From Cyanosarcina radialis HA8281-LM2 (GTDB lineage Bacteria; Cyanobacteriota; Cyanobacteriia; Cyanobacteriales; CCAP-1448), in assembly GCA_019359615.1 (NCBI GenBank), contig JAHHHA010000012.1, positions 62,001 to 126,000 on the forward strand: a DNA stretch of 64,000 bases. Reading direction: 5' to 3'. The notes under the pieces were generated by a model. The model was not told the DNA's origin, made no database searches, and worked only from the letters and a program-made list of their open reading frames with translations. A program made the translations under genes and the position numbers. This document shows, one piece after another, positions 1 to 64,000 of the stretch (position 1 is the stretch's first letter; each line of letters starts with the position of its first letter).

Positions 1-375
1 AAACGTCATGCCGTAGAGCGATTGATGGCGATCTTTAGCGTCTACGAACAAATGGCTGACGATCCGCTGCTTCAGGGTGGTTGTCCCATTCTCAATACCG
101 CCGTAGAGAGCGATGACACTCATCCTGCCTTGCGCCAACGAGCGCAACTAGCGATGGATGGGTGGCGAAGTGTAATCCAACGCATTGTCAATAAGGGCAT
201 CCAGCGGGGAGAATTGCACTCAACAGTCGATCCCGATACTGTAGCAACGATTTCGATCGCTACGATTGAAGGTGCAGTCATGCTCGGCAAACTTTATGGC
301 GATCCTATCTATGTAGAGAGAGCGTTAAATCATCTCAAAAATTACGTTCAAAACCAACTAGCAACCCCAAGTTAA
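1..375 (+). CDS. TetR/AcrR-family regulator, C-terminal part (5' end outside window)
   Basis: The frame is open from base 1, so this is the end of a longer gene; only the ligand-binding/dimerisation half is present (about 124 residues). The stretch GCPILNTAVES followed by a long helical segment and a Gly-rich turn (EGAVMLGKLYGD) is typical of the C-terminal domain of TetR repressors. The N-terminal DNA-binding helix-turn-helix lies upstream and cannot be inspected. The gene ends 59 bases before a glutathione S-transferase gene, and a perfect palindrome of the kind TetR proteins bind lies between them. It therefore probably represses that transferase in response to an electrophile or drug. The family call is solid; the ligand is unknown. 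Confidence 0.8.
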   Translation, partial: KRHAVERLMAIFSVYEQMADDPLLQGGCPILNTAVESDDTHPALRQRAQLAMDGWRSVIQRIVNKGIQRGELHSTVDPDTVATISIATIEGAVMLGKLYGDPIYVERALNHLKNYVQNQLATPS

Positions 376-392
376 ATTTTTTTGCTCTTTGA

Positions 393-408
393 CAGACCGA
401 TCGGTCTG
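393..408. promoter_or_regulatory. 16-bp palindrome, candidate TetR operator
   Basis: CAGACCGATCGGTCTG is a perfect dyad placed 27 bases before the GST start codon and directly after the TetR stop codon. TetR-family operators commonly have the form AGACC-N-GGTCT. The placement suggests control of the downstream transferase. No promoter boxes were assigned. Confidence 0.55.
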
Positions 409-434
409 CTGTCGTTATTTGGTAGAAAATTCCC

Positions 435-1118
435 ATGTTAAAACTTTACTACGCCCGTCCTTCAGCTTATGCCCGTCCCGTATGGCTAGCCTTGGTAGAA
501 AAGCAACTTAATTTTGAGTTGGTTCCAGTCGATCTCAGTGGCGAACAATTTGAACCGGAATATTTGGCCGTCAATCCCTTCAGTCACGTCCCAGTTTTGT
601 TTGATGGCGATTTCCGAGTCATCGAATCTCTGGCCATTCTCGATTATCTCGAAGCACGCTACCCGGAGCGCTCCTTGCTGCCAAAAGATGCGATCGCTTT
701 GGCTAAAGTGAGAATGGTACAACTAGTGACGCTCAATGAGTTACTGTCAGCCGTGTTCAAACTGCTCGTTAGCCAAGAGAACTCGATCGAGTTAGAATAC
801 GGTCGGCTGCGAGCGACGAATGCATTGAATTTTTTAGAAAATCTGTTGGGCGATTCGCCCTACTTTGCTGGCGAGACGCTGACGCTGGCAGAGATCGTGG
901 CTGGAACGCTGGTTTATCGAATGCCGGATCTGGGAATCGATCTAACCGATTATCCCAGATTAAACGTTTGGTCTGAGAAATTATTGTCGCGTCCAACCTG
1001 GCAGCAGATCGAACTCAGTTCGGAAGAGTGGGGTAAGTACAAACGGGCGATTCGAGTCTTTCCCAAAATTTGGGATCGTCGTCGCCGTCAGCGCATTGAG
1101 GCTCTATCTGAGAAATAA
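435..1118 (+). CDS. Glutathione S-transferase family protein
   Basis: This 227-residue protein has the two-domain GST layout. The N-terminal thioredoxin-like half (about 1-80) contains the VPVL segment with its cis-proline (52-55) and the Glu-Ser glutathione-contacting pair (64-65, ESLAILDYLE). An all-helical C-terminal half (about 90-210) follows. It would conjugate glutathione to electrophiles or act as a peroxidase or isomerase in the cytosol; the substrate cannot be read from sequence. The C-terminus is unusually basic (WDRRRRQR). The TetR gene and its palindrome immediately upstream suggest inducible expression. The start is the ATG at 435; no strong ribosome-binding site is visible. Confidence 0.85.
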   Translation: MLKLYYARPSAYARPVWLALVEKQLNFELVPVDLSGEQFEPEYLAVNPFSHVPVLFDGDFRVIESLAILDYLEARYPERSLLPKDAIALAKVRMVQLVTLNELLSAVFKLLVSQENSIELEYGRLRATNALNFLENLLGDSPYFAGETLTLAEIVAGTLVYRMPDLGIDLTDYPRLNVWSEKLLSRPTWQQIELSSEEWGKYKRAIRVFPKIWDRRRRQRIEALSEK

Positions 1119-1250
1119 ACGCACGAAAATCCTTACAAAACGGTCTATAGGCGAACTATCTGAAGCTACCTAAATGCTTTAAACTGCTGTAGACGATCGA
1201 GCAACCAGCCCTAGAGATGATATCAAATCCGCTTAACAAAGGTTGGGAAA

Positions 1251-1310
1251 GCCCTCACCCCCAACCCCTCTCCCTTGGGAGAGGGGAGCCGGAGGCGGGG
1301 TGAGGGGTGG
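1251..1310. repeat. Dispersed CCTCACCCC/CTCTCCC repeat, copy 1
   Basis: An imperfect palindromic element: CCCTCACCCCCAACCCCTCT, then GGGAGAGGGG, then GGGGTGAGGGG. Related copies lie near 5065, 14564, 34097, 44722, 48197 and 54319. It fills much of the 272-base spacer before argB. Confidence 0.7.
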
Positions 1311-1390
1311 GTTCATGGTTTTAAAAACCGGATTTTGTATGATTTCCAACTGTCTCGATCGCAAACCTCTACTCGTTCTTTCAGTTACCT

Positions 1391-2311
1391 ATGGTCAACG
1401 ATAGCGAATACTTTCGACAAACTGAAGCCACTCGCGTCAGGATACTAAGCGAAGCACTTCCTTACATCCAGCAATTTGCGGGTCGTACTGTAGTCGTAAA
1501 ATACGGCGGTGCGGCGATGAAAGAAAGCAATTTGAAAGATAAAGTCATCCGCGATATCGTCTTTCTCTCTTGTGTGGGGATTAGACCTGTAGTGGTACAC
1601 GGCGGCGGCCCAGAAATTAACAGTTGGCTGGATAAATTAGGAATCGAACCTCAATTTAAGAATGGCTTGCGAGTCACCGATGCCGCCACCATGGATGTAG
1701 TCGAAATGGTGCTGGTCGGTCGAGTGAATAAAGAAATCGTCTCTTTAATCAACCAAGCTGGAGGTGCAGCGGTAGGACTGTGCGGCAAGGATGGCAATTT
1801 GATTAAAGCGCGTCCAGAGGGTAGGGAAGGAATCGGTTTTGTGGGTGAAGTCAATAGCGTTGATATCAAGCTGTTGAAATCTTTAGTCAATAATGGCTAC
1901 ATTCCGGTAGTATCGAGCGTGGCTGCCGACGATACAGGTCAAGCATATAACATCAATGCCGATACAGTTGCCGGAGAACTAGCAGCAGCTTTGGAAGCCG
2001 AAAAATTGATTTTGCTGACCGATACGGTGGGGATATTGAAAGATTACAAAGATCCATCCACCATCATATACAAACTAGATATTCGGCAAGCACGAGAACT
2101 GATGGACAGCGGCGTAGTTGGTGGTGGGATGATTCCTAAAGTTAATTGTTGCGTGCGATCGCTCGCTCAAGGAGTAAAAGCCGCCCATATTATTGACGGT
2201 CGAATTCCTCACGCGCTGCTATTAGAAATCTTCACTAATGACGGCATCGGTTCGATGATCGTAGCTTCAGAATTTAACAAGAATAAAGGAGTTAAAAAAA
2301 TCCAAATGTAG
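1391..2311 (+). CDS. argB: Acetylglutamate kinase
   Basis: It phosphorylates N-acetyl-L-glutamate, the second and controlled step of arginine synthesis. The 306-residue protein has the amino-acid-kinase nucleotide loop VVKYGGAAM (35-43), the substrate loop HGGGPEI (70-76), and the GGGMIPKV stretch near the C-terminus. The N-terminal helix ahead of the kinase core (about 1-28) is the hallmark of arginine-inhibited, hexameric NAGK. In cyanobacteria that form is activated by PII (GlnB). The gene is monocistronic and converges on tsaB; both stop codons lie in the same hairpin. A possible PirA homologue, which would act on this regulation, is at 31612-31770. Confidence 0.96.
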
Positions 2312-2337
2312 AGACGTAGCAGTGCTACGTCTCTACA
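2307..2337. terminator. 15-bp hairpin between argB and tsaB, also a dispersed repeat
   Basis: TGTAGAGACGTAGCA (2307-2321) pairs perfectly with its reverse complement at 2323-2337 across one G. The argB stop (2309-2311) and the tsaB stop (2325-2327, minus strand) both lie inside it. It can act as a bidirectional terminator, although there is no U-tract. The same TAGAGACGT core recurs at 23490 and 60036. Confidence 0.6.
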
Positions 2338-2969
2338 GGATGTTGTCCGTAAAATGGCAGTGCTTCCGACCATAGCGATCGCTTTCCTTGTTGCCAATCT
2401 AAATTAGCTAGTTCCAGAACGCTAGTTACCGATGCACCCAATCCTTCTCCAGCCGGAAGATTAATTAACTCGTAGGTCCTCGGCCAGCTTTCTAGTTGTT
2501 CTTGCCATTGTTCTGGAGAAAGGACGCGATCGCTAAGCAAACAGTTCAGTTGACAATTATCTGGCAATTGCTCGTAGATGGCGGCAAATAATTGACCTCT
2601 TTGGGCAGGCATTTGAACGGCTACAGTTGCCTTTTGTCCTTCTCTTTCTCGGAGGTGCGATCGGGCTGCTGCTGCTAAGGTGGAAATAGCAAATAAGGGA
2701 ATATCTAGTTGTTGGGCTAGCGTTCTAGCAGTCACGACACCAATGCGAGTGCCCGTGAAACTGCCCGGCCCTTTTGCTACTGCAATCCAACCTAAATCCG
2801 CCCATGTTTGAGGTTGGATAAATTCGGCTAGATATTGATGTAAATAGAGAGATAAATCTCGTCCTAAATTCCAATTAGAAAAGCGAGAATCTCCAGAAAA
2901 GTTGCTTAAGGCTAAACCCAATTCTGGGCTACTAGTATGAATTGCTAAACCGTATTCGATCGCGAACAT
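2325..2969 (-). CDS. tsaB: tRNA threonylcarbamoyladenosine biosynthesis protein TsaB
   Basis: TsaB is the inactive partner that dimerises with TsaD so that the threonylcarbamoyl group is transferred to A37 of ANN-decoding tRNAs. The 214-residue protein has the ASKHA-fold N-terminus (YGLAIHTSS) and the family signature GPGSFTGTRIG (67-77). The C-terminal half is divergent, as is usual for TsaB. The gene is transcribed towards argB. The start is the ATG at 2969. Confidence 0.92.
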   Translation of the reverse strand: MFAIEYGLAIHTSSPELGLALSNFSGDSRFSNWNLGRDLSLYLHQYLAEFIQPQTWADLGWIAVAKGPGSFTGTRIGVVTARTLAQQLDIPLFAISTLAAAARSHLREREGQKATVAVQMPAQRGQLFAAIYEQLPDNCQLNCLLSDRVLSPEQWQEQLESWPRTYELINLPAGEGLGASVTSVLELANLDWQQGKRSLWSEALPFYGQHPVET

Positions 2970-3075
2970 TAATGAAGATAGGTAAATTCAAATGGGAGAG
3001 AAGCTAAAATGACACATTATGGTGGGGTTAGTTGGGTTTCCTGCCGTCAACCCAACCTACAGTTATTGCACTTCA

Positions 3076-4950
3076 TTATTCATCCTTCATTCGTTGCCAA
3101 ATTTTAACTGTTTTGTCATAACTACCGCTAACTAGGGTTTCTCCATCAGGACTAAAGGCCACAGAAGTTACACCTTTGATATGCCCAGTCAGAGTATGCA
3201 GAAGTTCTCCTGTCTTGACATCCCATAACTTGATAGTTTTATCTCTTCCTCCTCCACTGGCGAGAATTTGACCATCAGGACTGACGGCTACAGACTCAAT
3301 TCCGCCCATCCAACCCGAATGTCCGGTAAGAGAAAAGATTTCTGCACCAGTGTTAACATCCCAGAACTTGAGGAAGTTATCAAAAGTGCCACCAATTAGC
3401 ATCTGACCGTCAGGGGTAAAAACTAATGACTGCACCCAGTTATTGGCAGCACGAGTAATTATTTCTTTGCCTGTACTGACATTCCACAGTTTAGCGGTAT
3501 TGTCGCAACTGCCACTAGCCAAAACTTGACCGTCAGGGCTAAAAGCTACTGCTTGTATCCAACCTGAATGGCCGTTAAGAGTGCCAATTTCTTGTCCAGT
3601 GGCTAAATGCCATAACTTAATAGTATTGTCATCGCTACCACTAGCTAATATTTGACCGTCTGGACTAATAGCCACAGAAGTTAAGCTCTTGAAATGCCCA
3701 GAAAAAGTATAAATTTCAGTTCTAGTTTTTAAGTTCCAATATTTAATTTTTTTGTCATCGCTACTACTAACCAGAGTCTCGCCATGAGGATTAAAAGCCA
3801 CAGCGCGAATAAAGTTAGTATGTCCGGCTAGAGTAAACATTTCTTGTCCAGTATTCAAATCCCATAACTTAATCTTGTAATCTTCACTGCCGCTGGCTAA
3901 CATCTGTCCGTCAGGACTAATGGCAACGCTGCGAACTCCAGCAAACATTCCGAAATGCCCAGTTAAAGTTTGCACGCATTGCCAGTTTGCGTTTTTCGGT
4001 TGGGATTTGGTAACAACAGATCGCGGTGAAGAAATTTGAGGTGTAGCAGGTTTTATAGATGCTTTTGAAACTGGCGATCGATTTAAATCTTGCAGGATCT
4101 CCGAGGCAGATTGATAGCGACGGTTAATCGCATTTTCTAGCATTCGATCGAGAATTTGACCTAGATGCTGACTGATGGGTTGAGTTAAATAGTCTCGCCA
4201 CACCCAAGTTCCTTCATTCACAGAGTATAAATCGAACGGTTCGATCGCGGTCAACAAGTGAATGCAAGTGACTCCTAAACTATAGATATCGCTGGCAAAA
4301 GTGGCTTTACCTATAGCTTGTTCCGGTGCTACAAAGCCAGCAGAACCGATTACAGTTCCGGTTCTGGCCAAAGCAGTACCAGTTGCAAACTTAGCCGCAC
4401 CGAAATCGACTAACACTAATTGATTATCGGCTCGACGGCGAATGATATTTTCGGGTTTGAGATCGCGATGAATAACTTGATGTTGATGGACGAATTGCAA
4501 CAAGGGCAGTAGATCGTTTAATAGTTGGCGAATTTGAGTTTCGTTGAAAGCACCTCGTTCTGACAATTCTGCGGCTAAATTTTGCCCGTCGATAAATTCT
4601 TGCACCAAATACTGGCGGCGATCGCAGGTACAATATGCCAGCAAGCTAGGAATCTGGGGATGGTTGCCCAACTCATCTAACCGCACGGCTTCTTGTTGAA
4701 ACAACTCTGCGGCTTTCTCAAAACTGTTGGTTCCTTGAGCTTGAGGGAAAAACTGCTTGATGACGCACAAAGGTTTAGATGGTTTAAACTCATCCACGGC
4801 TAAAAAGGTTCTGCCAAAGCCGCCTTTGCCAATGAGTTTGAGGGCCCGATAGCGATCGCTCAAGAGCAATTTGCTACCGCATCGAATGCAAAATCGAGCA
4901 TCCTTGGGATTTTGAGGTTTCTGGCAGGCAGGATTAAGGCAATAGCTCAT
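3076..4950 (-). CDS. Serine/threonine protein kinase with C-terminal WD40 propeller
   Basis: A 624-residue signalling protein. A zinc ribbon with Cys4, Cys9, Cys21 and Cys24 opens it, followed by a Hanks-type kinase domain (about 33-290) with glycine loop GKGGFGRT, catalytic HRDLKPEN and VDFGAAK, all intact. After a Ser/Pro-rich linker come seven WD40 repeats (about 325-622), each ending in a form of IKLWD, enough for a closed beta-propeller. No transmembrane helix is visible, so it is probably cytosolic. The propeller would present targets to the kinase; these are unknown. The family is expanded in cyanobacteria. It stands alone between tsaB and a repeat-filled spacer. Confidence 0.93.
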   Translation of the reverse strand: MSYCLNPACQKPQNPKDARFCIRCGSKLLLSDRYRALKLIGKGGFGRTFLAVDEFKPSKPLCVIKQFFPQAQGTNSFEKAAELFQQEAVRLDELGNHPQIPSLLAYCTCDRRQYLVQEFIDGQNLAAELSERGAFNETQIRQLLNDLLPLLQFVHQHQVIHRDLKPENIIRRRADNQLVLVDFGAAKFATGTALARTGTVIGSAGFVAPEQAIGKATFASDIYSLGVTCIHLLTAIEPFDLYSVNEGTWVWRDYLTQPISQHLGQILDRMLENAINRRYQSASEILQDLNRSPVSKASIKPATPQISSPRSVVTKSQPKNANWQCVQTLTGHFGMFAGVRSVAISPDGQMLASGSEDYKIKLWDLNTGQEMFTLAGHTNFIRAVAFNPHGETLVSSSDDKKIKYWNLKTRTEIYTFSGHFKSLTSVAISPDGQILASGSDDNTIKLWHLATGQEIGTLNGHSGWIQAVAFSPDGQVLASGSCDNTAKLWNVSTGKEIITRAANNWVQSLVFTPDGQMLIGGTFDNFLKFWDVNTGAEIFSLTGHSGWMGGIESVAVSPDGQILASGGGRDKTIKLWDVKTGELLHTLTGHIKGVTSVAFSPDGETLVSGSYDKTVKIWQRMKDE

Positions 4951-5064
4951 AATTTGAATTATGAATTATGAATTATGAAGGGTGAAAGGTGAAAGACGAG
5001 GGGTGTACTATTTTTCCTTGCCTGCATCACGGTTGAATCGATCGCTTGCGTGAATCAAAGATTT

Positions 5065-5154
5065 GCCCTCATCCCCCGACCCCTTCTCCCTAGGGAGAAG
5101 GGGAGAGAGTTTCAAAGTCCCTCTCCCGTGGGAGAGGGATTTAGGGTGAGGGCA
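5065..5154. repeat. Dispersed CCTCACCCC/CTCTCCC repeat, copy 2 (double unit)
   Basis: Two tandem dyads: CCCCTTCTCCC with GGGAGAAGGGG, then CCCTCTCCCGTGGGAGAGGG, bounded by GCCCTCAT and GGGTGAGGGC. It occupies most of the 236-base spacer between two minus-strand genes. Confidence 0.7.
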
Positions 5155-5186
5155 AAGATTCGTGCCGGAGGTCTAATTCTTTGAGT

Positions 5187-6761
5187 TTAACCTTTACCAA
5201 AAACCCTTTTAACGCTGCTCCAAACCAGATCTGGTCGAACTAAGGTGTTGGCACAAATCATCCCAGAAATCGTCACCGCTGGAACCCCAATTCCTGGCAT
5301 GGTGCTATCTCCGACCCGATATAACCCCCGAATCGGGGTATGACAGCTAGGAAGCATTTCTTTCCCCGCTGCTAGCGCCGGACCGTAGGTTCCTCGATCG
5401 CGTCGCAGAAAATAAGCATGAGTCAATGGCGTACCAATTAATTCCAGCGTCACTCGCTCTCTGATATCGGGAATTACTTTTTCTAAAGCTTGATACAAAG
5501 ATTGCGTTAGCGAAGCTCCTCTGAAAGAGGCTCGCTCTTGCTTTTTTTGTTGGTATCCCACATCTTTCTGCCACCCTTCATAGGGTTCTAAAGTATAAGC
5601 GTGAACTACATGATGTCCTGGAGGAGCTAATTTGTTATCCCAAACCGAAGGAATCGAAATCATGCAAGTGTTTCCCGGTACGGTTAAATCCACATCGGCA
5701 TCGCGCACCACTACATGATGTCCGGTTAATCCTTCTAATCCATCAGCTTTAATGCCCAAATGGAGGTGCATAAAGCTATCGACTGCGGGCGTTTTTAAAG
5801 CTGCTTGTCGGTAATTTGGAGGTAGATCTTCTGGACGCAATAATTGACCGTAGGTATCCCAAATGGTGGCATTAGAGATAACTGTAGGGGCTTCGATCGT
5901 CTCCCCAGAGCGCAACTCGACCCCCACTACCGCCCCCGATTTCACCAAAATGCGATCGACATGGGCGTTTAACCGCAATTGGCCTCCCCACCGCTTCAAT
6001 CCTTTAACGAGGGCAGATACGATCGCTCCACTACCGCCTACAGGATATTCTGCCCCCGCACGGGCGCGTTCTCCTAGCACGAATGCTACTTCGGGCGCTA
6101 CCGTTCCACGGGCCTTTAATCCCGATAGCAAAAAGCATTCTAAGTCAATCAATCGGCGCACCCAAGGATCTTTTACTTCTCGATCCATTATCTGACCGAC
6201 CGAACTGTTAATAATAGGCAGTTGGGGCAACAACTTAATTAAGCTGGGAAGGTAGCGAGATAATAAAACTGGCACTAACTGCCAATCGGCTCTCAAGGCT
6301 AGAGAGGGAATCTCTTTGAGGCGATCGTAGAGAGCTAACAATTGCCGCTCGAACCGTTCGAGTTCTTTGGCTCCCGTGGGGGTAATTTGGGCTACAGCTT
6401 GGCGATACCGCAAAAGATCGGCGCAAGCGGGAAAAGTTACGTCGGGAAAATGATAGTGTCCGATCGGGTCGTAAGGAATTACTTCTAGCGATTCTCCCAA
6501 GACATCTAACACTTGCTTGAGGGGATTAAAACTCTGATGCTGAGGACCTAACCCAGAATAAAACGAAGGCCCCGAATCGAAGTGAAACCCCCGTTTAGTG
6601 AAGCTATGGGCTGCCCCACCTGGGATGGAATGGCTTTCTAAAATCAGCACTCGCTGGCCGTAAACAGCTAATAAGGCTCCGGCAGTCAGACCGCCAATCC
6701 CGCTGCCAATAATTACTACATCGATCGGTTCGTTACTCACTGCTAACTTTGAGCAAAACAA
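5187..6761 (-). CDS. FAD-dependent oxidoreductase of the CrtISO/phytoene-desaturase family
   Basis: The 524-residue protein opens with a Rossmann FAD loop (GSGIGG, 19-24, ending at Glu42) and HSIPGGAAHSF. It ends with a second FAD-contacting segment, YRVGDSTMPGIGVPAVTISG. This arrangement matches carotenoid isomerases and desaturases (CrtH/CrtISO, CrtO) and the related NAD(P)/FAD phytoene-dehydrogenase-like proteins. The substrate is probably a carotenoid or related polyene, but isomerase, desaturase and ketolase cannot be separated here. A 119-bp degenerate copy of part of this gene lies upstream (7283-7401), so it was once locally duplicated. No carotenoid genes flank it. Confidence 0.85.
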   Translation of the reverse strand: MFCSKLAVSNEPIDVVIIGSGIGGLTAGALLAVYGQRVLILESHSIPGGAAHSFTKRGFHFDSGPSFYSGLGPQHQSFNPLKQVLDVLGESLEVIPYDPIGHYHFPDVTFPACADLLRYRQAVAQITPTGAKELERFERQLLALYDRLKEIPSLALRADWQLVPVLLSRYLPSLIKLLPQLPIINSSVGQIMDREVKDPWVRRLIDLECFLLSGLKARGTVAPEVAFVLGERARAGAEYPVGGSGAIVSALVKGLKRWGGQLRLNAHVDRILVKSGAVVGVELRSGETIEAPTVISNATIWDTYGQLLRPEDLPPNYRQAALKTPAVDSFMHLHLGIKADGLEGLTGHHVVVRDADVDLTVPGNTCMISIPSVWDNKLAPPGHHVVHAYTLEPYEGWQKDVGYQQKKQERASFRGASLTQSLYQALEKVIPDIRERVTLELIGTPLTHAYFLRRDRGTYGPALAAGKEMLPSCHTPIRGLYRVGDSTMPGIGVPAVTISGMICANTLVRPDLVWSSVKRVFGKG

Positions 6762-7087
6762 TTGTCAATTCGCAATTCGCAATTCGCAGTTCGCAATTAT
6801 TGATTGCAATTGCAAATTGCTTTGAACGTCAAAGCTGGCATTTTAGCTCATTCTCGCTCTGACCGGGATAAAGTGACTAACAAGAATGTCAACTCCTGAT
6901 GGTGTTTTGAAGCCTCGATCGCTTCTACAACTGATAATAATTCTTGGAAATCGTCAACCGCTTTCCTTATCAGGGAGTGCCAGCAAGCTCCATATCCAAC
7001 CCCTCCATTTATTTTGGGCCAAAGCTTTTACCGATCGTATTTGATATCGAATCCGGTTAAACACCCATAATAAGATCGATTGTATAT

Positions 7088-7170
7088 CGTAGGTTGGGTT
7101 GTAGGCGTAGCCTTAAGGCAGGGTACGGAGTGAAACCCAACACCCCAGGAGTGTTGGGTTTCGCTATCGC
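7088..7170 (+). repeat. GTTGGGTTTC repeat, copy in inverted pair with 11240-11316
   Basis: The element begins GTAGGTTGGGTTGTAGGCGT and ends GTGTTGGGTTTCGC. Its first 74 bases match the reverse complement of about 11240-11316 with roughly five mismatches by eye. Shorter relatives lie at 3021-3060, 36885-36926 and 63596-63640. Confidence 0.75.
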
Positions 7171-7282
7171 TCAGGCTCAGACAGTCAATAAAAAAGCCCT
7201 CACTTGAGAGGGAGCTAGAAAGGTAATCGTTGCTGCCGAAGATGCGGCTAGGACTAAAAATGCACCGGGAGGGGCGATCGCC

Positions 7283-7401
7283 ACTCGACCCTTACTACCG
7301 CACCCGATTCCACCAAAATGCGATCGACATGAGCGTTTAAGCGCAATTGACCTCCCCACTCCTGGAATCCTCTGACGAGGGTAGCCACGATCGCTCCACT
7401 A
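7283..7401 (-). pseudogene. Remnant duplicate of the CrtISO-like gene (5187-6761)
   Basis: An ungapped by-eye alignment to 5915-6033 gives 119 bases with about 16 mismatches, near 87% identity. Both copies read in the minus direction, so this is a decayed direct duplicate of an internal segment. The rest of the gene is absent, and no start, stop or catalytic region survives. Around it (6762-7468) I see no intact gene. The preceding stretch 6762-6830 is low-complexity AATTCGCAATT-type sequence. Confidence 0.8.
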
Positions 7402-7468
7402 TCGAGATCTCATATATCGCCTGTTGAAGCGTACTCAACTTAAATAGCGTACTGAAAATGCGACAAAT

Positions 7469-8059
7469 TCACTGAACCGTTGGATCTTGAGTTACCGGAA
7501 CCAAGCGATAAAGCATTCCTCCATTTGCAGCCTCAACAATTGGCTTATTGAGCTTAGCTTGCGAGGCCGAGGGAATATCGGTGGATTGCTGGATTGTTGT
7601 AACTGTGTTTTGAACGGCCTCGATCGTCGTTTTTATCGTGTCATTCACACCCTCAGTTGTATTTTTGACGGTGCTGGCCGTCGTTTCTACAGTATCAGTC
7701 AATTCGTTAGCCGCACTCTTCACCGTGCTGCCAACATCTTTAACCGTTTCATTCACGCCCACAGCCACACTCTTAACGGCAGTGCCAACTTCTTTTACCG
7801 TTTCGCTGACGCTAGATGCTGCTCCTTTGACTGAGTTTCCGACTCCTTTAACAGTTCGATTCACTCGCTCGACGGTACTCTTGTTGGTCAAAGCACCTGC
7901 AATTCCACCTAAAGCTGCTCCAATTAAGATGCCGATCGTGACTTTCAAAACTCCATTTTGAGTAGAATTCTCCGTCTCAGCCTCGGCCTCATTGATTCGA
8001 TCGACAGGCTCGTCAATGCTCGTTTCGTCTGAAGTTAATGTCTGATTGCTTTGGTACAC
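7469..8059 (-). CDS. Glycine-zipper, LEA-like repetitive protein (first of a pair)
   Basis: The preferred start is GTG at 8059 (reading YQSNQTL), because AAGGAG lies 8 bases upstream. The frame stays open further upstream to a TTG at 8212 without a good site. The resulting 196-residue protein has an acidic N-terminus and a short hydrophobic glycine zipper (about 43-57, GILIGAALGGIAGA). About 110 residues follow of alternating Val/Thr/Lys repeats such as VKGVGNSVKGAASSVSETVK, forming an amphipathic 11-mer-like helix as in late-embryogenesis-abundant proteins. Membrane protection under drying or salt stress is a plausible role but an inference. The neighbour at 8283 shares the architecture. Confidence 0.7.
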   Translation of the reverse strand: MYQSNQTLTSDETSIDEPVDRINEAEAETENSTQNGVLKVTIGILIGAALGGIAGALTNKSTVERVNRTVKGVGNSVKGAASSVSETVKEVGTAVKSVAVGVNETVKDVGSTVKSAANELTDTVETTASTVKNTTEGVNDTIKTTIEAVQNTVTTIQQSTDIPSASQAKLNKPIVEAANGGMLYRLVPVTQDPTVQ

Positions 8060-8282
8060 AATAACGATCTCCTTGGTTGCAGGATAACTGAATATTTTCG
8101 GAGCGATAAATTGAAAGCATCCACCTTCTGCAATACATTCAGTCAGGATGTTCGAGGTAGACGTAGAATTTATCTTTGGTCTACGCCTACCTGATGAAAT
8201 CAAGATTCTCAAGCCACTTTCGCTCTCAGCAATGTTTCTGAGATTCTAAATACTGATGTTTCACCACTCTAAGCCATCGCTC

Positions 8283-8996
8283 TTAGTAGTTGTTTGGGTC
8301 GTCATTCATGACCGCCACAATCAGCATTTCTTCCTCGGTTGAAACTGAGTTTGCGCCCTGAATGTTAGCTGCGTCAAAAGGCTGCTCCTGCATATCTTGT
8401 TGGATTGAGTCGCTGGCTTCATTCACTGACTGCTTCGTTTTCTCAGCCGCATTTTTTACCGAATCCGTGGTGTTTTCGATCGCTTGCCCCACACCTCTAA
8501 CTGCACTCTGAACTCCATTAGCACCGCCAGCGACAACTTGCTGCGCTCCGTCTGCAATATTTTGTGTTGCTTCCGAAGCCCCGCCGACAACGGCGTAGCC
8601 TACCCCTTCACCCAAACTCTTAGCGGCCTCACCCACTCCTTTGGCAGTTTCTCCTAAACCTTGGCCGATAGTCCCCAAAGCTTTGCCGACACCGTTGAAA
8701 GCATGGTTGAAGCCTTGAGAAACTCGCTTGCCCGCTAAAGCGCCAATCGTTGCACCAACCAATCCTCCAATTAAAGCCCTAGAAAGCATCGGATTCATTC
8801 CCCCGCTGCTGGGCTGAGAGTCAGATGATTTAGGTGAAGTTTTGACAGCAGTAGCAGATTGAGAACCCGGTTGCGAACCCATACCCACAGTCTCATCTGT
8901 TAAAGGGTTGTAGGCTCCCTTTGATGCCTGACTCGCGGATGGGGCATCATAGATTTGGCTATCGCCGGAAATTTGTTGTGGACTTTGATTAACCAT
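8283..8996 (-). CDS. Glycine-zipper, LEA-like protein (second of a pair)
   Basis: A 237-residue protein starting at ATG 8996 behind AAGGAG. The N-terminal 70 residues are Ser/Gln-rich and look disordered. A glycine zipper (77-89, GGLVGATIGALAG) follows, then Gly/Ala/Val repeats of the type GLGETAKGVGEAAKSLGEGV, and an acidic tail. The plan of zipper then amphipathic repeat equals that of the adjacent 7469-8059 gene, though the primary sequences have drifted. Both face the same way, 223 bases apart. Function is unknown; stress-induced membrane binding is an inference. Confidence 0.75.
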   Translation of the reverse strand: MVNQSPQQISGDSQIYDAPSASQASKGAYNPLTDETVGMGSQPGSQSATAVKTSPKSSDSQPSSGGMNPMLSRALIGGLVGATIGALAGKRVSQGFNHAFNGVGKALGTIGQGLGETAKGVGEAAKSLGEGVGYAVVGGASEATQNIADGAQQVVAGGANGVQSAVRGVGQAIENTTDSVKNAAEKTKQSVNEASDSIQQDMQEQPFDAANIQGANSVSTEEEMLIVAVMNDDPNNY

Positions 8997-9589
8997 GTTT
9001 TGCTCCTTAAATAAGGTGTCTTGGTGAATGCTTGAGATGCTTAAATTCTGCTAATTGGCTTGCTATTTCAAGTTATTAATTGCTCGTAAAGATTCACTCC
9101 CCCTTAAGTAACACCACAACAATTCCAAAGGATCGTTTGAGTGGGTGAGACTTCGCTATACTTTTAACTACACCGATCCAAATCGATCGAATTTATTGTT
9201 GAAATCAAAAAATTATTGCTTAGACAAAGAGGTGTGAAGAGCGATTAACACCTTATCGACTCATTCCCATCCACATTCACCGCTGCTCTGCCCTCTTGCT
9301 CCTCGCGTCCCATATTTCTGCTTCTCTCTCCTCGTCCCTAGTGACTTCATTTTCGATCTGGCTATTAAGTACGGTTTTCGCTACAATAGTTATTGTGGAA
9401 GGTTCTACTGTCAAAAGTAAGAAAGCTTCCCCTCTAGAGGTAAAGACTTAGGTTGATGCTAGGATGTCGATCGCCTACTTACATCGAGTTGGCGAACGAG
9501 ATCGAAGCAGAAACCAGACCGAATTCACAGGCTCAAAGCCTTTGTGGTGTGTGTAAGTGTACTGAGTGTAAGCTAGAGGTAATTCCTGC
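8997..9589. other. Spacer of 593 bases without a recognised gene
   Basis: It separates the minus-strand zipper genes from a plus-strand cluster and must hold promoters for both. I saw no coding frame, strong hairpin or known binding site. The last 60 bases are GTGT-rich. Confidence 0.5.
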
Positions 9590-10060
9590 GTGATTGCTGT
9601 CTCAATGCGTCCAGTTCAGCGCGACTGGAGTACGATTAGCTTCGCTTCTACCCTCTTTCTTCGCCCGATATTGGATCTGCTCCTAGCAAAGATTCCCGGC
9701 GAATGGCAGGCAGATTTAAGACTGGGATTGCAAGAAGCATTGGTCAATGCTGCCAAACACGGCAATCAACTCGATCCCAGCAAGACAGTTGTAGTGCGTT
9801 TCTCGATCGAAAAAGGTCAGTATTCCTGGGTAATATCGGACCAAGGTACGGGGTTTTCTCCCCCAGCGTGCGAGTGTCATACCGAGCTATCCGAAGACAT
9901 TCCTCCTGAAGAGTCGGAAAGAGGTCGAGGCTTGTGTTTGTTGCATCAAATCTTCGATCGGGTTGACTGGAATCCAGAAGGTACGGAGTTGCGTCTCTGC
10001 AAGCAGTCCAAAAATCGCTTCTTGAGGCAGTCGATATTTCGATCGACCGATGACCGATAA
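9590..10060 (+). CDS. Anti-sigma regulatory factor (RsbW-like GHKL ATPase)
   Basis: The 156-residue protein has the three GHKL ATP-binding boxes in order: N box EALVNAAKHGN (49-59), G1 box SDQGTGF (83-89) and G2 box ERGRGLCLL (110-118). Spo0F-type histidine-kinase dimerisation is absent, so it fits stand-alone RsbW/SpoIIAB kinases that phosphorylate STAS anti-anti-sigma proteins in partner switching. No STAS partner or sigma factor is in the window. The start is GTG 9590 after AGAGGT; an in-frame ATG at 9605 is possible. The gene overlaps the next by 11 bases, implying co-translation. Confidence 0.88.
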   Translation: MIAVSMRPVQRDWSTISFASTLFLRPILDLLLAKIPGEWQADLRLGLQEALVNAAKHGNQLDPSKTVVVRFSIEKGQYSWVISDQGTGFSPPACECHTELSEDIPPEESERGRGLCLLHQIFDRVDWNPEGTELRLCKQSKNRFLRQSIFRSTDDR

Positions 10061-10418
10061 GGCCATTAGAATCGCAGCCCTCAAAATTCTTGAGGTTCTC
10101 GCTACTACTCCATTTGCCGAATGCCATCCATTGACCCGCGAGTTTGCTAGCGTACCTGCTCGACCTGGGATCTATGCCTTTCGACACCAACATCAAGGCA
10201 TTCTGTATATTGGAAAATCGTTCGATGTCAGACAGCGGTTGCGGGGCGGTCATAAGGCACTAGGTTGGGCATTCATCGATCGCCTCGAACCCGATGAAGT
10301 TAGAATTGCAGTGGTGAAATTGGGCTACCAATTATGGTTGCAATCCCTGGAAATTGAAGCACTGATGATTCAGACAGCCAGACCACGCTACAACGTTCGT
10401 ATCCGGCAAGAGGAATGA
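10050..10418 (+). CDS. GIY-YIG nuclease-domain protein
   Basis: The 122-residue protein has the catalytic signature PGIYAFRHQHQGILYIGKS (GIY 40-42, YIG 53-55), the arginine RQRLR following it, and a conserved Glu in LEIEALMI with the trailing RPRYN. These define a minimal GIY-YIG endonuclease without other domains. Stand-alone versions may act in DNA repair or on mobile DNA; the role here is unknown. It overlaps the RsbW-like gene and is followed after 6 bases by a small gene, so the three probably form one transcript. Confidence 0.85.
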   Translation: MTDKAIRIAALKILEVLATTPFAECHPLTREFASVPARPGIYAFRHQHQGILYIGKSFDVRQRLRGGHKALGWAFIDRLEPDEVRIAVVKLGYQLWLQSLEIEALMIQTARPRYNVRIRQEE

Positions 10419-10424
10419 ACTCCT

Positions 10425-10643
10425 ATGCAAACGACAACAGAGCATCTTTCATCAGTCGCCGCTCAATCCTTCCTAGAAGCTCTCCCCGATAAGATTAAAG
10501 CAGCGCTGCTCGCATATGCAGCAGAGATTGAATATCCAGTAGAAGCCGTTCTAGAAATGGCGATCGCAGGCTTCCTCGATCCAGACTCGCTGAACTTCGT
10601 AGATTGCCAGCCGCTATCTGCCACAGACAGAGAAAGAAATTAG
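10425..10643 (+). CDS. Small protein of unknown function (72 aa)
   Basis: It starts at ATG 10425, with AGAGGA about 11 bases upstream, and lies directly after the GIY-YIG gene. The predicted protein is helical and acidic, with a central segment (ALLAYAAEIEYPVEAVLEMAIAG, about 28-50) resembling a short DNA-mimic or dimerisation helix, but I recognise no family. Tight spacing with the two upstream genes and consistent codon use support it as real. It could be a partner of the nuclease; there is no sequence proof. Confidence 0.6.
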   Translation: MQTTTEHLSSVAAQSFLEALPDKIKAALLAYAAEIEYPVEAVLEMAIAGFLDPDSLNFVDCQPLSATDRERN

Positions 10644-10668
10644 ACTGAGTTCATCATCGCTCGGAACG

Positions 10669-11214
10669 TCAATTTGATAAGGCGATCGCAAAACCATCTG
10701 GGTGATGAAAGTCGGCTTGCACCCCAGGATGAGTTAGCGCCCAATAGCTAATGTCGCCATTTTTGCTTTTGATAACAGTAGAAATCGCAATTTGTAAGTT
10801 AGTCTCAGGGGAGACGATCGGATCTAGATTCAGTTTTAGATCTAGCAGGAAAGCATTCGATCGCGTCTGCACGCTAAAAGGCAGCAATTCAAAAGCCATT
10901 TCTTCTTCCATCCCTGCTCGATAAGAGGCAAAGCGATAAACATTCCAATCTCCAGCGGGTGAAAGGTTAAACTCCCAATATTGAGAAGAATTTGGCGTAG
11001 CGATAAAAAACTCAAAACAGGTTTCTTCCCAAAGTTCGTGTTTGCGGGCTGGTCGTGCTGAGGGTGAAGCGATCGCAATTTCTGCTAACGTGCCAACAAG
11101 TTGATATGCGATCGTTAGGGTATTAGAGTGCCTAGCGATCTTTCCCGCAATCTCGATATCGGGTAGGGGACTAGATCCAGGGAATGGTTGAAGAGAAAAA
11201 CTTCGATCGTTCAT
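10669..11214 (-). CDS. DOMON-like domain-containing protein
   Basis: The 181-residue protein has no signal peptide. The core contains LWEETCFEFFI and YWEFNLSPAGDWNVYRF, the conserved strand pairs of the cyanobacterial/proteobacterial DOMON-like family. This beta-sandwich resembles sugar- or haem-binding DOMON and carbohydrate-binding domains. Biological role is unknown. It converges on the GIY-YIG cluster. Confidence 0.75.
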   Translation of the reverse strand: MNDRSFSLQPFPGSSPLPDIEIAGKIARHSNTLTIAYQLVGTLAEIAIASPSARPARKHELWEETCFEFFIATPNSSQYWEFNLSPAGDWNVYRFASYRAGMEEEMAFELLPFSVQTRSNAFLLDLKLNLDPIVSPETNLQIAISTVIKSKNGDISYWALTHPGVQADFHHPDGFAIALSN

Positions 11215-11239
11215 TTTGCTTATCTTACCTTGAGTCCAA

Positions 11240-11316
11240 AGAAACCCAACATTCCTGAGACGTTGGGTTTCACTCCGTACCCTGCCTTAAGGCTACGCCT
11301 ACAATCCAACCTACGA
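11240..11316 (-). repeat. GTTGGGTTTC repeat, inverted partner of 7088-7170
   Basis: The reverse complement reads GTAGGTTGGATTGTAGGCGT and ends in GTTGGGTTTC. It is about 93% identical by eye to the 7088 copy over 74 bases, in opposite orientation. It sits just upstream of the TnpB element. Confidence 0.75.
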
Positions 11317-11370
11317 TTAAATATGGCGATATCGGCTATAATCGAAACCATTCACCGGAATAGAGCGGGA

Positions 11371-11431
11371 GCGCTTCCTCCGCCACTTGAAAGGTGGCGG
11401 AGGAAGCGCGAAAAAGAGCGACTTTAGTCGC
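11371..11431. repeat. Two hairpins at the presumed left end of the TnpB element
   Basis: GCGCTTCCTCCGCCAC (11371-11386) pairs perfectly with 11394-11409. A second dyad GCGACTTTAGTCGC follows at 11418-11431. IS200/IS605-type elements carry subterminal hairpins read by the TnpA transposase, so this fits the left end. The exact terminus is not determined. Confidence 0.5.
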
Positions 11432-11478
11432 AGTCAATTCTTTAGACATCAGCACCTCACAAGTGATATAATCATGGG

Positions 11479-12687
11479 ATGAAGCAAACTCTAACTCTGG
11501 TATGTAAGCTTCAACCAACGCCAGAACAAGCTTTTAGCATTGAGGCAATACTTCAAGCGTTTGCGGATGGATGCAACTTTGCCAACGAAACTGTCAAGCC
11601 TAAAGTGACAAACAAAGTAGTCATTCAGGCAGAAGTTTACGAGCAATTGCGTCAAAAGTTTGGATTGAGCGCCAATCAGGCAGTCAGAGTTTGTGCCAGA
11701 GTTGCTGCTAATCGCAAAACAGCAAAATTGCCAAACAAGCCAGTTAAAACATTCAAGCCAACCAGTGCTGATTATGATGCTCGAATCTTTGCTTTCCGAG
11801 AAAAAGATTGGTCGGTGAGTTTGACTTTGCTGGGTGGTCGAGAACACATCAAACTTGATGTTGCTAACTACCAAAAAGGCAAACTGGCTGGGAGAAAGCC
11901 AACTTCTGCAACATTGTGTAAACACCAAGATGGCAGATACTACATCAATATTCAATTGAGCGATGAAACGCCAGAGCCAATCAAATCTAATAACGTAATT
12001 GGAGTTGATTTTGGTAGGCGTGACATCGCCGTAACTTCTCAAGGGGAAAAATGGGACGGGAAAACAATTCAGGAAACTAGAGACAAGTTCTCTGCTGTGA
12101 GAGCTTCGCTTCAGAAAAGAGTCTCGAAAGGCACAAGAACGACACGCCGCAGGGTGCGTAATATCTTGAAACGGCTGTCGGGAAGAGAGCGACGCTATCA
12201 ATCTTGGTTGAACCATAACATCAGCAAAAACCTCATTGAAACCGCTAAAACACAAAATGCTGTGGTGGCGATTGAAGATTTGACTGGCATTCGAGAAAGA
12301 ACTAATCAAAAACCTCGCAACAAAACTGAGCGTAGGCGTTCTAACAGTTGGGCTTTTCATCAACTTCGCTTCTTTTTGGAATACAAAGGAAAGCGAGAAG
12401 GCGTTGAAGTTATTGCGGTCAATCCCGATTATACCAGTCAAACTTGCCACGCTTGCAACCATATTGGATTGCGAAGTGACAAGCGATTTAAGTGTGGTAA
12501 TTGCGGTTGGCATGGTGACGCTGATTTAAACGGTGCAATCAATATTTCAAAACTTGGGGCAGTGTTTGTAAGCCTGCCTGGAGGCTCGAATTTAAGTTGT
12601 TCTTTAAACCGCGATGATTCAGGGCTGCTAAAAGACTCCTTAAGGTTGTGCGTGGGCGAAAGCCCCCGTGCTTCAGCAGGGGGTTAG
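11479..12687 (+). CDS. tnpB: IS200/IS605-family TnpB, RNA-guided nuclease
   Basis: The 402-residue protein keeps all RuvC residues: Asp177 (GVDFGRRDIAV), Glu266 (AIEDLTG) and Asp349 (DADLNGAINI). It also keeps the C4 zinc ribbon Cys323, Cys326, Cys339, Cys342. Length and domain order match active TnpB. TnpB cuts DNA guided by an omega RNA made from the 3' end of its own transcript. No TnpA lies nearby, so this is a solo element dependent on TnpA in trans. The last ~45 codons (after Gly360) are low in conservation and overlap the omega RNA. An antisense frame at 11491-12513 is a shadow. Confidence 0.95.
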   Translation: MKQTLTLVCKLQPTPEQAFSIEAILQAFADGCNFANETVKPKVTNKVVIQAEVYEQLRQKFGLSANQAVRVCARVAANRKTAKLPNKPVKTFKPTSADYDARIFAFREKDWSVSLTLLGGREHIKLDVANYQKGKLAGRKPTSATLCKHQDGRYYINIQLSDETPEPIKSNNVIGVDFGRRDIAVTSQGEKWDGKTIQETRDKFSAVRASLQKRVSKGTRTTRRRVRNILKRLSGRERRYQSWLNHNISKNLIETAKTQNAVVAIEDLTGIRERTNQKPRNKTERRRSNSWAFHQLRFFLEYKGKREGVEVIAVNPDYTSQTCHACNHIGLRSDKRFKCGNCGWHGDADLNGAINISKLGAVFVSLPGGSNLSCSLNRDDSGLLKDSLRLCVGESPRASAGG

Positions 12688-12690
12688 CTT
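12550..12690 (+). ncRNA. Predicted omega (reRNA) scaffold at the TnpB 3' end
   Basis: By analogy with other TnpB elements, the scaffold should overlap the end of tnpB and run to the right end of the element. Here that stretch includes GGGCGAAAGCCC (12654-12665), a GNRA-loop hairpin, and CTTCAGCAGGGGG. The guide would be the roughly 16-20 bases after the right end, near TTAGCTTACCAGCCAG. The element boundary and both RNA ends are inferred, not seen. Confidence 0.45.
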
Positions 12691-12773
12691 ACCAGCCAGA
12701 TTTGATTCTCGACTTCCCTACAGAGACATCGATCGCAAAACTGTTGCTACCCGAACTCGAACGCCCCTCAGTT

Positions 12774-13322
12774 ATGACGATTACCCTCGCCAGATTCACC
12801 GTTGCAGAATACCATCATCTGGTGGAAACGGGTGTATTTGAGGGCCGCGCTGTCGAGTTATTAGAGGGATTTATTGTCGAAATGGCTCCAGAAGGTCCGG
12901 GACACTCAGACTCGATCCGAGAATCCGCCGATTGGCTGTGGGCGAACTTGCACGACAGGGCAAAAGTCAGCGAAGCTCATCCCGTCACTCTGCCCCAAAG
13001 CGAGCCAGAACCGGATATTGCCCTCGTCGTCAACCAACGATACCGCGATCGCCATCCCTCCGTCCCAGATATTTTTCTGCTGGTTGAAGTAGCTAACTCA
13101 TCCCTAGAAAAAGACCTTAACGAGAAAATGAGAGCCTATGCCAGTGCTGGAATTCCAGAATACTGGTTAGTCGATTTACTCAACCAGCGAGTAATTGTCA
13201 TGCGCCAGCCCCAAGGCGATCGCTATCGGCTTAGCCAGGAATATACCACGGGCACGATTTCTCCGCTTCAGTTTCCCGATGTCAACGTTCCAGTTACCCT
13301 GCTCTTGGGCATAGAAAATTAA
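12774..13322 (+). CDS. Uma2-family (DUF820) PD-(D/E)XK nuclease-like protein
   Basis: I chose ATG 12774 (MTITLARF), because the open frame further upstream runs into the TnpB end. The 182-residue product has the Uma2 order: a first helix with Glu in AVELLEGFIVEMAP, then EPDIALV, FLLVEVANSS and a lysine in LNEKMRAYASAGIPEYWLVD. These are the PD-(D/E)XK positions. Uma2 proteins are very numerous in cyanobacteria and their task is unknown. The TnpB right end lies about 85 bases upstream, so its original promoter may have been displaced. Confidence 0.88.
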   Translation: MTITLARFTVAEYHHLVETGVFEGRAVELLEGFIVEMAPEGPGHSDSIRESADWLWANLHDRAKVSEAHPVTLPQSEPEPDIALVVNQRYRDRHPSVPDIFLLVEVANSSLEKDLNEKMRAYASAGIPEYWLVDLLNQRVIVMRQPQGDRYRLSQEYTTGTISPLQFPDVNVPVTLLLGIEN

Positions 13323-13324
13323 GG

Positions 13325-13352
13325 TAGCCATATCGTTGAGACGATATGGCTA
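13325..13352. terminator. Bidirectional 12-bp hairpin terminator
   Basis: TAGCCATATCGT (13325-13336), loop TGAG, and the exact complement at 13341-13352 fill the 30-base gap between convergent stop codons (13322 and 13353). Confidence 0.7.
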
Positions 13353-14447
13353 TTACAGATCGCAAACAATGTTGCGAATAGCTTGTTCCTGCGCTTCAAT
13401 GCTCTCGGTGAGCTTAAATTGGACGATCGCTCGGCACAAATTATGTTCTGGGTATGCGACCTTAAAATAGACGTTGCCATCTAAATAGTCGGTAAAAAAC
13501 CTCAATCCCAACTCAAAAGCGATCAGACGGATGGCATCGTAGAGATATTCGCAATCGCGATCGGTCAGAAACTCTCTAGCTACTGCCAAATAGCCCTGCA
13601 AAACTGCTTGGGCTAAATCGGGTTCAAACCGCACGTTCTCCCAATCTTGAGTTTCTTCTCCCAAAGGATTGCAGCCCGATCGCAAGCAGTCGCCAATATC
13701 GTAATGCACTAATCCTGGCTTCACGGTGTCTAAGTCAATCATGCCGATCGCTTGTTTGGTGGTAGAGTCGATCGTCACGTTGTTAATCTTGGGATCGCCG
13801 TGCATTAACCGCAGCGGTAGCTTACCTGCGGCTTTGGCATCTTCGAGAACGTGCGCCCAAGCTTGGCGAGCGTCGATAAATTGCCTGCAATAATTTACTT
13901 CTGGCGATGGGCAGATCTGGTTTTTTGCCAGCACTTGTTGATAGTGCTGCAAGTAGTTGGGGGTGATGTGAAATCCTTCTAAGGTGTCAGCTAGCCTGTT
14001 TGGGGGCAGATCGCTCATCAGGTTGTGGAACATTCCCAACGCATAGCCGACTTCTTGGGCGTGTTCTAGATTTTGGATGGTATCAAAACACTGGGAATTT
14101 TCAATAAAGCTAATTGCCCGCCAGCACAAACCGTCGGGATCGAGCCAACGATCGCAGCCATCTTGGGTCAGCAATACTCGCGGCACTTCCCAGCGGCGAC
14201 CGGAATCGAGAGGACAACGTTCTAGGCGATCGCGAACGTGCTGGGTGAAAATACACATATTCCGCATCACCAATTGCGGCTGTCGAAACACCTCCGTATT
14301 GATCCGTTGCAGAACGAAGTGCTTTTCTGCTGCTGAATCCAAAGTCACTAAAAAGGTGTCATTGATATTGCCGTTCCCAAAAGCTTGGATGCTAACGAGT
14401 TGGCCTTGTGGTTTGAATTGGTCTGCAACGGTTACAAGCTTGTCCAA
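13353..14447 (-). CDS. APH-family phosphotransferase, sugar-kinase-like
   Basis: The 364-residue protein has the aminoglycoside/choline kinase fold: GNGNINDTFLV (nucleotide loop), VLQRIN, the catalytic loop LMHGDPKINN and the metal site IGMIDLDTVKPG. The order and wording are close to N-acetylhexosamine 1-kinase (NahK) and similar sugar 1-kinases rather than antibiotic-resistance kinases. It would phosphorylate a small sugar or amino sugar in the cytosol. The neighbouring gene beyond the repeat is a sugar-binding lipoprotein, a loose link to sugar use. The substrate is unproven. Confidence 0.8.
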   Translation of the reverse strand: MDKLVTVADQFKPQGQLVSIQAFGNGNINDTFLVTLDSAAEKHFVLQRINTEVFRQPQLVMRNMCIFTQHVRDRLERCPLDSGRRWEVPRVLLTQDGCDRWLDPDGLCWRAISFIENSQCFDTIQNLEHAQEVGYALGMFHNLMSDLPPNRLADTLEGFHITPNYLQHYQQVLAKNQICPSPEVNYCRQFIDARQAWAHVLEDAKAAGKLPLRLMHGDPKINNVTIDSTTKQAIGMIDLDTVKPGLVHYDIGDCLRSGCNPLGEETQDWENVRFEPDLAQAVLQGYLAVAREFLTDRDCEYLYDAIRLIAFELGLRFFTDYLDGNVYFKVAYPEHNLCRAIVQFKLTESIEAQEQAIRNIVCDL

Positions 14448-14563
14448 GGTTTTGCCTCTTCCTTTTAGCTGCGATCGATGGCTTATAGCTTAAACCAAAA
14501 GTGCCAAATTCACGCCGACGATAATTATTAAAAGTTTTTTTATAAGTCCCGCTATACGTGGTT

Positions 14564-14708
14564 TGCCCTCATCCCCCAGCCCCTTCTCCCCAGGGAGAAG
14601 GGGAGCCGGAGTCCAGCCAGTTCCCAGTTCAGTCGCCATCAATTCTCCATGGCCAATGCAGGTAGTTAAAGTCCCTCTCCCGTGGGAGAGGGATTTAGGG
14701 TGAGGGCG
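14564..14708. repeat. Dispersed CCTCACCCC/CTCTCCC repeat, copy 3 (interrupted)
   Basis: The ends match copy 2 (5065-5154), but about 55 unrelated bases split the two dyads. It fills the 373-base spacer between the kinase-like gene and the lipoprotein, with no gene visible. Confidence 0.7.
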
Positions 14709-14820
14709 AGATGTGTGTACACCGTAGCCTCATAGGAGAGGGAAAAGGAAGTTGATTTTTACTGGAGAGGGGGATTGAGGGGGTAAGGGCTGGAAAGTGA
14801 ATCAAATAGACTGGCTATAT

Positions 14821-16125
14821 TTATCTAGAGTTGCAGTTTAGCCCGCTGGTATCGGAAATTTCTCGATTGGCGGTTATTTGGGCCTTCTGCATAGCCGATC
14901 GCAAAGATTGTTCGCCCAGCAGGGCGCTAATAAATTGATTGTTAAAGTTAGCGTTAACTATCGGTAGGTTCTCATCTGTTTGCCAAACAGTGCCGTATTC
15001 TACTCCTTTAACAAAAGCAGCTTGCTGAGGACTTCGATCGTAATTCAAATCTGCTAAAACCGATCTACGACTCGGAAAAGCTATTCCTCCTTTAGCCCAA
15101 GATTTCATCCCTTGCTTGCCAGTTAAATATGAAATTAATTGCCACGCTGCTGCTTTATTTTTAGCTTTTTTATTCATGACGTAAGCCACCGTATAAATCA
15201 TGGTTCCAGGTTTGCCATTAATTGTAGGAACCTCAGTAGTGGCAAAATCGAGTTGCGAAAAGTCTTTTTGAATAAAGGGAATCAACCAAGGTCCTTCTAT
15301 TGCCATGGCGACTTTACCTCCAGCAAACATATCGGTTCCCGAACTAGCACCTACTTCTGAAGGTTGCGCGGCCGATTTATCTTGGCGATATTGATTAATA
15401 ATTAACTCCAATCCTTTACTGCTTTCTTCAGTAGCAAAGGCAGCACACCCCTGGCGATCGCTTAATTTCCCCCCAAAGGCTTTCAACATAAAATATTGCC
15501 TAGCTAGTTCGGGCGCAATCCCCAATCCATACGTATCGATTCTACCATCTCGATCTCGATCGACCGTCAGTTTTTTGGAATAGTCGGTCAGTTCGTTCCA
15601 AGTAGTTGGAGGTTTGGTTAGATCGGCTTCTCGAAAATATTTTTTGTTATAAAACAGCACCAAGGGGGAAAAATCTTTTGGCAATCCATAGATGCGATCG
15701 CTAGACCGAAAAGCATTTAGCAATATTGGTTGAAAATCTCGAACGTCGAATTCAGGAGTAATATAAGAATCTAGTGGTTCTAAAACGTTATTTTTTATTA
15801 ATAAGGGCGCTTCAAACGCATCTAAGTAAAACACATCGGGGGCGGCATCACCAATCAACCTAGTTTTGATGACATCCATATATTGCTCGTTAATAGTTTC
15901 ATATTTCACGTTGATTTGAGGATGTTTGGCTTCAAATTCTTGAATGACTTGTTTTAATAACTCCTGTTCGCTCGGACTGCTTTGCCAACCGCTGAGCTTG
16001 ACCGTAACGGTTTTCTCTTCATTGCTAGCTCCACAACTAGTTAGAGATATAATAATGGGCAGCAACCCGATAAAAATTTTGCCTAGTAATAATTTGCCTG
16101 GGCGATTAAAATTGCGGTTATACAA
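14821..16125 (-). CDS. ABC-type sugar-binding lipoprotein
   Basis: The frame is open to an ATG at 16233, but that would put 66 residues before the lipobox and overlap the divergent gene. TTG 16125 is preferred: it has AGGTGGA 7 bases upstream and gives a normal signal, with Cys31 in SLTSC as the lipidated residue. The ~434-residue product is a family 1 extracellular solute-binding protein (SGWQSSPSEQELLKQVIQEF, TGPW-like EGPWLIPF). A calcium-type loop DRDRDGRID is present. It would capture sugars outside the inner membrane. No permease or ATPase gene is nearby. Confidence 0.85.
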   Translation of the reverse strand: MYNRNFNRPGKLLLGKIFIGLLPIIISLTSCGASNEEKTVTVKLSGWQSSPSEQELLKQVIQEFEAKHPQINVKYETINEQYMDVIKTRLIGDAAPDVFYLDAFEAPLLIKNNVLEPLDSYITPEFDVRDFQPILLNAFRSSDRIYGLPKDFSPLVLFYNKKYFREADLTKPPTTWNELTDYSKKLTVDRDRDGRIDTYGLGIAPELARQYFMLKAFGGKLSDRQGCAAFATEESSKGLELIINQYRQDKSAAQPSEVGASSGTDMFAGGKVAMAIEGPWLIPFIQKDFSQLDFATTEVPTINGKPGTMIYTVAYVMNKKAKNKAAAWQLISYLTGKQGMKSWAKGGIAFPSRRSVLADLNYDRSPQQAAFVKGVEYGTVWQTDENLPIVNANFNNQFISALLGEQSLRSAMQKAQITANREISDTSGLNCNSR

Positions 16126-16231
16126 ACAAAGTCCACCTGCGCGGACTGGAGGAAAACCTGGAGATTTAAACCGGATTTGAGATAATCTAGTAAATATCCG
16201 CTCGATCGTATCTAAATTAGAATAGTTAATC

Positions 16232-17542
16232 ATGTCTATTTTATGGCGTGCATTTAAAAGTTTTTGGAGTCACTTTAGCCGCTGGCTAGTATTAGGAATC
16301 TGCTTGCTTTCGCTAGTGGGATGTCAATCTTTAACTGGTAGTTCTCCCAAGCCTGGTGCGATTCATTTGACCTTCTGGCAAGGAGTAAACCCACCCCCCA
16401 ATCGGGATGTCTTACAAAAATTGGTAGATAAGTTTAATCGAGAACATCCTAACATCGAAGTCGAATCGCTGTACGTCGGCCAACCGGAACAACAGCTACC
16501 CAAGATTTTAGCGGCAGTGGTCGGGAATGCTCCACCAGATTTATTGTGGTTTAATGCCACAATTACCGGACAACTAGTAGAACTAGGGGCAATTAGACCG
16601 TTAGAAGATTGGCTGGATGCTGCACCCGTTAAAGCCGAAATTATGCCCGCATTGTTTGAGTCAATGCAATATCAAGACCATACTTGGTCGGTGCCATTTA
16701 GCACTAATAATACGGCTATTTTTTATCGTCCGAGTTTGTTTGCGGCCGCCGGAATTGAGAAGTTGCCCGAAACTTGGGAAGAGTTGCGGCAAACCGCCCG
16801 TCAGCTAACGAAAGATACCAATGGCGACGGCCGGATAGATCGTCATGGCATATTTTTACCTCTAGGAAAAGGAGAATTTGCCGTGTTTATCTGGCTGCCA
16901 TTTATGTGGAGCGGTGGTGGCGAGTTAGTCAGCGATGACGGTCAAAAGCCAGCTTTAGTCAATGAAGGTTCGATCGCGGCTTTGCAATTTTGGCGCGATT
17001 TACTCGATGATGGTTCTGCCAAACTATCGTTACCCGAACGGGGTTTTGAGACTGACGACTTTTTAGCTGGCAAAGCCGCCATGATGGTCACAGGCCCCTG
17101 GACGCTAGGCCAAATGCAATCGACCAAAGTAGATTTTGGGGTATTTCCGATGCCAGCGGGCCAGCAACGCGCGACAGCGATTGGTGGCGAAAGCCTGTTT
17201 GTCTTCAACAGTACCCCAGAAAGAGAACAGGCCGCGATGGCGTTTGCCGAGTACGTTTTGAGCGAGGAGTTTCAAACCGAATGGGCAATAGGTACCGGAT
17301 ATTTACCAGTGAATCTCAAAGCGGCTAAAAGCGAAAAGTATCAAAAATTTATTGACTCTCAACCAGCGCTGCTAGTGTTCTTAGACCAAGCCCAAAATGG
17401 CAGAACCCGTCCGATATTTCCTGGGTATAGCCGCCTATCCGACAGTTTGGGCAGAGCAATAGAATCCGTCTTGCTGGGCAAAAGCACTCCAACTCAAGCC
17501 CTAAAAACCGCCCAAGAACGATTAGATTTAATCGGTAATTAG
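16232..17542 (+). CDS. ABC-type sugar-binding lipoprotein, divergent paralogue
   Basis: The 436-residue protein has a signal peptide ending in the lipobox LVGC (Cys31). The solute-binding core HLTFWQGVNPPP and MVTGPWTLGQM matches the family 1 sugar binders (MalE/UgpB type). A calcium-loop-like segment DTNGDGRID is at a position equal to that in the divergent neighbour. Both genes start back to back, with about 100 bases between preferred starts, so they share a control region. The transporter parts must lie elsewhere. The bound sugar is not identifiable. Confidence 0.9.
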   Translation: MSILWRAFKSFWSHFSRWLVLGICLLSLVGCQSLTGSSPKPGAIHLTFWQGVNPPPNRDVLQKLVDKFNREHPNIEVESLYVGQPEQQLPKILAAVVGNAPPDLLWFNATITGQLVELGAIRPLEDWLDAAPVKAEIMPALFESMQYQDHTWSVPFSTNNTAIFYRPSLFAAAGIEKLPETWEELRQTARQLTKDTNGDGRIDRHGIFLPLGKGEFAVFIWLPFMWSGGGELVSDDGQKPALVNEGSIAALQFWRDLLDDGSAKLSLPERGFETDDFLAGKAAMMVTGPWTLGQMQSTKVDFGVFPMPAGQQRATAIGGESLFVFNSTPEREQAAMAFAEYVLSEEFQTEWAIGTGYLPVNLKAAKSEKYQKFIDSQPALLVFLDQAQNGRTRPIFPGYSRLSDSLGRAIESVLLGKSTPTQALKTAQERLDLIGN

Positions 17543-17739
17543 GGCATAGGGCATGGGGCATAGGTGATAGGACACAGGGTATGGGGTTATCCGCCCTCTT
17601 CGCGCACTCTTGCCAACGGCAGCCTCAGTAAGATTACCACTCAGGTATCGATCGAGTTGACATAATTATGTAGTTTTACCGAGCCATATTTTTAATTAAT
17701 GGGGAATGATGAACATAGCTTTATCCATCCCCACGTTAT

Positions 17740-18858
17740 ATGAAAGATTCTAGTTTATCTATCGAGCTACTTTTAAAACGCCTGAAGAATAACACAGAAG
17801 TTCATGCTGGTTATCCTTTCAACTTAAAATTTGATTACCAACACCTACTGCCCCTTTTAGAGTATGCAGTGATTAATTTGGGCGACCCATTTATTGATGG
17901 TAATTATAGAATCAGTTCCAAAGACTTTGAACGAGAAGTTATCGATTTCTTTGCCAAACTCTATGATTTGCCAGGGGACGATACTTGGGGCTATGTCACT
18001 GCTGGCGGTACAGAAGGCAATCTTTATGGTTTGCTGTTGGCGCGAGAATTATATCCTAATGGCATTCTTTACGGTTCTGAAGATTGTCACTATTCTATTG
18101 GCAAAGCAGCTAGAATGTTTCGCTTACCATTCGTGCAAGTTAAATCGCAAAGCAACGGCGAAATAGATTATTCGGCTCTGCATCAAGTTCTATCTACCAA
18201 TAAAAACCCGCCCGCCATTATTAATCTGAATGTGGGGACAACGATTAAAGGAGCAGTGGACAATATTGAGAAAGTAGTCGATATTTTGGAAGACCTGAAG
18301 ATCAAAAGATTCCACATCCATGTCGATGGCGCTCTAGCAGGAATGTTTGTCCCTTATATGTCAGGGGCTACACCTATTGACTTTACTCGCTATCCCATCG
18401 GCTCTTTAGCCATCAGCGGACATAAGTTTATCGGCACTCCTATTCCTTGTGGAGTAGTTTTAGCCCGCAAACATCAGGTACAGTCTTTTGATGTCGAATA
18501 TATTGGCTCTACCGATACCACCATTATGGGCAGTCGAAATGGTATAACTCCCGTGCTACTTTGGGATGCGATTCAACGGAGGCAACATCAGTTTGCTGAT
18601 GAAGTGCAGCAATGCCGTCAAAATGCTGAATATCTTTGGAGTCAAATTACCGCTGCTGGTAAATTTGCTCTGCTCAATCCCTGTTCGACTACTGTAGTTT
18701 TCGATCGCCCCAGCAAGGCCATCGAGCATCGCTGGCAACTAGCTTGTTATAACAAGATCGCTCATATCATCGTCATGCAAAATCATACGCGAGCCTTGTT
18801 AGATCGATTTATCCAGGAGTCAGAAATAGCCGCCGTTAATTGCGGAGCCTGCAATTAA
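17740..18858 (+). CDS. hdc: Pyridoxal-phosphate histidine decarboxylase
   Basis: It would convert histidine to histamine and CO2. The 372-residue protein matches the bacterial group II PLP-dependent histidine decarboxylases in length and motifs: VTAGGTEGNLYG (86-97), the PLP-stacking His117 (EDCHYS), Asp196 (HVDGA) and the Schiff-base lysine Lys229 (SGHKFIG). A neighbouring specificity such as another aromatic or serine decarboxylase is possible but less likely. The APC permease gene follows after 61 bases in the same direction, suggesting an amino-acid/amine exchange operon. Confidence 0.85.
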   Translation: MKDSSLSIELLLKRLKNNTEVHAGYPFNLKFDYQHLLPLLEYAVINLGDPFIDGNYRISSKDFEREVIDFFAKLYDLPGDDTWGYVTAGGTEGNLYGLLLARELYPNGILYGSEDCHYSIGKAARMFRLPFVQVKSQSNGEIDYSALHQVLSTNKNPPAIINLNVGTTIKGAVDNIEKVVDILEDLKIKRFHIHVDGALAGMFVPYMSGATPIDFTRYPIGSLAISGHKFIGTPIPCGVVLARKHQVQSFDVEYIGSTDTTIMGSRNGITPVLLWDAIQRRQHQFADEVQQCRQNAEYLWSQITAAGKFALLNPCSTTVVFDRPSKAIEHRWQLACYNKIAHIIVMQNHTRALLDRFIQESEIAAVNCGACN

Positions 18859-18919
18859 GTAAGGATAAAGAAGTTGAAACAATAAATTAGATAACATATA
18901 TTGCAGATCGGAGAGGTCT

Positions 18920-20353
18920 ATGCAGATAAATACAGGTTTAGTTGGCTACGAAAAAGTGCCCAAAAGCTATACCAGTCAGCGGCGATTAGAAGGAAAAGCT
19001 AATTCTTGGCTGTTATGGAGTTTGGGTGTTGGGGCTGTGATTGGAGGTGAATTTTTTGGTTGGAATGGTGGTTTAGCATCTGGCGGTTTTGGGGGATTAG
19101 CGATCGCTACTATTTTGATGGCGCTGATGTACATCTGCATGGTTTATAGTATCGCCGAAATGTCTGCTAGCTTACCTCATGCTGGTGGTTTCTACTCCTT
19201 TACTCGCAGTGCCTTCGGCCCGTTAGCGGGCTTTATTTGCGGCATTACTCTCATTATTGAATATGTCCTCACTGTAGCCACCACCGTCGTTAGTTTGAGT
19301 GACTATCTCAACCCACTGGTTCCTGGCGTACCAAACTGGGCGATTTGGCTGTTTGCCTACGCCATCTTTGTGGCAATTAATATCTGGGGGATGGGGCCGA
19401 CTTTAAACGTCAGTCTCTACTTGTGCCTAGCTGCCATTTTGATGTTATGTATCTTTTTTGTAACGACGCTAGGAGCCGGAACCTTCCATCCAGAACTGCT
19501 GTTCAACATTCCCCCTACCGAAGGTAACTCCATCTGGCTGCCCTTTGGTTGGCAAGGCGTGTTTGCTGCCATTCCCTATGCCATTTGGTTCTACTTAGCA
19601 ATCGAGCAATTGCCTATGGCCGCCGAGGAAACCCATAACGTTCCTCAAAATATGCCCAAAGGATTGATATGGGGGATCTTCACTTTGATCGTCCTCTCGC
19701 TGCTAGTTTTAGTGCTGAACTCAGGTGTTGGCGGCGGCGCTTTAGAAATGGGTAAAACGCTAACACCCTTGGGCGACGGTCTGGAAGTGTATTATCGCAC
19801 CAGTAATGCCATCAATATTGTCTTGCTCTGCGGCATCATCTCGACTTTTCATAGCATTACCTACGCTTACGGCAGAGCCATTTTTGCTCTTTCCCGTGCT
19901 GGCTATATTCCCCGGTGGATTTCGGTGACGGGAAAAACTAATACCCCGTACAGAGCATTAATTTTAGGAGCAATAATCGGACTTATCTGTGCGGTGCTGA
20001 TTAGCGTAGTCGGTGGTGATGTGGGTAAAGTGCTGTTAAATATGTCAGTTTTTGGCGCAGTAATTTCTTACATCATGGTGATGTTCGGCTACATTAAGTT
20101 AAAACTCGATCGTCCTCAATTACCGAGGCCTTACCAAAGTCCTTTAGGCTTAGGGGGAGCCATAGTCGGTGCCTTATTAGCAGTTTTTGCTCTGTTTGCT
20201 TGTATGTCTATCCCTGCTTACCAACCGGGCATTATCGGAATTGCAGTGGTGTTGCTTGCTGCTACTGTTTATTTCTGGTTCTACAGCAGGCATAAGTTAG
20301 TCGCTCAGGCACCTGAAGAAAGAGCGGCACTGCTAGCTGAAAGACAAGGTTAA
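18920..20353 (+). CDS. APC-superfamily amino acid/amine permease
   Basis: The 477-residue integral membrane protein has about 12 hydrophobic segments. The first contains GVGAVIGGEFFGWNGGLASG, the unwound substrate-binding helix of APC transporters, and the wording is nearest the ethanolamine-permease (EAT) branch. ATG 18920 follows GGAGAGG. Placed right after histidine decarboxylase, it may import histidine, export histamine or exchange them. The pairing recalls acid-resistance decarboxylase/antiporter systems, but specificity is inferred from context only. Confidence 0.85.
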   Translation: MQINTGLVGYEKVPKSYTSQRRLEGKANSWLLWSLGVGAVIGGEFFGWNGGLASGGFGGLAIATILMALMYICMVYSIAEMSASLPHAGGFYSFTRSAFGPLAGFICGITLIIEYVLTVATTVVSLSDYLNPLVPGVPNWAIWLFAYAIFVAINIWGMGPTLNVSLYLCLAAILMLCIFFVTTLGAGTFHPELLFNIPPTEGNSIWLPFGWQGVFAAIPYAIWFYLAIEQLPMAAEETHNVPQNMPKGLIWGIFTLIVLSLLVLVLNSGVGGGALEMGKTLTPLGDGLEVYYRTSNAINIVLLCGIISTFHSITYAYGRAIFALSRAGYIPRWISVTGKTNTPYRALILGAIIGLICAVLISVVGGDVGKVLLNMSVFGAVISYIMVMFGYIKLKLDRPQLPRPYQSPLGLGGAIVGALLAVFALFACMSIPAYQPGIIGIAVVLLAATVYFWFYSRHKLVAQAPEERAALLAERQG

Positions 20354-20357
20354 CGAA

Positions 20358-20400
20358 GTCAGAAGTCAGAAGTCAGAAGTCAGAAGTCAGAAGTCAGAAG
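20358..20400. repeat. Tandem 7-mer repeat (CAGAAGT)n
   Basis: About five to six copies of CAGAAGT follow the permease stop codon. A similar array with TTCAGAAG units is at 22488-22530 before glk. They are short low-complexity tracts in spacers. Confidence 0.7.
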
Positions 20401-20522
20401 GAAAGTTTTTGTAACGGTGATTTATGCCCCGCTCCCAAAACTTTTCTCCTTCCTAGGGGAGGTTTTAGACCCCATTTCTTAGATAAACCAGATTTAGACG
20501 AATAAACGGATAATATGCCATT

Positions 20523-20550
20523 TGTAGGGGCGCAAAGCTTTGCGTCCCTA
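20523..20550. repeat. GTAGGGGCGCAA palindromic repeat
   Basis: GTAGGGGCGCAAAGCTTTGC then GTCCCTA makes a hairpin. Relatives lie at 45149-45175 (inside cbiG-cobJ) and 57241-57269. It may also serve as a terminator for the two convergent flanking genes. Confidence 0.65.
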
Positions 20551-20564
20551 TTATTTTGGTGTCC

Positions 20565-20978
20565 TCAGCCAATCCAAGTCACATCGTCGTCCTCGCGAGA
20601 TTTCACCGAGGGTAGAGGCTTGGTAATCGGGATCTCTCGCTTGGGGGCAAGAGGTTGTTTGGTGGCGGGCGCTTTCTCCGATACCGCAGTTGCCGTTCTC
20701 GTTTGACCGACCTGAGACTCTTGGGGATTGACAGCTTGGCGTTCTGGTAAAACTACCCGATCCATCACAAACTCAATGGTTTGTTGCTTGACCCAACCGT
20801 GAGCGGCGACTATTTCGCCCAAGCGCAGCCCCGTGATTTCTTGATCGTTCAGCGCTACTTGAATTTGAGCCGGACTGACCAGACCAGCCTCAACCAAGTA
20901 AGCCCCTAAACGCTTTATTCCACTGCGGCGATGAGGGCCGTGTTGAGAAGAATAGTAATTATTTTGCAGGTTCATCAT
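20565..20978 (-). CDS. Small protein with MshEN/GspE-N-like domain
   Basis: The 137-residue protein has one recognisable block (about 20-75): RLGAYLVEAGLVSPAQIQVAL followed by GLRLGEIVAAHGWVKQQTIEF. This resembles the N-terminal GspE/MshE-type domain found before type II secretion/type IV pilus ATPases, here without the ATPase. The C-terminal half is Pro/Lys-rich and probably disordered, ending in DDDVTWIG. Some such domains bind cyclic di-GMP, but the key residues cannot be judged here. Function is unknown. Confidence 0.65.
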   Translation of the reverse strand: MMNLQNNYYSSQHGPHRRSGIKRLGAYLVEAGLVSPAQIQVALNDQEITGLRLGEIVAAHGWVKQQTIEFVMDRVVLPERQAVNPQESQVGQTRTATAVSEKAPATKQPLAPKREIPITKPLPSVKSREDDDVTWIG

Positions 20979-21466
20979 TTGAGGTGGAAGAGAGTTATCG
21001 GATTGACGCGCTTGCGGTCGAGCAAGCAGTTTTTGAAAGTTTTTTTGTTTTAATAGAGGCAGCCCTAGTGCAATCTATTTGGAAGTAACTTATCGGCAAT
21101 GCCCTCAGTTGCTTTTTTTTGCTTTCGATCGCTGGGTTCCGGGCGCTATTCCTTTTTACTGGCTCTGGCTAGAGAATTTAGATCGTGGTTAACTATGTAA
21201 CCATCATAATCAATCCCCAAAAGTTGATTCATAAATCTCAATAATAACCTTTCTGGGTCATTCAGACAATTGGTAAAGCGCCGAGCGGCCGTGAGAGTAG
21301 AAGATAGCTAGCGATCGAGGCAATGAGGATATGCAAAGTCTCGATTTTCCACCCTTTAGCTTAAGAGCGAACAGATATATGGAAGATTCTATTCGATCGG
21401 GGGGTTCGATTAGGGGTGAGTTCAGAGCCAGCAGTAATTGCGAATTGCTTTGACTGCGGCGTTCGT
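20979..21466. other. 488-base spacer without a recognised gene
   Basis: A 38-codon frame near 21068-21190 looks weakly protein-like but has no ribosome site. No hairpin or known site was noted. Confidence 0.4.
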
Positions 21467-22483
21467 CTAGTCGTTCTTCCAGGCACGGATTGCCGCCCCA
21501 ATCAATCCGATTTTAGGATTTAAAACTATCTGCACCGGAATACTTTCTAACAGCGGATTCATGCGGCCTTTATTAGTAAAAGCCTCTAAAAAACTACCTG
21601 CTTGCATCAATGGCAAAATCTTAGGAGCAATGCCACCAGCAATATAAAGACCGCCGTACGGTAAAAGCTGAAGAGCAAAGTTACCTGCTTGAGCGCCGTA
21701 AGCTGCGATAAATATTTCCATAGTTTTTTCGCACAGGCGATCGCTTTTTTCAACGGCAGCAGTGGCAATGGCAGCGGCTGGATCGACGGTGCGATCGTCT
21801 CGTTCCCAATTTCTGACCGTGCGGGCAATGGCTGGCGATTCTGCTTCTGAGGTGCGATCTCTTAAAAACTGGTAAATCGAGACAATTCCAGGACCGGAAA
21901 CCACTCGTTCTACTGAAATTCGTTCGAGATCGTGTTTTTCTAAAAAGTATTGCAATAACTGGAATTCCAACTCAGAACGGGGGGCAAAATCGACGTGTCC
22001 GCCCTCAGAACTAAAAACTCCATAAGTATCGCCTTGCGGAATTAAATAACAGTGTCCCAATCCGGTACCAGCACCAATAATAGCAATGGGCGAACGCGCT
22101 TTTGGCTGTCCGGCTTGTAAAGTCAATAAATCCCCAGATTCTAAACCCAATACCCCGTAACCAACGGCAGCAAAGTCGTTAATTAAAGTCACTTTAGCGA
22201 TGCCTAATTGCCGTTCTAATCTTCGGGCATCTAGCGCCCAGGTTAAGTTGGTGAGTTGGGCAGTATCCTTAACTACAGGCCCTGCGATCGCGAAGCACGC
22301 TTTTTCGGGCACAGGTGTTTTAGCTGTAGTGAGAAATTGCTGCACCATCGGTACTAAATCGGCAAAATCACCACTGGCGTAACGCTCTTCATCAAGAGTT
22401 TTCAGCATCGATTCTGACTCCGATACTTCCACCAATCGGAGAATTGTTTTAGTTCCACCAATATCGCCTGCTAGTAATAGCAT
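21467..22483 (-). CDS. glk: Glucokinase
   Basis: It phosphorylates glucose with ATP at the entry to glycolysis and the oxidative pentose phosphate pathway. The 338-residue protein has the phosphate loop AGDIGGTKT at the N-terminus, the sugar-binding NDFAAVGYG, the GAGTGLG adenosine segment, EGGHVDFAPRSELEF, and the C-terminal GGIAPKILP. Length and motifs match the bacterial Glk (group A) family. Between it and the next gene is a tandem TTCAGAAG array and a REP-like palindrome. Confidence 0.94.
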   Translation of the reverse strand: MLLLAGDIGGTKTILRLVEVSESESMLKTLDEERYASGDFADLVPMVQQFLTTAKTPVPEKACFAIAGPVVKDTAQLTNLTWALDARRLERQLGIAKVTLINDFAAVGYGVLGLESGDLLTLQAGQPKARSPIAIIGAGTGLGHCYLIPQGDTYGVFSSEGGHVDFAPRSELEFQLLQYFLEKHDLERISVERVVSGPGIVSIYQFLRDRTSEAESPAIARTVRNWERDDRTVDPAAAIATAAVEKSDRLCEKTMEIFIAAYGAQAGNFALQLLPYGGLYIAGGIAPKILPLMQAGSFLEAFTNKGRMNPLLESIPVQIVLNPKIGLIGAAIRAWKND

Positions 22484-22652
22484 GAGTTCAGAAGTTCAGA
22501 AGTTCAGAAGTTCAGGAGTTCAGGAGTCAGAAGGCAAGAATTCGGAATTCAGAATTAATTTTTGACACATTCGCTTCGCTCAGTGCAAGCTTTTGACTTT
22601 TGACTTGGTAGCTGAGCCTGCCGAAGCTTGACTTTTCTCCTACCTAGCTTCA

Positions 22653-23258
22653 CTATAACAGTTGTCTTAATTCCTCTGGGGTGAGGTCGCGCCATTGTCC
22701 TGGTTGTAAATTTACTAGCTGTAGATGAGCGATCGCTACTCTTACCAACCTCAGCGTAGGAAATCCTACGGCGGCTGTCATCCGTCTGACTTGACGATTT
22801 TTGCCCTCCGTTAGAGATATTTCTAGCCATGCTGTGGGTACATTTTTCCTATATCTAATAGGGGGATTCCGTGGCGGTAAGGCAGGTTCTACTGGTAGTA
22901 GCTGCACTTTAGCAGGTTTGGTGCGATAGTTTTCGATTTCGATCCCAGTTCGCAAACGCTGCAAAGCTTCTTCGTCAGGGATGCGCTCTACCTGTACCCA
23001 ATAAGTCTTTTGATGTCCAAACCGAGGATCGCTCAATCGATGTTGCGATCGCCCGTTATCAGTCAAGAGCAATAATCCTTCACTATCGGCATCTAAGCGC
23101 CCGACTGGGTAAACTTCAGTTATGGGAATATAGTCTTTGAGGGTGGGTTTTGATTCTCCTTGATTATTAGTGAACTGGCTCAAGACTCCGTAGGGCTTGT
23201 AGAACAAAATATATCGATCTAGCAGAACTGTATTCCTCCTTCCAGGCAATCGAGTCAT
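22653..23258 (-). CDS. rRNA pseudouridine synthase, RluE/RsuA family
   Basis: The 201-residue protein lacks an S4 RNA-binding domain. The catalytic aspartate is Asp56 in [15 protein letters not shown], and the C-terminal motif [10 protein letters not shown] is that of the RsuA/RluB/RluE/RluF branch. By size and absence of S4 it is closest to RluE, which modifies U2457 of 23S rRNA in E. coli. The exact site here is unproven. The first residues (MTRLPGRR) could be shortened, but no better start was seen. Confidence 0.88.
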
Positions 23259-23338
23259 GGGTATACAGACTACTCAATAATTGAAAAAGGATGGGTAGTC
23301 GTACAAGCATACAAGTGTAACAACGGATTGAAGAAGCC

Positions 23339-24949
23339 TTGGCAGAACGTAAAGATCGACAAGAACAAATTCAACAAATTGTAGTAACTGCTCGGCAAAT
23401 GCGCGAGATTGAAGGGCGGGCGTTCGCTGCTGGAATGCCAGTGGCAGCCTTGATGGAAAAGGTAGCAGGTCTGATAACCCGTCGAATTGTAGAGACGTTT
23501 CGTGAAACGTCTCTAGATCGATCGCTTCGGCAACGGGTGGGTGTATTGGTCGGGCCGGGTCACAATGGTGGCGATGCGCTAGTAGTTGCCCGCGAATTGC
23601 ATTTTCAAGGCTATGAGGTATCGATCTATCAACCGTTTTCTAAGTTGAAAGAATTAACCGAGCAACACGCTCGATATGCTGAAAGTTTGGGTATTACTAG
23701 TAGCGATCGCCTCGATTCTTTGCAAGAGTGCGATTTAATTATAGATGGACTATTTGGATTTGGGTTAGAGCGATCGCTTTCCGAATCAATTGCCACCGCC
23801 ATTAACGAACTCAATCGCTGGCGGCAACCAATTATTAGTATCGATCTCCCTTCCGGTTTGCACACCGATACGGGCGAAGCTTTAGGAACTGCCGTTCGCG
23901 CTACCCACACATTCTGTTTGGGTTTGTGGAAACTGGCTTTTTTGCAAGATCCGGCGTTAGATTACATCGGCAAAGCTGAATTAATCGATTTCGATTTGCC
24001 CCTAGCAGATATCTGGGCAGTATTGGGCAATCCACCCTCGATGAGACGGGTGACTAAAGCCTATGCCCTGGCTCGATTACCTTTACCCCGGCCGCCAGTT
24101 ACCCATAAATATCAACAAGGACACCTACTGCTGATTTGTGGCTCTCGTCGCTATGCTGGCGGGGCGATTTTGACCGGATTGGGAGCGAGGGCTAGCGGAG
24201 TGGGAATGCTGTCAATTGCCGTTCCTGAATCCCTCAAACCATTGTTGGTTGCCCAGTTACCAGAAGCTTTGATTATCGGTTGTCCCGAAACGGAGACAGG
24301 GGCTATTGCTCAGTTACCCGAACTTGAGTTAGACGATTATAGCGCGATCGCTTGCGGTCCGGGATTGACTCGCGATGCCATACCAGTCGTTCGAGAAGTG
24401 CTACAGAGTACGCGCCCCCTGATTCTTGATGCCGATGGCTTGAACGTCTTAGCTGAATTGGGAACCATCCCCACCTTATCCCAACGGCAAGAATTAACGG
24501 TGCTTACGCCCCATGCAGGTGAATTCAAACGCCTGTTTCCCGATTTAGCCGATCCGACTCAAGAACGAATCGGTAGCTTGCAAGCAGCAGCGCGACGCAC
24601 GGGGGCAGTGGTGTTATTGAAAGGCGCGAGAACTGCGATCGCTTATCCTTCTGGTTTGGTGTCAACACCTCGACTTCGCTCGGTGTTGAAGCTGAGCGAA
24701 GTCGAAGCTTCAATTATTCCTGAAAGTACCCCAGCTTTAGCTCGTGGTGGCAGCGGCGACGTTCTCACGGGGCTAATGGGCGGATTAGTTGCCACTGCTA
24801 ACTGCCGGAAGTTACCCATAGATGCAATGGTAGAAAGTGCCGCTTGGTGGCACGCCCAAGCTGGAATTCTAGCAGCTAAAGAAAGAACCGAATTAGGAGT
24901 AGATGCTTTTACCCTAACTCAGTACCTAATTCCAGCTTTAACTAGTTAG
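23339..24949 (+). CDS. nnrD: Bifunctional NAD(P)HX epimerase/dehydratase
   Basis: It repairs hydrated NAD(P)H. The N-terminal YjeF_N epimerase domain (about 15-225) contains GPGHNGGDALVVARELH and DGLFGFGLER. The C-terminal ADP-dependent dehydratase domain (about 250-530) contains LTPHAGEFKRL and ALARGGSGDVLTGLMGG. ATG 23399 would delete the first conserved strand, so TTG 23339 is the likely start. Two palindromic repeats sit in frame, at 23490-23515 (residues ~51-59) and 24670-24705 (~444-456). The second adds about 18 residues between SGLVSTP and the conserved TPALARGGSG. Both are in loops, so function is probably retained. Confidence 0.93.
   Translation: MAERKDRQEQIQQIVVTARQMREIEGRAFAAGMPVAALMEKVAGLITRRIVETFRETSLDRSLRQRVGVLVGPGHNGGDALVVARELHFQGYEVSIYQPFSKLKELTEQHARYAESLGITSSDRLDSLQECDLIIDGLFGFGLERSLSESIATAINELNRWRQPIISIDLPSGLHTDTGEALGTAVRATHTFCLGLWKLAFLQDPALDYIGKAELIDFDLPLADIWAVLGNPPSMRRVTKAYALARLPLPRPPVTHKYQQGHLLLICGSRRYAGGAILTGLGARASGVGMLSIAVPESLKPLLVAQLPEALIIGCPETETGAIAQLPELELDDYSAIACGPGLTRDAIPVVREVLQSTRPLILDADGLNVLAELGTIPTLSQRQELTVLTPHAGEFKRLFPDLADPTQERIGSLQAAARRTGAVVLLKGARTAIAYPSGLVSTPRLRSVLKLSEVEASIIPESTPALARGGSGDVLTGLMGGLVATANCRKLPIDAMVESAAWWHAQAGILAAKERTELGVDAFTLTQYLIPALTS
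23490..23515. repeat. TAGAGACGT palindrome inside nnrD
   Basis: TAGAGACGTTTC and GAAACGTCTCTA form a perfect 12-bp stem with a two-base loop. It shares its core with 2307-2337 and 60036-60064. Confidence 0.75.
24670..24705. repeat. REP-like palindrome inside nnrD
   Basis: TCGACTTCGCTC (24670-24681) is complementary to GAGCGAAGTCGA (24694-24705), a 12-bp stem with a 12-base loop. It is read in frame as PRLRSVLKLSEVEAS. Confidence 0.75.
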
Positions 24950-25748
24950 TCGAACGTTACAGGCGCGATCGCACCTAGCCAGACTTTAATATTGTGGGTA
25001 AATTGCTTGATTCTCGATTACAGCTATATTTTCTATTGTAAAATACTTAGTTTTTAAGACAACAACAGCACCCGGATCCGACTCGCTTTAACACTTCCTC
25101 CCATCTCGCATTCGTCGCAGAGTTGAACTGAAACTATCTCTTCAGTTTCATCGCTCCCTTGGAATCACTTGAGGAAATATAAGCCTTCTGATTGGGTGCT
25201 GCTATTGTTTTGGAATGAGACAGATGTTAAATTAGACAGCGTTTTTACCTCTTAAACTAAATGTACATTGCGCTGTAGCAATCTGTCAGAGAAGCTTGGT
25301 TGCTTCACCTATTAATCTATCACTGTCGATCGCCTAAATTACAGTTTGAAACTAAACTTTACTTTTACCGATAAGTAAATATACGATCGCTAGGCTTAAA
25401 GTCAGTTATAGACGGCATTTGGTGACGCGAAGATTTGTAAAGGTTTGTGGAATATTGAGGGTTAATGTTGAAGACTTAATTGAAAACAGGGATTTGCTGA
25501 TGAGATGCTAGGCGTTGACGCTAGCCTGTGCGCTAGCACGTATTGCACCTTTCAGACCCGATTTGTGTTAAAACTTCGATCGATATGCAATGCCTCCCGC
25601 AGAGCGCCAGCAGTAGGAGGTCAAAAAAAATCAAAAGTCAAAAGTCAAAAGTTGATTGAAAGGAAGAAGCCTGAACTCCTCCCAAAAACTTTTCCCCTCA
25701 AAGGGGAGGCTTGAAACCCGTTGTTTTCGGTCAAGGTGATGGTAAATT
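24950..25748. other. 799-base spacer upstream of lysC
   Basis: No convincing gene is present. It contains the CCTGTGCG...AGCACGTATTGC repeat (25512-25546) and a CAAAAGTCAAAAGT tract (25630-25655). A TCCCCT/AGGGGA hairpin lies about 50 bases before the lysC start and might affect its expression. I recognise no riboswitch. Confidence 0.4.
25512..25546. repeat. GCGTTGGC...GTAGCACGTATCGC repeat, copy 1
   Basis: A diverged member: GCGTTGACGCTAGCCTGTGC then GCTAGCACGTATTGC. Better copies are at 32539-32572 and 52889-52921. Confidence 0.65.
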
Positions 25749-27554
25749 ATGGCATTAATCGTCCAAAAATACGGTGGTACTTCGGTTGGCTCGGTCGATC
25801 GCATTCAAGCAGTGGCCCAGCGCGTTTTTCAAACTGCCAAGGCAGGAAATTCTGTCGTGGTCGTGGTTTCGGCCATGGGCAAGACTACCGATAGTTTGGT
25901 CAAACTAGCCAAAGAAATCTCTGGCAATCCCAGTCGGCGGGAAATGGATATGCTGCTCTCTACGGGCGAACAAGTCTCGATCGCGCTTTTGAGCATGGCG
26001 TTGCAAGAATTAGGGCAACCAGCAGTTTCTCTAACTGGCGCTCAAGTGGGAATTGTCACCGAAGCCGAACATACTCGCGCTCGAATTTTGCATATCAAAA
26101 CCGATCGCCTCCAGCAACACCTACAAAAGGGTGAAGTCGTTGTCGTAGCCGGATTTCAAGGGATCAGTAGCAGCAACTATCTAGAAATTACCACTTTAGG
26201 ACGCGGTGGTTCGGATACTTCAGCCGTAGCTCTAGCAGCGGCTTTGCAGGCTGACTATTGCGAAATTTATACCGACGTGCCTGGAATCTTGACTGCCGAT
26301 CCGCGCTTAGTTCCCGACGCTCAACTCATGGCGGAAATTAGCTGCGATGAAATGCTGGAACTAGCCAGCTTAGGGGCCAAAGTCTTGCATCCTCGCGCGG
26401 TGGAAATTGCCCGCAATTACGGCGTTCCTCTGGTAGTGCGCTCCAGTTGGACCGACGATCCCGGCACTCGCGTCACTTCGCCCGTGCTGAGAACCCGTTC
26501 CCTCGAAGATTTAGAAATTGCCAAACCAGTAGACTACGTAGAATTCGACACCGACCAAGCTAAAGTCGCTCTCCTGCGAGTTCCAGACCAACCGGGAGTT
26601 GCCGCCAGCTTGTTTGGCGAAATCGCCCATCAAGACATAGATGTAGACTTGATCGTTCAGTCGATTCACGAAGGCAATACCAACGATATTGCCTTTACCG
26701 TCTCTCAAAGCCTGCTCAAACGCTCTGAAGCTGTATCGGAAGCCTTCGTCCAGCGGGGCTACAACCCAGCTTTAAATGACAGTTCTTCCGCTCCAGAAAC
26801 GATAGTCGATCGCGAAATCGCTAAAGTTAGCATTGCTGGGGCGGGCATGATCGGTCGTCCGGGGGTAGCAGCGATGATGTTTGCTACTTTAGCTAGTGCT
26901 GGGGTTAACATCCAAATGATCGCCACCTCCGAGATTAAAGTCAGTTGCGTCGTGGCCGAGCGAGATTGCGATCGCGCTCTGAAGTCTTTGTGTCAAGCTT
27001 TCGACATCCACGTTAGCCCGGTGCGGCTCAAACCAGCCCCAAATGAGTCAGTAGTCCGGGGAGTTGCCCTCGACATCAATCAAGCCCGCCTAGCCATTCG
27101 CCACGTCCCCGATCGTCCGGGAATGGCAGCCAAGTTATTCGGACTGCTAGCTAGGGAAAACATTAGCGTCGATACTATCATTCAGTCTCAACGCTGTCAT
27201 ATCGTCGATGGCGTTCCTACCCGCGATTTGGCCTGCACGGTGGCGCAAGCCGATGCCCAACACGCGCGGCAAGTTTTGGCAGCAGAGGCGGCCAAACTGG
27301 GTTTTAGCGATGTTTCAGTCGATGAAGCCATCGCCAAAGTCAGCGTCGTCGGTGCTGGCATGGAAGGACATCCGGGTGCGGCTGCCAAGATGTTTAAAGC
27401 CTTAGCCCAACACCAAATCAACATTCAGATGATTACCACCTCAGAAATTAAGATTAGTTGCGTAGTCGATCGATCGCAGGGAATTACCGCCTTACAAGCG
27501 ATCCATCAAGCTTTCGGACTGGCGGGCAGCGAGAAAATTGAAGTGCCTGCTTAG
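25749..27554 (+). CDS. lysC: Aspartate kinase with four ACT domains
   Basis: It catalyses the first step from aspartate to lysine, threonine and methionine. At 601 residues it is longer than the usual ~400-residue enzyme because the regulatory region is doubled. After the kinase domain (about 1-245, KYGGTSVG and [15 protein letters not shown]), ACT-type units recur at [50 protein letters not shown] and [18 protein letters not shown]. Four-ACT aspartokinases are known in cyanobacteria such as Synechocystis and bind lysine and threonine. The start is ATG 25749. Confidence 0.96.
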
Positions 27555-27678
27555 GGGAGAGAGCGAGAGGGCGAGGAGGGCGAGAGATGAGTTCGGAGTT
27601 CGGAGTATGTCCTGCGGACAGGCTTCGCCAACGGAGTTCGGAGTTATTTTTAACTCAACACTCCACACTTCCTAAGCT

Positions 27679-28182
27679 TCACACTTCACACTTCCAAATC
27701 TCCCACTTCCACAATTTTCCATCTTCAGGATCGTCAATTTCTGATACTTTGTTCATTCCACACTTTTCTAAAACTCTGGCTGAGGCGTTATGCTCTGCTA
27801 GAGTGTGGGCGCAAACGCGATCGACTAACCCAGTAGCAAATGCGATCTCAATTAGCTGTCGCGCCGCCGATGTCGCCAACCCTCTGCCTTGATAGCTTGG
27901 AGCTACAGAATAGCCGATCTCGACAATGCCTTCTGAATCGGGTACTGATTTAAAGCCTCCTAAGCCCACTAAGGCTAGATCGGGACGAAAGAGAAATAGG
28001 TAAGGCAACCACGGATGCCAAATTCGCGAGGCTTGCATCTCGTCCCGCGAATACTCAAGCGCCCCTGGAAAAGGTAAAAACCCATCGACGACCCGAAATC
28101 CATAAGCTGTTAGAAAAGCATCTGCACCTGCAATTAACTTTTCGATGCGATCGAGAGAGCAAGGAACAATTTCTACCTCCAT
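27679..28182 (-). CDS. GNAT-family N-acetyltransferase
   Basis: The 167-residue protein carries the RimJ/RimL-like GNAT core: GLGGF, GIVEIGYSVAPSYQGRGLAT (the acetyl-CoA pyrophosphate loop Q/RxxGxG/A) and HNASARVLEKCGMNKV. It would transfer an acetyl group to an amine or a protein N-terminus; the substrate is unknown. It converges on lysC. The final residues (KLWKWEIWKCEV) read into repetitive spacer sequence, so the C-terminus may have been altered by a repeat. Confidence 0.85.
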   Translation of the reverse strand: MEVEIVPCSLDRIEKLIAGADAFLTAYGFRVVDGFLPFPGALEYSRDEMQASRIWHPWLPYLFLFRPDLALVGLGGFKSVPDSEGIVEIGYSVAPSYQGRGLATSAARQLIEIAFATGLVDRVCAHTLAEHNASARVLEKCGMNKVSEIDDPEDGKLWKWEIWKCEV

Positions 28183-28984
28183 TGCCTAGACTTCCTCCCT
28201 TACCATAATTTTCTCGAACGACAACTTAAGTAACGCTAGTTAATGCTACTTCAATGGCGAATTTGGGAATACTTGATGTAGAACAGTCGCTTTGCTGACT
28301 AGCCAATCAAGCCATCTTACCTTGCGTACAGCCGATCTGCCCTTCTCAACTATAAGTAAGCTATGACCCATTTAACTCGCATATTTTCAATTTAAGAATC
28401 AAACCTGCAAATCCTCTCCCTTTCTCTCTTTCTGCCGTTCTTCGACTCGATTTTCACCAGCTTTTTTGACTTGTGACCGTCGATCTCCATTAACTAAGGA
28501 TTTTGTCGTTAAATTATTTGCCCAGATCCTCCTCAGAGCGATCGAAGCACGTACTGCTCTAGTTTTTTGTCAGGATGTCAAATCGGTCGAGGCTGGATTT
28601 TCTGGATCTGCCGAGCGTTTCCCGTGCTACTAGGGGCAATAACAGCAAATCCTGAAAATTCCCGATAAAAGTAGGCCAAGCTAGCTGTCAAATGCGTTTG
28701 ACGGCGATTTGCTGGCGCGATCGAGGTCGGGTTTACAGTTAGAGTAGATCTAGAGAGATCCTCATCAAGAGGAAGATTCTCCAAAGAAGACGCTACGCGA
28801 ACGATTGCCAGCCCTATATTTTATCTTCCTCAAGCAAGCGATTAACTATAGACTCTATATTCTGTGTTTGCCGGAAAACCTGGTCTGAAAACACATTACA
28901 CTTGTTAGCTAGTTTAAAAATCTTGCCTTGTTAAAAAAACTAAATTGTTCGACCAGAAAATCCTCGTGGCTAGAATGAAGTTAA
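28183..28984. other. 802-base spacer, possibly one small minus-strand gene
   Basis: A 68-codon minus-strand frame at 28578-28784 is the only candidate. It has no family resemblance or clear ribosome site, so I do not call it. The rest is AT-rich with no recognised signal. The promoter of the REC-GGDEF gene must lie at the right end. Confidence 0.4.
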
Positions 28985-30007
28985 ATGAACCAAACTGCTG
29001 CTAAAACTAATGACTTGGAATTGAGAAATTCCACGATCTTAATAATTGATGATAACCCTACTTCTTTAGCGGTAACTGCTACCTATTTAGAAGAAAGTGG
29101 CTTTATAGTTTTGGTAGCCAAAGATGGCGAAAGTGGTTTGAAACAGGCAAATTATAACCCTCCTCATTTAATTTTACTGGATGTGGTTATGCCAGGAATC
29201 GACGGATTTGAAACTTGCCGTCGGTTAAAAGACTACGACACCACTAAAGATGTGCCTGTCATTTTTATGACTGGTTTAACAGATATAGAAGATAAAGTTA
29301 AAGGGTTTGAAGTTGGGGCAGTTGATTATGTCACTAAGCCGATTCAAAGAGGAGAACTATTAGCTCGAATTAATACCCATTTGCGGATGCAGGCATTGAC
29401 TCAACAGTTGCAGCGAAAAAATCTAGAACTACAACAACAAGCCTTTGAGCTAAAAGTAGCTAAGGAAATGGCTGAATGTGCCTACATTCAACTTCAACGC
29501 CTTGCAGGATTAGATGGTTTGACGCAAATTGCCAATCGCCGCCGATTTGACGAGCATCTGGGGCAAGAGTGGCGGAGAATGGTACGAGATCAAACGCCTA
29601 TATCCTTAATTTTGTGCGATATCGATTACTTTAAACCCTTTAACGACTACTACGGTCATCAGGCAGGAGACAATTGCTTGCGGCAGGTGGCTCAGACGAT
29701 CGATCGCCTAGTTAAACGTCCGGCAGATTTAGCCGCCCGCTACGGTGGCGAAGAATTCGCGGTGACGCTACCGAATACAGGGGTTGAGGGAGCCGTTCAA
29801 GTAGCAGAATTAATTCGCTTTGAAATCGAACAACTCAAGATTCCCCACCATCGCTCTGACGTGAGCGGCTACGTTACTTTGAGCTTGGGCATTAGCAGTC
29901 AAGTTCCCGGTTATGAGTCGCGCTCTGAATCCCTGATCGCTGCTGCCGATAAAGCTTTATATACCGCCAAACAACAGGGACGCGATCGCTATTATTTAGC
30001 TTTGTGA
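28985..30007 (+). CDS. Response regulator with diguanylate cyclase output (REC-GGDEF)
   Basis: The 340-residue protein has an N-terminal receiver domain (about 17-135) with the acidic pair Asp22-Asp23, phosphoacceptor Asp66 (LLDVVMPG) and Lys118 (TKPI). A short coiled coil rich in Gln follows. The GGDEF domain (about 170-338) has the active form RYGGEEF and keeps the RxxD product-inhibition site (RPAD) five residues before it. It should make cyclic di-GMP when phosphorylated and be inhibited by its product. The cognate histidine kinase is not in the window. Confidence 0.94.
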   Translation: MNQTAAKTNDLELRNSTILIIDDNPTSLAVTATYLEESGFIVLVAKDGESGLKQANYNPPHLILLDVVMPGIDGFETCRRLKDYDTTKDVPVIFMTGLTDIEDKVKGFEVGAVDYVTKPIQRGELLARINTHLRMQALTQQLQRKNLELQQQAFELKVAKEMAECAYIQLQRLAGLDGLTQIANRRRFDEHLGQEWRRMVRDQTPISLILCDIDYFKPFNDYYGHQAGDNCLRQVAQTIDRLVKRPADLAARYGGEEFAVTLPNTGVEGAVQVAELIRFEIEQLKIPHHRSDVSGYVTLSLGISSQVPGYESRSESLIAAADKALYTAKQQGRDRYYLAL

Positions 30008-30146
30008 AGCACGGGGAGATGGGGAGATGGGGAGATGGGGAGATGGGGAGCAGAGGGGAGAATTCTAAACTTCTAAACTCCTGAACTCCTTTGCTCCAAT
30101 ATCCTAGACTGGAAGTGGAAACACTTGAAAGCGCGGACACCAGCAA

Positions 30147-31514
30147 ATGCAGGAGCAATTAAAGGCGGCTATTTCCCGTTACCAAAATTTGGTTGATTAT
30201 TTGGAAATTCGCTTGGAACAAAGCGAGTCAACTTCAATTTCTTTTCGCGGCCCTCAATTAGATGCGGTCGATCGCTCTTTTACTCTAGCTGGCGGGATCC
30301 GGGCCTGTCACCGTGGCGGTTGGAGTTTTGTTAATTTCAACGGTTTGGCAGAGTTGGACGAGAGGATCGAGCAGGCGATTTCTCAAGCCAAATTGGTAGG
30401 CAAAGAAACCACGATCTTGGCAGAGGTAGAACCGATCGAAGACTACGTAGCAGTGGAATTAGGCGTAGATCCTCGCGGCGTTGCTTTAGAAGACAAGCGC
30501 CGCTTGCTCGAAAGCTATAACCGCCTGCTGTTGGAGTTCGATCCGCGCATTCAAACTACTTCTGTGAGTATGGGCGATCGCTTTGGCATTACCTACTTTG
30601 TGAATTCTACTGGCAGTTGCATCGCCCAAGAACGCTTAAATATCTCGGCGGGGTTTGGCGCTATAGCTAGAGGTGAGGGCGGACTGGTTCGTCAAGGATA
30701 CGAATCTTTTCACTCTCGTTCCGATTACAACGAGTTAATCGGCATTGAAGGTCGAGTCAAAGGAGCCGCCGAACGCGCCATTAGGCAATTGGAGGCTAAA
30801 TCGGTCAAAGGCGGTCAGTATACAGTGGTTTTAGATCCATATCTCGCTGGCGTATTCATTCACGAAGCTTTCGGACATCTTTCAGAGGCAGATTTTGTCT
30901 ATGAAAACCCCAGAATGCAAGAGTTACTCACCCTCGGTAAGCCTGTCGCGATCGAGCAGTTGAACGTCATTGATGATGCCACTCTGCCAGGACTTCCAGG
31001 TTCGATAAAGTACGACGATGAAGGCGTACCCGCCCAGCGCAAGTATCTAATTAAAAATGGCGTTCTCAACCAACGCCTGCACAGCCGCGAAACCGCTGGC
31101 AAAATGCACGAAGCTCCCACGGGTAACGCTAGGGCGCTCAATGCTAACTATCCCCCGATCGTGCGGATGACTAATACTGGCATCGAACCAGGCGATCGCT
31201 CTTTTGCCGACACCATCGGCGATATCGATGAGGGAGTCTATGCCGTGCGGATGCTGGGAGGACAGACTAATGGCGAGATGTTTACCTTTTCGGCAGCAGA
31301 AGGCTACATGATTCGGAACGGCCAAATAGCCGAACCCGTAAGCGATGTAACGCTCACGGGCAATGTTTTTCAAACTCTGAAAGATATTGAAGCGATCGGC
31401 GATGATGCTGTATTTCTCAATGGTGGTTGCGGCAAGGGCGGACAAATGCCTTTACCCGTTAGCGTCGGCGGGCCTCACCTGCGAATCCGCAATGTAGTTG
31501 TCGGCGGTCGCTGA
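30147..31514 (+). CDS. tldD: TldD-type metalloprotease subunit
   Basis: TldD with TldE (PmbA) forms a zinc protease that trims unfolded peptides and modified peptide precursors. The 455-residue protein has the catalytic motif HEAFGH (239-244) with the following Glu in LSEADF, which identifies TldD rather than TldE. It ends in the conserved GGCGKGGQMPLPVSVGGPH. The partner tldE is not adjacent. Upstream sequence (30008-30060) is a GGGGAGAT tandem tract. Confidence 0.94.
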   Translation: MQEQLKAAISRYQNLVDYLEIRLEQSESTSISFRGPQLDAVDRSFTLAGGIRACHRGGWSFVNFNGLAELDERIEQAISQAKLVGKETTILAEVEPIEDYVAVELGVDPRGVALEDKRRLLESYNRLLLEFDPRIQTTSVSMGDRFGITYFVNSTGSCIAQERLNISAGFGAIARGEGGLVRQGYESFHSRSDYNELIGIEGRVKGAAERAIRQLEAKSVKGGQYTVVLDPYLAGVFIHEAFGHLSEADFVYENPRMQELLTLGKPVAIEQLNVIDDATLPGLPGSIKYDDEGVPAQRKYLIKNGVLNQRLHSRETAGKMHEAPTGNARALNANYPPIVRMTNTGIEPGDRSFADTIGDIDEGVYAVRMLGGQTNGEMFTFSAAEGYMIRNGQIAEPVSDVTLTGNVFQTLKDIEAIGDDAVFLNGGCGKGGQMPLPVSVGGPHLRIRNVVVGGR

Positions 31515-31611
31515 TTGAAGAGAGGGAGAAAGGGGAGAAGGGGGAGGGAGGAGGTAATTTTACTTCTAAGGCTCCTCAACTCCACACTCCACACTTAACA
31601 CTCACCACTTC

Positions 31612-31770
31612 CTAGTTGAGGTAGCTGGCTTCAGCTTCTAGTTGGCGAACTAGATTTTCGTTACCTTGAATTCTGGCAACTTCTAAACGGTGTTGTAGGT
31701 TCTTCCGCAGGTTGTCGCGGTGGACGGCAGCTACTTGTTTTAAGGTTTCTTGACGATTTTTGTTCATCAT
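31612..31770 (-). CDS. Small basic protein, possible PirA (PII-interacting regulator of arginine synthesis)
   Basis: This is a 53-codon gene with ATG at 31770 or 31767, stop at 31612-31614, and AAGGGA about 9 bases before the start. The 51-52 residue product is highly charged and helical (NKNRQETLKQVAAVHRD, ending QLEAEASYLN), with many arginines. Size, composition and control by NtcA resemble PirA (Ssr0692 of Synechocystis), which binds PII and so relieves its activation of acetylglutamate kinase. An NtcA-type box lies 80 bases upstream. Identity to PirA is from memory and context, not alignment; coding status itself is well supported. Confidence 0.6.
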   Translation of the reverse strand: MMNKNRQETLKQVAAVHRDNLRKNLQHRLEVARIQGNENLVRQLEAEASYLN

Positions 31771-31849
31771 GGACTTTTTTCCCTTGTAGATCGATGTATA
31801 TGTCTATTTCTTCCAACATAACACAGGAAGCAAATAAGTGGAAGTTAAT

Positions 31850-31863
31850 GTATCTTCTGTTAC
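31850..31863 (-). promoter_or_regulatory. NtcA-type box GTA-N8-TAC
   Basis: GTATCTTCTGTTAC on the plus strand (GTAACAGAAGATAC towards the gene) fits the NtcA consensus GTA-N8-TAC. It lies 80 bases upstream of the small gene's first ATG. The nearest TAN3T -10 candidate, TATGTT, is about 29 bases downstream of the box, longer than the usual ~22. A divergent role for the gene at 32079 is also possible. Confidence 0.5.
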
Positions 31864-31870
31864 AGAATTT

Positions 31871-32078
31871 TCACAAAATTTTAGATAATAAGTATACGGA
31901 TTTTACTACCGATACGCAATCGCAGGTGCTGTAATTACGATCGAGTCGTCCGCAAGGCTTTGGCTAGCTCTAGGCTTTGATGTCGATCGTCTGGGATTTC
32001 AGGTACAAATCTAGAGGACGGATTTCACTACCAGGGTGGATGATGTCACGAGAAACGATCTGATGGAGGCCTGTAAAA
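31871..32078. other. Remaining spacer before the 32079 gene
   Basis: Apart from the NtcA-type box I see no structured element here. GGAGG at 32063-32067 serves as the ribosome site of the next gene. Confidence 0.4.
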
Positions 32079-32522
32079 ATGTCGGAAAACTGGATTTGGC
32101 TCATACCCAACGATCCGCATTACGTTCCTCCGGCCGACACGCACGATCGAGCCAAAGCTTTGATGGAAGAATTCGCACCGGAAAGCGAGGAAATTAACCT
32201 GGAAGTGTACGAAAAGCCCGGATATTTCGGTCCAGGAGAAAATGGTGAAGGAGTCTACTGTCCGCTTTGTGGCGAAGATCTTGAAGAATGGTTAGACGAG
32301 TGGTTAGAAAGGGAAAAAGAATCGTATTGGTTAAATCCCGAAACCAAGATGCCATGTTGCCAGGAAACTATTTCTGTTTACAACCTAGATTTTTCTAGAA
32401 AAGCCGGATTTACTAGATTTCTGCTTGACGCTATGAGTCCCAACGTGCTTCCTTCAGAGCAGTTAGCCGAACTCGAAGCGTTGCTGGGATGCGAGCTAAA
32501 TCAGATTTTAATCCGGATATAA
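32079..32522 (+). CDS. Conserved-looking hypothetical protein with two Cys pairs
   Basis: The 147-residue acidic protein starts at ATG 32079 behind a strong GGAGG. A zinc-ribbon-like CPLCGEDLEEW (about 61-71) and a second Cys pair (PCCQE) suggest one structural metal site. The N-terminus (WIWLIPNDPHYVP) is distinctive, but I cannot assign a family. Codon use matches neighbours, and the ribosome site supports it as real. The C-terminus runs close to a dispersed repeat. Confidence 0.65.
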   Translation: MSENWIWLIPNDPHYVPPADTHDRAKALMEEFAPESEEINLEVYEKPGYFGPGENGEGVYCPLCGEDLEEWLDEWLEREKESYWLNPETKMPCCQETISVYNLDFSRKAGFTRFLLDAMSPNVLPSEQLAELEALLGCELNQILIRI

Positions 32523-32538
32523 GGTTAAAATTCAAGCA

Positions 32539-32572
32539 GGCGTTGGCGAAGCCTGTGCGTAGCACGTATCGC
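32539..32572. repeat. GCGTTGGC...GTAGCACGTATCGC repeat, copy 2
   Basis: GGCGTTGGCGAAGCCTGTGC followed by GTAGCACGTATCGC. It lies between the convergent genes at 32522 and 32591 and may form an imperfect hairpin. The same element in reverse is at 52889-52921. Confidence 0.7.
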
Positions 32573-32590
32573 TTCGTCAAACCGTCGCGG

Positions 32591-33079
32591 CTAAGTTTCT
32601 ACATCTGTCGTTTCGGGTTCCGCAGATGGCAAAAAGTCTGCTTGCAGAACTGCTTCAGGAGTAAAGGGAGACACTTCAGGAAAAGTGACGAGTGGCAGTT
32701 TGGTTTCAGTCGCCGCGTCTCTCCTAGCTTTGGCATAACAGAGATCGAATACTTCTCGATAGTAATTTTTCAGGCTAGGACTATCTTCTATAGCCAGTTC
32801 TATGCGGCGGCGGTGTTCGAGGATGCTAGAAATCCAACTATTGAGGGATTCTTGCTTTTGAGGCTGGTATTTATACTTCAGCAGATGCAGGAGCAAGATA
32901 ATTAAATTGCTCTTGAGTGCCTGCTGTTGACTCTTGCCCAAATCTTCAATCTCCTCAGTTAAATTTTCAATATCTAACTCATGAAGTTTGCCAGCGCGTA
33001 ACAAGGCAGCCGTTCGCTCTAGCCAAGCACAATAATCTCGATCGTAAAGAGTTTCTGTTGTCAAACTAGCCTTAGACAT
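32591..33079 (-). CDS. DUF29 family protein
   Basis: ATG 33079 is preferred over the TTG three bases earlier, because AGGAGATGGTTG precedes it. The 162-residue protein has the DUF29 pattern: YDRDYCAWLERTAALLRAG near the N-terminus, LDIENLTEEIEDLGKSQ, then HLLKYKYQP and a WISSILEHRRRI helix. DUF29 is abundant in cyanobacteria and has no known function. Some members lie near mobile elements or toxin-antitoxin genes, but none is adjacent here. Confidence 0.88.
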   Translation of the reverse strand: MSKASLTTETLYDRDYCAWLERTAALLRAGKLHELDIENLTEEIEDLGKSQQQALKSNLIILLLHLLKYKYQPQKQESLNSWISSILEHRRRIELAIEDSPSLKNYYREVFDLCYAKARRDAATETKLPLVTFPEVSPFTPEAVLQADFLPSAEPETTDVET

Positions 33080-33259
33080 CAACCATCTCCTGGCGATTTC
33101 GATCGCTAATCCAATTTATCTACACTTTCTTTCATCTTACTGGTAGGGAACAAGTACCTGGACAAAACAAATAATTGTAACTGCGAATTGCGAATTGGAA
33201 ATTGCGAATTGTCCTGACGTTAATCTAGAGCGTAGAGGATAGATGCAATTTTTCCAGAG

Positions 33260-34069
33260 ATGGCAGAAGTTATTGGCAATCGCTATCCCCAAATGATTAC
33301 CTTACTGAGCGATTTCGGCGAGAGCGATGTTTATGTAGGGGTGATGAAGGGTGTCATCGCTCGGATCGATCGAGCGATTTCGATTATCGATCTGACGCAT
33401 CAGATTCCGCCACAAGATATTGCGGCTGCTAGATTTGCTTTGATGAATGCCTACCCATATTTCCCACCAGGGACGGTGCATATTGCCGTCGTCGATCCAG
33501 GAGTGGGGGGTAGCAGGCGGGGGGTAGCAGTAGAATTGGCTGGCGGTTATCTAGTCGGGCCGGATAATGGGTTATTTAGTGGAGTTTTGAGCCAATTTCC
33601 GGTTATAGCAGCGGTGGAACTTACTAACTCCAACTACTGGCGCACTCCCCAACCTAGCAATACTTTTCACGGCAGAGATATCTTTGCACCTGTAGGAGCG
33701 CATTTAGCGGGCGGGGTAAATCTATCGGAACTAGGAGATGCGATCGCACCATCTTCTTTAGTACAATTCCCTTTACCGTCATACAGTCTAACGAACGCGG
33801 GGGCGACTGGTTGCATTCAGTATGTCGATCGCTTTGGCAATTTAATTACAAATATCCCCGCTACCTTAGTAGAAGGCAAAAATTGGTCGGTAAGGGCAGG
33901 CAAACTGAATATCCCTAGTTGTAATATCTATAGCGATCGCCCTCTAGGTAGTCCTTTATCTTTAGTCGGCAGTCACGGCTGGGTAGAAATTGCCATTAAT
34001 GGCGGTAATGCTAAGTCTCAATTAAATTTAGCTTGCTTGGATGTGGTGCAAGTTATCCTGGAGTTATAA
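33260..34069 (+). CDS. S-adenosylmethionine hydrolase/adenosyltransferase family (DUF62)
   Basis: The 269-residue protein has the two-domain DUF62 (SAM hydroxide adenosyltransferase) layout. TLLSDFGESDVYVGVMKG and the catalytic-site segment DPGVGGSRR sit in the N-terminal half, with GPDNGLFS and FHGRDIFAPVGAHLA after them. Homologues split SAM into adenosine and methionine using water; a few use chloride or fluoride. Most non-specialised bacterial versions are hydrolases, so that is the likely reaction here. It ends before a clear terminator. Confidence 0.9.
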   Translation: MAEVIGNRYPQMITLLSDFGESDVYVGVMKGVIARIDRAISIIDLTHQIPPQDIAAARFALMNAYPYFPPGTVHIAVVDPGVGGSRRGVAVELAGGYLVGPDNGLFSGVLSQFPVIAAVELTNSNYWRTPQPSNTFHGRDIFAPVGAHLAGGVNLSELGDAIAPSSLVQFPLPSYSLTNAGATGCIQYVDRFGNLITNIPATLVEGKNWSVRAGKLNIPSCNIYSDRPLGSPLSLVGSHGWVEIAINGGNAKSQLNLACLDVVQVILEL

Positions 34070-34096
34070 AGTAGTCTGTCAAGTTAGAGGCGATCT

Positions 34097-34147
34097 GCCC
34101 TCACCCCAGCCCTCTCCCACGGGAGAGGGAGTAAGAAGGAGAGGGGA
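34097..34147. repeat. Dispersed CCTCACCCC/CTCTCCC repeat, copy 4
   Basis: A single dyad CCCTCTCCCACGGGAGAGGG introduced by GCCCTCACCCCAG, followed by a partial second unit. It lies between the DUF62 stop and its terminator. Confidence 0.65.
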
Positions 34148-34182
34148 GAAAGAATCCGTTATTTAAAGCTGACAGACTCTTT

Positions 34183-34203
34183 AGTCCTCTTTAGAGGACT
34201 TTT
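34183..34203 (+). terminator. Rho-independent-like terminator after DUF62 gene
   Basis: AGTCCTCT and AGAGGACT form an 8-bp stem with a two-base loop, followed by TTT. A second small dyad AGGGGTT/AACCCCT follows at about 34215-34231. Confidence 0.6.
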
Positions 34204-34263
34204 GCTATGAGACAGGGGTTTTGAACCCCTGGCGGTTGTCGCCACCAAAACCTATAACGTCTT

Positions 34264-34929
34264 ATGAATCGACTAGAACAGTTTGAACCCAAAGTTTATA
34301 AAGGACATTTTGGCGAGTATACGATTACGAAGAGCGATCGCACTGGGGTTAAAATCTATCGCGCTGGCTTGATGGTAGCAGCTTTAAGTTTTGCGATCGG
34401 CAGCACTCTGGTACTGACATTGGGGAATAACCCTACCGTTCTGTCAGCTTTAACTCCTCTATATGGAATTTTCTGTCTGGCATTGGGCGTGAGTTTGTTG
34501 ACGATCCACATCTATTTAGAACCTCTACACCGCCTCCTACAATTATTTTGGGGTATAGGTGTAGCCGCAGCAGTTTTCCTCGCCGGACAAAGCAGCGAAC
34601 CTTTAGCTTTGTTTGTTTACAATCGACCCTTAACTCTATTAGGGATTGGCTTTATTTTCGTGGCTTTGGTGGGAATTTATTTTAAAGAAGCTTTCTGTTT
34701 TAACCGCTTAGAAACTAAGTTACTGACACCTATAGTGCCAGTGCTATTAGTGGGACATTTGACAGGGATTTTGCCAGTCCAAACGGAAAGGATTTTACTA
34801 GCTGTATGGGCGGTTCTGTTTGCAATCTTTGCCATTCGTAAAGGTTTTCAAGATCTGCCATCAGATATCGGCGATAAGTCGGTTTTTGAGTATCTCCACC
34901 AACAGCGATCGCGTGCTAGAGCGTCGTAG
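34264..34929 (+). CDS. DUF2301 integral membrane protein
   Basis: The 221-residue protein has a soluble N-terminus (about 1-35, YKGHFGEYTITKSD) and about six hydrophobic helices, with a basic C-terminal tail. The plan and the wording match DUF2301, a cyanobacterial and plastid inner-membrane family of unknown function. ATG 34264 is chosen as the only start ahead of the conserved N-terminus. Its last codons end 29 bases before the Nudix start codon, so the two may be co-transcribed. Confidence 0.8.
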   Translation: MNRLEQFEPKVYKGHFGEYTITKSDRTGVKIYRAGLMVAALSFAIGSTLVLTLGNNPTVLSALTPLYGIFCLALGVSLLTIHIYLEPLHRLLQLFWGIGVAAAVFLAGQSSEPLALFVYNRPLTLLGIGFIFVALVGIYFKEAFCFNRLETKLLTPIVPVLLVGHLTGILPVQTERILLAVWAVLFAIFAIRKGFQDLPSDIGDKSVFEYLHQQRSRARAS

Positions 34930-34957
34930 GCGATCGCTCTTTGAACTTCAACTGATA

Positions 34958-35374
34958 ATGCGAACCGTAAAATCATGTGGGGTACTAGTTTTTCGTTACG
35001 CCCCAGATCGGGAATTCCTGCTGATGAAGCACGTCGATCGCTTCGATCTGGCCAAAGGACATCTAATTGATGGTGAAACCGAATTGATGTGCGCCCTGCG
35101 AGAACTCAAAGAAGAGACAGGGATCGCACCTAATCATATCCAACTCGATACCGCATTCGGATACGAAACCACATATAGGACACCATACAAGCGATTTGGA
35201 GGCGAAGAAGTCGAGAAAACGCTAGTCGTTTTCATGGGTTATGTGACGCAAGATATTGACGTTATTGCACGCGAACACGGCGCTTACGAGTGGGTAGCCT
35301 GGAATCCACCACATCGCATCCAGGCTCAAACCATTGACCCTCTTTTATCTGCGATCGAGAAAGTATTAGTTTGA
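34958..35374 (+). CDS. Nudix hydrolase
   Basis: The frame is open further upstream, overlapping DUF2301, but ATG 34958 (MRTVKSCGVLVFR) is the natural start. The 138-residue protein carries a complete Nudix box, from GHLIDGETEL to RELKEETGI, fitting GX5EX7REUXEEXGU. It is most like diadenosine polyphosphate/bis(5'-nucleosyl)-tetraphosphatase-type Nudix proteins (VLVFR, LLMKH). It would hydrolyse a nucleoside diphosphate linked to another group; the substrate is not settled. Confidence 0.9.
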   Translation: MRTVKSCGVLVFRYAPDREFLLMKHVDRFDLAKGHLIDGETELMCALRELKEETGIAPNHIQLDTAFGYETTYRTPYKRFGGEEVEKTLVVFMGYVTQDIDVIAREHGAYEWVAWNPPHRIQAQTIDPLLSAIEKVLV

Positions 35375-35468
35375 GCTTGGATATGGGCAGTTGGCAATCT
35401 TTACATCTCTACCGAGTCGATAGTTGTAGGCTATTGTAGAGTCAATCGGTTCGATCGCCAGGTGATTT

Positions 35469-35744
35469 ATGAGTTGTCAAGATCTCAACAATCTGACTGC
35501 GGAAAACATGATTTCTAAAGCCACCTATCCAGCGTTTCGCTGCGAAGAGTGCATGAAAATTAATAGCCGCTGGGTACACCTACGCATTTGTCAAACTTGT
35601 GGAAAAATGCTCTGCTGCGACTCTTCCGAGCATCAACACGCTCGCCATCATTATGAAGCAACGGGTCATGCGGTAATTAGCTCGGCTGAATTGGGGGAAC
35701 AGTGGTTGTGGTGTTTTGCCCACGAGCAGGGAAAGGAATATTGA
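35469..35744 (+). CDS. UBP-type zinc-finger protein
   Basis: The 91-residue protein is little more than a ZnF-UBP domain: CEECMKINSRWVHLRICQTCG, LCCDSS, HQHARHHYEATGH. The conserved Cys and His ligands are all present. In eukaryotes this finger binds the C-terminus of free ubiquitin. Bacterial single-domain versions are widespread and their ligand is unknown. The start is ATG 35469. It stands alone between Nudix and DUF5996 genes. Confidence 0.85.
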   Translation: MSCQDLNNLTAENMISKATYPAFRCEECMKINSRWVHLRICQTCGKMLCCDSSEHQHARHHYEATGHAVISSAELGEQWLWCFAHEQGKEY

Positions 35745-35896
35745 AGCGATGCGGATTTCACCCATAGCAATCCATTCATGACTTGCGATCTAGCCGTCCC
35801 GGCTGTCCCACGGCAGGCAAGATGCCTGCGATCTAGAACTGCTATTAGATTCTCTTCTAAATTTGTTCGCCTAGTTTCCTCAAAGGGAGGTTTTTC

Positions 35897-36844
35897 ATGG
35901 CAACTTCTGTTCCAGATACGCCCCTAGATACCATTTGGCCCGATTTGCCCCTAGCAGCTTGGCAGGATACATATGCTACGCTCCACCTGTGGACGCAGAT
36001 CGTAGGTAAAATTCGATTGGCACTGGCTCCCAACCTCAACCATTGGTGGCATTCTACTCTATATGTAACGCCGCGCGGACTGACAACGGGTGCTATTCCT
36101 TACGCAACTCGTAACTTTCAAATTAGCTTTGACTTTCTCGAACATCAATTACAGATCGACACCAGCGACGGTATTACCAAAAGAATTGCCCTCGCTCCTC
36201 GCTCCGTGGCTGATTTTTATCGAGATGTAATGGACGCGCTGAGCGAGATGGGCATAAAAGTCCCAATTTGGACGATGCCGCAAGAAGTAGCAGAACCGAT
36301 ACCATTCGATCGCGACGATCGACATACGGCTTACGATCCAGAATACGCGCAGCGGTGTTGGCGAATTCTCGTGCAAGCAGACCGAGTGATGAGTGCGTTT
36401 CGATCGCGATTTATTGGCAAATCTAGCCCCGTACATTTCTTTTGGGGTAGCTTCGACCTGGCTGTGACTCGCTTCTCCGGTCGCCCTGCACCAGAGCATC
36501 CAGGTGGAATTCCTAATATGTCCGACTGGGTAACGCGAGAAGCCTATTCGCACGAAGTCAGTAGTTGCGGCTTTTGGCCGGGTGGCGGATCGATCGTGGA
36601 GCCAGTTTTTTACGCTTACGCTTACCCCGCACCCGAAGGGTTCCCAGATTACACCGTTCAACCTAAAGAGGCGTTCTATAGTTCTCAAATGCAAGAGTTT
36701 ATCCTACCTTATGAAGCAGTAAGACAGGCTGACGATCCAGATGCAACACTCTTGGCATTTTTCCAAAGTACCTATGAAGCAGCAGCAAATTTAGGACATT
36801 GGGACCGGGCAGCACTGGAACGTCCCTTAGCCTTACAAAGCTAA
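35897..36844 (+). CDS. DUF5996 family protein
   Basis: The 315-residue cytosolic protein starts at ATG 35897 behind AGGGAGG. It has the DUF5996 signature with WPDLPLAAWQDTYATLHLWTQ at the start, the WWHSTLYVTPRGLTTG block, HFFWGSFDLAVTRFSGR and EVSSCGFWPGGG, rich in aromatic residues. The family's function is unknown. The GSFDLAVTRFSGR region looks like a binding surface, but I infer no reaction. Confidence 0.85.
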   Translation: MATSVPDTPLDTIWPDLPLAAWQDTYATLHLWTQIVGKIRLALAPNLNHWWHSTLYVTPRGLTTGAIPYATRNFQISFDFLEHQLQIDTSDGITKRIALAPRSVADFYRDVMDALSEMGIKVPIWTMPQEVAEPIPFDRDDRHTAYDPEYAQRCWRILVQADRVMSAFRSRFIGKSSPVHFFWGSFDLAVTRFSGRPAPEHPGGIPNMSDWVTREAYSHEVSSCGFWPGGGSIVEPVFYAYAYPAPEGFPDYTVQPKEAFYSSQMQEFILPYEAVRQADDPDATLLAFFQSTYEAAANLGHWDRAALERPLALQS

Positions 36845-36884
36845 TAACAATTATTCGGCACGAAGGACGCAAAGAGGTATTACG

Positions 36885-36926
36885 GTTGGGTTCGTTGGGT
36901 TTCGCTGGCGCTCAACCCAACCTACG
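36885..36926. repeat. GTTGGGTTTC repeat, short copy
   Basis: GGTTGGGTTCGTTGGGTTTC then GCTCAACCCAACC, an inverted pair with a short loop. A similar unit is at 3021-3060 and another at 63596-63640. Confidence 0.6.
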
Positions 36927-36929
36927 GCT

Positions 36930-37643
36930 ATGAAATCAACAATGCAGCATCAACTTTCTTGGCAATACGATGAATTCAAGCAAGTCGGCAGGGACTACAA
37001 CAGTCAAGCTGAGGTGGAGGTTTACGATTCGAGTCACGCCGATTTCCGTGATATTGCAGCCGAAAGCGAGCGCGTTCTAGACTTACTAAGAATCGAGACT
37101 ACTGACACGCTAATCGATTTTGGAGCGGGTACTGGCATCTTTGCCATGCAAGCGGCACGCCGCTGTAGCCAAGTATATGCAGTTGATGTTTCTGAAACCA
37201 TGCTCGATCTTGCTAGTGCCAAGGCGGTTCGAGCGGGCATATCGAATATTGAATTCCACCACGCCGGATTCTTGACTTACCAGCATTCAGGAGAGACTGT
37301 AGATGCGATCGTCACTACATTTGCTTTCCATCATTTACCGGATTTTTGGAAAGGAATTGCCATGAATCGGATGAATGAGATGCTGAAAACTGGCGGGCAA
37401 CTTTACATCCACGACGTAATTATGGAAACCACCGACGCGCTGGCCAACATTAACGCGTTCATCCAAAAGCAAGAAGCCGCAGGAGGAGACTTTTTGCGGG
37501 AAGATGCTGAGGGACACTTTAGGGACGAGTATTCTACCTACGATTGGGTGATGGATGGTCTTTTGTGGCGATCGGGGTTTACGATCGAAAGCAAACAAAT
37601 AGACGGTGGTGTTATCGGCACTTACCTATGCACTAAGAAGTAA
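36930..37643 (+). CDS. Class I SAM-dependent methyltransferase
   Basis: The 237-residue protein has the methyltransferase motif I LIDFGAGTGIFAMQAA (about 60-76), motif II VDVSETML and motif IV AIVTTFAFHHLPD. It resembles ubiquinone/menaquinone-type small-molecule methyltransferases, but the substrate is unknown. An in-frame ATG 12 bases on (MQHQLSWQYD) is an alternative start. Its stop lies about 30 bases before a secreted phytase-like gene, so the two may share a transcript. Confidence 0.85.
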   Translation: MKSTMQHQLSWQYDEFKQVGRDYNSQAEVEVYDSSHADFRDIAAESERVLDLLRIETTDTLIDFGAGTGIFAMQAARRCSQVYAVDVSETMLDLASAKAVRAGISNIEFHHAGFLTYQHSGETVDAIVTTFAFHHLPDFWKGIAMNRMNEMLKTGGQLYIHDVIMETTDALANINAFIQKQEAAGGDFLREDAEGHFRDEYSTYDWVMDGLLWRSGFTIESKQIDGGVIGTYLCTKK

Positions 37644-37674
37644 ACGCCATTTTATAGTTGGAGAATTATTATAA

Positions 37675-38913
37675 ATGAAGCTTAAAGAGAGAAAAATAGT
37701 CAGCCAACGATCGCCTGCTAGAAGAAAAATCTGGCTGCGCCTCTTGGGAGCGTCAATCTTAGCAATTATTTTAACTTTATCTGTATTAGCTCAAGGTACT
37801 GCCCCAGAAAGTATTTTTCTCGATCTATCTTTAGAGTTTTTAGATAAATACGAACTGCCAAAAAGTAAGTTTAAAGATACTGTTGTTGGTGGGTTGTCGG
37901 GGATAGTATACGATCGAGAAGTAGATCGTTTCTATGCAATTTCCGACGATCGCAGACAACCAGGTTCGCCCAGGTTTTACACTCTGAAGCTAAATATCGA
38001 TCGCAATACTTCAGGTCAGATCGACCTGCAAAAAGTAGAAATAGAAGATGTCAGTTTTTTGACCGATCCAGATGGCAATAATTTTGCTCCTGGAACTACA
38101 GATACAGAAAGCATTGCTTTAACTCCACAGCGATCGCTATTTGTCGCTAGCGAAGGTGACGCTAATAGAGATATCGATCCATTTGTCAAGGAATTCGATT
38201 TAAAAACTGGGCGACAGCTTCAAAGTTTACCTATTCCCAATCGCTACCTGCCCAACTTAACTGCGATTAATGGCAAGCAAGAAGTGGTTAGCGGCGTGCA
38301 GAATAACTTGGCATTTGAATCGCTAACTATTCCTCCAGGCGGCGATCCACTGCGGGTTTATACGGCGACAGAATCAGCTTTATTGCAAGACAAAGCCCCG
38401 GTAAAAACAACTCGTCATGGCAGCGAAACAGACTTAAAGGCAGGTCCGGAAAGCCGCGTATTGCACTATTTAATTAACAACGATGGCCCTCAACTAGTTG
38501 CTGAATATATTTATCAGTTAGAACCTCCTCCGGGAATTGCCATCAAACATGGGTTGGCAGAGTTATTATCTTTAGACCAAGAAGGTCACTTTCTGACTTT
38601 AGAGAGATCGCTTGGTCTATTAGGTTTTGACGTGCGAATTTTTCAAGCAGTAATTGGAGGGGCAACCGATACTTCTCAGATTTATAAGTTGAGCGATCGA
38701 CCAGAAAAAATCGAACCGATGGCGAAACAGTTGGTTCTAGATTTAGACAAGCGAAGGATAGGAATAGATAATTTAGAAGGGATGACTCTCGGCCCGATTT
38801 TGCCAGATGGTTCTCAAAGTTTAGTAATGATTAGCGACGACAATTTTAGAAGAGAACAAAAAACTCAATTGCTCCTGTTCCGCTTGCGTGGCATCAGATC
38901 GACGACTAATTGA
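37675..38913 (+). CDS. Secreted phytase-like esterase-domain protein
   Basis: The 412-residue protein has a basic N-terminus and one hydrophobic signal segment (about 22-40, LGASILAIILTLSVLAQG). The remainder fits the Phytase-like (esterase-like) beta-propeller family: GGLSGIVYDREVDRFYAISDD, FAPGTTDTESIALTP and NLEGMTLGPILPDG. These proteins are thought to hydrolyse phosphoesters in the periplasm or outside the cell. Phosphate scavenging is therefore a possible role but unproven. Start at ATG 37675. Confidence 0.85.
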   Translation: MKLKERKIVSQRSPARRKIWLRLLGASILAIILTLSVLAQGTAPESIFLDLSLEFLDKYELPKSKFKDTVVGGLSGIVYDREVDRFYAISDDRRQPGSPRFYTLKLNIDRNTSGQIDLQKVEIEDVSFLTDPDGNNFAPGTTDTESIALTPQRSLFVASEGDANRDIDPFVKEFDLKTGRQLQSLPIPNRYLPNLTAINGKQEVVSGVQNNLAFESLTIPPGGDPLRVYTATESALLQDKAPVKTTRHGSETDLKAGPESRVLHYLINNDGPQLVAEYIYQLEPPPGIAIKHGLAELLSLDQEGHFLTLERSLGLLGFDVRIFQAVIGGATDTSQIYKLSDRPEKIEPMAKQLVLDLDKRRIGIDNLEGMTLGPILPDGSQSLVMISDDNFRREQKTQLLLFRLRGIRSTTN

Positions 38914-38931
38914 GATAGCGGCCAAACCATG

Positions 38932-39564
38932 TTAAGCAGCAGCTAACTTAGCAATTTCGATCTGGGCGTTAGCGATCGACTCTGCTAACTTGTGCCCCCC
39001 GTACTCATCGTTTTCGACATGAACGAAGGTGATATCCGTGATGCCCATAAACCCAAAAACAGTTATCAGGTAAGGGTCGTGATGATTCATTTTCTGGTTA
39101 CGACCTCCACGATCGTATCCACCATCACCAGAAGCCGTAATGACAAATATTTTCTTGTTGTGGACGAGAGGTTTATAAGGCATTTGTGGGTCTTCAGGCT
39201 CAAATAACCACGTTCGCCCAACTCGAACGATCTGATCGATGTAGGCTTTGAATGTGCTTGGAACGCTGAAGTTATACATGGGAACGCCGATGACGTAGAT
39301 ATCGGCGGCTAAGAATTCGTCCACGAGTCGATCGCTGAGGCTAATCGCTGCCTGCAACTCAGGCGTGTGTTTTTCGGGGGGTGTAAATGCTGCCGCAATC
39401 CACGGTTCGTCCACATGAGGAACGGGATCGCGACCGAGATCTCGATAGGTGACAGTATCCCCAGGATGAGCTTGCTGCCATTGTTCGACAAACTCGCGGG
39501 TCAGGCGGCGAGAGTGAGAGCGCTCTCCGCGCGGACTAGAATCGAGGTGCAGTAAATGTGCCAT
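38932..39564 (-). CDS. azoR: FMN-dependent NADH-azoreductase / quinone reductase
   Basis: ATG 39564 (MAHLLHLDSSPRG) is preferred; AGGAGA lies about 9 bases upstream, whereas the earlier in-frame ATG has no site. The ~210-residue protein has the flavodoxin-fold markers HLDSSPRGERSHSRRL, VPMYNFSVPSTFKAYID and ITASGDGGYD. AzoR uses NADH to reduce quinones and azo compounds by two electrons. An AraC-type regulator is divergently transcribed from the shared spacer and is the likely controller. Confidence 0.92.
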   Translation of the reverse strand: MAHLLHLDSSPRGERSHSRRLTREFVEQWQQAHPGDTVTYRDLGRDPVPHVDEPWIAAAFTPPEKHTPELQAAISLSDRLVDEFLAADIYVIGVPMYNFSVPSTFKAYIDQIVRVGRTWLFEPEDPQMPYKPLVHNKKIFVITASGDGGYDRGGRNQKMNHHDPYLITVFGFMGITDITFVHVENDEYGGHKLAESIANAQIEIAKLAAA

Positions 39565-39721
39565 AGCTGTAAATCTCCTGTTTATAGCAGCTTGCATTGG
39601 CATAGACTTGTGGGACAGCCCAGAGGGTTATCCCTGTGAAGCGGTGGTGGTAGTTGCCCGATCGTTTTTAAATGTAGATGCGTTTGAGATTCTCTAAATC
39701 AAACACTCTTTCAGCTTAGGC

Positions 39722-39816
39722 AAGTGCCGTCGGCTCAACTATCACATTCCTGGGGAACTATCAAAATTTTGGGATCGATTTTTCAGCCGATCGGCACTTA
39801 TCCTCTAAAAGTGCCT
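39722..39816. promoter_or_regulatory. Repeated AAGTGCC half-sites in the azoR/AraC spacer
   Basis: AAGTGCCGTCGGCT (39722-39735) faces an imperfect inverted copy, AGCCGATCGGCACTT (39785-39799). A third AAGTGCC is at about 39810-39816. The arrangement, 30-130 bases before the AraC gene, fits binding sites of a dimeric AraC activator. Confidence 0.45.
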
Positions 39817-39848
39817 AGAATCGGATCTAATGCTATTAGGCTTGTGTC

Positions 39849-40721
39849 ATGCAGACGATCGCTACCTATCAGCCGGAAACGTATTACCCGCCCATTTTGT
39901 CGAGCCAAGATCGGGGTTGGAGCAATATTTTAGTCGAACAATTCCAATCTCCACCGGGTGAAGGAATGTGTCGTTACAGCGACGAACACGCGATTTGTCT
40001 GTCTCTCTCTCCGCGTCCCGTTCGCTTTCTGCAAATTAAGGGAGGCAGAACCTATAGCAGCCTGTACGGGAAAGGCGACATTTCCATTACGCCCGCCCAG
40101 ATGCGTTTTTTTGCCCGTTGGGATAGCGACGATCGCTACTTGCAGATTCGCATTGCCTCTGGTTTTATTCAGCAAGTGGCGAGGGAGTCTCTGGCGATGA
40201 ACCCCGATAGAATTGAATTAATCCCTGAATTTCGGACTCGCGATCCGCAAATTGAGTCTCTCGGTTTGTTGTTGCTCGCCGAGCTAAAACAGGAAAATGT
40301 GGGCGGCCAGCTTTACATCGAATCGCTAGCAAACGTGCTAGCAGTGCATTTACTCAGGCAATATGCGACTGCTGAACCTCGAATTTTTACCCATAAAGGC
40401 GGTTTACCAGAACATCAGCTTCAGCAAGTTTTAGACTATATCCACGCACATCTCGATCGAGATATTAAGCTAGACGATTTAGCCCGATTGCTGAATATCA
40501 GTCAATTTCATTTCATTTATTTGTTTAAACAGGCGATCGGCACATCCCCTTACCAATACCTCCTCCAGCAACGGGTAGAACGGGCAAAGCTGTTGTTAAA
40601 ACAAACCGAGCGATCGATCGTGGAAATTGCTTTAGAGTGTGGGTTCAGCAGCCATAGCCATTTGAGCAAACAGTTTCGGCAACTTACAGGTATGACTCCG
40701 AAAGCATACAGAACGAATTGA
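39849..40721 (+). CDS. AraC-family transcriptional regulator
   Basis: The 290-residue protein has a cupin-like N-terminal effector domain (about 1-170) and two helix-turn-helix units in the C-terminus (about 188-288). These are LDDLARLLNISQFHFIYLFKQAIG and IVEIALECGFSSHSHLSKQFRQLTGMTPKAYR. It is divergent from azoR, so it probably responds to quinones or electrophiles and controls azoR and itself. ATG 39849 is used; no strong ribosome site is seen. Confidence 0.92.
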   Translation: MQTIATYQPETYYPPILSSQDRGWSNILVEQFQSPPGEGMCRYSDEHAICLSLSPRPVRFLQIKGGRTYSSLYGKGDISITPAQMRFFARWDSDDRYLQIRIASGFIQQVARESLAMNPDRIELIPEFRTRDPQIESLGLLLLAELKQENVGGQLYIESLANVLAVHLLRQYATAEPRIFTHKGGLPEHQLQQVLDYIHAHLDRDIKLDDLARLLNISQFHFIYLFKQAIGTSPYQYLLQQRVERAKLLLKQTERSIVEIALECGFSSHSHLSKQFRQLTGMTPKAYRTN

Positions 40722-41042
40722 ACGATCGCGAACTGGCAAATTAGGAATGATACAAATCAAATCTAAAAGCTTAAACTATGTGGTGCTCCTGCGACGGATT
40801 GTTAGATCTCTGTCATAGCTAGGGTTATCGCCGTCTAACGCACCCTACCTTAATACACTAAATTAAGTTTCGCCTCTGCGATCGACAGATAAATGTTGAA
40901 TCTTAGTAGGAAAAATTACATGGAAAAACCAGCGGCAGAGATGTAGCAACGCTACGCCTCTGCCTCTAGCTTTGCCGCCGAGAGAGCAACGCGCTGCCCG
41001 CGCTGTATGCGTAGCATCAGCGTCGGGAGATATCACATCTGT
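40722..41042. repeat. Repeat-rich spacer (AACGCACCCTACC and AGAGACGTAG elements)
   Basis: At 40791-40855 lies GGATTGTTAGATC...GCCGTCTAACGCACCCTACC, which recurs at 63664-63733. At 40936-40965 is a diverged AGAGATGTAGCAACGCTACG palindrome. No gene is seen. Confidence 0.55.
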
Positions 41043-41252
41043 CTAATGGCTACTGCTTAATTGATGAGTCATCAGCCGAACTGCCCAGAGGCTTAACACC
41101 ACACCGATGACTAGTCCTAGCCACGAACCCCAGAAGGGAACGGCAAATGTCCCCAGTTGAACCGACCAGTGGTTAACTAGCCTCACCAGATGCAACAGTG
41201 CCACTAAACCAAAAATTATGGCTGTAATTAGAAGATATGCTCTTTCTCTCAT
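41043..41252 (-). CDS. Small two-helix membrane protein
   Basis: The 69-residue protein has two predicted transmembrane helices (LLITAIIFGLVALLHLVRLV and FWGSWLGLVIGVVLSLWAV) joined by a short polar loop. It starts at ATG 41252 behind an AGGGAGGATTGAGC stretch. Family unknown. Composition and ribosome site support it as real. Nothing nearby suggests a partner. Confidence 0.65.
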   Translation of the reverse strand: MRERAYLLITAIIFGLVALLHLVRLVNHWSVQLGTFAVPFWGSWLGLVIGVVLSLWAVRLMTHQLSSSH

Positions 41253-41432
41253 AGCTCAATCCTCCCTGTTGTTCTCGACCGTCATCGGCTTACCACTCCT
41301 ACCCACATCCGAATCGCCAGCCGAGAGCATCTAACTCAAGTTTGTTGTTCTCCTCTTTGGATCTTAGAAGTTAATTGTGAGGAAATTGTGAACCGATTTA
41401 TTCTCAAATCCGCCAGCCTTTTTCAACAAGTT

Positions 41433-43370
41433 TTAATTACTAGCTATTTCAGCTAATTCTAACCAGCGTTCGGTCGATCGTTCGATTTCTCGATCGAGAT
41501 CTTGCAACTTTTCTGTCAATTCTTGCAATTTGGTATAGCCAGCGGGAGGCTGGTGGTAAATAGTATGTTCGATTTCGGCTTTCTCGGCTTCTAGTTCGGG
41601 AATTTTGGTTTCTAGAGTTTCTAATTCTCGCTTTTCCTTAGAGGAAAGCTTGCGAGGCTTGCCGTTATTTGCTGGGGTAGTAGCTTTGGGTTTTTGCGGC
41701 TCAGCTTTCGACTTAGATGGCTGAGTATTAGCCGTCTCTGCAATTTTTGCGGCTTCTGCTTGCTTGAAATCTAAATAGACGGCATAGTTACCAGGATACT
41801 GACGCACGTTGCCATCTGGTTCGATTTCAAAGATGGTGTTGACGGTGCGATCGAGAAAATAGCGATCGTGAGAAACTACGATCGCGCAACCATTAAAATC
41901 TTCTATATACTCTTCTAAAACCGCTAAAGTTTGCACGTCTAGGTCGTTCGTCGGTTCGTCGAGTAGTAAGACATTGGGGGTACTCATCAACACTCGCAAC
42001 AGGAATAGGCGGCGCTTTTCTCCACCAGATAGCTTGTGAATGGGTGCATACTGCTGACTTCCAGGAAACAAGAATCTCTCTAACATTTGCGAGGCAGTAA
42101 TTTGAGTACCATCAGCAATTTTGAGATATTCGCCTACTTCCTTGATATAGTTGATAACTCGCTGATTTTCGTTGAGTGCGGCAAGTAAAGGTTCTGAGTG
42201 TTGATCGAAATATCCCATGTGGATAGTCGAACCGATTTCGACAGTACCCGCATCCGGTTGTATCCGTTGAGTAATGATATCTAAAAGGGTAGATTTTCCC
42301 GCACCATTACCACCGATAATACCGATTCGATCTTCTGGATTAAAAGTGTAGGTAAAGTCTTTAATTAAAGTGCGTTCCTCATACCCTTTAGTAATCTGGT
42401 TCAGTTCGATTACTTTTTTGCCAATCCGCCGAGTAGGGTTAGAAATATCTACTTTCCCTTGAGTTTGTTTAAACTCCCGATCTTGCATTTCATGAATGCG
42501 ATCGATCCTTGCTTTCTGTTTGGTACTGCGGGCTTTGGGGCCGCGTTTGAGCCATTCTAACTCTCGCCGCAATACCCCTTGATGCTTTTTCTGACTGCTA
42601 ATTACAGATTCTTCGGCTAAAGCTTTCTTTTCTAAATAGTAGGAGTAGTTGCCGTCGTAGGTGTATAAATCGCCCCGATCGATTTCAATAATGCGGTTAG
42701 TAACTTTATCGAGGAAATAGCGATCGTGAGTAATTAAGAAAATTGCCCCGCGAAACCGATTCAGATAAGTTTGCAACCACTCCACAGAAAGGGCATCTAA
42801 ATGGTTGGTAGGTTCGTCCATCAGTAATACGTCCGGTTCCGCCATTAACGCTGAGGCTAGAGCAATTCGCTTGCGATACCCTCCCGATAGAGTGCCGACT
42901 TGGGCATGAAAGTCGTGAATTCCTAACTTACTGAGGATAATTTTGGCATTAGTTTCTAATTCCCACGCCCCAGTTGCATCCATTTGTTGGATCAGCTTAG
43001 ATAGACGAGACATGAGGCGATCGCTCTCTTCCCCTGTAGTATGGGCTAAGCGATCGGAAATATCTTCGTATTCCCTCACTAAAGCCATTTGTTCGCCACT
43101 ATCAGCAAAAATCTGTTCTAAAACCGTCTTAGATTCATCTAGATCTGGCTGCTGGGGTAAATAAACGATCCTCGCCCCCGAATTAACCATAAGAGAACCA
43201 GAATCGATCGACTCTAAACCTGCAATTATCTTTAATAGGGTAGATTTGCCCGAACCATTTGTTCCAATTAATCCAACTTTATCGGTGGCATCAAGGCTAA
43301 AACTAGCATCTTTGAGAATTTCTTTGATGCCAAAGTCTTTTTTAACAGATTGTAGGGTGAAGATACTCAT
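41433..43370 (-). CDS. ABC-F family ATPase, Uup-like
   Basis: The 645-residue protein has two ABC modules with Walker A GTNGSGKST and GGNGAGKST and signature LSGGYRK and LSGGEKR. They are joined by the arginine-rich linker typical of ABC-F, and there are no membrane segments. The C-terminus (about 560-640) is a charged coiled coil (KEKRELETLETKIPELEAEK), as in Uup. ABC-F proteins act on ribosomes or, for Uup, affect DNA precise excision. The Uup assignment is by the C-terminal extension. Confidence 0.9.
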   Translation of the reverse strand: MSIFTLQSVKKDFGIKEILKDASFSLDATDKVGLIGTNGSGKSTLLKIIAGLESIDSGSLMVNSGARIVYLPQQPDLDESKTVLEQIFADSGEQMALVREYEDISDRLAHTTGEESDRLMSRLSKLIQQMDATGAWELETNAKIILSKLGIHDFHAQVGTLSGGYRKRIALASALMAEPDVLLMDEPTNHLDALSVEWLQTYLNRFRGAIFLITHDRYFLDKVTNRIIEIDRGDLYTYDGNYSYYLEKKALAEESVISSQKKHQGVLRRELEWLKRGPKARSTKQKARIDRIHEMQDREFKQTQGKVDISNPTRRIGKKVIELNQITKGYEERTLIKDFTYTFNPEDRIGIIGGNGAGKSTLLDIITQRIQPDAGTVEIGSTIHMGYFDQHSEPLLAALNENQRVINYIKEVGEYLKIADGTQITASQMLERFLFPGSQQYAPIHKLSGGEKRRLFLLRVLMSTPNVLLLDEPTNDLDVQTLAVLEEYIEDFNGCAIVVSHDRYFLDRTVNTIFEIEPDGNVRQYPGNYAVYLDFKQAEAAKIAETANTQPSKSKAEPQKPKATTPANNGKPRKLSSKEKRELETLETKIPELEAEKAEIEHTIYHQPPAGYTKLQELTEKLQDLDREIERSTERWLELAEIASN

Positions 43371-43396
43371 GAAGTCGCGACAGATGAAGTAAAATT

Positions 43397-43609
43397 ATGG
43401 CCCGAGCTAACGAGCCAAACGATAGAAATCGAGAAATCGATCGACAGTTTAGAATTTTAAATCGTAGAGTCGATCGATTGGAATACGCCCAAATTTCGCC
43501 ACAAGAGTTCTCAAGAGCAAAAGGCACAATTACGGTTTTCGGGGATTATCTGGGGACAAAGATCGATTTAGCTATAAGGTCGAAGTTTAGATCGAATGAA
43601 CGATATTAA
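43397..43609 (+). CDS. Small protein, possible antitoxin remnant
   Basis: The 70-residue frame reads NREIDRQFRILNRRVDRLEYAQISPQEFSRA, a heptad-rich stretch that resembles the N-terminus of small cyanobacterial coiled-coil proteins. The sequence after SRA changes character (KGTITVFGDYLG...), suggesting a frameshift or truncation. It is divergent from the ABC-F gene. Directly downstream is a truncated PIN toxin, so it may be the degraded partner. Coding status is uncertain. Confidence 0.4.
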   Translation: MARANEPNDRNREIDRQFRILNRRVDRLEYAQISPQEFSRAKGTITVFGDYLGTKIDLAIRSKFRSNERY

Positions 43610-43651
43610 TGCCTGCTAGCAGAATGTACGGTTTCGCAATTGGTAAATAGG

Positions 43652-43756
43652 ATGGCAAGAATATATTTAGATACTAGCGCCTATAACCGTCCATTTGACG
43701 ATCGAACCCAGCCGAAAATTTTTCTCGAATCCCAAGCTGTTGCCACAAATAGTTAA
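43652..43756 (+). pseudogene. Truncated VapC-like PIN toxin (34 residues)
   Basis: ATG 43652 opens MARIYLDTSAYNRPFDDRTQ, the exact N-terminal pattern of cyanobacterial PIN-domain toxins, including the first catalytic Asp (YLDTS). The frame stops at 43754-43756 after 34 residues, where about 130-140 are expected. The remaining acidic residues are absent. The stop overlaps the end of cbiG-cobJ on the other strand. It is therefore a dead toxin gene. Confidence 0.75.
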
Positions 43757-45840
43757 TCGCAGTCAGTGAAAGAACTCCAGGAATTATAACCGCGTGGCGT
43801 AATTATCCAATCGGCATGAGTTCGAGAACTTTGATTGCCAATAATTACAGTAGTGAGCATATCAATTGGCAGATCGAGAAACTTTTCTAGAGTGGAGATC
43901 GCAATCTCCTCGTCAGATCGATAAGCGGAACGCACGATCGCTACAGGTGTCGATGGGTGACGATATTGGAGAAAAATTTGTTGGACGGTGACGATTTGCT
44001 GGGTGCGAGTTTGCGATCGCGGATTGTACAAAGCTGTGACAAAATCGGCTTGGGCGGCAGCAATTAAACGTTTTTCGATTACTTCCCAAGGGGTGAGCAA
44101 GTCGCTCAAACTAATAGCGCAGAAATCGTGCATCAAAGGCGCTCCCACTCTAGCCGCTGCTGCTTGCAGGGCAGTAATTCCAGGAAACACCTCGACACTG
44201 GGCGTTTTGCCATCCCAACCCGATCGCTGTAATTCTTCTAGCACCAATCCAGCCATCCCGTAAATCCCACAATCGCCAGAAGAAACTACAGCTACGGTTA
44301 AACCCCATTTTGCCAAAGCGATCGCTCTTTCTGCCCGTTGGCGTTCCTGCGTAATCGGCAAAGCCTCTACAATTTGTCCGGGACGCAACAAAGGAGAGAT
44401 CAGATCGATATACAGAGAATAACCGATGACGGCATCAGCCGCCGTTATTGCCGTTTGAGCCGCCGGAGTCATTTGTTCTAATTTTCCCGGACCCGTACCC
44501 ACCAGCCACAGAGAACCTTTGCGTCCAGTGTATTCTAGTTGAGATTGGGCGATCGCTACTGTCACAGCACCTTGACGATTTTGGATTTTAGATTTTGGAT
44601 TTTGGATTAGTCGATCTTCGGTATCAAAGCAGAAAATTTGTTTGGATACCAGCAATCTCCCTTGTACGGGTTTTAGTGTTGGCGATCGATCTAATCCCAA
44701 ATCGGCTTGCCAACACTCCTCTGCCCTCACCCCGCCTGCGGCACCCCTCTCCCACGGGAGAGGGGTTGGGAGTGAGGGCTGAATTTGGGATACATCCCCA
44801 GCGGCACAAATAGCGGCGGCTTCTGCCACGCTAGGAGTTCCCACTTCAGCTTCGACAACTGTTGAGGGGTTGGGAACTTCTACAGTTCGCAAAATTTCCG
44901 CTGGAAAAGTACGTAAATGCCAACAGCGTTCGCCACATAATTCTAATATCCCTGCTTCGTCAGCTTTGATATCTATGGTGGCAATACCTGCGATCGCATC
45001 TTCTGCCAAATCGTTTGCCTGACAAACTTGCTGAATTGCGGCTGCAATTAATTTCCTAGAAGTTCCGCGTTCGCAGCCCATGCCTACCCATAAAACTCTC
45101 GGATGCCACCGAACTTCAGGAATTGTGGAGTCTTGACTTTTGACTTTTGTACGGGCGCAATGCTTTGCGCCCCTACGACTTTTGACTTGTTGATGGCTAA
45201 TCCAAACTCTCGCTTGAGGAGCGATTGCTTCTTCTGGAACCCCAAAATCGAAAGGGTGTGTTTCTGGTAAATGACTTTGCCATAAAGTCGAGCCAGCTTC
45301 TTGAATGACTCGTACTAGTTCTCCTCTAGCTATAGCTGCACTTACTTTCGTCCAATCGCCCGTACCGCGATTCCAACCAAAGGGAACGCCCAACACGTCA
45401 ATTCCTGGCAATCCCAAACTAGCTGAAGCTCCTGTAATTACAGGCGTTGCTCCGATTTGTCTGGCGACTAATTGCGCTAAGCGATCGGCTTTTCCTTGAT
45501 GCCCGCTGCACAGGCTAATGACAAACTTCCCCGCCTCATCCACTACAACTACGGCTGGATCGCAGGATTTGTCTTGTAACAAAGGTGCAATTAGCCTAAT
45601 AACCGCGCCAGTAGCTAAGCAGAAAACCAAACTCTTACAGTCAGGCCAAATATTGGCTAAATGCTCTGATAGAGAACCGCTATAAGTTTGAACGCCCTCG
45701 ATCTGGCTTAATGATTCTGACACCCAGAGGGTAGTAGCAGGCAATTGGTTGAGAGGTTGTAGTCTTTGAGCGCCCGTAGGGGTAGTAGCAATTAGGGCTA
45801 GAGGTTGAAAATCTGCAAACAACAATCGATCGAATCCCAT
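43753..45840 (-). CDS. cobJ: CbiG-CobJ fusion (cobalamin synthesis)
   Basis: The 695-residue fusion joins CbiG (cobalt-precorrin-5A hydrolase) to CobJ/CbiH (precorrin-3B C17-methyltransferase) of the corrin pathway. The N-terminal CbiG part shows LATGAVIRLIAPLLQDKS, SLCSGHQGKAD, then the CbiG C-terminal block LWVGMGCERGTSRKL. CobJ is LWLVGTGPGKLEQMTPAA to SGDCGIYGMAG. Fusions of this kind occur in cyanobacteria. Three repeats lie in the linkers, read in frame: at 45149-45175 (GAKHCARTKVKSQ), 44722-44780 (PTPLPWERGAAGGV) and 44579-44610 (NPKSKIQNR). They avoid the catalytic blocks. Confidence 0.93.
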   Translation of the reverse strand: MGFDRLLFADFQPLALIATTPTGAQRLQPLNQLPATTLWVSESLSQIEGVQTYSGSLSEHLANIWPDCKSLVFCLATGAVIRLIAPLLQDKSCDPAVVVVDEAGKFVISLCSGHQGKADRLAQLVARQIGATPVITGASASLGLPGIDVLGVPFGWNRGTGDWTKVSAAIARGELVRVIQEAGSTLWQSHLPETHPFDFGVPEEAIAPQARVWISHQQVKSRRGAKHCARTKVKSQDSTIPEVRWHPRVLWVGMGCERGTSRKLIAAAIQQVCQANDLAEDAIAGIATIDIKADEAGILELCGERCWHLRTFPAEILRTVEVPNPSTVVEAEVGTPSVAEAAAICAAGDVSQIQPSLPTPLPWERGAAGGVRAEECWQADLGLDRSPTLKPVQGRLLVSKQIFCFDTEDRLIQNPKSKIQNRQGAVTVAIAQSQLEYTGRKGSLWLVGTGPGKLEQMTPAAQTAITAADAVIGYSLYIDLISPLLRPGQIVEALPITQERQRAERAIALAKWGLTVAVVSSGDCGIYGMAGLVLEELQRSGWDGKTPSVEVFPGITALQAAAARVGAPLMHDFCAISLSDLLTPWEVIEKRLIAAAQADFVTALYNPRSQTRTQQIVTVQQIFLQYRHPSTPVAIVRSAYRSDEEIAISTLEKFLDLPIDMLTTVIIGNQSSRTHADWIITPRGYNSWSSFTDCD
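44722..44780. repeat. Dispersed CCTCACCCC/CTCTCCC repeat, copy 5, in frame inside cbiG-cobJ
   Basis: CCCCTCTCCCACGGGAGAGG framed by GCCCTCACCCCGCCTGCGGC and GAGTGAGGGC. The same element occurs in intergenic copies elsewhere in the window, so this one was gained by the coding region. Confidence 0.8.
45149..45175. repeat. GTACGGGCGCAATGC palindrome in frame inside cbiG-cobJ
   Basis: GTACGGGCGCAATGCTTTGC then GCCCCTAC. Flanked on both sides by CTTGACTTTTGACTTTT-type tracts. Relatives at 20523-20550 and 57241-57269. Confidence 0.75.
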
Positions 45841-45860
45841 TGATAGTAACCGATCCGATC

Positions 45861-46133
45861 CTATGCTATCAGGCGGACATCTAATTCTAGTATTTCTGCT
45901 ACTTCCTGAGCGCTCAATCCTTTCTTTAGCAGTTTAGGAGCAATTTCTAACTTGCTATCTTTCTTGGCTTGTTGATAAAGTTCTGTATTCTTTAATTGCT
46001 CTAACTCTAAATCGTTTGATTCTTCCTCAAATAATTCTGGGCAATACTTTTTTAAGTCTCTGTCGAATTCTTCCTTAGTTACCTTGGCAAAATAATTCTC
46101 TAAGATTTCTAGCGATTTTTTTACATCTATCAT
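45861..46133 (-). CDS. Small acidic helical protein, possible antitoxin
   Basis: The 90-residue protein begins MIDVKKSLEILENYFAKVT, is strongly acidic in the middle (EEESNDLELEQL) and ends LLKKGLSAQEVAEILELDV. That tail resembles the C-terminus of many Rpn/PD-(D/E)XK-type proteins and a degenerate HTH. It starts 12 bases after the ART-like gene in the same direction, so the two form a unit. Size, charge and pairing suggest an antitoxin, though such genes often come first in TA operons. The function is inferred. Confidence 0.65.
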   Translation of the reverse strand: MIDVKKSLEILENYFAKVTKEEFDRDLKKYCPELFEEESNDLELEQLKNTELYQQAKKDSKLEIAPKLLKKGLSAQEVAEILELDVRLIA

Positions 46134-46145
46134 GTAAACACCTCT

Positions 46146-46685
46146 TTAAATATCGAGTAGATAACACTCTTGAATCAAATTCGGATTTTTAATTACTATT
46201 TGCACGTGAGCTAGATCGAAGATTGCTGAATTAGGAAATATTTGCTTTCCTTCGACGAATACTGCTCTAATACCTGCTATTGCTTGCCCCTGACTGGATA
46301 GTAATTGAATAGTAAAGTTAAAAAATGCACAGTCTAGACGATGAGCTTTAGAGCGATCGGGGTTTTGTTTGGGTAAAGGTCGATCGGTTGATTCATACTG
46401 TTGTACGAATAAATTATATACGTTTTTTAACTGGGGAAACCAGTTGATGTCTAGTAAGTCTATACAATTTTCTAAACGAATAAGGGCACAAATGACAGCA
46501 GGATTTTCTGGATGTCGTTTCCTCGCCCATTCTCTAGCTCGAATTGGTGCATCTTGAAAAAAGTATACTCCTGTACCCAGCCAATCGTAGTCGTTGTCGC
46601 TGGATTGAAATCCATTCTTGAGAATACTTGCAGCTTGAGCTTGACTGGTTCCATGATAACCGTAGACTTCGATCGATTTTTTCAT
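46146..46685 (-). CDS. ADP-ribosyltransferase-like (PARP-type) protein, possible toxin
   Basis: The 179-residue protein has GYHGTS with His11 and GTGVYFFQD with Tyr41. These match the first two elements (H, Y) of the H-Y-E NAD-binding triad of PARP-like/Tox-ART domains, separated by a typical ILKNGFQSS helix and a WLG turn. The third catalytic residue is not certain; a Glu in FVEGKQIF or further on is possible. An alternative is a related NAD- or nucleotide-binding fold. Together with the 90-residue gene it resembles a two-gene toxin-antitoxin unit. No family name can be stated. Confidence 0.6.
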   Translation of the reverse strand: MKKSIEVYGYHGTSQAQAASILKNGFQSSDNDYDWLGTGVYFFQDAPIRAREWARKRHPENPAVICALIRLENCIDLLDINWFPQLKNVYNLFVQQYESTDRPLPKQNPDRSKAHRLDCAFFNFTIQLLSSQGQAIAGIRAVFVEGKQIFPNSAIFDLAHVQIVIKNPNLIQECYLLDI

Positions 46686-46938
46686 TAAGCGCCTTAGTAG
46701 CGATATTTGCCTACATTTTGAAAATTAGCAACAATTACCAAATCATTTTGTGTCGATCGACCAACTAAATGATAAAATTCCTCCACACCTCAAAGAGGTA
46801 ATCGATCGCCTAGAAATTCAGTCGAACAACGCTGCTGATTTCAAACAATCGCTGGTAAACGCCCTCCTCTTGGTATCAAGAATCGCTCGATATCAATTAA
46901 CTGTCTCAGCAGCTTTCATCGCACTCAAGGAGACATAT

Positions 46939-47430
46939 ATGAAGCGTTTAACCCTGACGGGTAGCTTGGGCTTATTATCAGCCCTACTGGTAGCCACACC
47001 AGGTTTAACTCAAGATGCCCAAGTCGAGCCATCAGCCCTGCTGCGCGAACCACCGTCAACTACATTCAACGTGGTTGCTACCAAGGGGAATTGCCCTAGC
47101 AGCGTCGGTTTATGGACGGGATCGCGCCCCTATGAAGGGGGGGCAGAAAATACAGCAATCGCCGATACTTCATCAATTGCCGGACGCGCGCGATCGGTCA
47201 GATCTGCCAAGAAGTTTGTAGTCTATCGAGCTAGATTGAACAAAGAATACGCCTCTTGTGTCGGTCATGCTAGTTCTCCAGAGTATCCCTCTTATAAGTT
47301 TACGTTTCGTCGGCAGCGAGTCTATTTCCGCGTCGATTTACCCCCAGGGACTCTGAACAGTCCGACCAAATTTACCTCTCGCAGCGTCCTGCTTTCCCGT
47401 CCTATGGTTAAATGGGCGATCGCTGACTAA
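46939..47430 (+). CDS. Secreted small protein, paralogue A
   Basis: The start is ATG 46939 (MKRLTLTGSLGLLSALL) after AAGGAGACATAT; the upstream frame is not the real N-terminus. The 163-residue product has a signal peptide ending near TPGLTQ-DA, so it is exported. Three Cys may form disulphides (NCP, SCVG). Shared segments with the next gene are SCVGxASSxEYxxYxF and VYFRVxLPP. No known family is recognised. It is a tandem duplicate, not a fragment. Confidence 0.8.
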   Translation: MKRLTLTGSLGLLSALLVATPGLTQDAQVEPSALLREPPSTTFNVVATKGNCPSSVGLWTGSRPYEGGAENTAIADTSSIAGRARSVRSAKKFVVYRARLNKEYASCVGHASSPEYPSYKFTFRRQRVYFRVDLPPGTLNSPTKFTSRSVLLSRPMVKWAIAD

Positions 47431-47574
47431 ATTTACAGGGGATAGGGCATAAAGCATGGGGCATAGTTTTTTGCCTCATGCCTTGCCCAAAGCAACATAT
47501 CTTGGGTAGGGGCGCAATGATGAAGGTTAAGAATTAAATTTGGTAATTGTGGGGCGGGCCTCCTGCCTGTCGTC

Positions 47575-47605
47575 TTGTGGGATAGCCCTCTGGGCTGTCC
47601 CACAA
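47575..47605. repeat. GTGGGATAGCCC palindrome
   Basis: TTGTGGGATAGCCCTCTGGG then CTGTCCCACAA. Further copies at 54412-54440 and, reversed, 39608-39635. It lies just before paralogue B. Confidence 0.7.
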
Positions 47606-47656
47606 CAATTACTAGAAATTGCGAAATCTCCAGCCAGCGTCTTGAAGTATATAGGT

Positions 47657-48178
47657 ATGCGTTTATACTTCAAAAATACTCTTATGCAAGGTTTTACTCG
47701 ACTGGCGATGTCTGCGGGCTTGTTATCGGCGCTATTTGCCGCCACGCCAGGATTAGCCGAAAATTCTCCGCTTTCGCCAGGAACGATATTGCGCCAGCGA
47801 TCGAATACTACTTTCACCGTCAAACGCCAAACTGGGTATTGTCCCAAGGTCGTGCGTCTGTGGACGGCATTTCGCAACTATGAGGGTGGGGGAGAATTTT
47901 TAGTCGTCGCTGATACCTTAGCGATCGCCGGACCTGCTAGGTTGGTATCTGCTAATAGAAAGGTGGCCGAATTTAAAGCGCCTCTGAAAAAAGCTTACAG
48001 ATCTTGCGTCGGCAGAGCCAGTTCCGAGGAATATTCCGATTATCGGTTCGCCTTCCGCCACGGCCATGTTTATTTCCGCGTTCAACTGCCGCCAGATAGC
48101 CCCAGCACTCCCTCAGCGATCGATCGTCGCGGGATAATTGCTAGTCGTCCTTATGTCAGATGGTCGATCGCTGACTAA
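47657..48178 (+). CDS. Secreted small protein, paralogue B
   Basis: ATG 47657 or 47684 is likely; the frame upstream runs through a dispersed repeat. The 173-residue form (164 from the second) has a signal peptide ending near TPGLA-EN. It aligns with paralogue A along its whole length (TTFxVxxxxGxCP, SCVGRASSEEY, VYFRVQLPP, RPYVRWSIAD). The two share a C-terminal KWAIAD/RWSIAD. It may be anchored or released; function unknown. Confidence 0.75.
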   Translation: MRLYFKNTLMQGFTRLAMSAGLLSALFAATPGLAENSPLSPGTILRQRSNTTFTVKRQTGYCPKVVRLWTAFRNYEGGGEFLVVADTLAIAGPARLVSANRKVAEFKAPLKKAYRSCVGRASSEEYSDYRFAFRHGHVYFRVQLPPDSPSTPSAIDRRGIIASRPYVRWSIAD

Positions 48179-48196
48179 TATACCTATATACGAACA

Positions 48197-48282
48197 AAGC
48201 CCCTCTCCAATAACAGAAACTTCCTTTACTCTCTCCTTCTAGGAGAGGGCAGGGTGAGGTGGAGAGGGGTTTGGGGTGAGGT
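48197..48282. repeat. Dispersed CTCTCC/GGAGAGG repeat, copy 6 (degenerate)
   Basis: GCCCCTCTCC...CTCTCCTTCTAGGAGAGGGC...GGGGTTTGGGGTGAGG. It fills the spacer between paralogue B and prk. Confidence 0.6.
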
Positions 48283-48296
48283 CGAGCGATCGCAGA

Positions 48297-49313
48297 TTAA
48301 CCCGCAGCCGCAGCCGCTGGCACTTGTGGTTTTAACGATTTAGCCGTCAACCGCTCGTAAGTAGCTCGCATCTTCAAGCCAGCTAGCACTTGGAAGAACC
48401 CAGTACCGTTATTCGAGCCGGGATATTCCTTATGCTGGAGCAGCAAATGAGTCAATTCGCCGTAGTATTTGGTAGAAGTATTGCTCAAATGCCCTTCAAT
48501 GTAGATGACTTCTTCCAGGTTGTCGAACTGACCGTCGATCTCTAAAACTGAGACATCGTGACCGTAATAAGAATCCGGACCGTAGAACAGCCTGATTCCC
48601 GGCCAAGAACACGTCAGCTTGCGACCGCAAGGAATCCAATCGATCGTCGAACCTTCGTCGAACAGGTAGACGGGTTCAAAACCTTCCACTCCGTCTTTTT
48701 GCAGCAAGCGCACCCGCAGGATTTTACCTTCCTTGTCCTCTATTAACTTGGTAGGTAATACCTGAATGACGAGATCGGCAAACTCCCGTTGCGGCTCGAT
48801 GTAAGCGGTGAAATCGGGGCGGCGAGATTCGATCGCTGCTAGCACGTCTTCATAGCGATGGCCCCGTTCGGCCATATCTCGCTGGATTTTCCAGGCGATT
48901 TTTACTTCATCGCTGATGTCGAGATAAACGCTGAAATCTAGGAGCGATCGCACCCGCTGGTCGTGCAACGGATGAAGTCCTTCAACCACTACGATGTGGT
49001 TAGGCTCGACTTTTTCTGGGGGATCGATCTCGCCCGTTTCGTGGTTGTAAATTGGCTTGTTAATCGTTTGACCGCTTTTGAGCGCCTTAATTTGCTCGTA
49101 CATCAGGTCAAAATTATTCGCCCTGGGGTCTAGGGCTGTAATTCCTGTTTCTTTTCTCTGTTTGCGATCTAGACAGTGATAATCGTCTAAACAAATTACC
49201 GTGACTAAATCTTCTCCAAATAAATCTGTCAATCGGCGCAAAAATGTAGACTTACCGCATCCTGAGTCTCCAGCAACCCCAATTAGCACCACCCGATCCA
49301 GCTGACTGGTCAT
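48297..49313 (-). CDS. prk: Phosphoribulokinase
   Basis: It makes ribulose 1,5-bisphosphate for Rubisco in the Calvin cycle. The 338-residue protein has the Walker A loop GDSGCGKST with Cys19 and the second regulatory Cys41 (VICLDDYHC). The C-terminal Cys pair is WIPCGRKLTCSW, so thioredoxin and CP12/GAPDH control is expected. An Ala-rich tail (VPAAAAAG) ends it. The gene is divergent from petH; this arrangement is known in several cyanobacteria. Confidence 0.97.
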   Translation of the reverse strand: MTSQLDRVVLIGVAGDSGCGKSTFLRRLTDLFGEDLVTVICLDDYHCLDRKQRKETGITALDPRANNFDLMYEQIKALKSGQTINKPIYNHETGEIDPPEKVEPNHIVVVEGLHPLHDQRVRSLLDFSVYLDISDEVKIAWKIQRDMAERGHRYEDVLAAIESRRPDFTAYIEPQREFADLVIQVLPTKLIEDKEGKILRVRLLQKDGVEGFEPVYLFDEGSTIDWIPCGRKLTCSWPGIRLFYGPDSYYGHDVSVLEIDGQFDNLEEVIYIEGHLSNTSTKYYGELTHLLLQHKEYPGSNNGTGFFQVLAGLKMRATYERLTAKSLKPQVPAAAAAG

Positions 49314-51060
<1,747 letters not shown>

Positions 51061-51158
51061 TCGTACAATTGTCAATTCGCAATTGTCAATTCGCAGTTCG
51101 CAATTAAAATAAAATTGTTAATTGCGAACTGGTAATTGCGAATTTCTTTGGCGATCGC

Positions 51159-51608
51159 TTAAAAAGGATTAAAAGAGTTTAAGTAATCGATTTCGCCAGT
51201 GAATAACTGAATTTCGTCTTCGTAAGTTTGTTGAATGCGATCGGTTATATATTCATAAACGGCATCGAGTTGATTGAGGTCGTCTTTGGGAACGGAAAAC
51301 TCGTTACCGTAGGGAAAAACTGAAACGATAAAGGTATCGGCTTTTTTTCTAATCGTTAAAGGAAAGCTAATCCTTTGGCAGTCTGCGTTAGAAGGAGCGC
51401 CAGGATTTTCGTATAAGGTTAGTGCCGTTTCCAGATGTAAGTTAGCATCCTCATCTAAGTGCATCTCTCCAGTTTCGATCGGGCATTGAAAATAAAGGTT
51501 CATGCGATGAACTAGGAAATCGGCAAAATCTTGACAAGAATGACGGTAATCGCGAGATTGTTGGCGAGCAGTGGCGTAAAGCTGACATAGTTCCTCAAAT
51601 TTAGACAT
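51159..51608 (-). CDS. Hypothetical acidic protein at the end of the urease-region operon
   Basis: The 149-residue protein starts at ATG 51608. I recognise no family. It is acidic with alternating helices and strands (LYFQCPIETGEMHLDEDANL, FPLTIRKKADTFIVSVFPYG) and ends LNSFNPF. It lies 8 bases after the ureB stop in the same direction, so it is probably co-transcribed. A urease accessory role is not indicated by any motif. Confidence 0.7.
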   Translation of the reverse strand: MSKFEELCQLYATARQQSRDYRHSCQDFADFLVHRMNLYFQCPIETGEMHLDEDANLHLETALTLYENPGAPSNADCQRISFPLTIRKKADTFIVSVFPYGNEFSVPKDDLNQLDAVYEYITDRIQQTYEDEIQLFTGEIDYLNSFNPF

Positions 51609-51616
51609 AAATAATT

Positions 51617-51922
51617 CTATAAAGCGCCATTAATCCTAGCGTTAAAACCGTAAACCTCGCGACTGCCAGCGAGGGTGACTAAAGTAACTTCTCGTTCGTC
51701 TCCAGGTTCAAACCGAACGGCCGTGCCAGCGGGGATATCTAAACGCATTCCTTTGGCGGCTTCTCGATCGAATTCTAAAGCGGAATTGACTTCAAAAAAG
51801 TGGAAATGGGAGCCGACTTGAATCGGGCGATCGCCTGTATTTGCTACTGTTAACCTTATCGTCGGCCGCCCAGCATTGAGTTCGATTTCGCCTTCTTCAA
51901 CTAGCATCTCTCCGGGAATCAT
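51617..51922 (-). CDS. ureB: Urease beta subunit
   Basis: ATG 51922 ([11 protein letters not shown]) with AAGGAG upstream is the start; the frame further upstream overlaps the preceding GST. The 101-residue protein has the UreB signature [21 protein letters not shown] and [14 protein letters not shown]. UreA and UreC are the other urease parts. ureA is at 53487-53789, and no ureC is in the window. The GST gene ends 11 bases upstream, so translation is coupled to it. Confidence 0.95.
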
Positions 51923-51933
51923 GGGTTTGCTCC

Positions 51934-52536
51934 TTAAGGCTGGGTAATTGGGATGTGATTTGGTTGCGACTGCACTCGTTCGATCCAAGCTCGAATTGCT
52001 GGAAACTCGTTTAATTCAAAGTTTCCCTCTTCAGCGACATGAGTGTAGGCAAATAGGGCAATATCGGCAATGGTATAGCGATCGCCTACCAAAAATGGAT
52101 GGTTAGCTAATCTTTGTTCCATTATCCCTAAAGCAGCATATCCTGGCGGTTGTTTCTGTTCTAGGGCATCTCGATGTCGTTCTGCCATGCCGTGGGTCAA
52201 CCAAAAGCGAGAAGTGGCAATATAAGGCTCGTGACTGTATTGTTCAAAAAACAGCCATTCTATCACTTTAGCTCGCTGCCAGCGATCTTCAGGTAGGTAA
52301 GGCGTGCCTTCGCTCAGATATAACAAAATTGCATTCGATTCTGACAAAAACACGCCCGGTTCGATCTCTAAAATCGGAATTCTGCCATTGGGATTTTTGG
52401 CAAGAAATTCTGGGGTTCTAGTTTCTCCTTTGAGAATGTCGAGTTCGATGCGATCGAAAGGAATGCCTAATTGAGTTAGCAGTAAGCGCACTTTGTAACC
52501 ATTTCCCGAAGGCAGAAAATCATATAGTCGATACAT
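51934..52536 (-). CDS. Glutathione S-transferase family protein
   Basis: ATG 52536 ([16 protein letters not shown]) is preferred. The 200-residue protein has the Ser of the N-terminal site ([11 protein letters not shown]), [10 protein letters not shown] with the cis-Pro, and [12 protein letters not shown] with the Glu-Ser pair. The C-terminal helices follow ([18 protein letters not shown]). It is not a urease accessory protein and yet lies inside the urease operon just before ureB. It is closest to the bacterial beta/nu-like class; the substrate is unknown. Confidence 0.9.
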
Positions 52537-52585
52537 ATTGTTGCTTATATAGGTCAATTTACGTTTAACGTCTGAGCGACTATTA

Positions 52586-52846
52586 TTAAACCAGAACTGC
52601 TGCCATATCTCGAATTCGATCTGCCCAAGCTTGAGTTAAAGTTAAAATTTCCCTACGGCTAGAATCGTTCGCCCAAGTTTCTGACCATTGAAGGTGCCAT
52701 CGAGATAATTGACGTTGTATTTGGGCAAGTTCAAAAGCACTGTCCACATCTAAATCGATCGCCGTCAGTTCTAAAAATCCTTTACTTTCCCGCAAGATTT
52801 CCAGGACAACATCGGCATTATTTATATCTAAACTAAGAGATGCCAT
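52586..52846 (-). CDS. Small hypothetical protein
   Basis: ATG 52846 (MASLSLDINNADVVLEIL) gives 86 residues; the ATG at 52906 lies within a dispersed repeat and is less likely. It is acidic, helical and without a known family. Position between HicB and GST in the urease-region operon is the only context. No strong ribosome site is visible. Confidence 0.5.
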   Translation of the reverse strand: MASLSLDINNADVVLEILRESKGFLELTAIDLDVDSAFELAQIQRQLSRWHLQWSETWANDSSRREILTLTQAWADRIRDMAAVLV

Positions 52847-52888
52847 CGGCAGAAAGTTCTCTGCTAATCGTTCGAGACGCACAGAGAG

Positions 52889-52921
52889 GCGATACGTGCT
52901 ACGCACAGGCTACGCCAACGC
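52889..52921. repeat. GCGTTGGC...GTAGCACGTATCGC repeat, copy 3 (reversed)
   Basis: GCGATACGTGCTACGCACAG followed by GCTACGCCAACGC, the reverse complement of 32539-32572 with few changes. It lies inside the urease-region operon. Confidence 0.75.
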
Positions 52922-53002
52922 ACCGAAACTTAAGTTCTGCTGCACTCCAGTGATTCATCGGCAAATCTACATTTATTGAAAATGCGATAGTTACCCTCTG
53001 AG

Positions 53003-53233
53003 CTAAGCAACTTGCAATGGCTTTGTCGGGAGCATTCTGGGTTCTGGGAGTGGTTTATTATCTTCAGTTAAAATTTCCACCAAAGCCTCGATTACTTCTC
53101 GACCATTTTTAGCAGCTTCTTCGTAAGTTCTACCATGGGTATGAAATTCTTGCCAGGGAAACTCAGGCAAGTGGACTAAGAAAAGTCGATCTTCTTGCGA
53201 CCATTGAATTACCATGCTGTAGTGGTAGCTCAT
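53003..53233 (-). CDS. hicB: HicB-type antitoxin
   Basis: The 76-residue protein has the partial RNase H-like HicB fold: YSMVIQWSQEDRLFLVHLPEFP, then TYEEAAKNGREVIEALVEIL. It has a short C-terminal tail and no separate ribbon-helix-helix, so it is the compact HicB form. It overlaps hicA by four bases. It would neutralise HicA mRNA interferase. Confidence 0.9.
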   Translation of the reverse strand: MSYHYSMVIQWSQEDRLFLVHLPEFPWQEFHTHGRTYEEAAKNGREVIEALVEILTEDNKPLPEPRMLPTKPLQVA

Positions 53234-53457
53234 TTTTCACCTTCCTCATTATTTTCATCTTCTAGTTTTTCCAGTTCTTCCAATTTTTGCAGCACCCGTT
53301 GAATAGCTTTTTCTAAATATGGTGGGGCATCATCACCATCTTTACCAGGGATGGTAAGGGGTTCTTCAGGCAGGAAAGGGTGTTTCCAATACGTATGGCT
53401 TCCTTTTCCTCGTTTTGATTGAAGAACATATCCAGCTTTTGTCACTATTGCTTTCAA
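53230..53457 (-). CDS. hicA: HicA-type mRNA interferase toxin (start shifted)
   Basis: It has the dsRBD-like HicA fold with the catalytic His in RGKGSHTYWKHP and LTIPGKDGDDAPP. The frame opens at TTG 53457. The expected N-terminus PKKVREL is encoded in this frame just upstream, but the ATG at 53475-53477 is one base out of frame. A run of six A bases (53467-53472) follows it where seven would restore reading, and it now meets a stop (53463-53465). Either TTG is used, or ribosomal/polymerase slippage is needed, or the base is missing in the assembly. The C-terminus is acidic (DENNEEGEK). Confidence 0.85.
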   Translation of the reverse strand: MKAIVTKAGYVLQSKRGKGSHTYWKHPFLPEEPLTIPGKDGDDAPPYLEKAIQRVLQKLEELEKLEDENNEEGEK

Positions 53458-53486
53458 TTCTCTTACTTTTTTGGCATAACCGCTTC

Positions 53487-53789
53487 CTAGCGAATGGGAT
53501 GATGAACGGTAACTAATTTAGTGCCATCAGGAAATGTAGCTTCTACCTGAACTTCATGTAACATTTCTGGTATGCCTTCCATTACCTGCTCTCGCGTCAA
53601 GAGAGTCGTACCATAATTCATCAAATCGGCAACAGTGCGTCCATCTCTCGCACCCTCTAAAATTGCTGCCGTAATATAAGCAACAGCTTCGGGATAGTTT
53701 AATTTTAGTCCTCGATCTTTACGTCTCTCTGCTAGCAATGCAGCCGTGAAAATTAGGAGTTTATCTTTTTCTTGAGGGGTAAGTTGCAT
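53487..53789 (-). CDS. ureA: Urease gamma subunit
   Basis: The 100-residue protein is full length: [20 protein letters not shown], then [42 protein letters not shown] and [15 protein letters not shown]. It is the small urease subunit. In most bacteria ureB follows directly; here hicA starts about 30 bases later and ureB lies 1.6 kb on. ATG 53789 follows AGGAGCGATCG. Confidence 0.97.
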
Positions 53790-53870
53790 CGATCGCTCCT
53801 TTTATTTGTGAAATTTTAAGAATGTATTGCAAATTTGAGGTATTTGAAATCTCAATTATTAGAAAAGGCT

Positions 53871-54176
53871 TTAAAATTCAATAAAAGCGTCATTATCATA
53901 GTAGAATTTTAGAGCGTTTAGAAGATCGAGCAGATCGATATCATCCTTCTGCGAGCTTGCATTACTAATAATGTCTTGTACAGCACCAATGCCAAGAGCA
54001 TACTTTAAATTGCGAGCATCAATTAATTCTTGATTCGATAATTTATCTTCTTCATCCTCTACAATGGCGCAGTACATATTTAGATCCCAGGCTTTGCTCT
54101 TTGGCAAATACAAATAACCTTTACCACTGAAGTTTTCTACAATAGAGAGTAAATCTGAAAGATTTATGGCGTTCAT
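53871..54176 (-). CDS. Hypothetical acidic protein
   Basis: ATG 54176 (MNAINLSDLLSIVENF) is preferred; AGGAGGT lies about 10 bases upstream. The 101-residue protein is acidic and resembles small immunity-type proteins in size and composition (YCAIVEDEEDKLSN, ending FIEF), but I cannot name a family. It precedes ureA in the same direction by about 80 bases and may be on the same transcript. Confidence 0.65.
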   Translation of the reverse strand: MNAINLSDLLSIVENFSGKGYLYLPKSKAWDLNMYCAIVEDEEDKLSNQELIDARNLKYALGIGAVQDIISNASSQKDDIDLLDLLNALKFYYDNDAFIEF

Positions 54177-54318
54177 CAGCTTACTACCTCCTAGCAGCCC
54201 AGACTTAAAGGCAGGCTGGAAGCCTATCCTACAAGAATGTACTTCACTCAATTGAGAAATGCTAGATCGCATTTATCGGTTTGATGCGTTACAGGTTGAC
54301 CCTTCGGCGATGCTCAGG

Positions 54319-54440
54319 GTAAACCTCTCCCCAAACCCCTCCCCTTGCAGGGGAGGGGCTTTGAGCTTTTCCCTTTCCCTCGATCGAAGTAAAAAAATAA
54401 TGGAGTAGTTCTTGTGGGATAGCCCTCTGGGCTGTCCCGT
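54319..54440. repeat. Repeat pair before plsX: CTCCCC-type dyad and GTGGGATAGCCC palindrome
   Basis: AAACCCCTCCCCTTGCAGGG then GAGGGGCTTTG (54319-54362), followed by CTTGTGGGATAGCCCTCTGG then GCTGTCCCG (54412-54440). These fill the ~420-base spacer, together with an AT-rich stretch before plsX. No gene is seen. Confidence 0.65.
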
Positions 54441-54597
54441 TCAAAATGGTTTGAATTGAGACGTGAAAGCTAGAATCTAGTTATAGCCCAGATTTTCCCC
54501 TGGATTATTCCTACTAGCTGCATCGATCGATTCAGAATTTTAGATTGTAGGATCGATGCAGTCTGGTACAATCTGTAATGTTTCTACAAGTTTAGTC

Positions 54598-55632
54598 ATG
54601 GGATCGACTCGCGCACGGATTGCTATCGACGCTATGGGTGGCGATTATGCCCCAGGTGAAATCGTTGCTGGAGCTATTAGAGCCAAAGCAGAACTAGATG
54701 TAGAAGTTTTGCTGGTGGGCGATGAAGAGCAAATCGCCGCATCGCTCAAACATCACGGCAGTTCTCATCAAGTGGAAATCGTGCCCGCTGAAGGGACGAT
54801 CGAAATGCACGAAGAACCGCTCTCTGGCTTGAGGCGCAAGCCCAAGGCTTCCATCAATGTCGCCATGGAGTTGGTGAAGCAGAAGCAAGCAGATGGAGTG
54901 GTTTCTGCCGGACACTCTGGAGCGGCGATGGCAGCGGCGCTGCTGCGGTTGGGGCGCTTGCCGGGGATCGATCGCCCGGCAATTGGGGCGCTGTTTCCGA
55001 CGATGGTAGCCAGTAAGTCGGTATTGATCCTGGATGTCGGCGCTAACGTCGATTGTCGTCCCAAGTTTTTAGAACAATTTGCGGTCATGGGTTCAATTTA
55101 CAGCCAGTACGTCTTGGGGATAGATGAACCCAAAGTCGGGCTGATCAACATCGGCGAAGAAGAATGTAAAGGTAACGATTTAGCAATTCGCACTCACGAA
55201 AGACTGAAAGAAAATCCTTTAATTTCCTTTGCTGGCAATGCTGAGGGACGAGATGTTCTCTCTGGCGAATTTGACGTGATCGTTTGCGATGGGTTTGTGG
55301 GCAACGTGTTGCTGAAATTTGCCGAAGCGATCGGGGAAGTGATGGTGCAAATCCTCAAAGAAGAATTACCCCAAGGATTGCACGGGCAAATCGGCACGGC
55401 CATATTGAAACCGAATCTCAAGCGGATCAAGCAACGGGTAGATCACGCCGAACATGGCGGTTGCCTGCTGCTAGGGGTAGGAGGAATTTGCGTCATCGGT
55501 CACGGTAGCTCTCAGGCACCTTCGGTGTTTAATGCCATTCGGCTGGCCAAAGAAGCTGTAGACCACCAAGTGCTAGCTCGAATTGAGTCTCGCGTGGCGC
55601 TGGCTGCCTCCCAAACCAACGAGGTCGATTAA
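54598..55632 (+). CDS. plsX: Phosphate acyltransferase PlsX
   Basis: It converts acyl-ACP to acyl-phosphate for phospholipid synthesis. ATG 54598 (MGSTRARIAIDAMGGDYAPG) is preferred; an upstream in-frame ATG at 54556 is possible. The ~344-residue protein has AIDAMGGDYAP, SAGHSGAAMA and GANVDCRPKFLEQFAVMG, as in PlsX. Its TAATG stop/start overlaps fabH by one base. The plsX-fabH-fabD order is usual in cyanobacteria. Confidence 0.96.
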   Translation: MGSTRARIAIDAMGGDYAPGEIVAGAIRAKAELDVEVLLVGDEEQIAASLKHHGSSHQVEIVPAEGTIEMHEEPLSGLRRKPKASINVAMELVKQKQADGVVSAGHSGAAMAAALLRLGRLPGIDRPAIGALFPTMVASKSVLILDVGANVDCRPKFLEQFAVMGSIYSQYVLGIDEPKVGLINIGEEECKGNDLAIRTHERLKENPLISFAGNAEGRDVLSGEFDVIVCDGFVGNVLLKFAEAIGEVMVQILKEELPQGLHGQIGTAILKPNLKRIKQRVDHAEHGGCLLLGVGGICVIGHGSSQAPSVFNAIRLAKEAVDHQVLARIESRVALAASQTNEVD

Positions 55633-56633
55633 TGATGAAATCATCAGGATTAGGTATTGCCATCACAGGCAGCGGTTCGGCTGTGCCCGAAACTGCGTTT
55701 GACAATCAGGGATTGACTCAATTAGTTGAAACTTCAGATGAGTGGATCGCTACCCGCACTGGCATTAAAGAGCGCCGAGTAGCGGGTATAAATGAATCTT
55801 TGACCTCGCTGGGGACTCAAGCGGCTAAAGAAGCGATCGCGATGGCAGAGATTACCGCTGCCGATATTGATTTAATTATCTTAACTACCTCTACTCCTGA
55901 CGATTTATTCGGTAGCGCCGCCAGAATTCAAGCAGAATTAGGAGCTACTAAAGCAGCGGCTTTTGACATGACCGCCGCTTGTTCGGGGTTTATTTTTGGT
56001 TTGGTAACAGCATCCCAGTTTATCCGCACTGGGGTATATCAAAATATTTTGCTAGTCAGTGCCGATATTCTGTCTCGGTGGGTAGATTGGTCGGATCGCC
56101 GCACCTGCATTCTGTTTGGTGACGGTGCGGGGGCTGTAGTTCTGCAAGCCAATCAGAGCGATCGCTTGTTGGGGTTTGAAATTCGCAGCGATGGGACTCA
56201 GAACGATTGTCTCAACCTTCCCTTTCAAGGAGAACCGCAAACCCTGATTCCTGGAGTGGAAATATCTCAAGGGACTTACCGACCGATGACGATGAAAGGT
56301 CAAGAAGTCTATCGCTTTGCCGTGCAAAAAGTTCCAGAAGTAATTGAAAAAGCTTTGCATCGGGCCGAAGTTGCGGTCGATAAAATTGACTGGCTGGTGA
56401 TGCACCAAGCCAACCAGCGCATTCTCGATGCCGTCGCTCAAAGGTTAAAAGTTGCCCCCGAAAAAGTTATCAGCAATCTCGCCAAGTATGGCAACACCTC
56501 AGCCGCTTCAATTCCAATCGCGATCGATGAAGCCGTGCGTGCGGGCAAAATCCAACCAGGAGATACGATCGCTACTGCTGGCTTCGGTGCCGGACTCAGT
56601 TGGGGCGCGGCGATTTTTCAATGGGGCAGGTAA
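55632..56633 (+). CDS. fabH: 3-oxoacyl-ACP synthase III
   Basis: FabH condenses acetyl-CoA with malonyl-ACP to start fatty-acid synthesis. The 333-residue protein has the catalytic triad Cys117 (FDMTAACSGF), His in VMHQANQRI and Asn in AKYGNTSAAS. It ends GAGLSWGAAIFQWGR. The start overlaps the plsX stop. A Uma2-type gene is inserted between it and fabD. Confidence 0.97.
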   Translation: MMKSSGLGIAITGSGSAVPETAFDNQGLTQLVETSDEWIATRTGIKERRVAGINESLTSLGTQAAKEAIAMAEITAADIDLIILTTSTPDDLFGSAARIQAELGATKAAAFDMTAACSGFIFGLVTASQFIRTGVYQNILLVSADILSRWVDWSDRRTCILFGDGAGAVVLQANQSDRLLGFEIRSDGTQNDCLNLPFQGEPQTLIPGVEISQGTYRPMTMKGQEVYRFAVQKVPEVIEKALHRAEVAVDKIDWLVMHQANQRILDAVAQRLKVAPEKVISNLAKYGNTSAASIPIAIDEAVRAGKIQPGDTIATAGFGAGLSWGAAIFQWGR

Positions 56634-56669
56634 AGCTAAAATATTAGCAGACTATTCCACAAAATTAAT

Positions 56670-57224
56670 ATGGCTCTCAGCGTCCATAATTTGGAACAAC
56701 TGCAAGTAGAACTACAATCGGCGGATACTGATTATCAGCTAGAACTCCAGGATGGAAATATTGTTGTCATGGGGCCGTCAGATATTGTCTCTAGCGAAAT
56801 TGGTTCTCGCTTGATTGCGTTTTTATTTGCTTGGATCGAACCGAGAAAACTAGGGCGAGTTTTTGATTCCAGTGGCGGATTTATTCTGTCTGATACTAAC
56901 CTCAGAGCGCCAGATGTGTCATTTGTGACCGCAGAAAGATTGCGTCAAAATCAGCGTGCATTTGGAGATCTAGTTCCCGATCTAATTGTAGAAATTAAAT
57001 CTAGCACCGATCGAGTAAAAACTTTGCGAGAAAAAGTCAAAATGTTCCTAAAATTAGGAGCTAAAGTAGGCATACTAATCGATCCAGATAAGCTGACAGT
57101 AACAATTTATCGCCTCGATCGAGAACCTCTAGTATTAGCAAGCGAAGATACTCTAACTATTACAGAATTACTTCCTGGCTGGGAACTAAAAGTTGCCCAA
57201 CTATGGCCCCCGATATTTGATTAA
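56670..57224 (+). CDS. Uma2-family (DUF820) PD-(D/E)XK nuclease-like protein
   Basis: The 184-residue protein has the Uma2 order: ELQDGNIVVMGPSDIVSSEIG, APDVSFV, PDLIVEIKS and a Lys in VKMFLKLGAKVGILID. These are the PD-(D/E)XK residues. It interrupts the fabH-fabD pair in the same direction, 36 bases after fabH and about 70 before fabD. Its role is unknown, and no link to lipid synthesis is implied. Related to but diverged from 12774-13322. Confidence 0.88.
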   Translation: MALSVHNLEQLQVELQSADTDYQLELQDGNIVVMGPSDIVSSEIGSRLIAFLFAWIEPRKLGRVFDSSGGFILSDTNLRAPDVSFVTAERLRQNQRAFGDLVPDLIVEIKSSTDRVKTLREKVKMFLKLGAKVGILIDPDKLTVTIYRLDREPLVLASEDTLTITELLPGWELKVAQLWPPIFD

Positions 57225-57240
57225 TCTCACTCCACACTCC

Positions 57241-57269
57241 TGTACGGACGCAATACATTGCACCCCTAC
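57241..57269. repeat. GTACGGACGCAATAC palindrome, copy
   Basis: TGTACGGACGCAATACATTG then CACCCCTAC, a diverged GTAGGGGCGCAA element between Uma2 and fabD. Confidence 0.55.
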
Positions 57270-57294
57270 TTCTAAACTCCTAAACTTCTGAAAA

Positions 57295-58176
57295 ATGACT
57301 AAAACTGCGTGGATATTTCCGGGACAAGGTTCCCAAAAAATCGGGATGGGATTAGATTTATCAGATCTTCCCATCGCCCAAGAAAAGTTTGCCCAAGCCC
57401 AGCAAATCTTAGGCTGGTCTGTCCCAGAAATTTGCCAGAGCCAGGAAGATAAAGTATCTCATACTCTCTACACTCAACCGAGCCTCTACGTGGTTGAGAG
57501 CATATTAGTTGACTTAATGCGCGATCGCGCTCTCCAACCAGATCTAGTAGCCGGACACAGCTTAGGGGAATACGTGGCTCTCTACGCCGCCGGGGTATTT
57601 GACTTTGCCTCTGGATTGCAATTGGTCAAACGCCGCGCCGAACTGATGGATGGAGCCGCTGGTGGGAAGATGGTGGCTTTAATTGGGTTCGATCGCGATC
57701 GCTTAGAAGCAGAAATCCAACAAACCCCTGATGTCGTCCTAGCTAACGATAACAGTCCGGCTCAAGTCGTTATTTCGGGAACGCCAGCGGCGGTTGAAGC
57801 CGTTCTCGATCGAGTCAAAACCAAACGCGCCGTTCCCCTTAACGTTTCAGGCGCTTTTCACTCTCCCATGATGGCCGCTGCTGCTACAGAATTTCAGGAA
57901 GTATTAGCGTCTGTAGTCTTTACCGACGCGGAAGTACCAGTTTTATCGAATGTCGAGCCAGAACCAACCAGGGATGGGACTAAGTTAAAAGAGCGCCTTC
58001 AGGGTCAGATGACAGGTTCGGTGCGGTGGCGAGAAATTTCTCTGCAACTGCCACAACTGGGAATATCGCGCGTTGTGGAAATCGGTCCGGGACAAGTGCT
58101 TACTGGTCTAATCAAGCGGATGTGTCCTGACTTAGTGTTAGAAAATGTTAGTAGTGCCGCTGACCTACCAGTTTAA
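57295..58176 (+). CDS. fabD: Malonyl-CoA:ACP transacylase
   Basis: FabD loads malonate onto acyl carrier protein. The 293-residue protein has the oxyanion loop FPGQGSQ, active-site Ser89 in AGHSLGEY, catalytic His in SGAFHSPMM and VEIGPGQVLTGL. It follows plsX and fabH with a Uma2 gene between. Start ATG 57295. Two bases separate its stop from the next start codon. Confidence 0.97.
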   Translation: MTKTAWIFPGQGSQKIGMGLDLSDLPIAQEKFAQAQQILGWSVPEICQSQEDKVSHTLYTQPSLYVVESILVDLMRDRALQPDLVAGHSLGEYVALYAAGVFDFASGLQLVKRRAELMDGAAGGKMVALIGFDRDRLEAEIQQTPDVVLANDNSPAQVVISGTPAAVEAVLDRVKTKRAVPLNVSGAFHSPMMAAAATEFQEVLASVVFTDAEVPVLSNVEPEPTRDGTKLKERLQGQMTGSVRWREISLQLPQLGISRVVEIGPGQVLTGLIKRMCPDLVLENVSSAADLPV

Positions 58177-58178
58177 CA

Positions 58179-58844
58179 ATGACAGCACAATCAAACTCAC
58201 GGCAATATGCACCAGCAACCCAGCGCAATCGCGAACCAATTCTTGAAGTCCTTTTAGAAGTGTTGCCGCAGAAGGGCACAATCTTAGAAATAGCCAGCGG
58301 TACTGGCGAACACGCAGTCTTTTTCGCGTCCCGGTTGAAGAATTGTCAGTGGTTGCCAACAGAGCTAAATCCCCAATTAAGAGCCAGCATTATTGCCTGG
58401 ATCGAACACTATGGCTGCGATAATGTCGATCCACCGCTGGAGCTAGATGTCACAGCACCAGTTTGGACAGTAGAGCAGGGTACGCTCGATCGACCCGATA
58501 AAGAGCCAATTGTGGCGATCGTCAATATCAACATGATTCACATTTCACCGTGGTCGGCCTGTCTGGGGTTAATGGCAGGGGCAGGTCGTCTCCTCCCAGC
58601 CGGAGGTATCCTTTATTTGTACGGACCTTTCAAACAAGGTGGAGAACATACAGCAGCCAGTAATGCAGCTTTTGATGAATCTTTACGCGCCCAAAACTCG
58701 CAGTGGGGGGTGCGGAACTTGGATGATGTCGTCGCCGCAGCTAACGCCCAAAATCTGGACTTGAAAGGGATTTACCCAATGCCAGCTAATAATCTTTCAG
58801 TCGTGTTTCAACGTTCTAATTGGGGCATGGGGCATGGGTCATAG
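58179..58844 (+). CDS. DUF938 methyltransferase-like protein
   Basis: The 221-residue protein has a Rossmann SAM site (ILEIASGTGEHAVFFA) and the DUF938 wording NSRQYAPATQRNREPIL, INMIHISPWSA and YGPFKQGGEHTAASNAAFDESLR. A function is not known; family members occur in bacteria and animals. Its start lies 2 bases after fabD stops, so the two are almost surely co-transcribed. The end reads into a GGGGCATGG tract. Confidence 0.88.
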   Translation: MTAQSNSRQYAPATQRNREPILEVLLEVLPQKGTILEIASGTGEHAVFFASRLKNCQWLPTELNPQLRASIIAWIEHYGCDNVDPPLELDVTAPVWTVEQGTLDRPDKEPIVAIVNINMIHISPWSACLGLMAGAGRLLPAGGILYLYGPFKQGGEHTAASNAAFDESLRAQNSQWGVRNLDDVVAAANAQNLDLKGIYPMPANNLSVVFQRSNWGMGHGS

Positions 58845-58977
58845 GGCATAGCCATATATCATATCAAATCCGGTTAATTGGCCATGATATGTAGTGGGAG
58901 CATCTTGCTCGCGACCTACACGCGAGCAGGGCTGGGTGTGAAGGCTGGATTCAAAACTCTAAAAACCGCATTTGAAC

Positions 58978-59706
58978 TTATCGAAGTTCTTTCTTAATTC
59001 CTTCCTCTAGCTCCCTGGACAAAAAAGCTTCCTTAGCAGCAGCTTGTTCGGCTGCCTTTTTGGAATTTCCTTGACCAGAACCGCAAAGCTGACCGAGAAG
59101 CCAGACTTCAGCCCGGAAACGCTGAGCGTCGTTATGAGGTTGTTTGGTTTCTTCTACTCGATACTCCGGTAACATTTTATAGCGAGCTTGCGTCCATTCC
59201 TGGAAGGCATCTTTATAGTTAAGCCGGGCCGGATCTTGGCGAATTTCTGCTGCCAGTTGCAGAAAATGAGAATCCAACCACGATCGCACTAAATCTAGGT
59301 TATTGGTGCTGAGGTACAATGCTCCCAAAACTGCCTCAAAAGCATCAGCCAGCCTCGATTGCTGTCCGGCTTTGTCGCCAGCGGCGCTGTTAGAAATCAG
59401 CAAATATTTCTCTAGCCCGTAAGCATCGGCAATTTGGGCTAGGATGCGATCGCTCACCAATACTTTCCGAATTGCCGAAAATTCCCCGACTGAACTTTCT
59501 GGGTAAGTTTCCCATAACAACTCAGAAGCAGCCAGCCGCACTACGGCATCGCCAATAAACTCTAACTGCTCGTTATTGCTCGTATGCGATACAGTGCGGT
59601 GAGTTAGCGCCAATTCTAACAGCGACCATTTTACTGGGGCCGAGGCTGGCAATCCCAGTCTTTCGATTAATTTCTCTAGTTGTTTCTGACGGCGCGGATC
59701 TTTCAT
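58978..59706 (-). CDS. rnc: Ribonuclease III
   Basis: The start is ATG 59706 (MKDPRRQKQLEKL). The 242-residue protein has the RNase III signature NEQLEFIGDAVVRLAASE and RLADAFEAVLGALYL, followed by a C-terminal double-stranded-RNA-binding domain ending in AAEQAAAKEAFL. It processes rRNA and antisense duplexes. It faces rnpB in tandem on the minus strand. Confidence 0.96.
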   Translation of the reverse strand: MKDPRRQKQLEKLIERLGLPASAPVKWSLLELALTHRTVSHTSNNEQLEFIGDAVVRLAASELLWETYPESSVGEFSAIRKVLVSDRILAQIADAYGLEKYLLISNSAAGDKAGQQSRLADAFEAVLGALYLSTNNLDLVRSWLDSHFLQLAAEIRQDPARLNYKDAFQEWTQARYKMLPEYRVEETKQPHNDAQRFRAEVWLLGQLCGSGQGNSKKAAEQAAAKEAFLSRELEEGIKKELR

Positions 59707-59806
59707 GGTTCGTCGTTCGCGGTTCATCGTTACATTGTTCCCATTAACGACGAGCCACGAACAGCAAACACAATTCGGTGGCCATTTGTTCGCAAGATGT
59801 GGTCAA

Positions 59807-60207
59807 AGAGAGAGTCGGACATAAGCCGGGTTCTGTTCCGATCGATGGCGTACCAACAATCGGGGCAGTTATCTATCTGGGATGCTTGTCACCAAACACC
59901 TCTAGCGGACTGTTGGCGGAACTGGTAAAAGACCAACCGTAGTTCCTTCCTTGCTCCCAACCGGGGTTTACCGAGCCAGCACCTCTTGATGCTGCTGGTG
60001 CGCTCTTACCGCACCTTTGCACCCTTACCAATAATGTAGAGACGTAAAATTTTACGTCTCTACATTATTGGCGGTATCTTTCTGTGGCACTATCCTCACG
60101 ATCGCTCGCACTGGGCGTTACCCAGCAAGTTCGGTCTTTCGGGAGTCCGGACTTTCCTCAGACTCACCTGAAAAAGTGAATCTGCAACTGCCTGCGCCTA
60201 CTCTCTC
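59807..60207 (-). ncRNA. rnpB: RNase P RNA (bacterial type A)
   Basis: The minus strand begins AGAGAGTAGGCGCAGGCAGT and has the conserved P4 parts GAGGAAAGTCCGGACTCCC at its 5' side and the ending ACCCGGCTTATGTCCGACTC at its 3' side. Conserved GGTAAGGGTGCAAAGGTGCG and ACAGAAAGATACCGCC lie between. The length of about 400 bases fits. A 44-nt perfect palindrome sits at 60028-60071, in what should be the variable P12 stem. Ends are approximate. Confidence 0.95.
60028..60071. repeat. 44-nt perfect palindrome in rnpB P12 region
   Basis: CCAATAATGTAGAGACGTAA followed by AA, then the exact reverse complement. The core AATGTAGAGACGT is shared with the argB/tsaB hairpin (2307) and the nnrD insertion (23490). 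Confidence 0.8.
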
Positions 60208-60305
60208 CTCAAGTTTAGCAGCAGGAGCGAGAAAGAGGGGTGATGGGGTGATGGGGAGAGGGCGAGAGGGCGAGAGGGAAACCTTATTAACTTCACACTC
60301 AACAC

Positions 60306-60779
60306 TCAACACTCCCAAAGCTTCTGAACTCCTGAACTTCTGTATTCATCATTCATCATTCTTCTTCGATCGTCTAACCATTGCTGCAAAATTAAAGCTG
60401 CGGCTTTGCGATCGATCGCGGCTTTGTGGCGAGAGGGCGATCGTCCTTCGTCTTTCAGCCATTCTTCGGCTTGATATGATGTCAGCCTTTCGTCAACATA
60501 TTCCACTGGCAATTGCAGAGCCTTTGAGAGTTTGATGGCAAATTTCTCTAGCTGTCGTCCGTGAGTTCCCAGCGTGCCGTCAAGCGCGTAGGGTAAACCT
60601 ACCACTAGCACCTGCACTTCTCGTTCTGCAATTAGACTTTTAAGTTGTTCTAGAGCCTTGGCAAAAGATGTGCGTTCGATCGTGGTCAAACCCGTAGCAA
60701 TCAAGCCAGTGCGATCGCATCCTGCCACCCCAATGCGTTTTTTCCCAACATCCAATCCCAGTGCCGAAATGGTAGACAT
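60306..60779 (-). CDS. ruvX: Putative pre-16S rRNA nuclease YqgF/RuvX
   Basis: The 157-residue protein has the RNase H-like YqgF fold: first catalytic Asp in ALGLDVGKKRIG, VVGLPYALDGTLG (about 60-72) and the third in IDRKAAALILQQWL. YqgF processes the 5' end of 16S rRNA precursors. The last ~20 residues read into a repeat-rich spacer. It is in tandem with the acetyltransferase gene at 60887. Confidence 0.92.
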   Translation of the reverse strand: MSTISALGLDVGKKRIGVAGCDRTGLIATGLTTIERTSFAKALEQLKSLIAEREVQVLVVGLPYALDGTLGTHGRQLEKFAIKLSKALQLPVEYVDERLTSYQAEEWLKDEGRSPSRHKAAIDRKAAALILQQWLDDRRRMMNDEYRSSGVQKLWEC

Positions 60780-60886
60780 AGTAGAGAAGTCTAGGAGCTA
60801 TGGAAGTGTTAAGTGTGGAGTGTTGAGTGTTGAGTTAAAAATTCTCCCCTGCCTCCCCATCTCCCCATCTCCCCATCTCCCCATCT

Positions 60887-62083
60887 CTATTCTCCTTGCC
60901 CCCTTGTCTCCTTGTCTTCGGGTTGAATGGTTGACTGGAGATTATCAATGCGACTGGGAACTGGTTGACGACTCGGTTGCAAGCTCTTAAGGACTTCAGA
61001 TAACTGCAATCCTTCTAGCGAAATATGTTTGGCTTCCCTGACTTTGTGCCAAACCGATCGAGACATCAATAGAGCGCTCTCGATTCTTTCTGCACCTAGC
61101 TGCTCGAAATATTCTTCCCGTTCTGGCTGGTAATCGGCAGACATCAGATATAAAGATTGAGCCGGAAGCTCTTGCAAAATTCGTGCCATTTGAGACAACA
61201 ATTCTGGATACAACCAGGTATAGGCTGGATGCACGGTTAACTGGGCAGTATGAGCCTGAGAACCATCCCGACATAGTTGCAGTTGAAAATAGCCGATCGC
61301 GGCTTTGCGTTGGGGTTCAAATACGTATCCGCTGACGCTATTGTTCTGCTTCAGCCATTGCTTGATGCTGGTGAAAGCAGATTTGAAGATGCTGGTTTTG
61401 AAGTCGTGGATCTGGCGATCGAATACTTGACGCAGTAAAGGCGGCATGGCGGCTGTATCTAGCTGGTAGATCGGGTGAGCGTCGGCATTACTGACGGGGA
61501 GCAGGTTTGGTAAATCTGGCTCGCGCTGCGCCAATTCGACGATTAACTCCGGTGCGATCGCCCAATGGGTCAACTCAGCTAGAGATTGAAACCCGTTCTG
61601 CCGATAAATTGCTAGGTTAGAGCGATCGTGAATGTTAACTTCTAGCAGCCAATTATGAGCCTCGACGATCGACTTAAAGCAATGACGCAACAACTGCGAG
61701 CCGATCTCGGTGGTAGGGGTTTGAGTGCCAGCACTTTGGTCGGGCGGTGCGATGGCCAATCTTTCGACTCGCCAAGTGCTGCGAGTACGGTTAAAGGGGG
61801 AAACTTGAATCATGCCCCGAATTTGCTGGTTTTCTAGGGCCACGTAAGCGCAAAATTCATACTGGTAAGGATTGGGAAACATACTTAACACTTTCAGCGT
61901 GCCGTACCAGCGACGAACTTTTTGGAGTTGCTGAGTTAGATTGGCGATCCCGCTTTGATTTTCGAGATCCGACCCTTGAGTGCTAAGCTGCTCGATCGCC
62001 TCTAAGTCACGATATTGGACTGGACGAATCGTTAAGTTACCCGTTTGAACCGGGCGAGAAGTCATTTCAGGGAGAGCAGTCAT
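60887..62083 (-). CDS. Large GNAT-family acetyltransferase
   Basis: The 398-residue protein has an N-terminal GNAT module (about 15-180): LTIRPVQYRDLEAIEQ, VERLAIAPPDQ, HDRSNLAIYRQNGFQSL. A second, weaker GNAT-like half follows (YFQLQLCRDGSQAHTAQLTVHP). This double plan and the neighbour ruvX recur in cyanobacteria. The N-terminal acetyl-CoA loop is diverged, so activity is uncertain. The C-terminal tail (PEDKETRGQGE) and adjoining (CTCCCCAT)n tract look like repeat-derived sequence. Confidence 0.8.
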   Translation of the reverse strand: MTALPEMTSRPVQTGNLTIRPVQYRDLEAIEQLSTQGSDLENQSGIANLTQQLQKVRRWYGTLKVLSMFPNPYQYEFCAYVALENQQIRGMIQVSPFNRTRSTWRVERLAIAPPDQSAGTQTPTTEIGSQLLRHCFKSIVEAHNWLLEVNIHDRSNLAIYRQNGFQSLAELTHWAIAPELIVELAQREPDLPNLLPVSNADAHPIYQLDTAAMPPLLRQVFDRQIHDFKTSIFKSAFTSIKQWLKQNNSVSGYVFEPQRKAAIGYFQLQLCRDGSQAHTAQLTVHPAYTWLYPELLSQMARILQELPAQSLYLMSADYQPEREEYFEQLGAERIESALLMSRSVWHKVREAKHISLEGLQLSEVLKSLQPSRQPVPSRIDNLQSTIQPEDKETRGQGE

Positions 62084-62612
62084 GATGTCATTAGCCCTAA
62101 ATCGAGCAGGTCAAATCAAGTCAAAATCGTACACTGAGGCGCAGCCCTGAGCTTGCCGAAGGGGCAGCGAATGTATCAAAAGTCCTAGATACACTAGAGC
62201 TTGCGTCCGTACAAAAATCAAACAGGCAAAGCTGTTCGGGGATGTTGCTGCCAATATCTTAACTGCTTTCTTGATTTTTGACGATCTCTACAGTACTAGA
62301 GAGAGGGCGGAGATGGAAGAGGAGGAGCAGGGGAGAGACAGGATTTCAAAAGTTACGAGTATAGGAAAATAGAAAGGTATCGCTCTCGGCTTCAAAGATA
62401 GCAAGAGTGAGATCGCACTAAAGCCACGGGGGTAATTAAAGAAGATGTTGCGTTTCCTTCGTCAACCCAATCTGCGAGAGCCGCAATTGCACTTAACGAT
62501 GCAAATCAGCCGCGCGAGGTAAGAGCATCGGCTGATTTGCCTTGTTTAGATGCCAGCTAATTACAATGAAATATGTAAGAGTCCAACAGATTATGGTCAT
62601 CGCCTAAGCATT
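62084..62612. other. 529-base spacer without a recognised gene
   Basis: It includes a CGCAGCCCTGAGCTTGCCGA repeat-like stretch (62141-62167) and GAGAGGG-rich low-complexity sequence. No open frame, tRNA or strong dyad was found. Confidence 0.4.
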
Positions 62613-63347
62613 TCAAAGCATACTACTATCCGCAGGGAACCGAGATTTTGTTTCTTTACTTTCAATACTTGGGCAGTAAATATCGTAATCTAACTCGCGC
62701 TCAGAAATACCCAATTCTGCAATGCATTTTTGTAGCATTTCAGTATGTTTTTTCGGGTGCTCCTTGCTGGGATTGACGTTTTCCATAGGCCTTTGGCACT
62801 CACGTTTATGTCCCAGGAACCTACACACTTTCTCTGCTGCCAATTCATCACGGATAAAGTTCACAACAAGAAGATCGGAAGGCCTATCAGAGAAATAAGA
62901 AAGTACAAACAGGTGATGAGCATTTCTTCTCTTTATCCATTCTTTAATCGCTTCTTCTGTAGTGTCCCATCGCGGGTGGGTTTTGTAATTTATATCTGCT
63001 TTCTTTCCTCTCTCTATGTGGGCTAGGCGGCTGTATATCCAGCTTCTCAAGTCACGCAGATTTAGGATAAATTTCGATCCTGGAAATAAACGATCGAGCT
63101 CGGACAGGTCCCTTGGCTCGCTGTCACTAAAACAATCATATTTACGGAGAAGCATTAGATCGTCATGCGTCCTCCATTCGACTCCGTGAAAGGAAGGGTA
63201 TCCTAGGGATTCAAATAGAGCATGAAGGGATGTTGATGCGCTTTTATTGAATCCGACCACAAAGACCTTTTTATTTCTGATTCCGACTTTGTTCAAAAAA
63301 ACACGTAGCGAATAAGTGGGTTTCTTAATAACTTGCTTGATTTGCAT
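62613..63347 (-). CDS. Sulfotransferase family protein
   Basis: ATG 63347 follows AAGGGAACGCAA; an ATG seven codons earlier lacks such spacing. The 244-residue protein has the 5'-phosphosulfate loop VGFNKSASTSLHALFESLG and the 3'-phosphate site LRDLRSWIYSRL. It resembles bacterial PAPS-dependent sulfotransferases and galactose/heparan-type enzymes; the acceptor is not identifiable. AT-rich flanks and different codon texture suggest it may be recently acquired. No sulfate-activation genes are nearby. Confidence 0.85.
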   Translation of the reverse strand: MQIKQVIKKPTYSLRVFLNKVGIRNKKVFVVGFNKSASTSLHALFESLGYPSFHGVEWRTHDDLMLLRKYDCFSDSEPRDLSELDRLFPGSKFILNLRDLRSWIYSRLAHIERGKKADINYKTHPRWDTTEEAIKEWIKRRNAHHLFVLSYFSDRPSDLLVVNFIRDELAAEKVCRFLGHKRECQRPMENVNPSKEHPKKHTEMLQKCIAELGISERELDYDIYCPSIESKETKSRFPADSSML

Positions 63348-63368
63348 TTGCGTTCCCTTTTTTTGCAT

Positions 63369-63764
63369 CTTCTAAGTAACCAGATTTTTGCTAAGCATAT
63401 ATATTTATCGGTCAGAGCCACTTGCTTTCACCCTGAAGGTGCGTCAGCGCTTGGATTGCTAACTATATATTATGCCGCACTTTGCTTGATAAAACTCTTA
63501 TATGGGGTATTACACCGCAGATCCGTTGTATAACTACCGATCTTCGGGGTATTATCAGGCGATTTTGCAGTATAAATCCCCAAATTGGTATAGAAACCCA
63601 ACATCCATGGGTGTTGGGTTTCGCTATTGCTCAACGGAACCTACTAGCGCGGCAAGCTTAAAATGGTGTGTTACGGCGGATTGTTAAATTTCACTCAGGG
63701 CAAGGGTCATCGCCGCCTAACGCACCCTACCTAATCCAACAAATTAAGCTTGCCAAGCTACTAA
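63369..63764. repeat. Repeat-rich spacer before the pentapeptide gene
   Basis: It holds GAAACCCAACATCCATGGGT then GTTGGGTTTCGC (63596-63627) and TAACGCACCCTACCTAATCC (63717-63736), relatives of copies at 7088 and 40791. No gene is visible. Confidence 0.55.
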
Positions 63765-64000
63765 TTATGGCGATCGCCTTTCTGTCGGTCTACCTGGAGT
63801 CAATATCGTGGGAGAACTGCTAGAAGCGGGGTTAGGCACAGGTTGAAGCGTGGGAGTTGTAGAACTGCCAGCAGCAGGGTTAGGTGTAGGTCGAACCGCA
63901 GGACTTGTAGAACTGCCAGAAGCGGGACTATTGGTGTTGGCTCCTCTAGCGTCTTTGATATTAGTATTGGTTAAATTAGCACCCGTCAGATTAGCCTGGT
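63765..64000 (-). CDS. Pentapeptide-repeat protein, C-terminal part (5' end outside window)
   Basis: The minus-strand frame is open to the window edge and stops at 63765-63767. Its visible start reads QANLTGANLTNTNIKDARGA, the A(N/D)LxX pentapeptide repeat that forms a right-handed quadrilateral beta-helix. A Ser/Pro-rich tail follows with internal copies of NPAAGSSTTP-like units. Pentapeptide proteins are common in cyanobacteria and usually of unknown function. At least 78 residues are in view. Confidence 0.85.
   Translation of the reverse strand, partial: QANLTGANLTNTNIKDARGANTNSPASGSSTSPAVRPTPNPAAGSSTTPTLQPVPNPASSSSPTILTPGRPTERRSP

Follow-up and report, generated by a model that had tools for sequence, protein, structure and literature searches.

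A dispersed palindrome as the probable origin of the P12 tip in a cyanobacterial RNase P RNA

How an essential ribozyme comes to carry a long and perfect palindrome in one of its arms is the question raised by the RNase P RNA gene, rnpB, of Cyanosarcina radialis HA8281-LM2. The gene lies in the 64-kb window analysed here (the whole stretch of DNA, 64,000 nucleotides, on contig 60 of the 6.5 Mb source genome, G000) and belongs to class A, as it matches the RF00010 covariance model over its full length at 254.6 bits, against a gathering score of 100. The original prediction had it that a 44-base perfect inverted repeat forms P12 of this RNA and shares its core with two further palindromes of the window, one between argB and tsaB and one in nnrD, and our analysis bears this out. 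An inverted-repeat search returned at 60028-60071 arms of 22 + 22 nt that are 100% complementary, with a spacer of 0 nt (pair I3), and the covariance-model alignment draws the extra sequence of rnpB within P12, the remainder of the gene fitting RF00010 end to end. The core, TAGAGACGT, is found six times in the window, where 0.33 occurrences are expected and none of 100 shuffles reached six; these make up three palindromes, near 2309, 23490 and 60037 (Table 1). The explanation that we consider very probable is that a REP-like palindrome of 28-30 nt, dispersed over the genome, makes up the P12 tip of this RNA, one copy having entered a dispensable tip and merely lengthened P12.

Table 1. Features of rnpB and its P12 arm, and palindromes of the same family elsewhere in the window and in other P12 arms
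Feature	Position	Strand	Basis or remark
rnpB, RNase P RNA class A	59807..60204	-	RF00010, 254.6 bits, model positions 1-367 of 367
28-nt dispersed palindrome GTAGAGACGTAAAATTTTACGTCTCTAC, dyad centre of P12	60036..60063	.	perfect inverted repeat; arms at 35 genome places, core arms at 63
P12 stem flanking the repeat, 3' strand in RNA sense	60028..60035	-	covariance-model alignment; CCAA/TTGG base in sister genus G001, with other tip
P12 stem flanking the repeat, 5' strand in RNA sense	60064..60071	-	covariance-model alignment; CCAA/TTGG base in sister genus G001, with other tip
Family copy between two convergent genes	2307..2337	.	inverted repeat I11
Family copy, one outer base changed, in frame within nnrD-like open frame	23489..23516	.	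homologue alignment
Kastovskya adunca P12	L077		P12 identical to that of G015
Coleofasciculus sp. LEGE 07092 P12	L078		P12 identical to that of G195

Not all of the 44 nt belong to the repeat. Judging from sequence comparison, only the inner 28 nt, GTAGAGACG-N10-CGTCTCTAC, constitute the repeat, and the outer 8 + 8 nt, CCAATAAT/ATTATTGG, are P12's own stem, because the CCAA/TTGG base recurs in the sister genus G001 under a tip of entirely different sequence, and because the other intact copies lack such long flank symmetry. The AATAAT/ATTATT flanks in rnpB belong to the P12 stem. The element common to the three places is therefore shorter than first supposed: the core is indeed shared, but over 28 nt rather than 44, and the inner eight bases of the rnpB copy, AAAATTTT, are unlike those in the other 55 copies read. 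Likewise, when the flanks are compared with those of other copies, the arms inside are found to be shared, but the long flank symmetry of rnpB is not.

The genome-wide copy number, which the original prediction had proposed to determine, reveals a sizeable family. Palindromes with ten-base arms (GTAGAGACGT..ACGTCTCTAC) occur 24 times, those with nine-base arms (GTAGAGACG..CGTCTCTAC) 35 times and those with seven-base arms (AGAGACG..CGTCTCT) 63 times, with reversed controls giving 0, 0 and 1, respectively. Fifty-six of the 63 core-arm copies were read with their flanks, the nnrD copy lying outside these 56. Both outer ends are intact in 35/56, and 35/56 are perfect palindromes inside. A T precedes the ends in 25 and an A follows them in 29 of the 35 copies with intact ends, so that the family unit possibly measures 30 nt. 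Frequent inner sequences are TAGCACTGCTA, CGAGATCTCG, TAGCATGCTA and TTGCATGCAA, and the inner form present in rnpB, TAAAATTTTA, is a singleton. The inner arms differ between copies with their pairing kept: across 13 distinct 28-nt forms, Watson-Crick pairs fill 56 of 65 inner cells, where 2000 shuffles average 32.6 and never exceed 47, a figure to be taken as an indication rather than a probability, as the 13 forms are related. To judge by this pattern of compensated differences, the element probably depends, at some stage of its life, on forming a hairpin or on a site with symmetry. Among 60 related genomes, 24 carry full-arm copies and 36 do not; the sister genus G001 has 97 and G032 has 139. 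One copy of the source genome (L123, about 579-624, contig 65) has approximately 20 extra nucleotides in the middle, which look like a second small repeat inserted into its tip, and the inverted-repeat list of the window also contains a self-folding, heptamer-like AATTGCG/AATTGTC array at 51066-51144.

Could the resemblance of P12 to this family be fortuitous? P12 is always a hairpin and varies so strongly that any sequence may appear in it, and the inner arms of the rnpB palindrome match no other copy, so that a hairpin evolved in place might happen to hold the arm sequence. We find this scarcely credible, since by our estimate a 22-bp stem, which offers about 13 places for a given ten-base arm, would contain that arm with a chance of around 1e-5, since the length of 28 and the central position also fit the family, and since the same arms occur in P12 of two other genomes of the order. 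The original prediction would have failed if P12 were ordinary for its clade and unrelated to the other copies; it is related to them, though repeats in this place are ordinary in the order.

This last point emerges from a survey of P12 in related genomes. A match to rnpB was obtained in 57 of 60 genomes and later in 23 of 26 searched, four of those 26 being duplicate entries, and 73 distinct P12 segments could be read, ranging from 12 to 132 nt with a median of 46. Tandem runs of at least 7 are present in 20/73 segments, 19 of them with period 7, where shuffles give a mean of 0.83 and a maximum of 5. P12 is hypervariable across the order, with repeats in its tip being common. The original prediction, which had referred to short repeats in P12 of some heterocystous cyanobacteria, was right about the repeats but too narrow about the carriers: they are common across the order, in a count that does not separate heterocyst formers. 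In the sister genus G001, the P12 tip is a GGGAATA-type heptamer array on the same CCAA/TTGG base. The unit of this array has 19 matches in the G001 genome, two of them P12 itself, against a control of 5, and it has one match in the source genome and none in two other genomes; within 15 G001 loci the P12 heptamers are not above chance, the excess being confined to the whole-genome count. The same P12 tip is hence occupied by a different genome repeat in each of two sister genera, although G001 has full-arm palindromes as well.

The palindrome itself is not restricted to a single P12. A scan of 84,980 genomes, to which the source genome possibly does not belong, found GTAGAGACG between P12 borders in two records, Kastovskya adunca and Coleofasciculus sp. 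LEGE 07092 (Table 1). Two is a lower bound, because a scan for exact arms misses decayed copies, and both of these copies are partly decayed, with inner arms that differ at the same borders (TAGCCTGCTA vs CGCCATGGAA). A P12-like pattern was also run over 388 genomes and matched in four; in three of these the match is not rnpB, being a chance CCACAGAAA beside a repeat, and these were discarded. By parsimony the three P12 carriers require 3 changes. Separate events are favoured by their different genome families (f1 vs f15) and by their distinct P12 bases (AATAAT vs GATGGT). Against this, and against our explanation, a test over 57 rows does not reject one origin in a single clade (p-AU 0.068).

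The distribution also bears on the direction of transfer. The dispersed palindromes might conversely stem from an RNA hairpin such as P12 and have been copied back into the genome, a thought that is invited by the fact that all copies are hairpins with conserved pairing; an RNA intermediate has also reportedly been proposed for small dispersed repeats of cyanobacteria. However, only two (G000 and G015) of the 24 full-arm carriers among the 60 genomes have the family in P12 in the segments read, and the inner-arm form of rnpB has no second copy among the 56 read. Genomes rich in the family and without a trace of it in rnpB are what we mostly saw, and a P12 origin of the family is in our judgement extremely improbable.

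A different concern is whether the insert does something for RNase P. The extended P12 has a predicted fold of -35.6 kcal/mol (z -8.2, with none of 200 shuffles as good), and its unbroken helix of 19 bp is the longest in the 73 segments, the next longest being 13 and the median 6. Directly downstream on the same strand follows rnc, the gene of RNase III, whose product matches Pfam Ribonuclease_3 (rnpB and rnc together span 58978-60204 of the window). It is thinkable from these sequence features that RNase III cuts the long P12 helix, in which case the helix would be a processing or binding site and the RNase P RNA, cut in P12, would work as two pieces. Intervening hairpins are removed from 23S rRNA in some bacteria, and if a cut in P12 did occur, the repeat would be a portable processing site set in a ribozyme, like those hairpins. 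The proximity of rnc is no special argument, however, because the two genes are close to each other in 35 of 53 loci, of which almost all lack the palindrome. Moreover, an unrelated sequence replaces the tip in G001, some genomes have a tip of no more than about 12 nt, and perfect pairing is to be expected of any young insert. A literature search combining RNase P RNA with RNase III, fragmentation and intervening sequences gave no match. We hold such a functional insert to be unlikely, and regard the palindrome as tolerated rather than useful to RNase P.

What the family does elsewhere in the genome can be gauged from where its copies sit. Only 17 of the 56 copies lie inside an open frame of at least 120 codons, vs 78.7% of 2000 random positions, and for a further 24/56 such a frame ends at most 40 nt before or inside the element, vs 4.05% of the random positions; the frames in this comparison are putative genes, and all random positions were drawn from the 64-kb window. 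The copies thus avoid open frames and cluster at the 3' ends of genes. The copy at 2307-2337 supplies the stop codons of both flanking convergent open frames, which we take to be argB and tsaB. The nnrD-like open frame, for its part, reads through its copy, which is situated in a linker of variable length among homologues; a clean gain of 28 nt was not found in the homologue alignment, and the borders of the insertion are not readable there. Twenty nucleotides behind the tmRNA gene there is a copy followed by TTTTTG (L115, about 589-613; contig 50, 94083-94107), which looks like an intrinsic terminator of that gene; at this position most other genomes read carry unrelated hairpins with T runs.

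One might conclude from such places that the palindrome serves as a signal in DNA or RNA, for instance a protein-binding site or a transcription terminator, and was multiplied by selection rather than by mobility. The clustering at the ends of open frames and the copy behind the tmRNA gene would agree with this. Yet in most copies the hairpin is not immediately followed by a T run, the inner arms differ between subfamilies while the arms stay, and there is no reason for such a signal in P12 or in nnrD, such that we consider selection for a signal very unlikely as the source of the family. We also asked for copies within other structural RNAs and found none in an Rfam search of 15 + 40 loci, which returned only rnpB itself and the tmRNA gene with its copy just downstream. 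Hairpin tips in general were considered as a target and rejected: pairing of the flanks beyond GTAG/CTAC amounts to 8 bp in rnpB, 6 bp in one other and at most 3 bp in the remaining 33 intact copies, the 21 of 56 copies with altered ends being left aside.

With respect to its class, the element is REP-like. Like GTAG-REPs, which are described in cyanobacteria too and which provide TAG stop codons to neighbouring genes according to PMC3733652, it is a short palindrome of 20-40 bp in many copies (here 28-29 nt and 63 core-arm copies), has alternative complementary residues in its stem, lies between genes near their 3' ends with TAG stops for the neighbours, and sits sometimes in genes. GTAG-REPs, by the same account, have an unpaired GTAG at one end and are tied to a RAYT transposase, whereas the GTAG of the present element is base-paired with CTAC in each of the 35 copies whose ends are intact. 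A RAYT partner, that is a Y1_Tnp gene flanked by the palindrome, was found at none of the five such genes of the source genome, and no flanking pair of palindromes was seen at the 30 Y1_Tnp genes examined out of 39 in eight relatives. One locus of G032 (L208) has a single palindrome approximately 180 nt from a Y1 gene, for which chance suffices given the 139 full-arm copies of that genome, and the locus L201 has one arm far off. At one RAYT-like gene, L206 of G002, several AAACCGGGTTTCT palindromes lie on both sides, in what looks like a cognate REP-RAYT pair; as this gene has its own, different repeat, a search for a transposase partner can succeed. With its GTAG paired and no tyrosine transposase detected next to it, the element is not filed here as a GTAG-REP, a distinction made by description and not by consensus.

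Other classes fit less well. A target-site duplication, as for a MITE of a cut-and-paste transposon, would show as direct repeats, and there is no excess of these at 2-9 nt in the 35 of 56 copies compared (the 21 with altered ends excluded). STRR heptamer repeats reportedly occur in rnpB of heterocyst-forming cyanobacteria (Vioque 1997); unlike these tandem arrays, the occupant of P12 in the window is one palindrome of a dispersed family, with a longest tandem run of 3. The small dispersed repeats (SDR) of Nostoc punctiforme are very small, hairpin-forming and dispersed, and the element is like them in these respects, the likeness being one of description and not of compared sequences. It also resembles the Rickettsia palindromic elements, which according to PMC3733652 are palindromes tolerated inside genes that remain functional; those belong to another phylum, occur in protein genes and carry the tag CGTC, whereas here the gene is that of RNase P RNA.

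Taken together, the explanation by insertion of a dispersed palindrome draws on arms that are shared far above chance, with nine-base arms common to dozens of copies in the genome, on the position at the dyad centre of P12, a helix whose tips vary between related genomes and are often repeats, on the stable predicted fold of the extended P12, and on the presence of the same palindrome in P12 of two named genomes. It also draws on the statement, in PMC2858038, that P12 is sometimes dispensable, where Vioque 1997 on cyanobacteria is cited. As no empty site is readable in a close relative, we infer the insertion itself and its borders, and as neither a transposase partner nor a target duplication was found, the mobility of the family is deduced from its copy number and dispersal. 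Against this explanation stand, besides these two points, the inner arms of rnpB, which have no second copy among the 56 read. The copy would have inserted into the tip of a P12 hairpin that was short already, or taken the place of that tip, and it may have been tolerated because the transcript of a perfect palindrome is a hairpin that would prolong P12 away from the catalytic core; a palindrome in the tip of a helix would pair with itself and leave the ribozyme fold alone. The AT-rich inner pairs may later have changed pair by pair, or may stem from a subfamily that has left no other surviving copy.

Repeats in cyanobacterial rnpB are already known, and a REP-like palindrome in this place is a variant on that habit. 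Searched by title and start of abstract, the literature yielded no description of a dispersed palindrome in RNase P RNA, which may be in print elsewhere, and the matches to the arm sequence looked, in the best 30 of 335 by the same measure, like chance strings in unrelated papers. What the locus adds is an essential ribozyme whose P12 tip has room, in many families of one order, for at least two kinds of genome repeat, namely heptamer arrays and a dispersed palindrome. The arm thereby keeps a natural record of which repeats have been active in a lineage, and it offers a natural experiment on the extent to which part of a ribozyme can be rebuilt. If RNase III did cut the long helix, a repeat would moreover have turned an RNase P RNA into one of two pieces.
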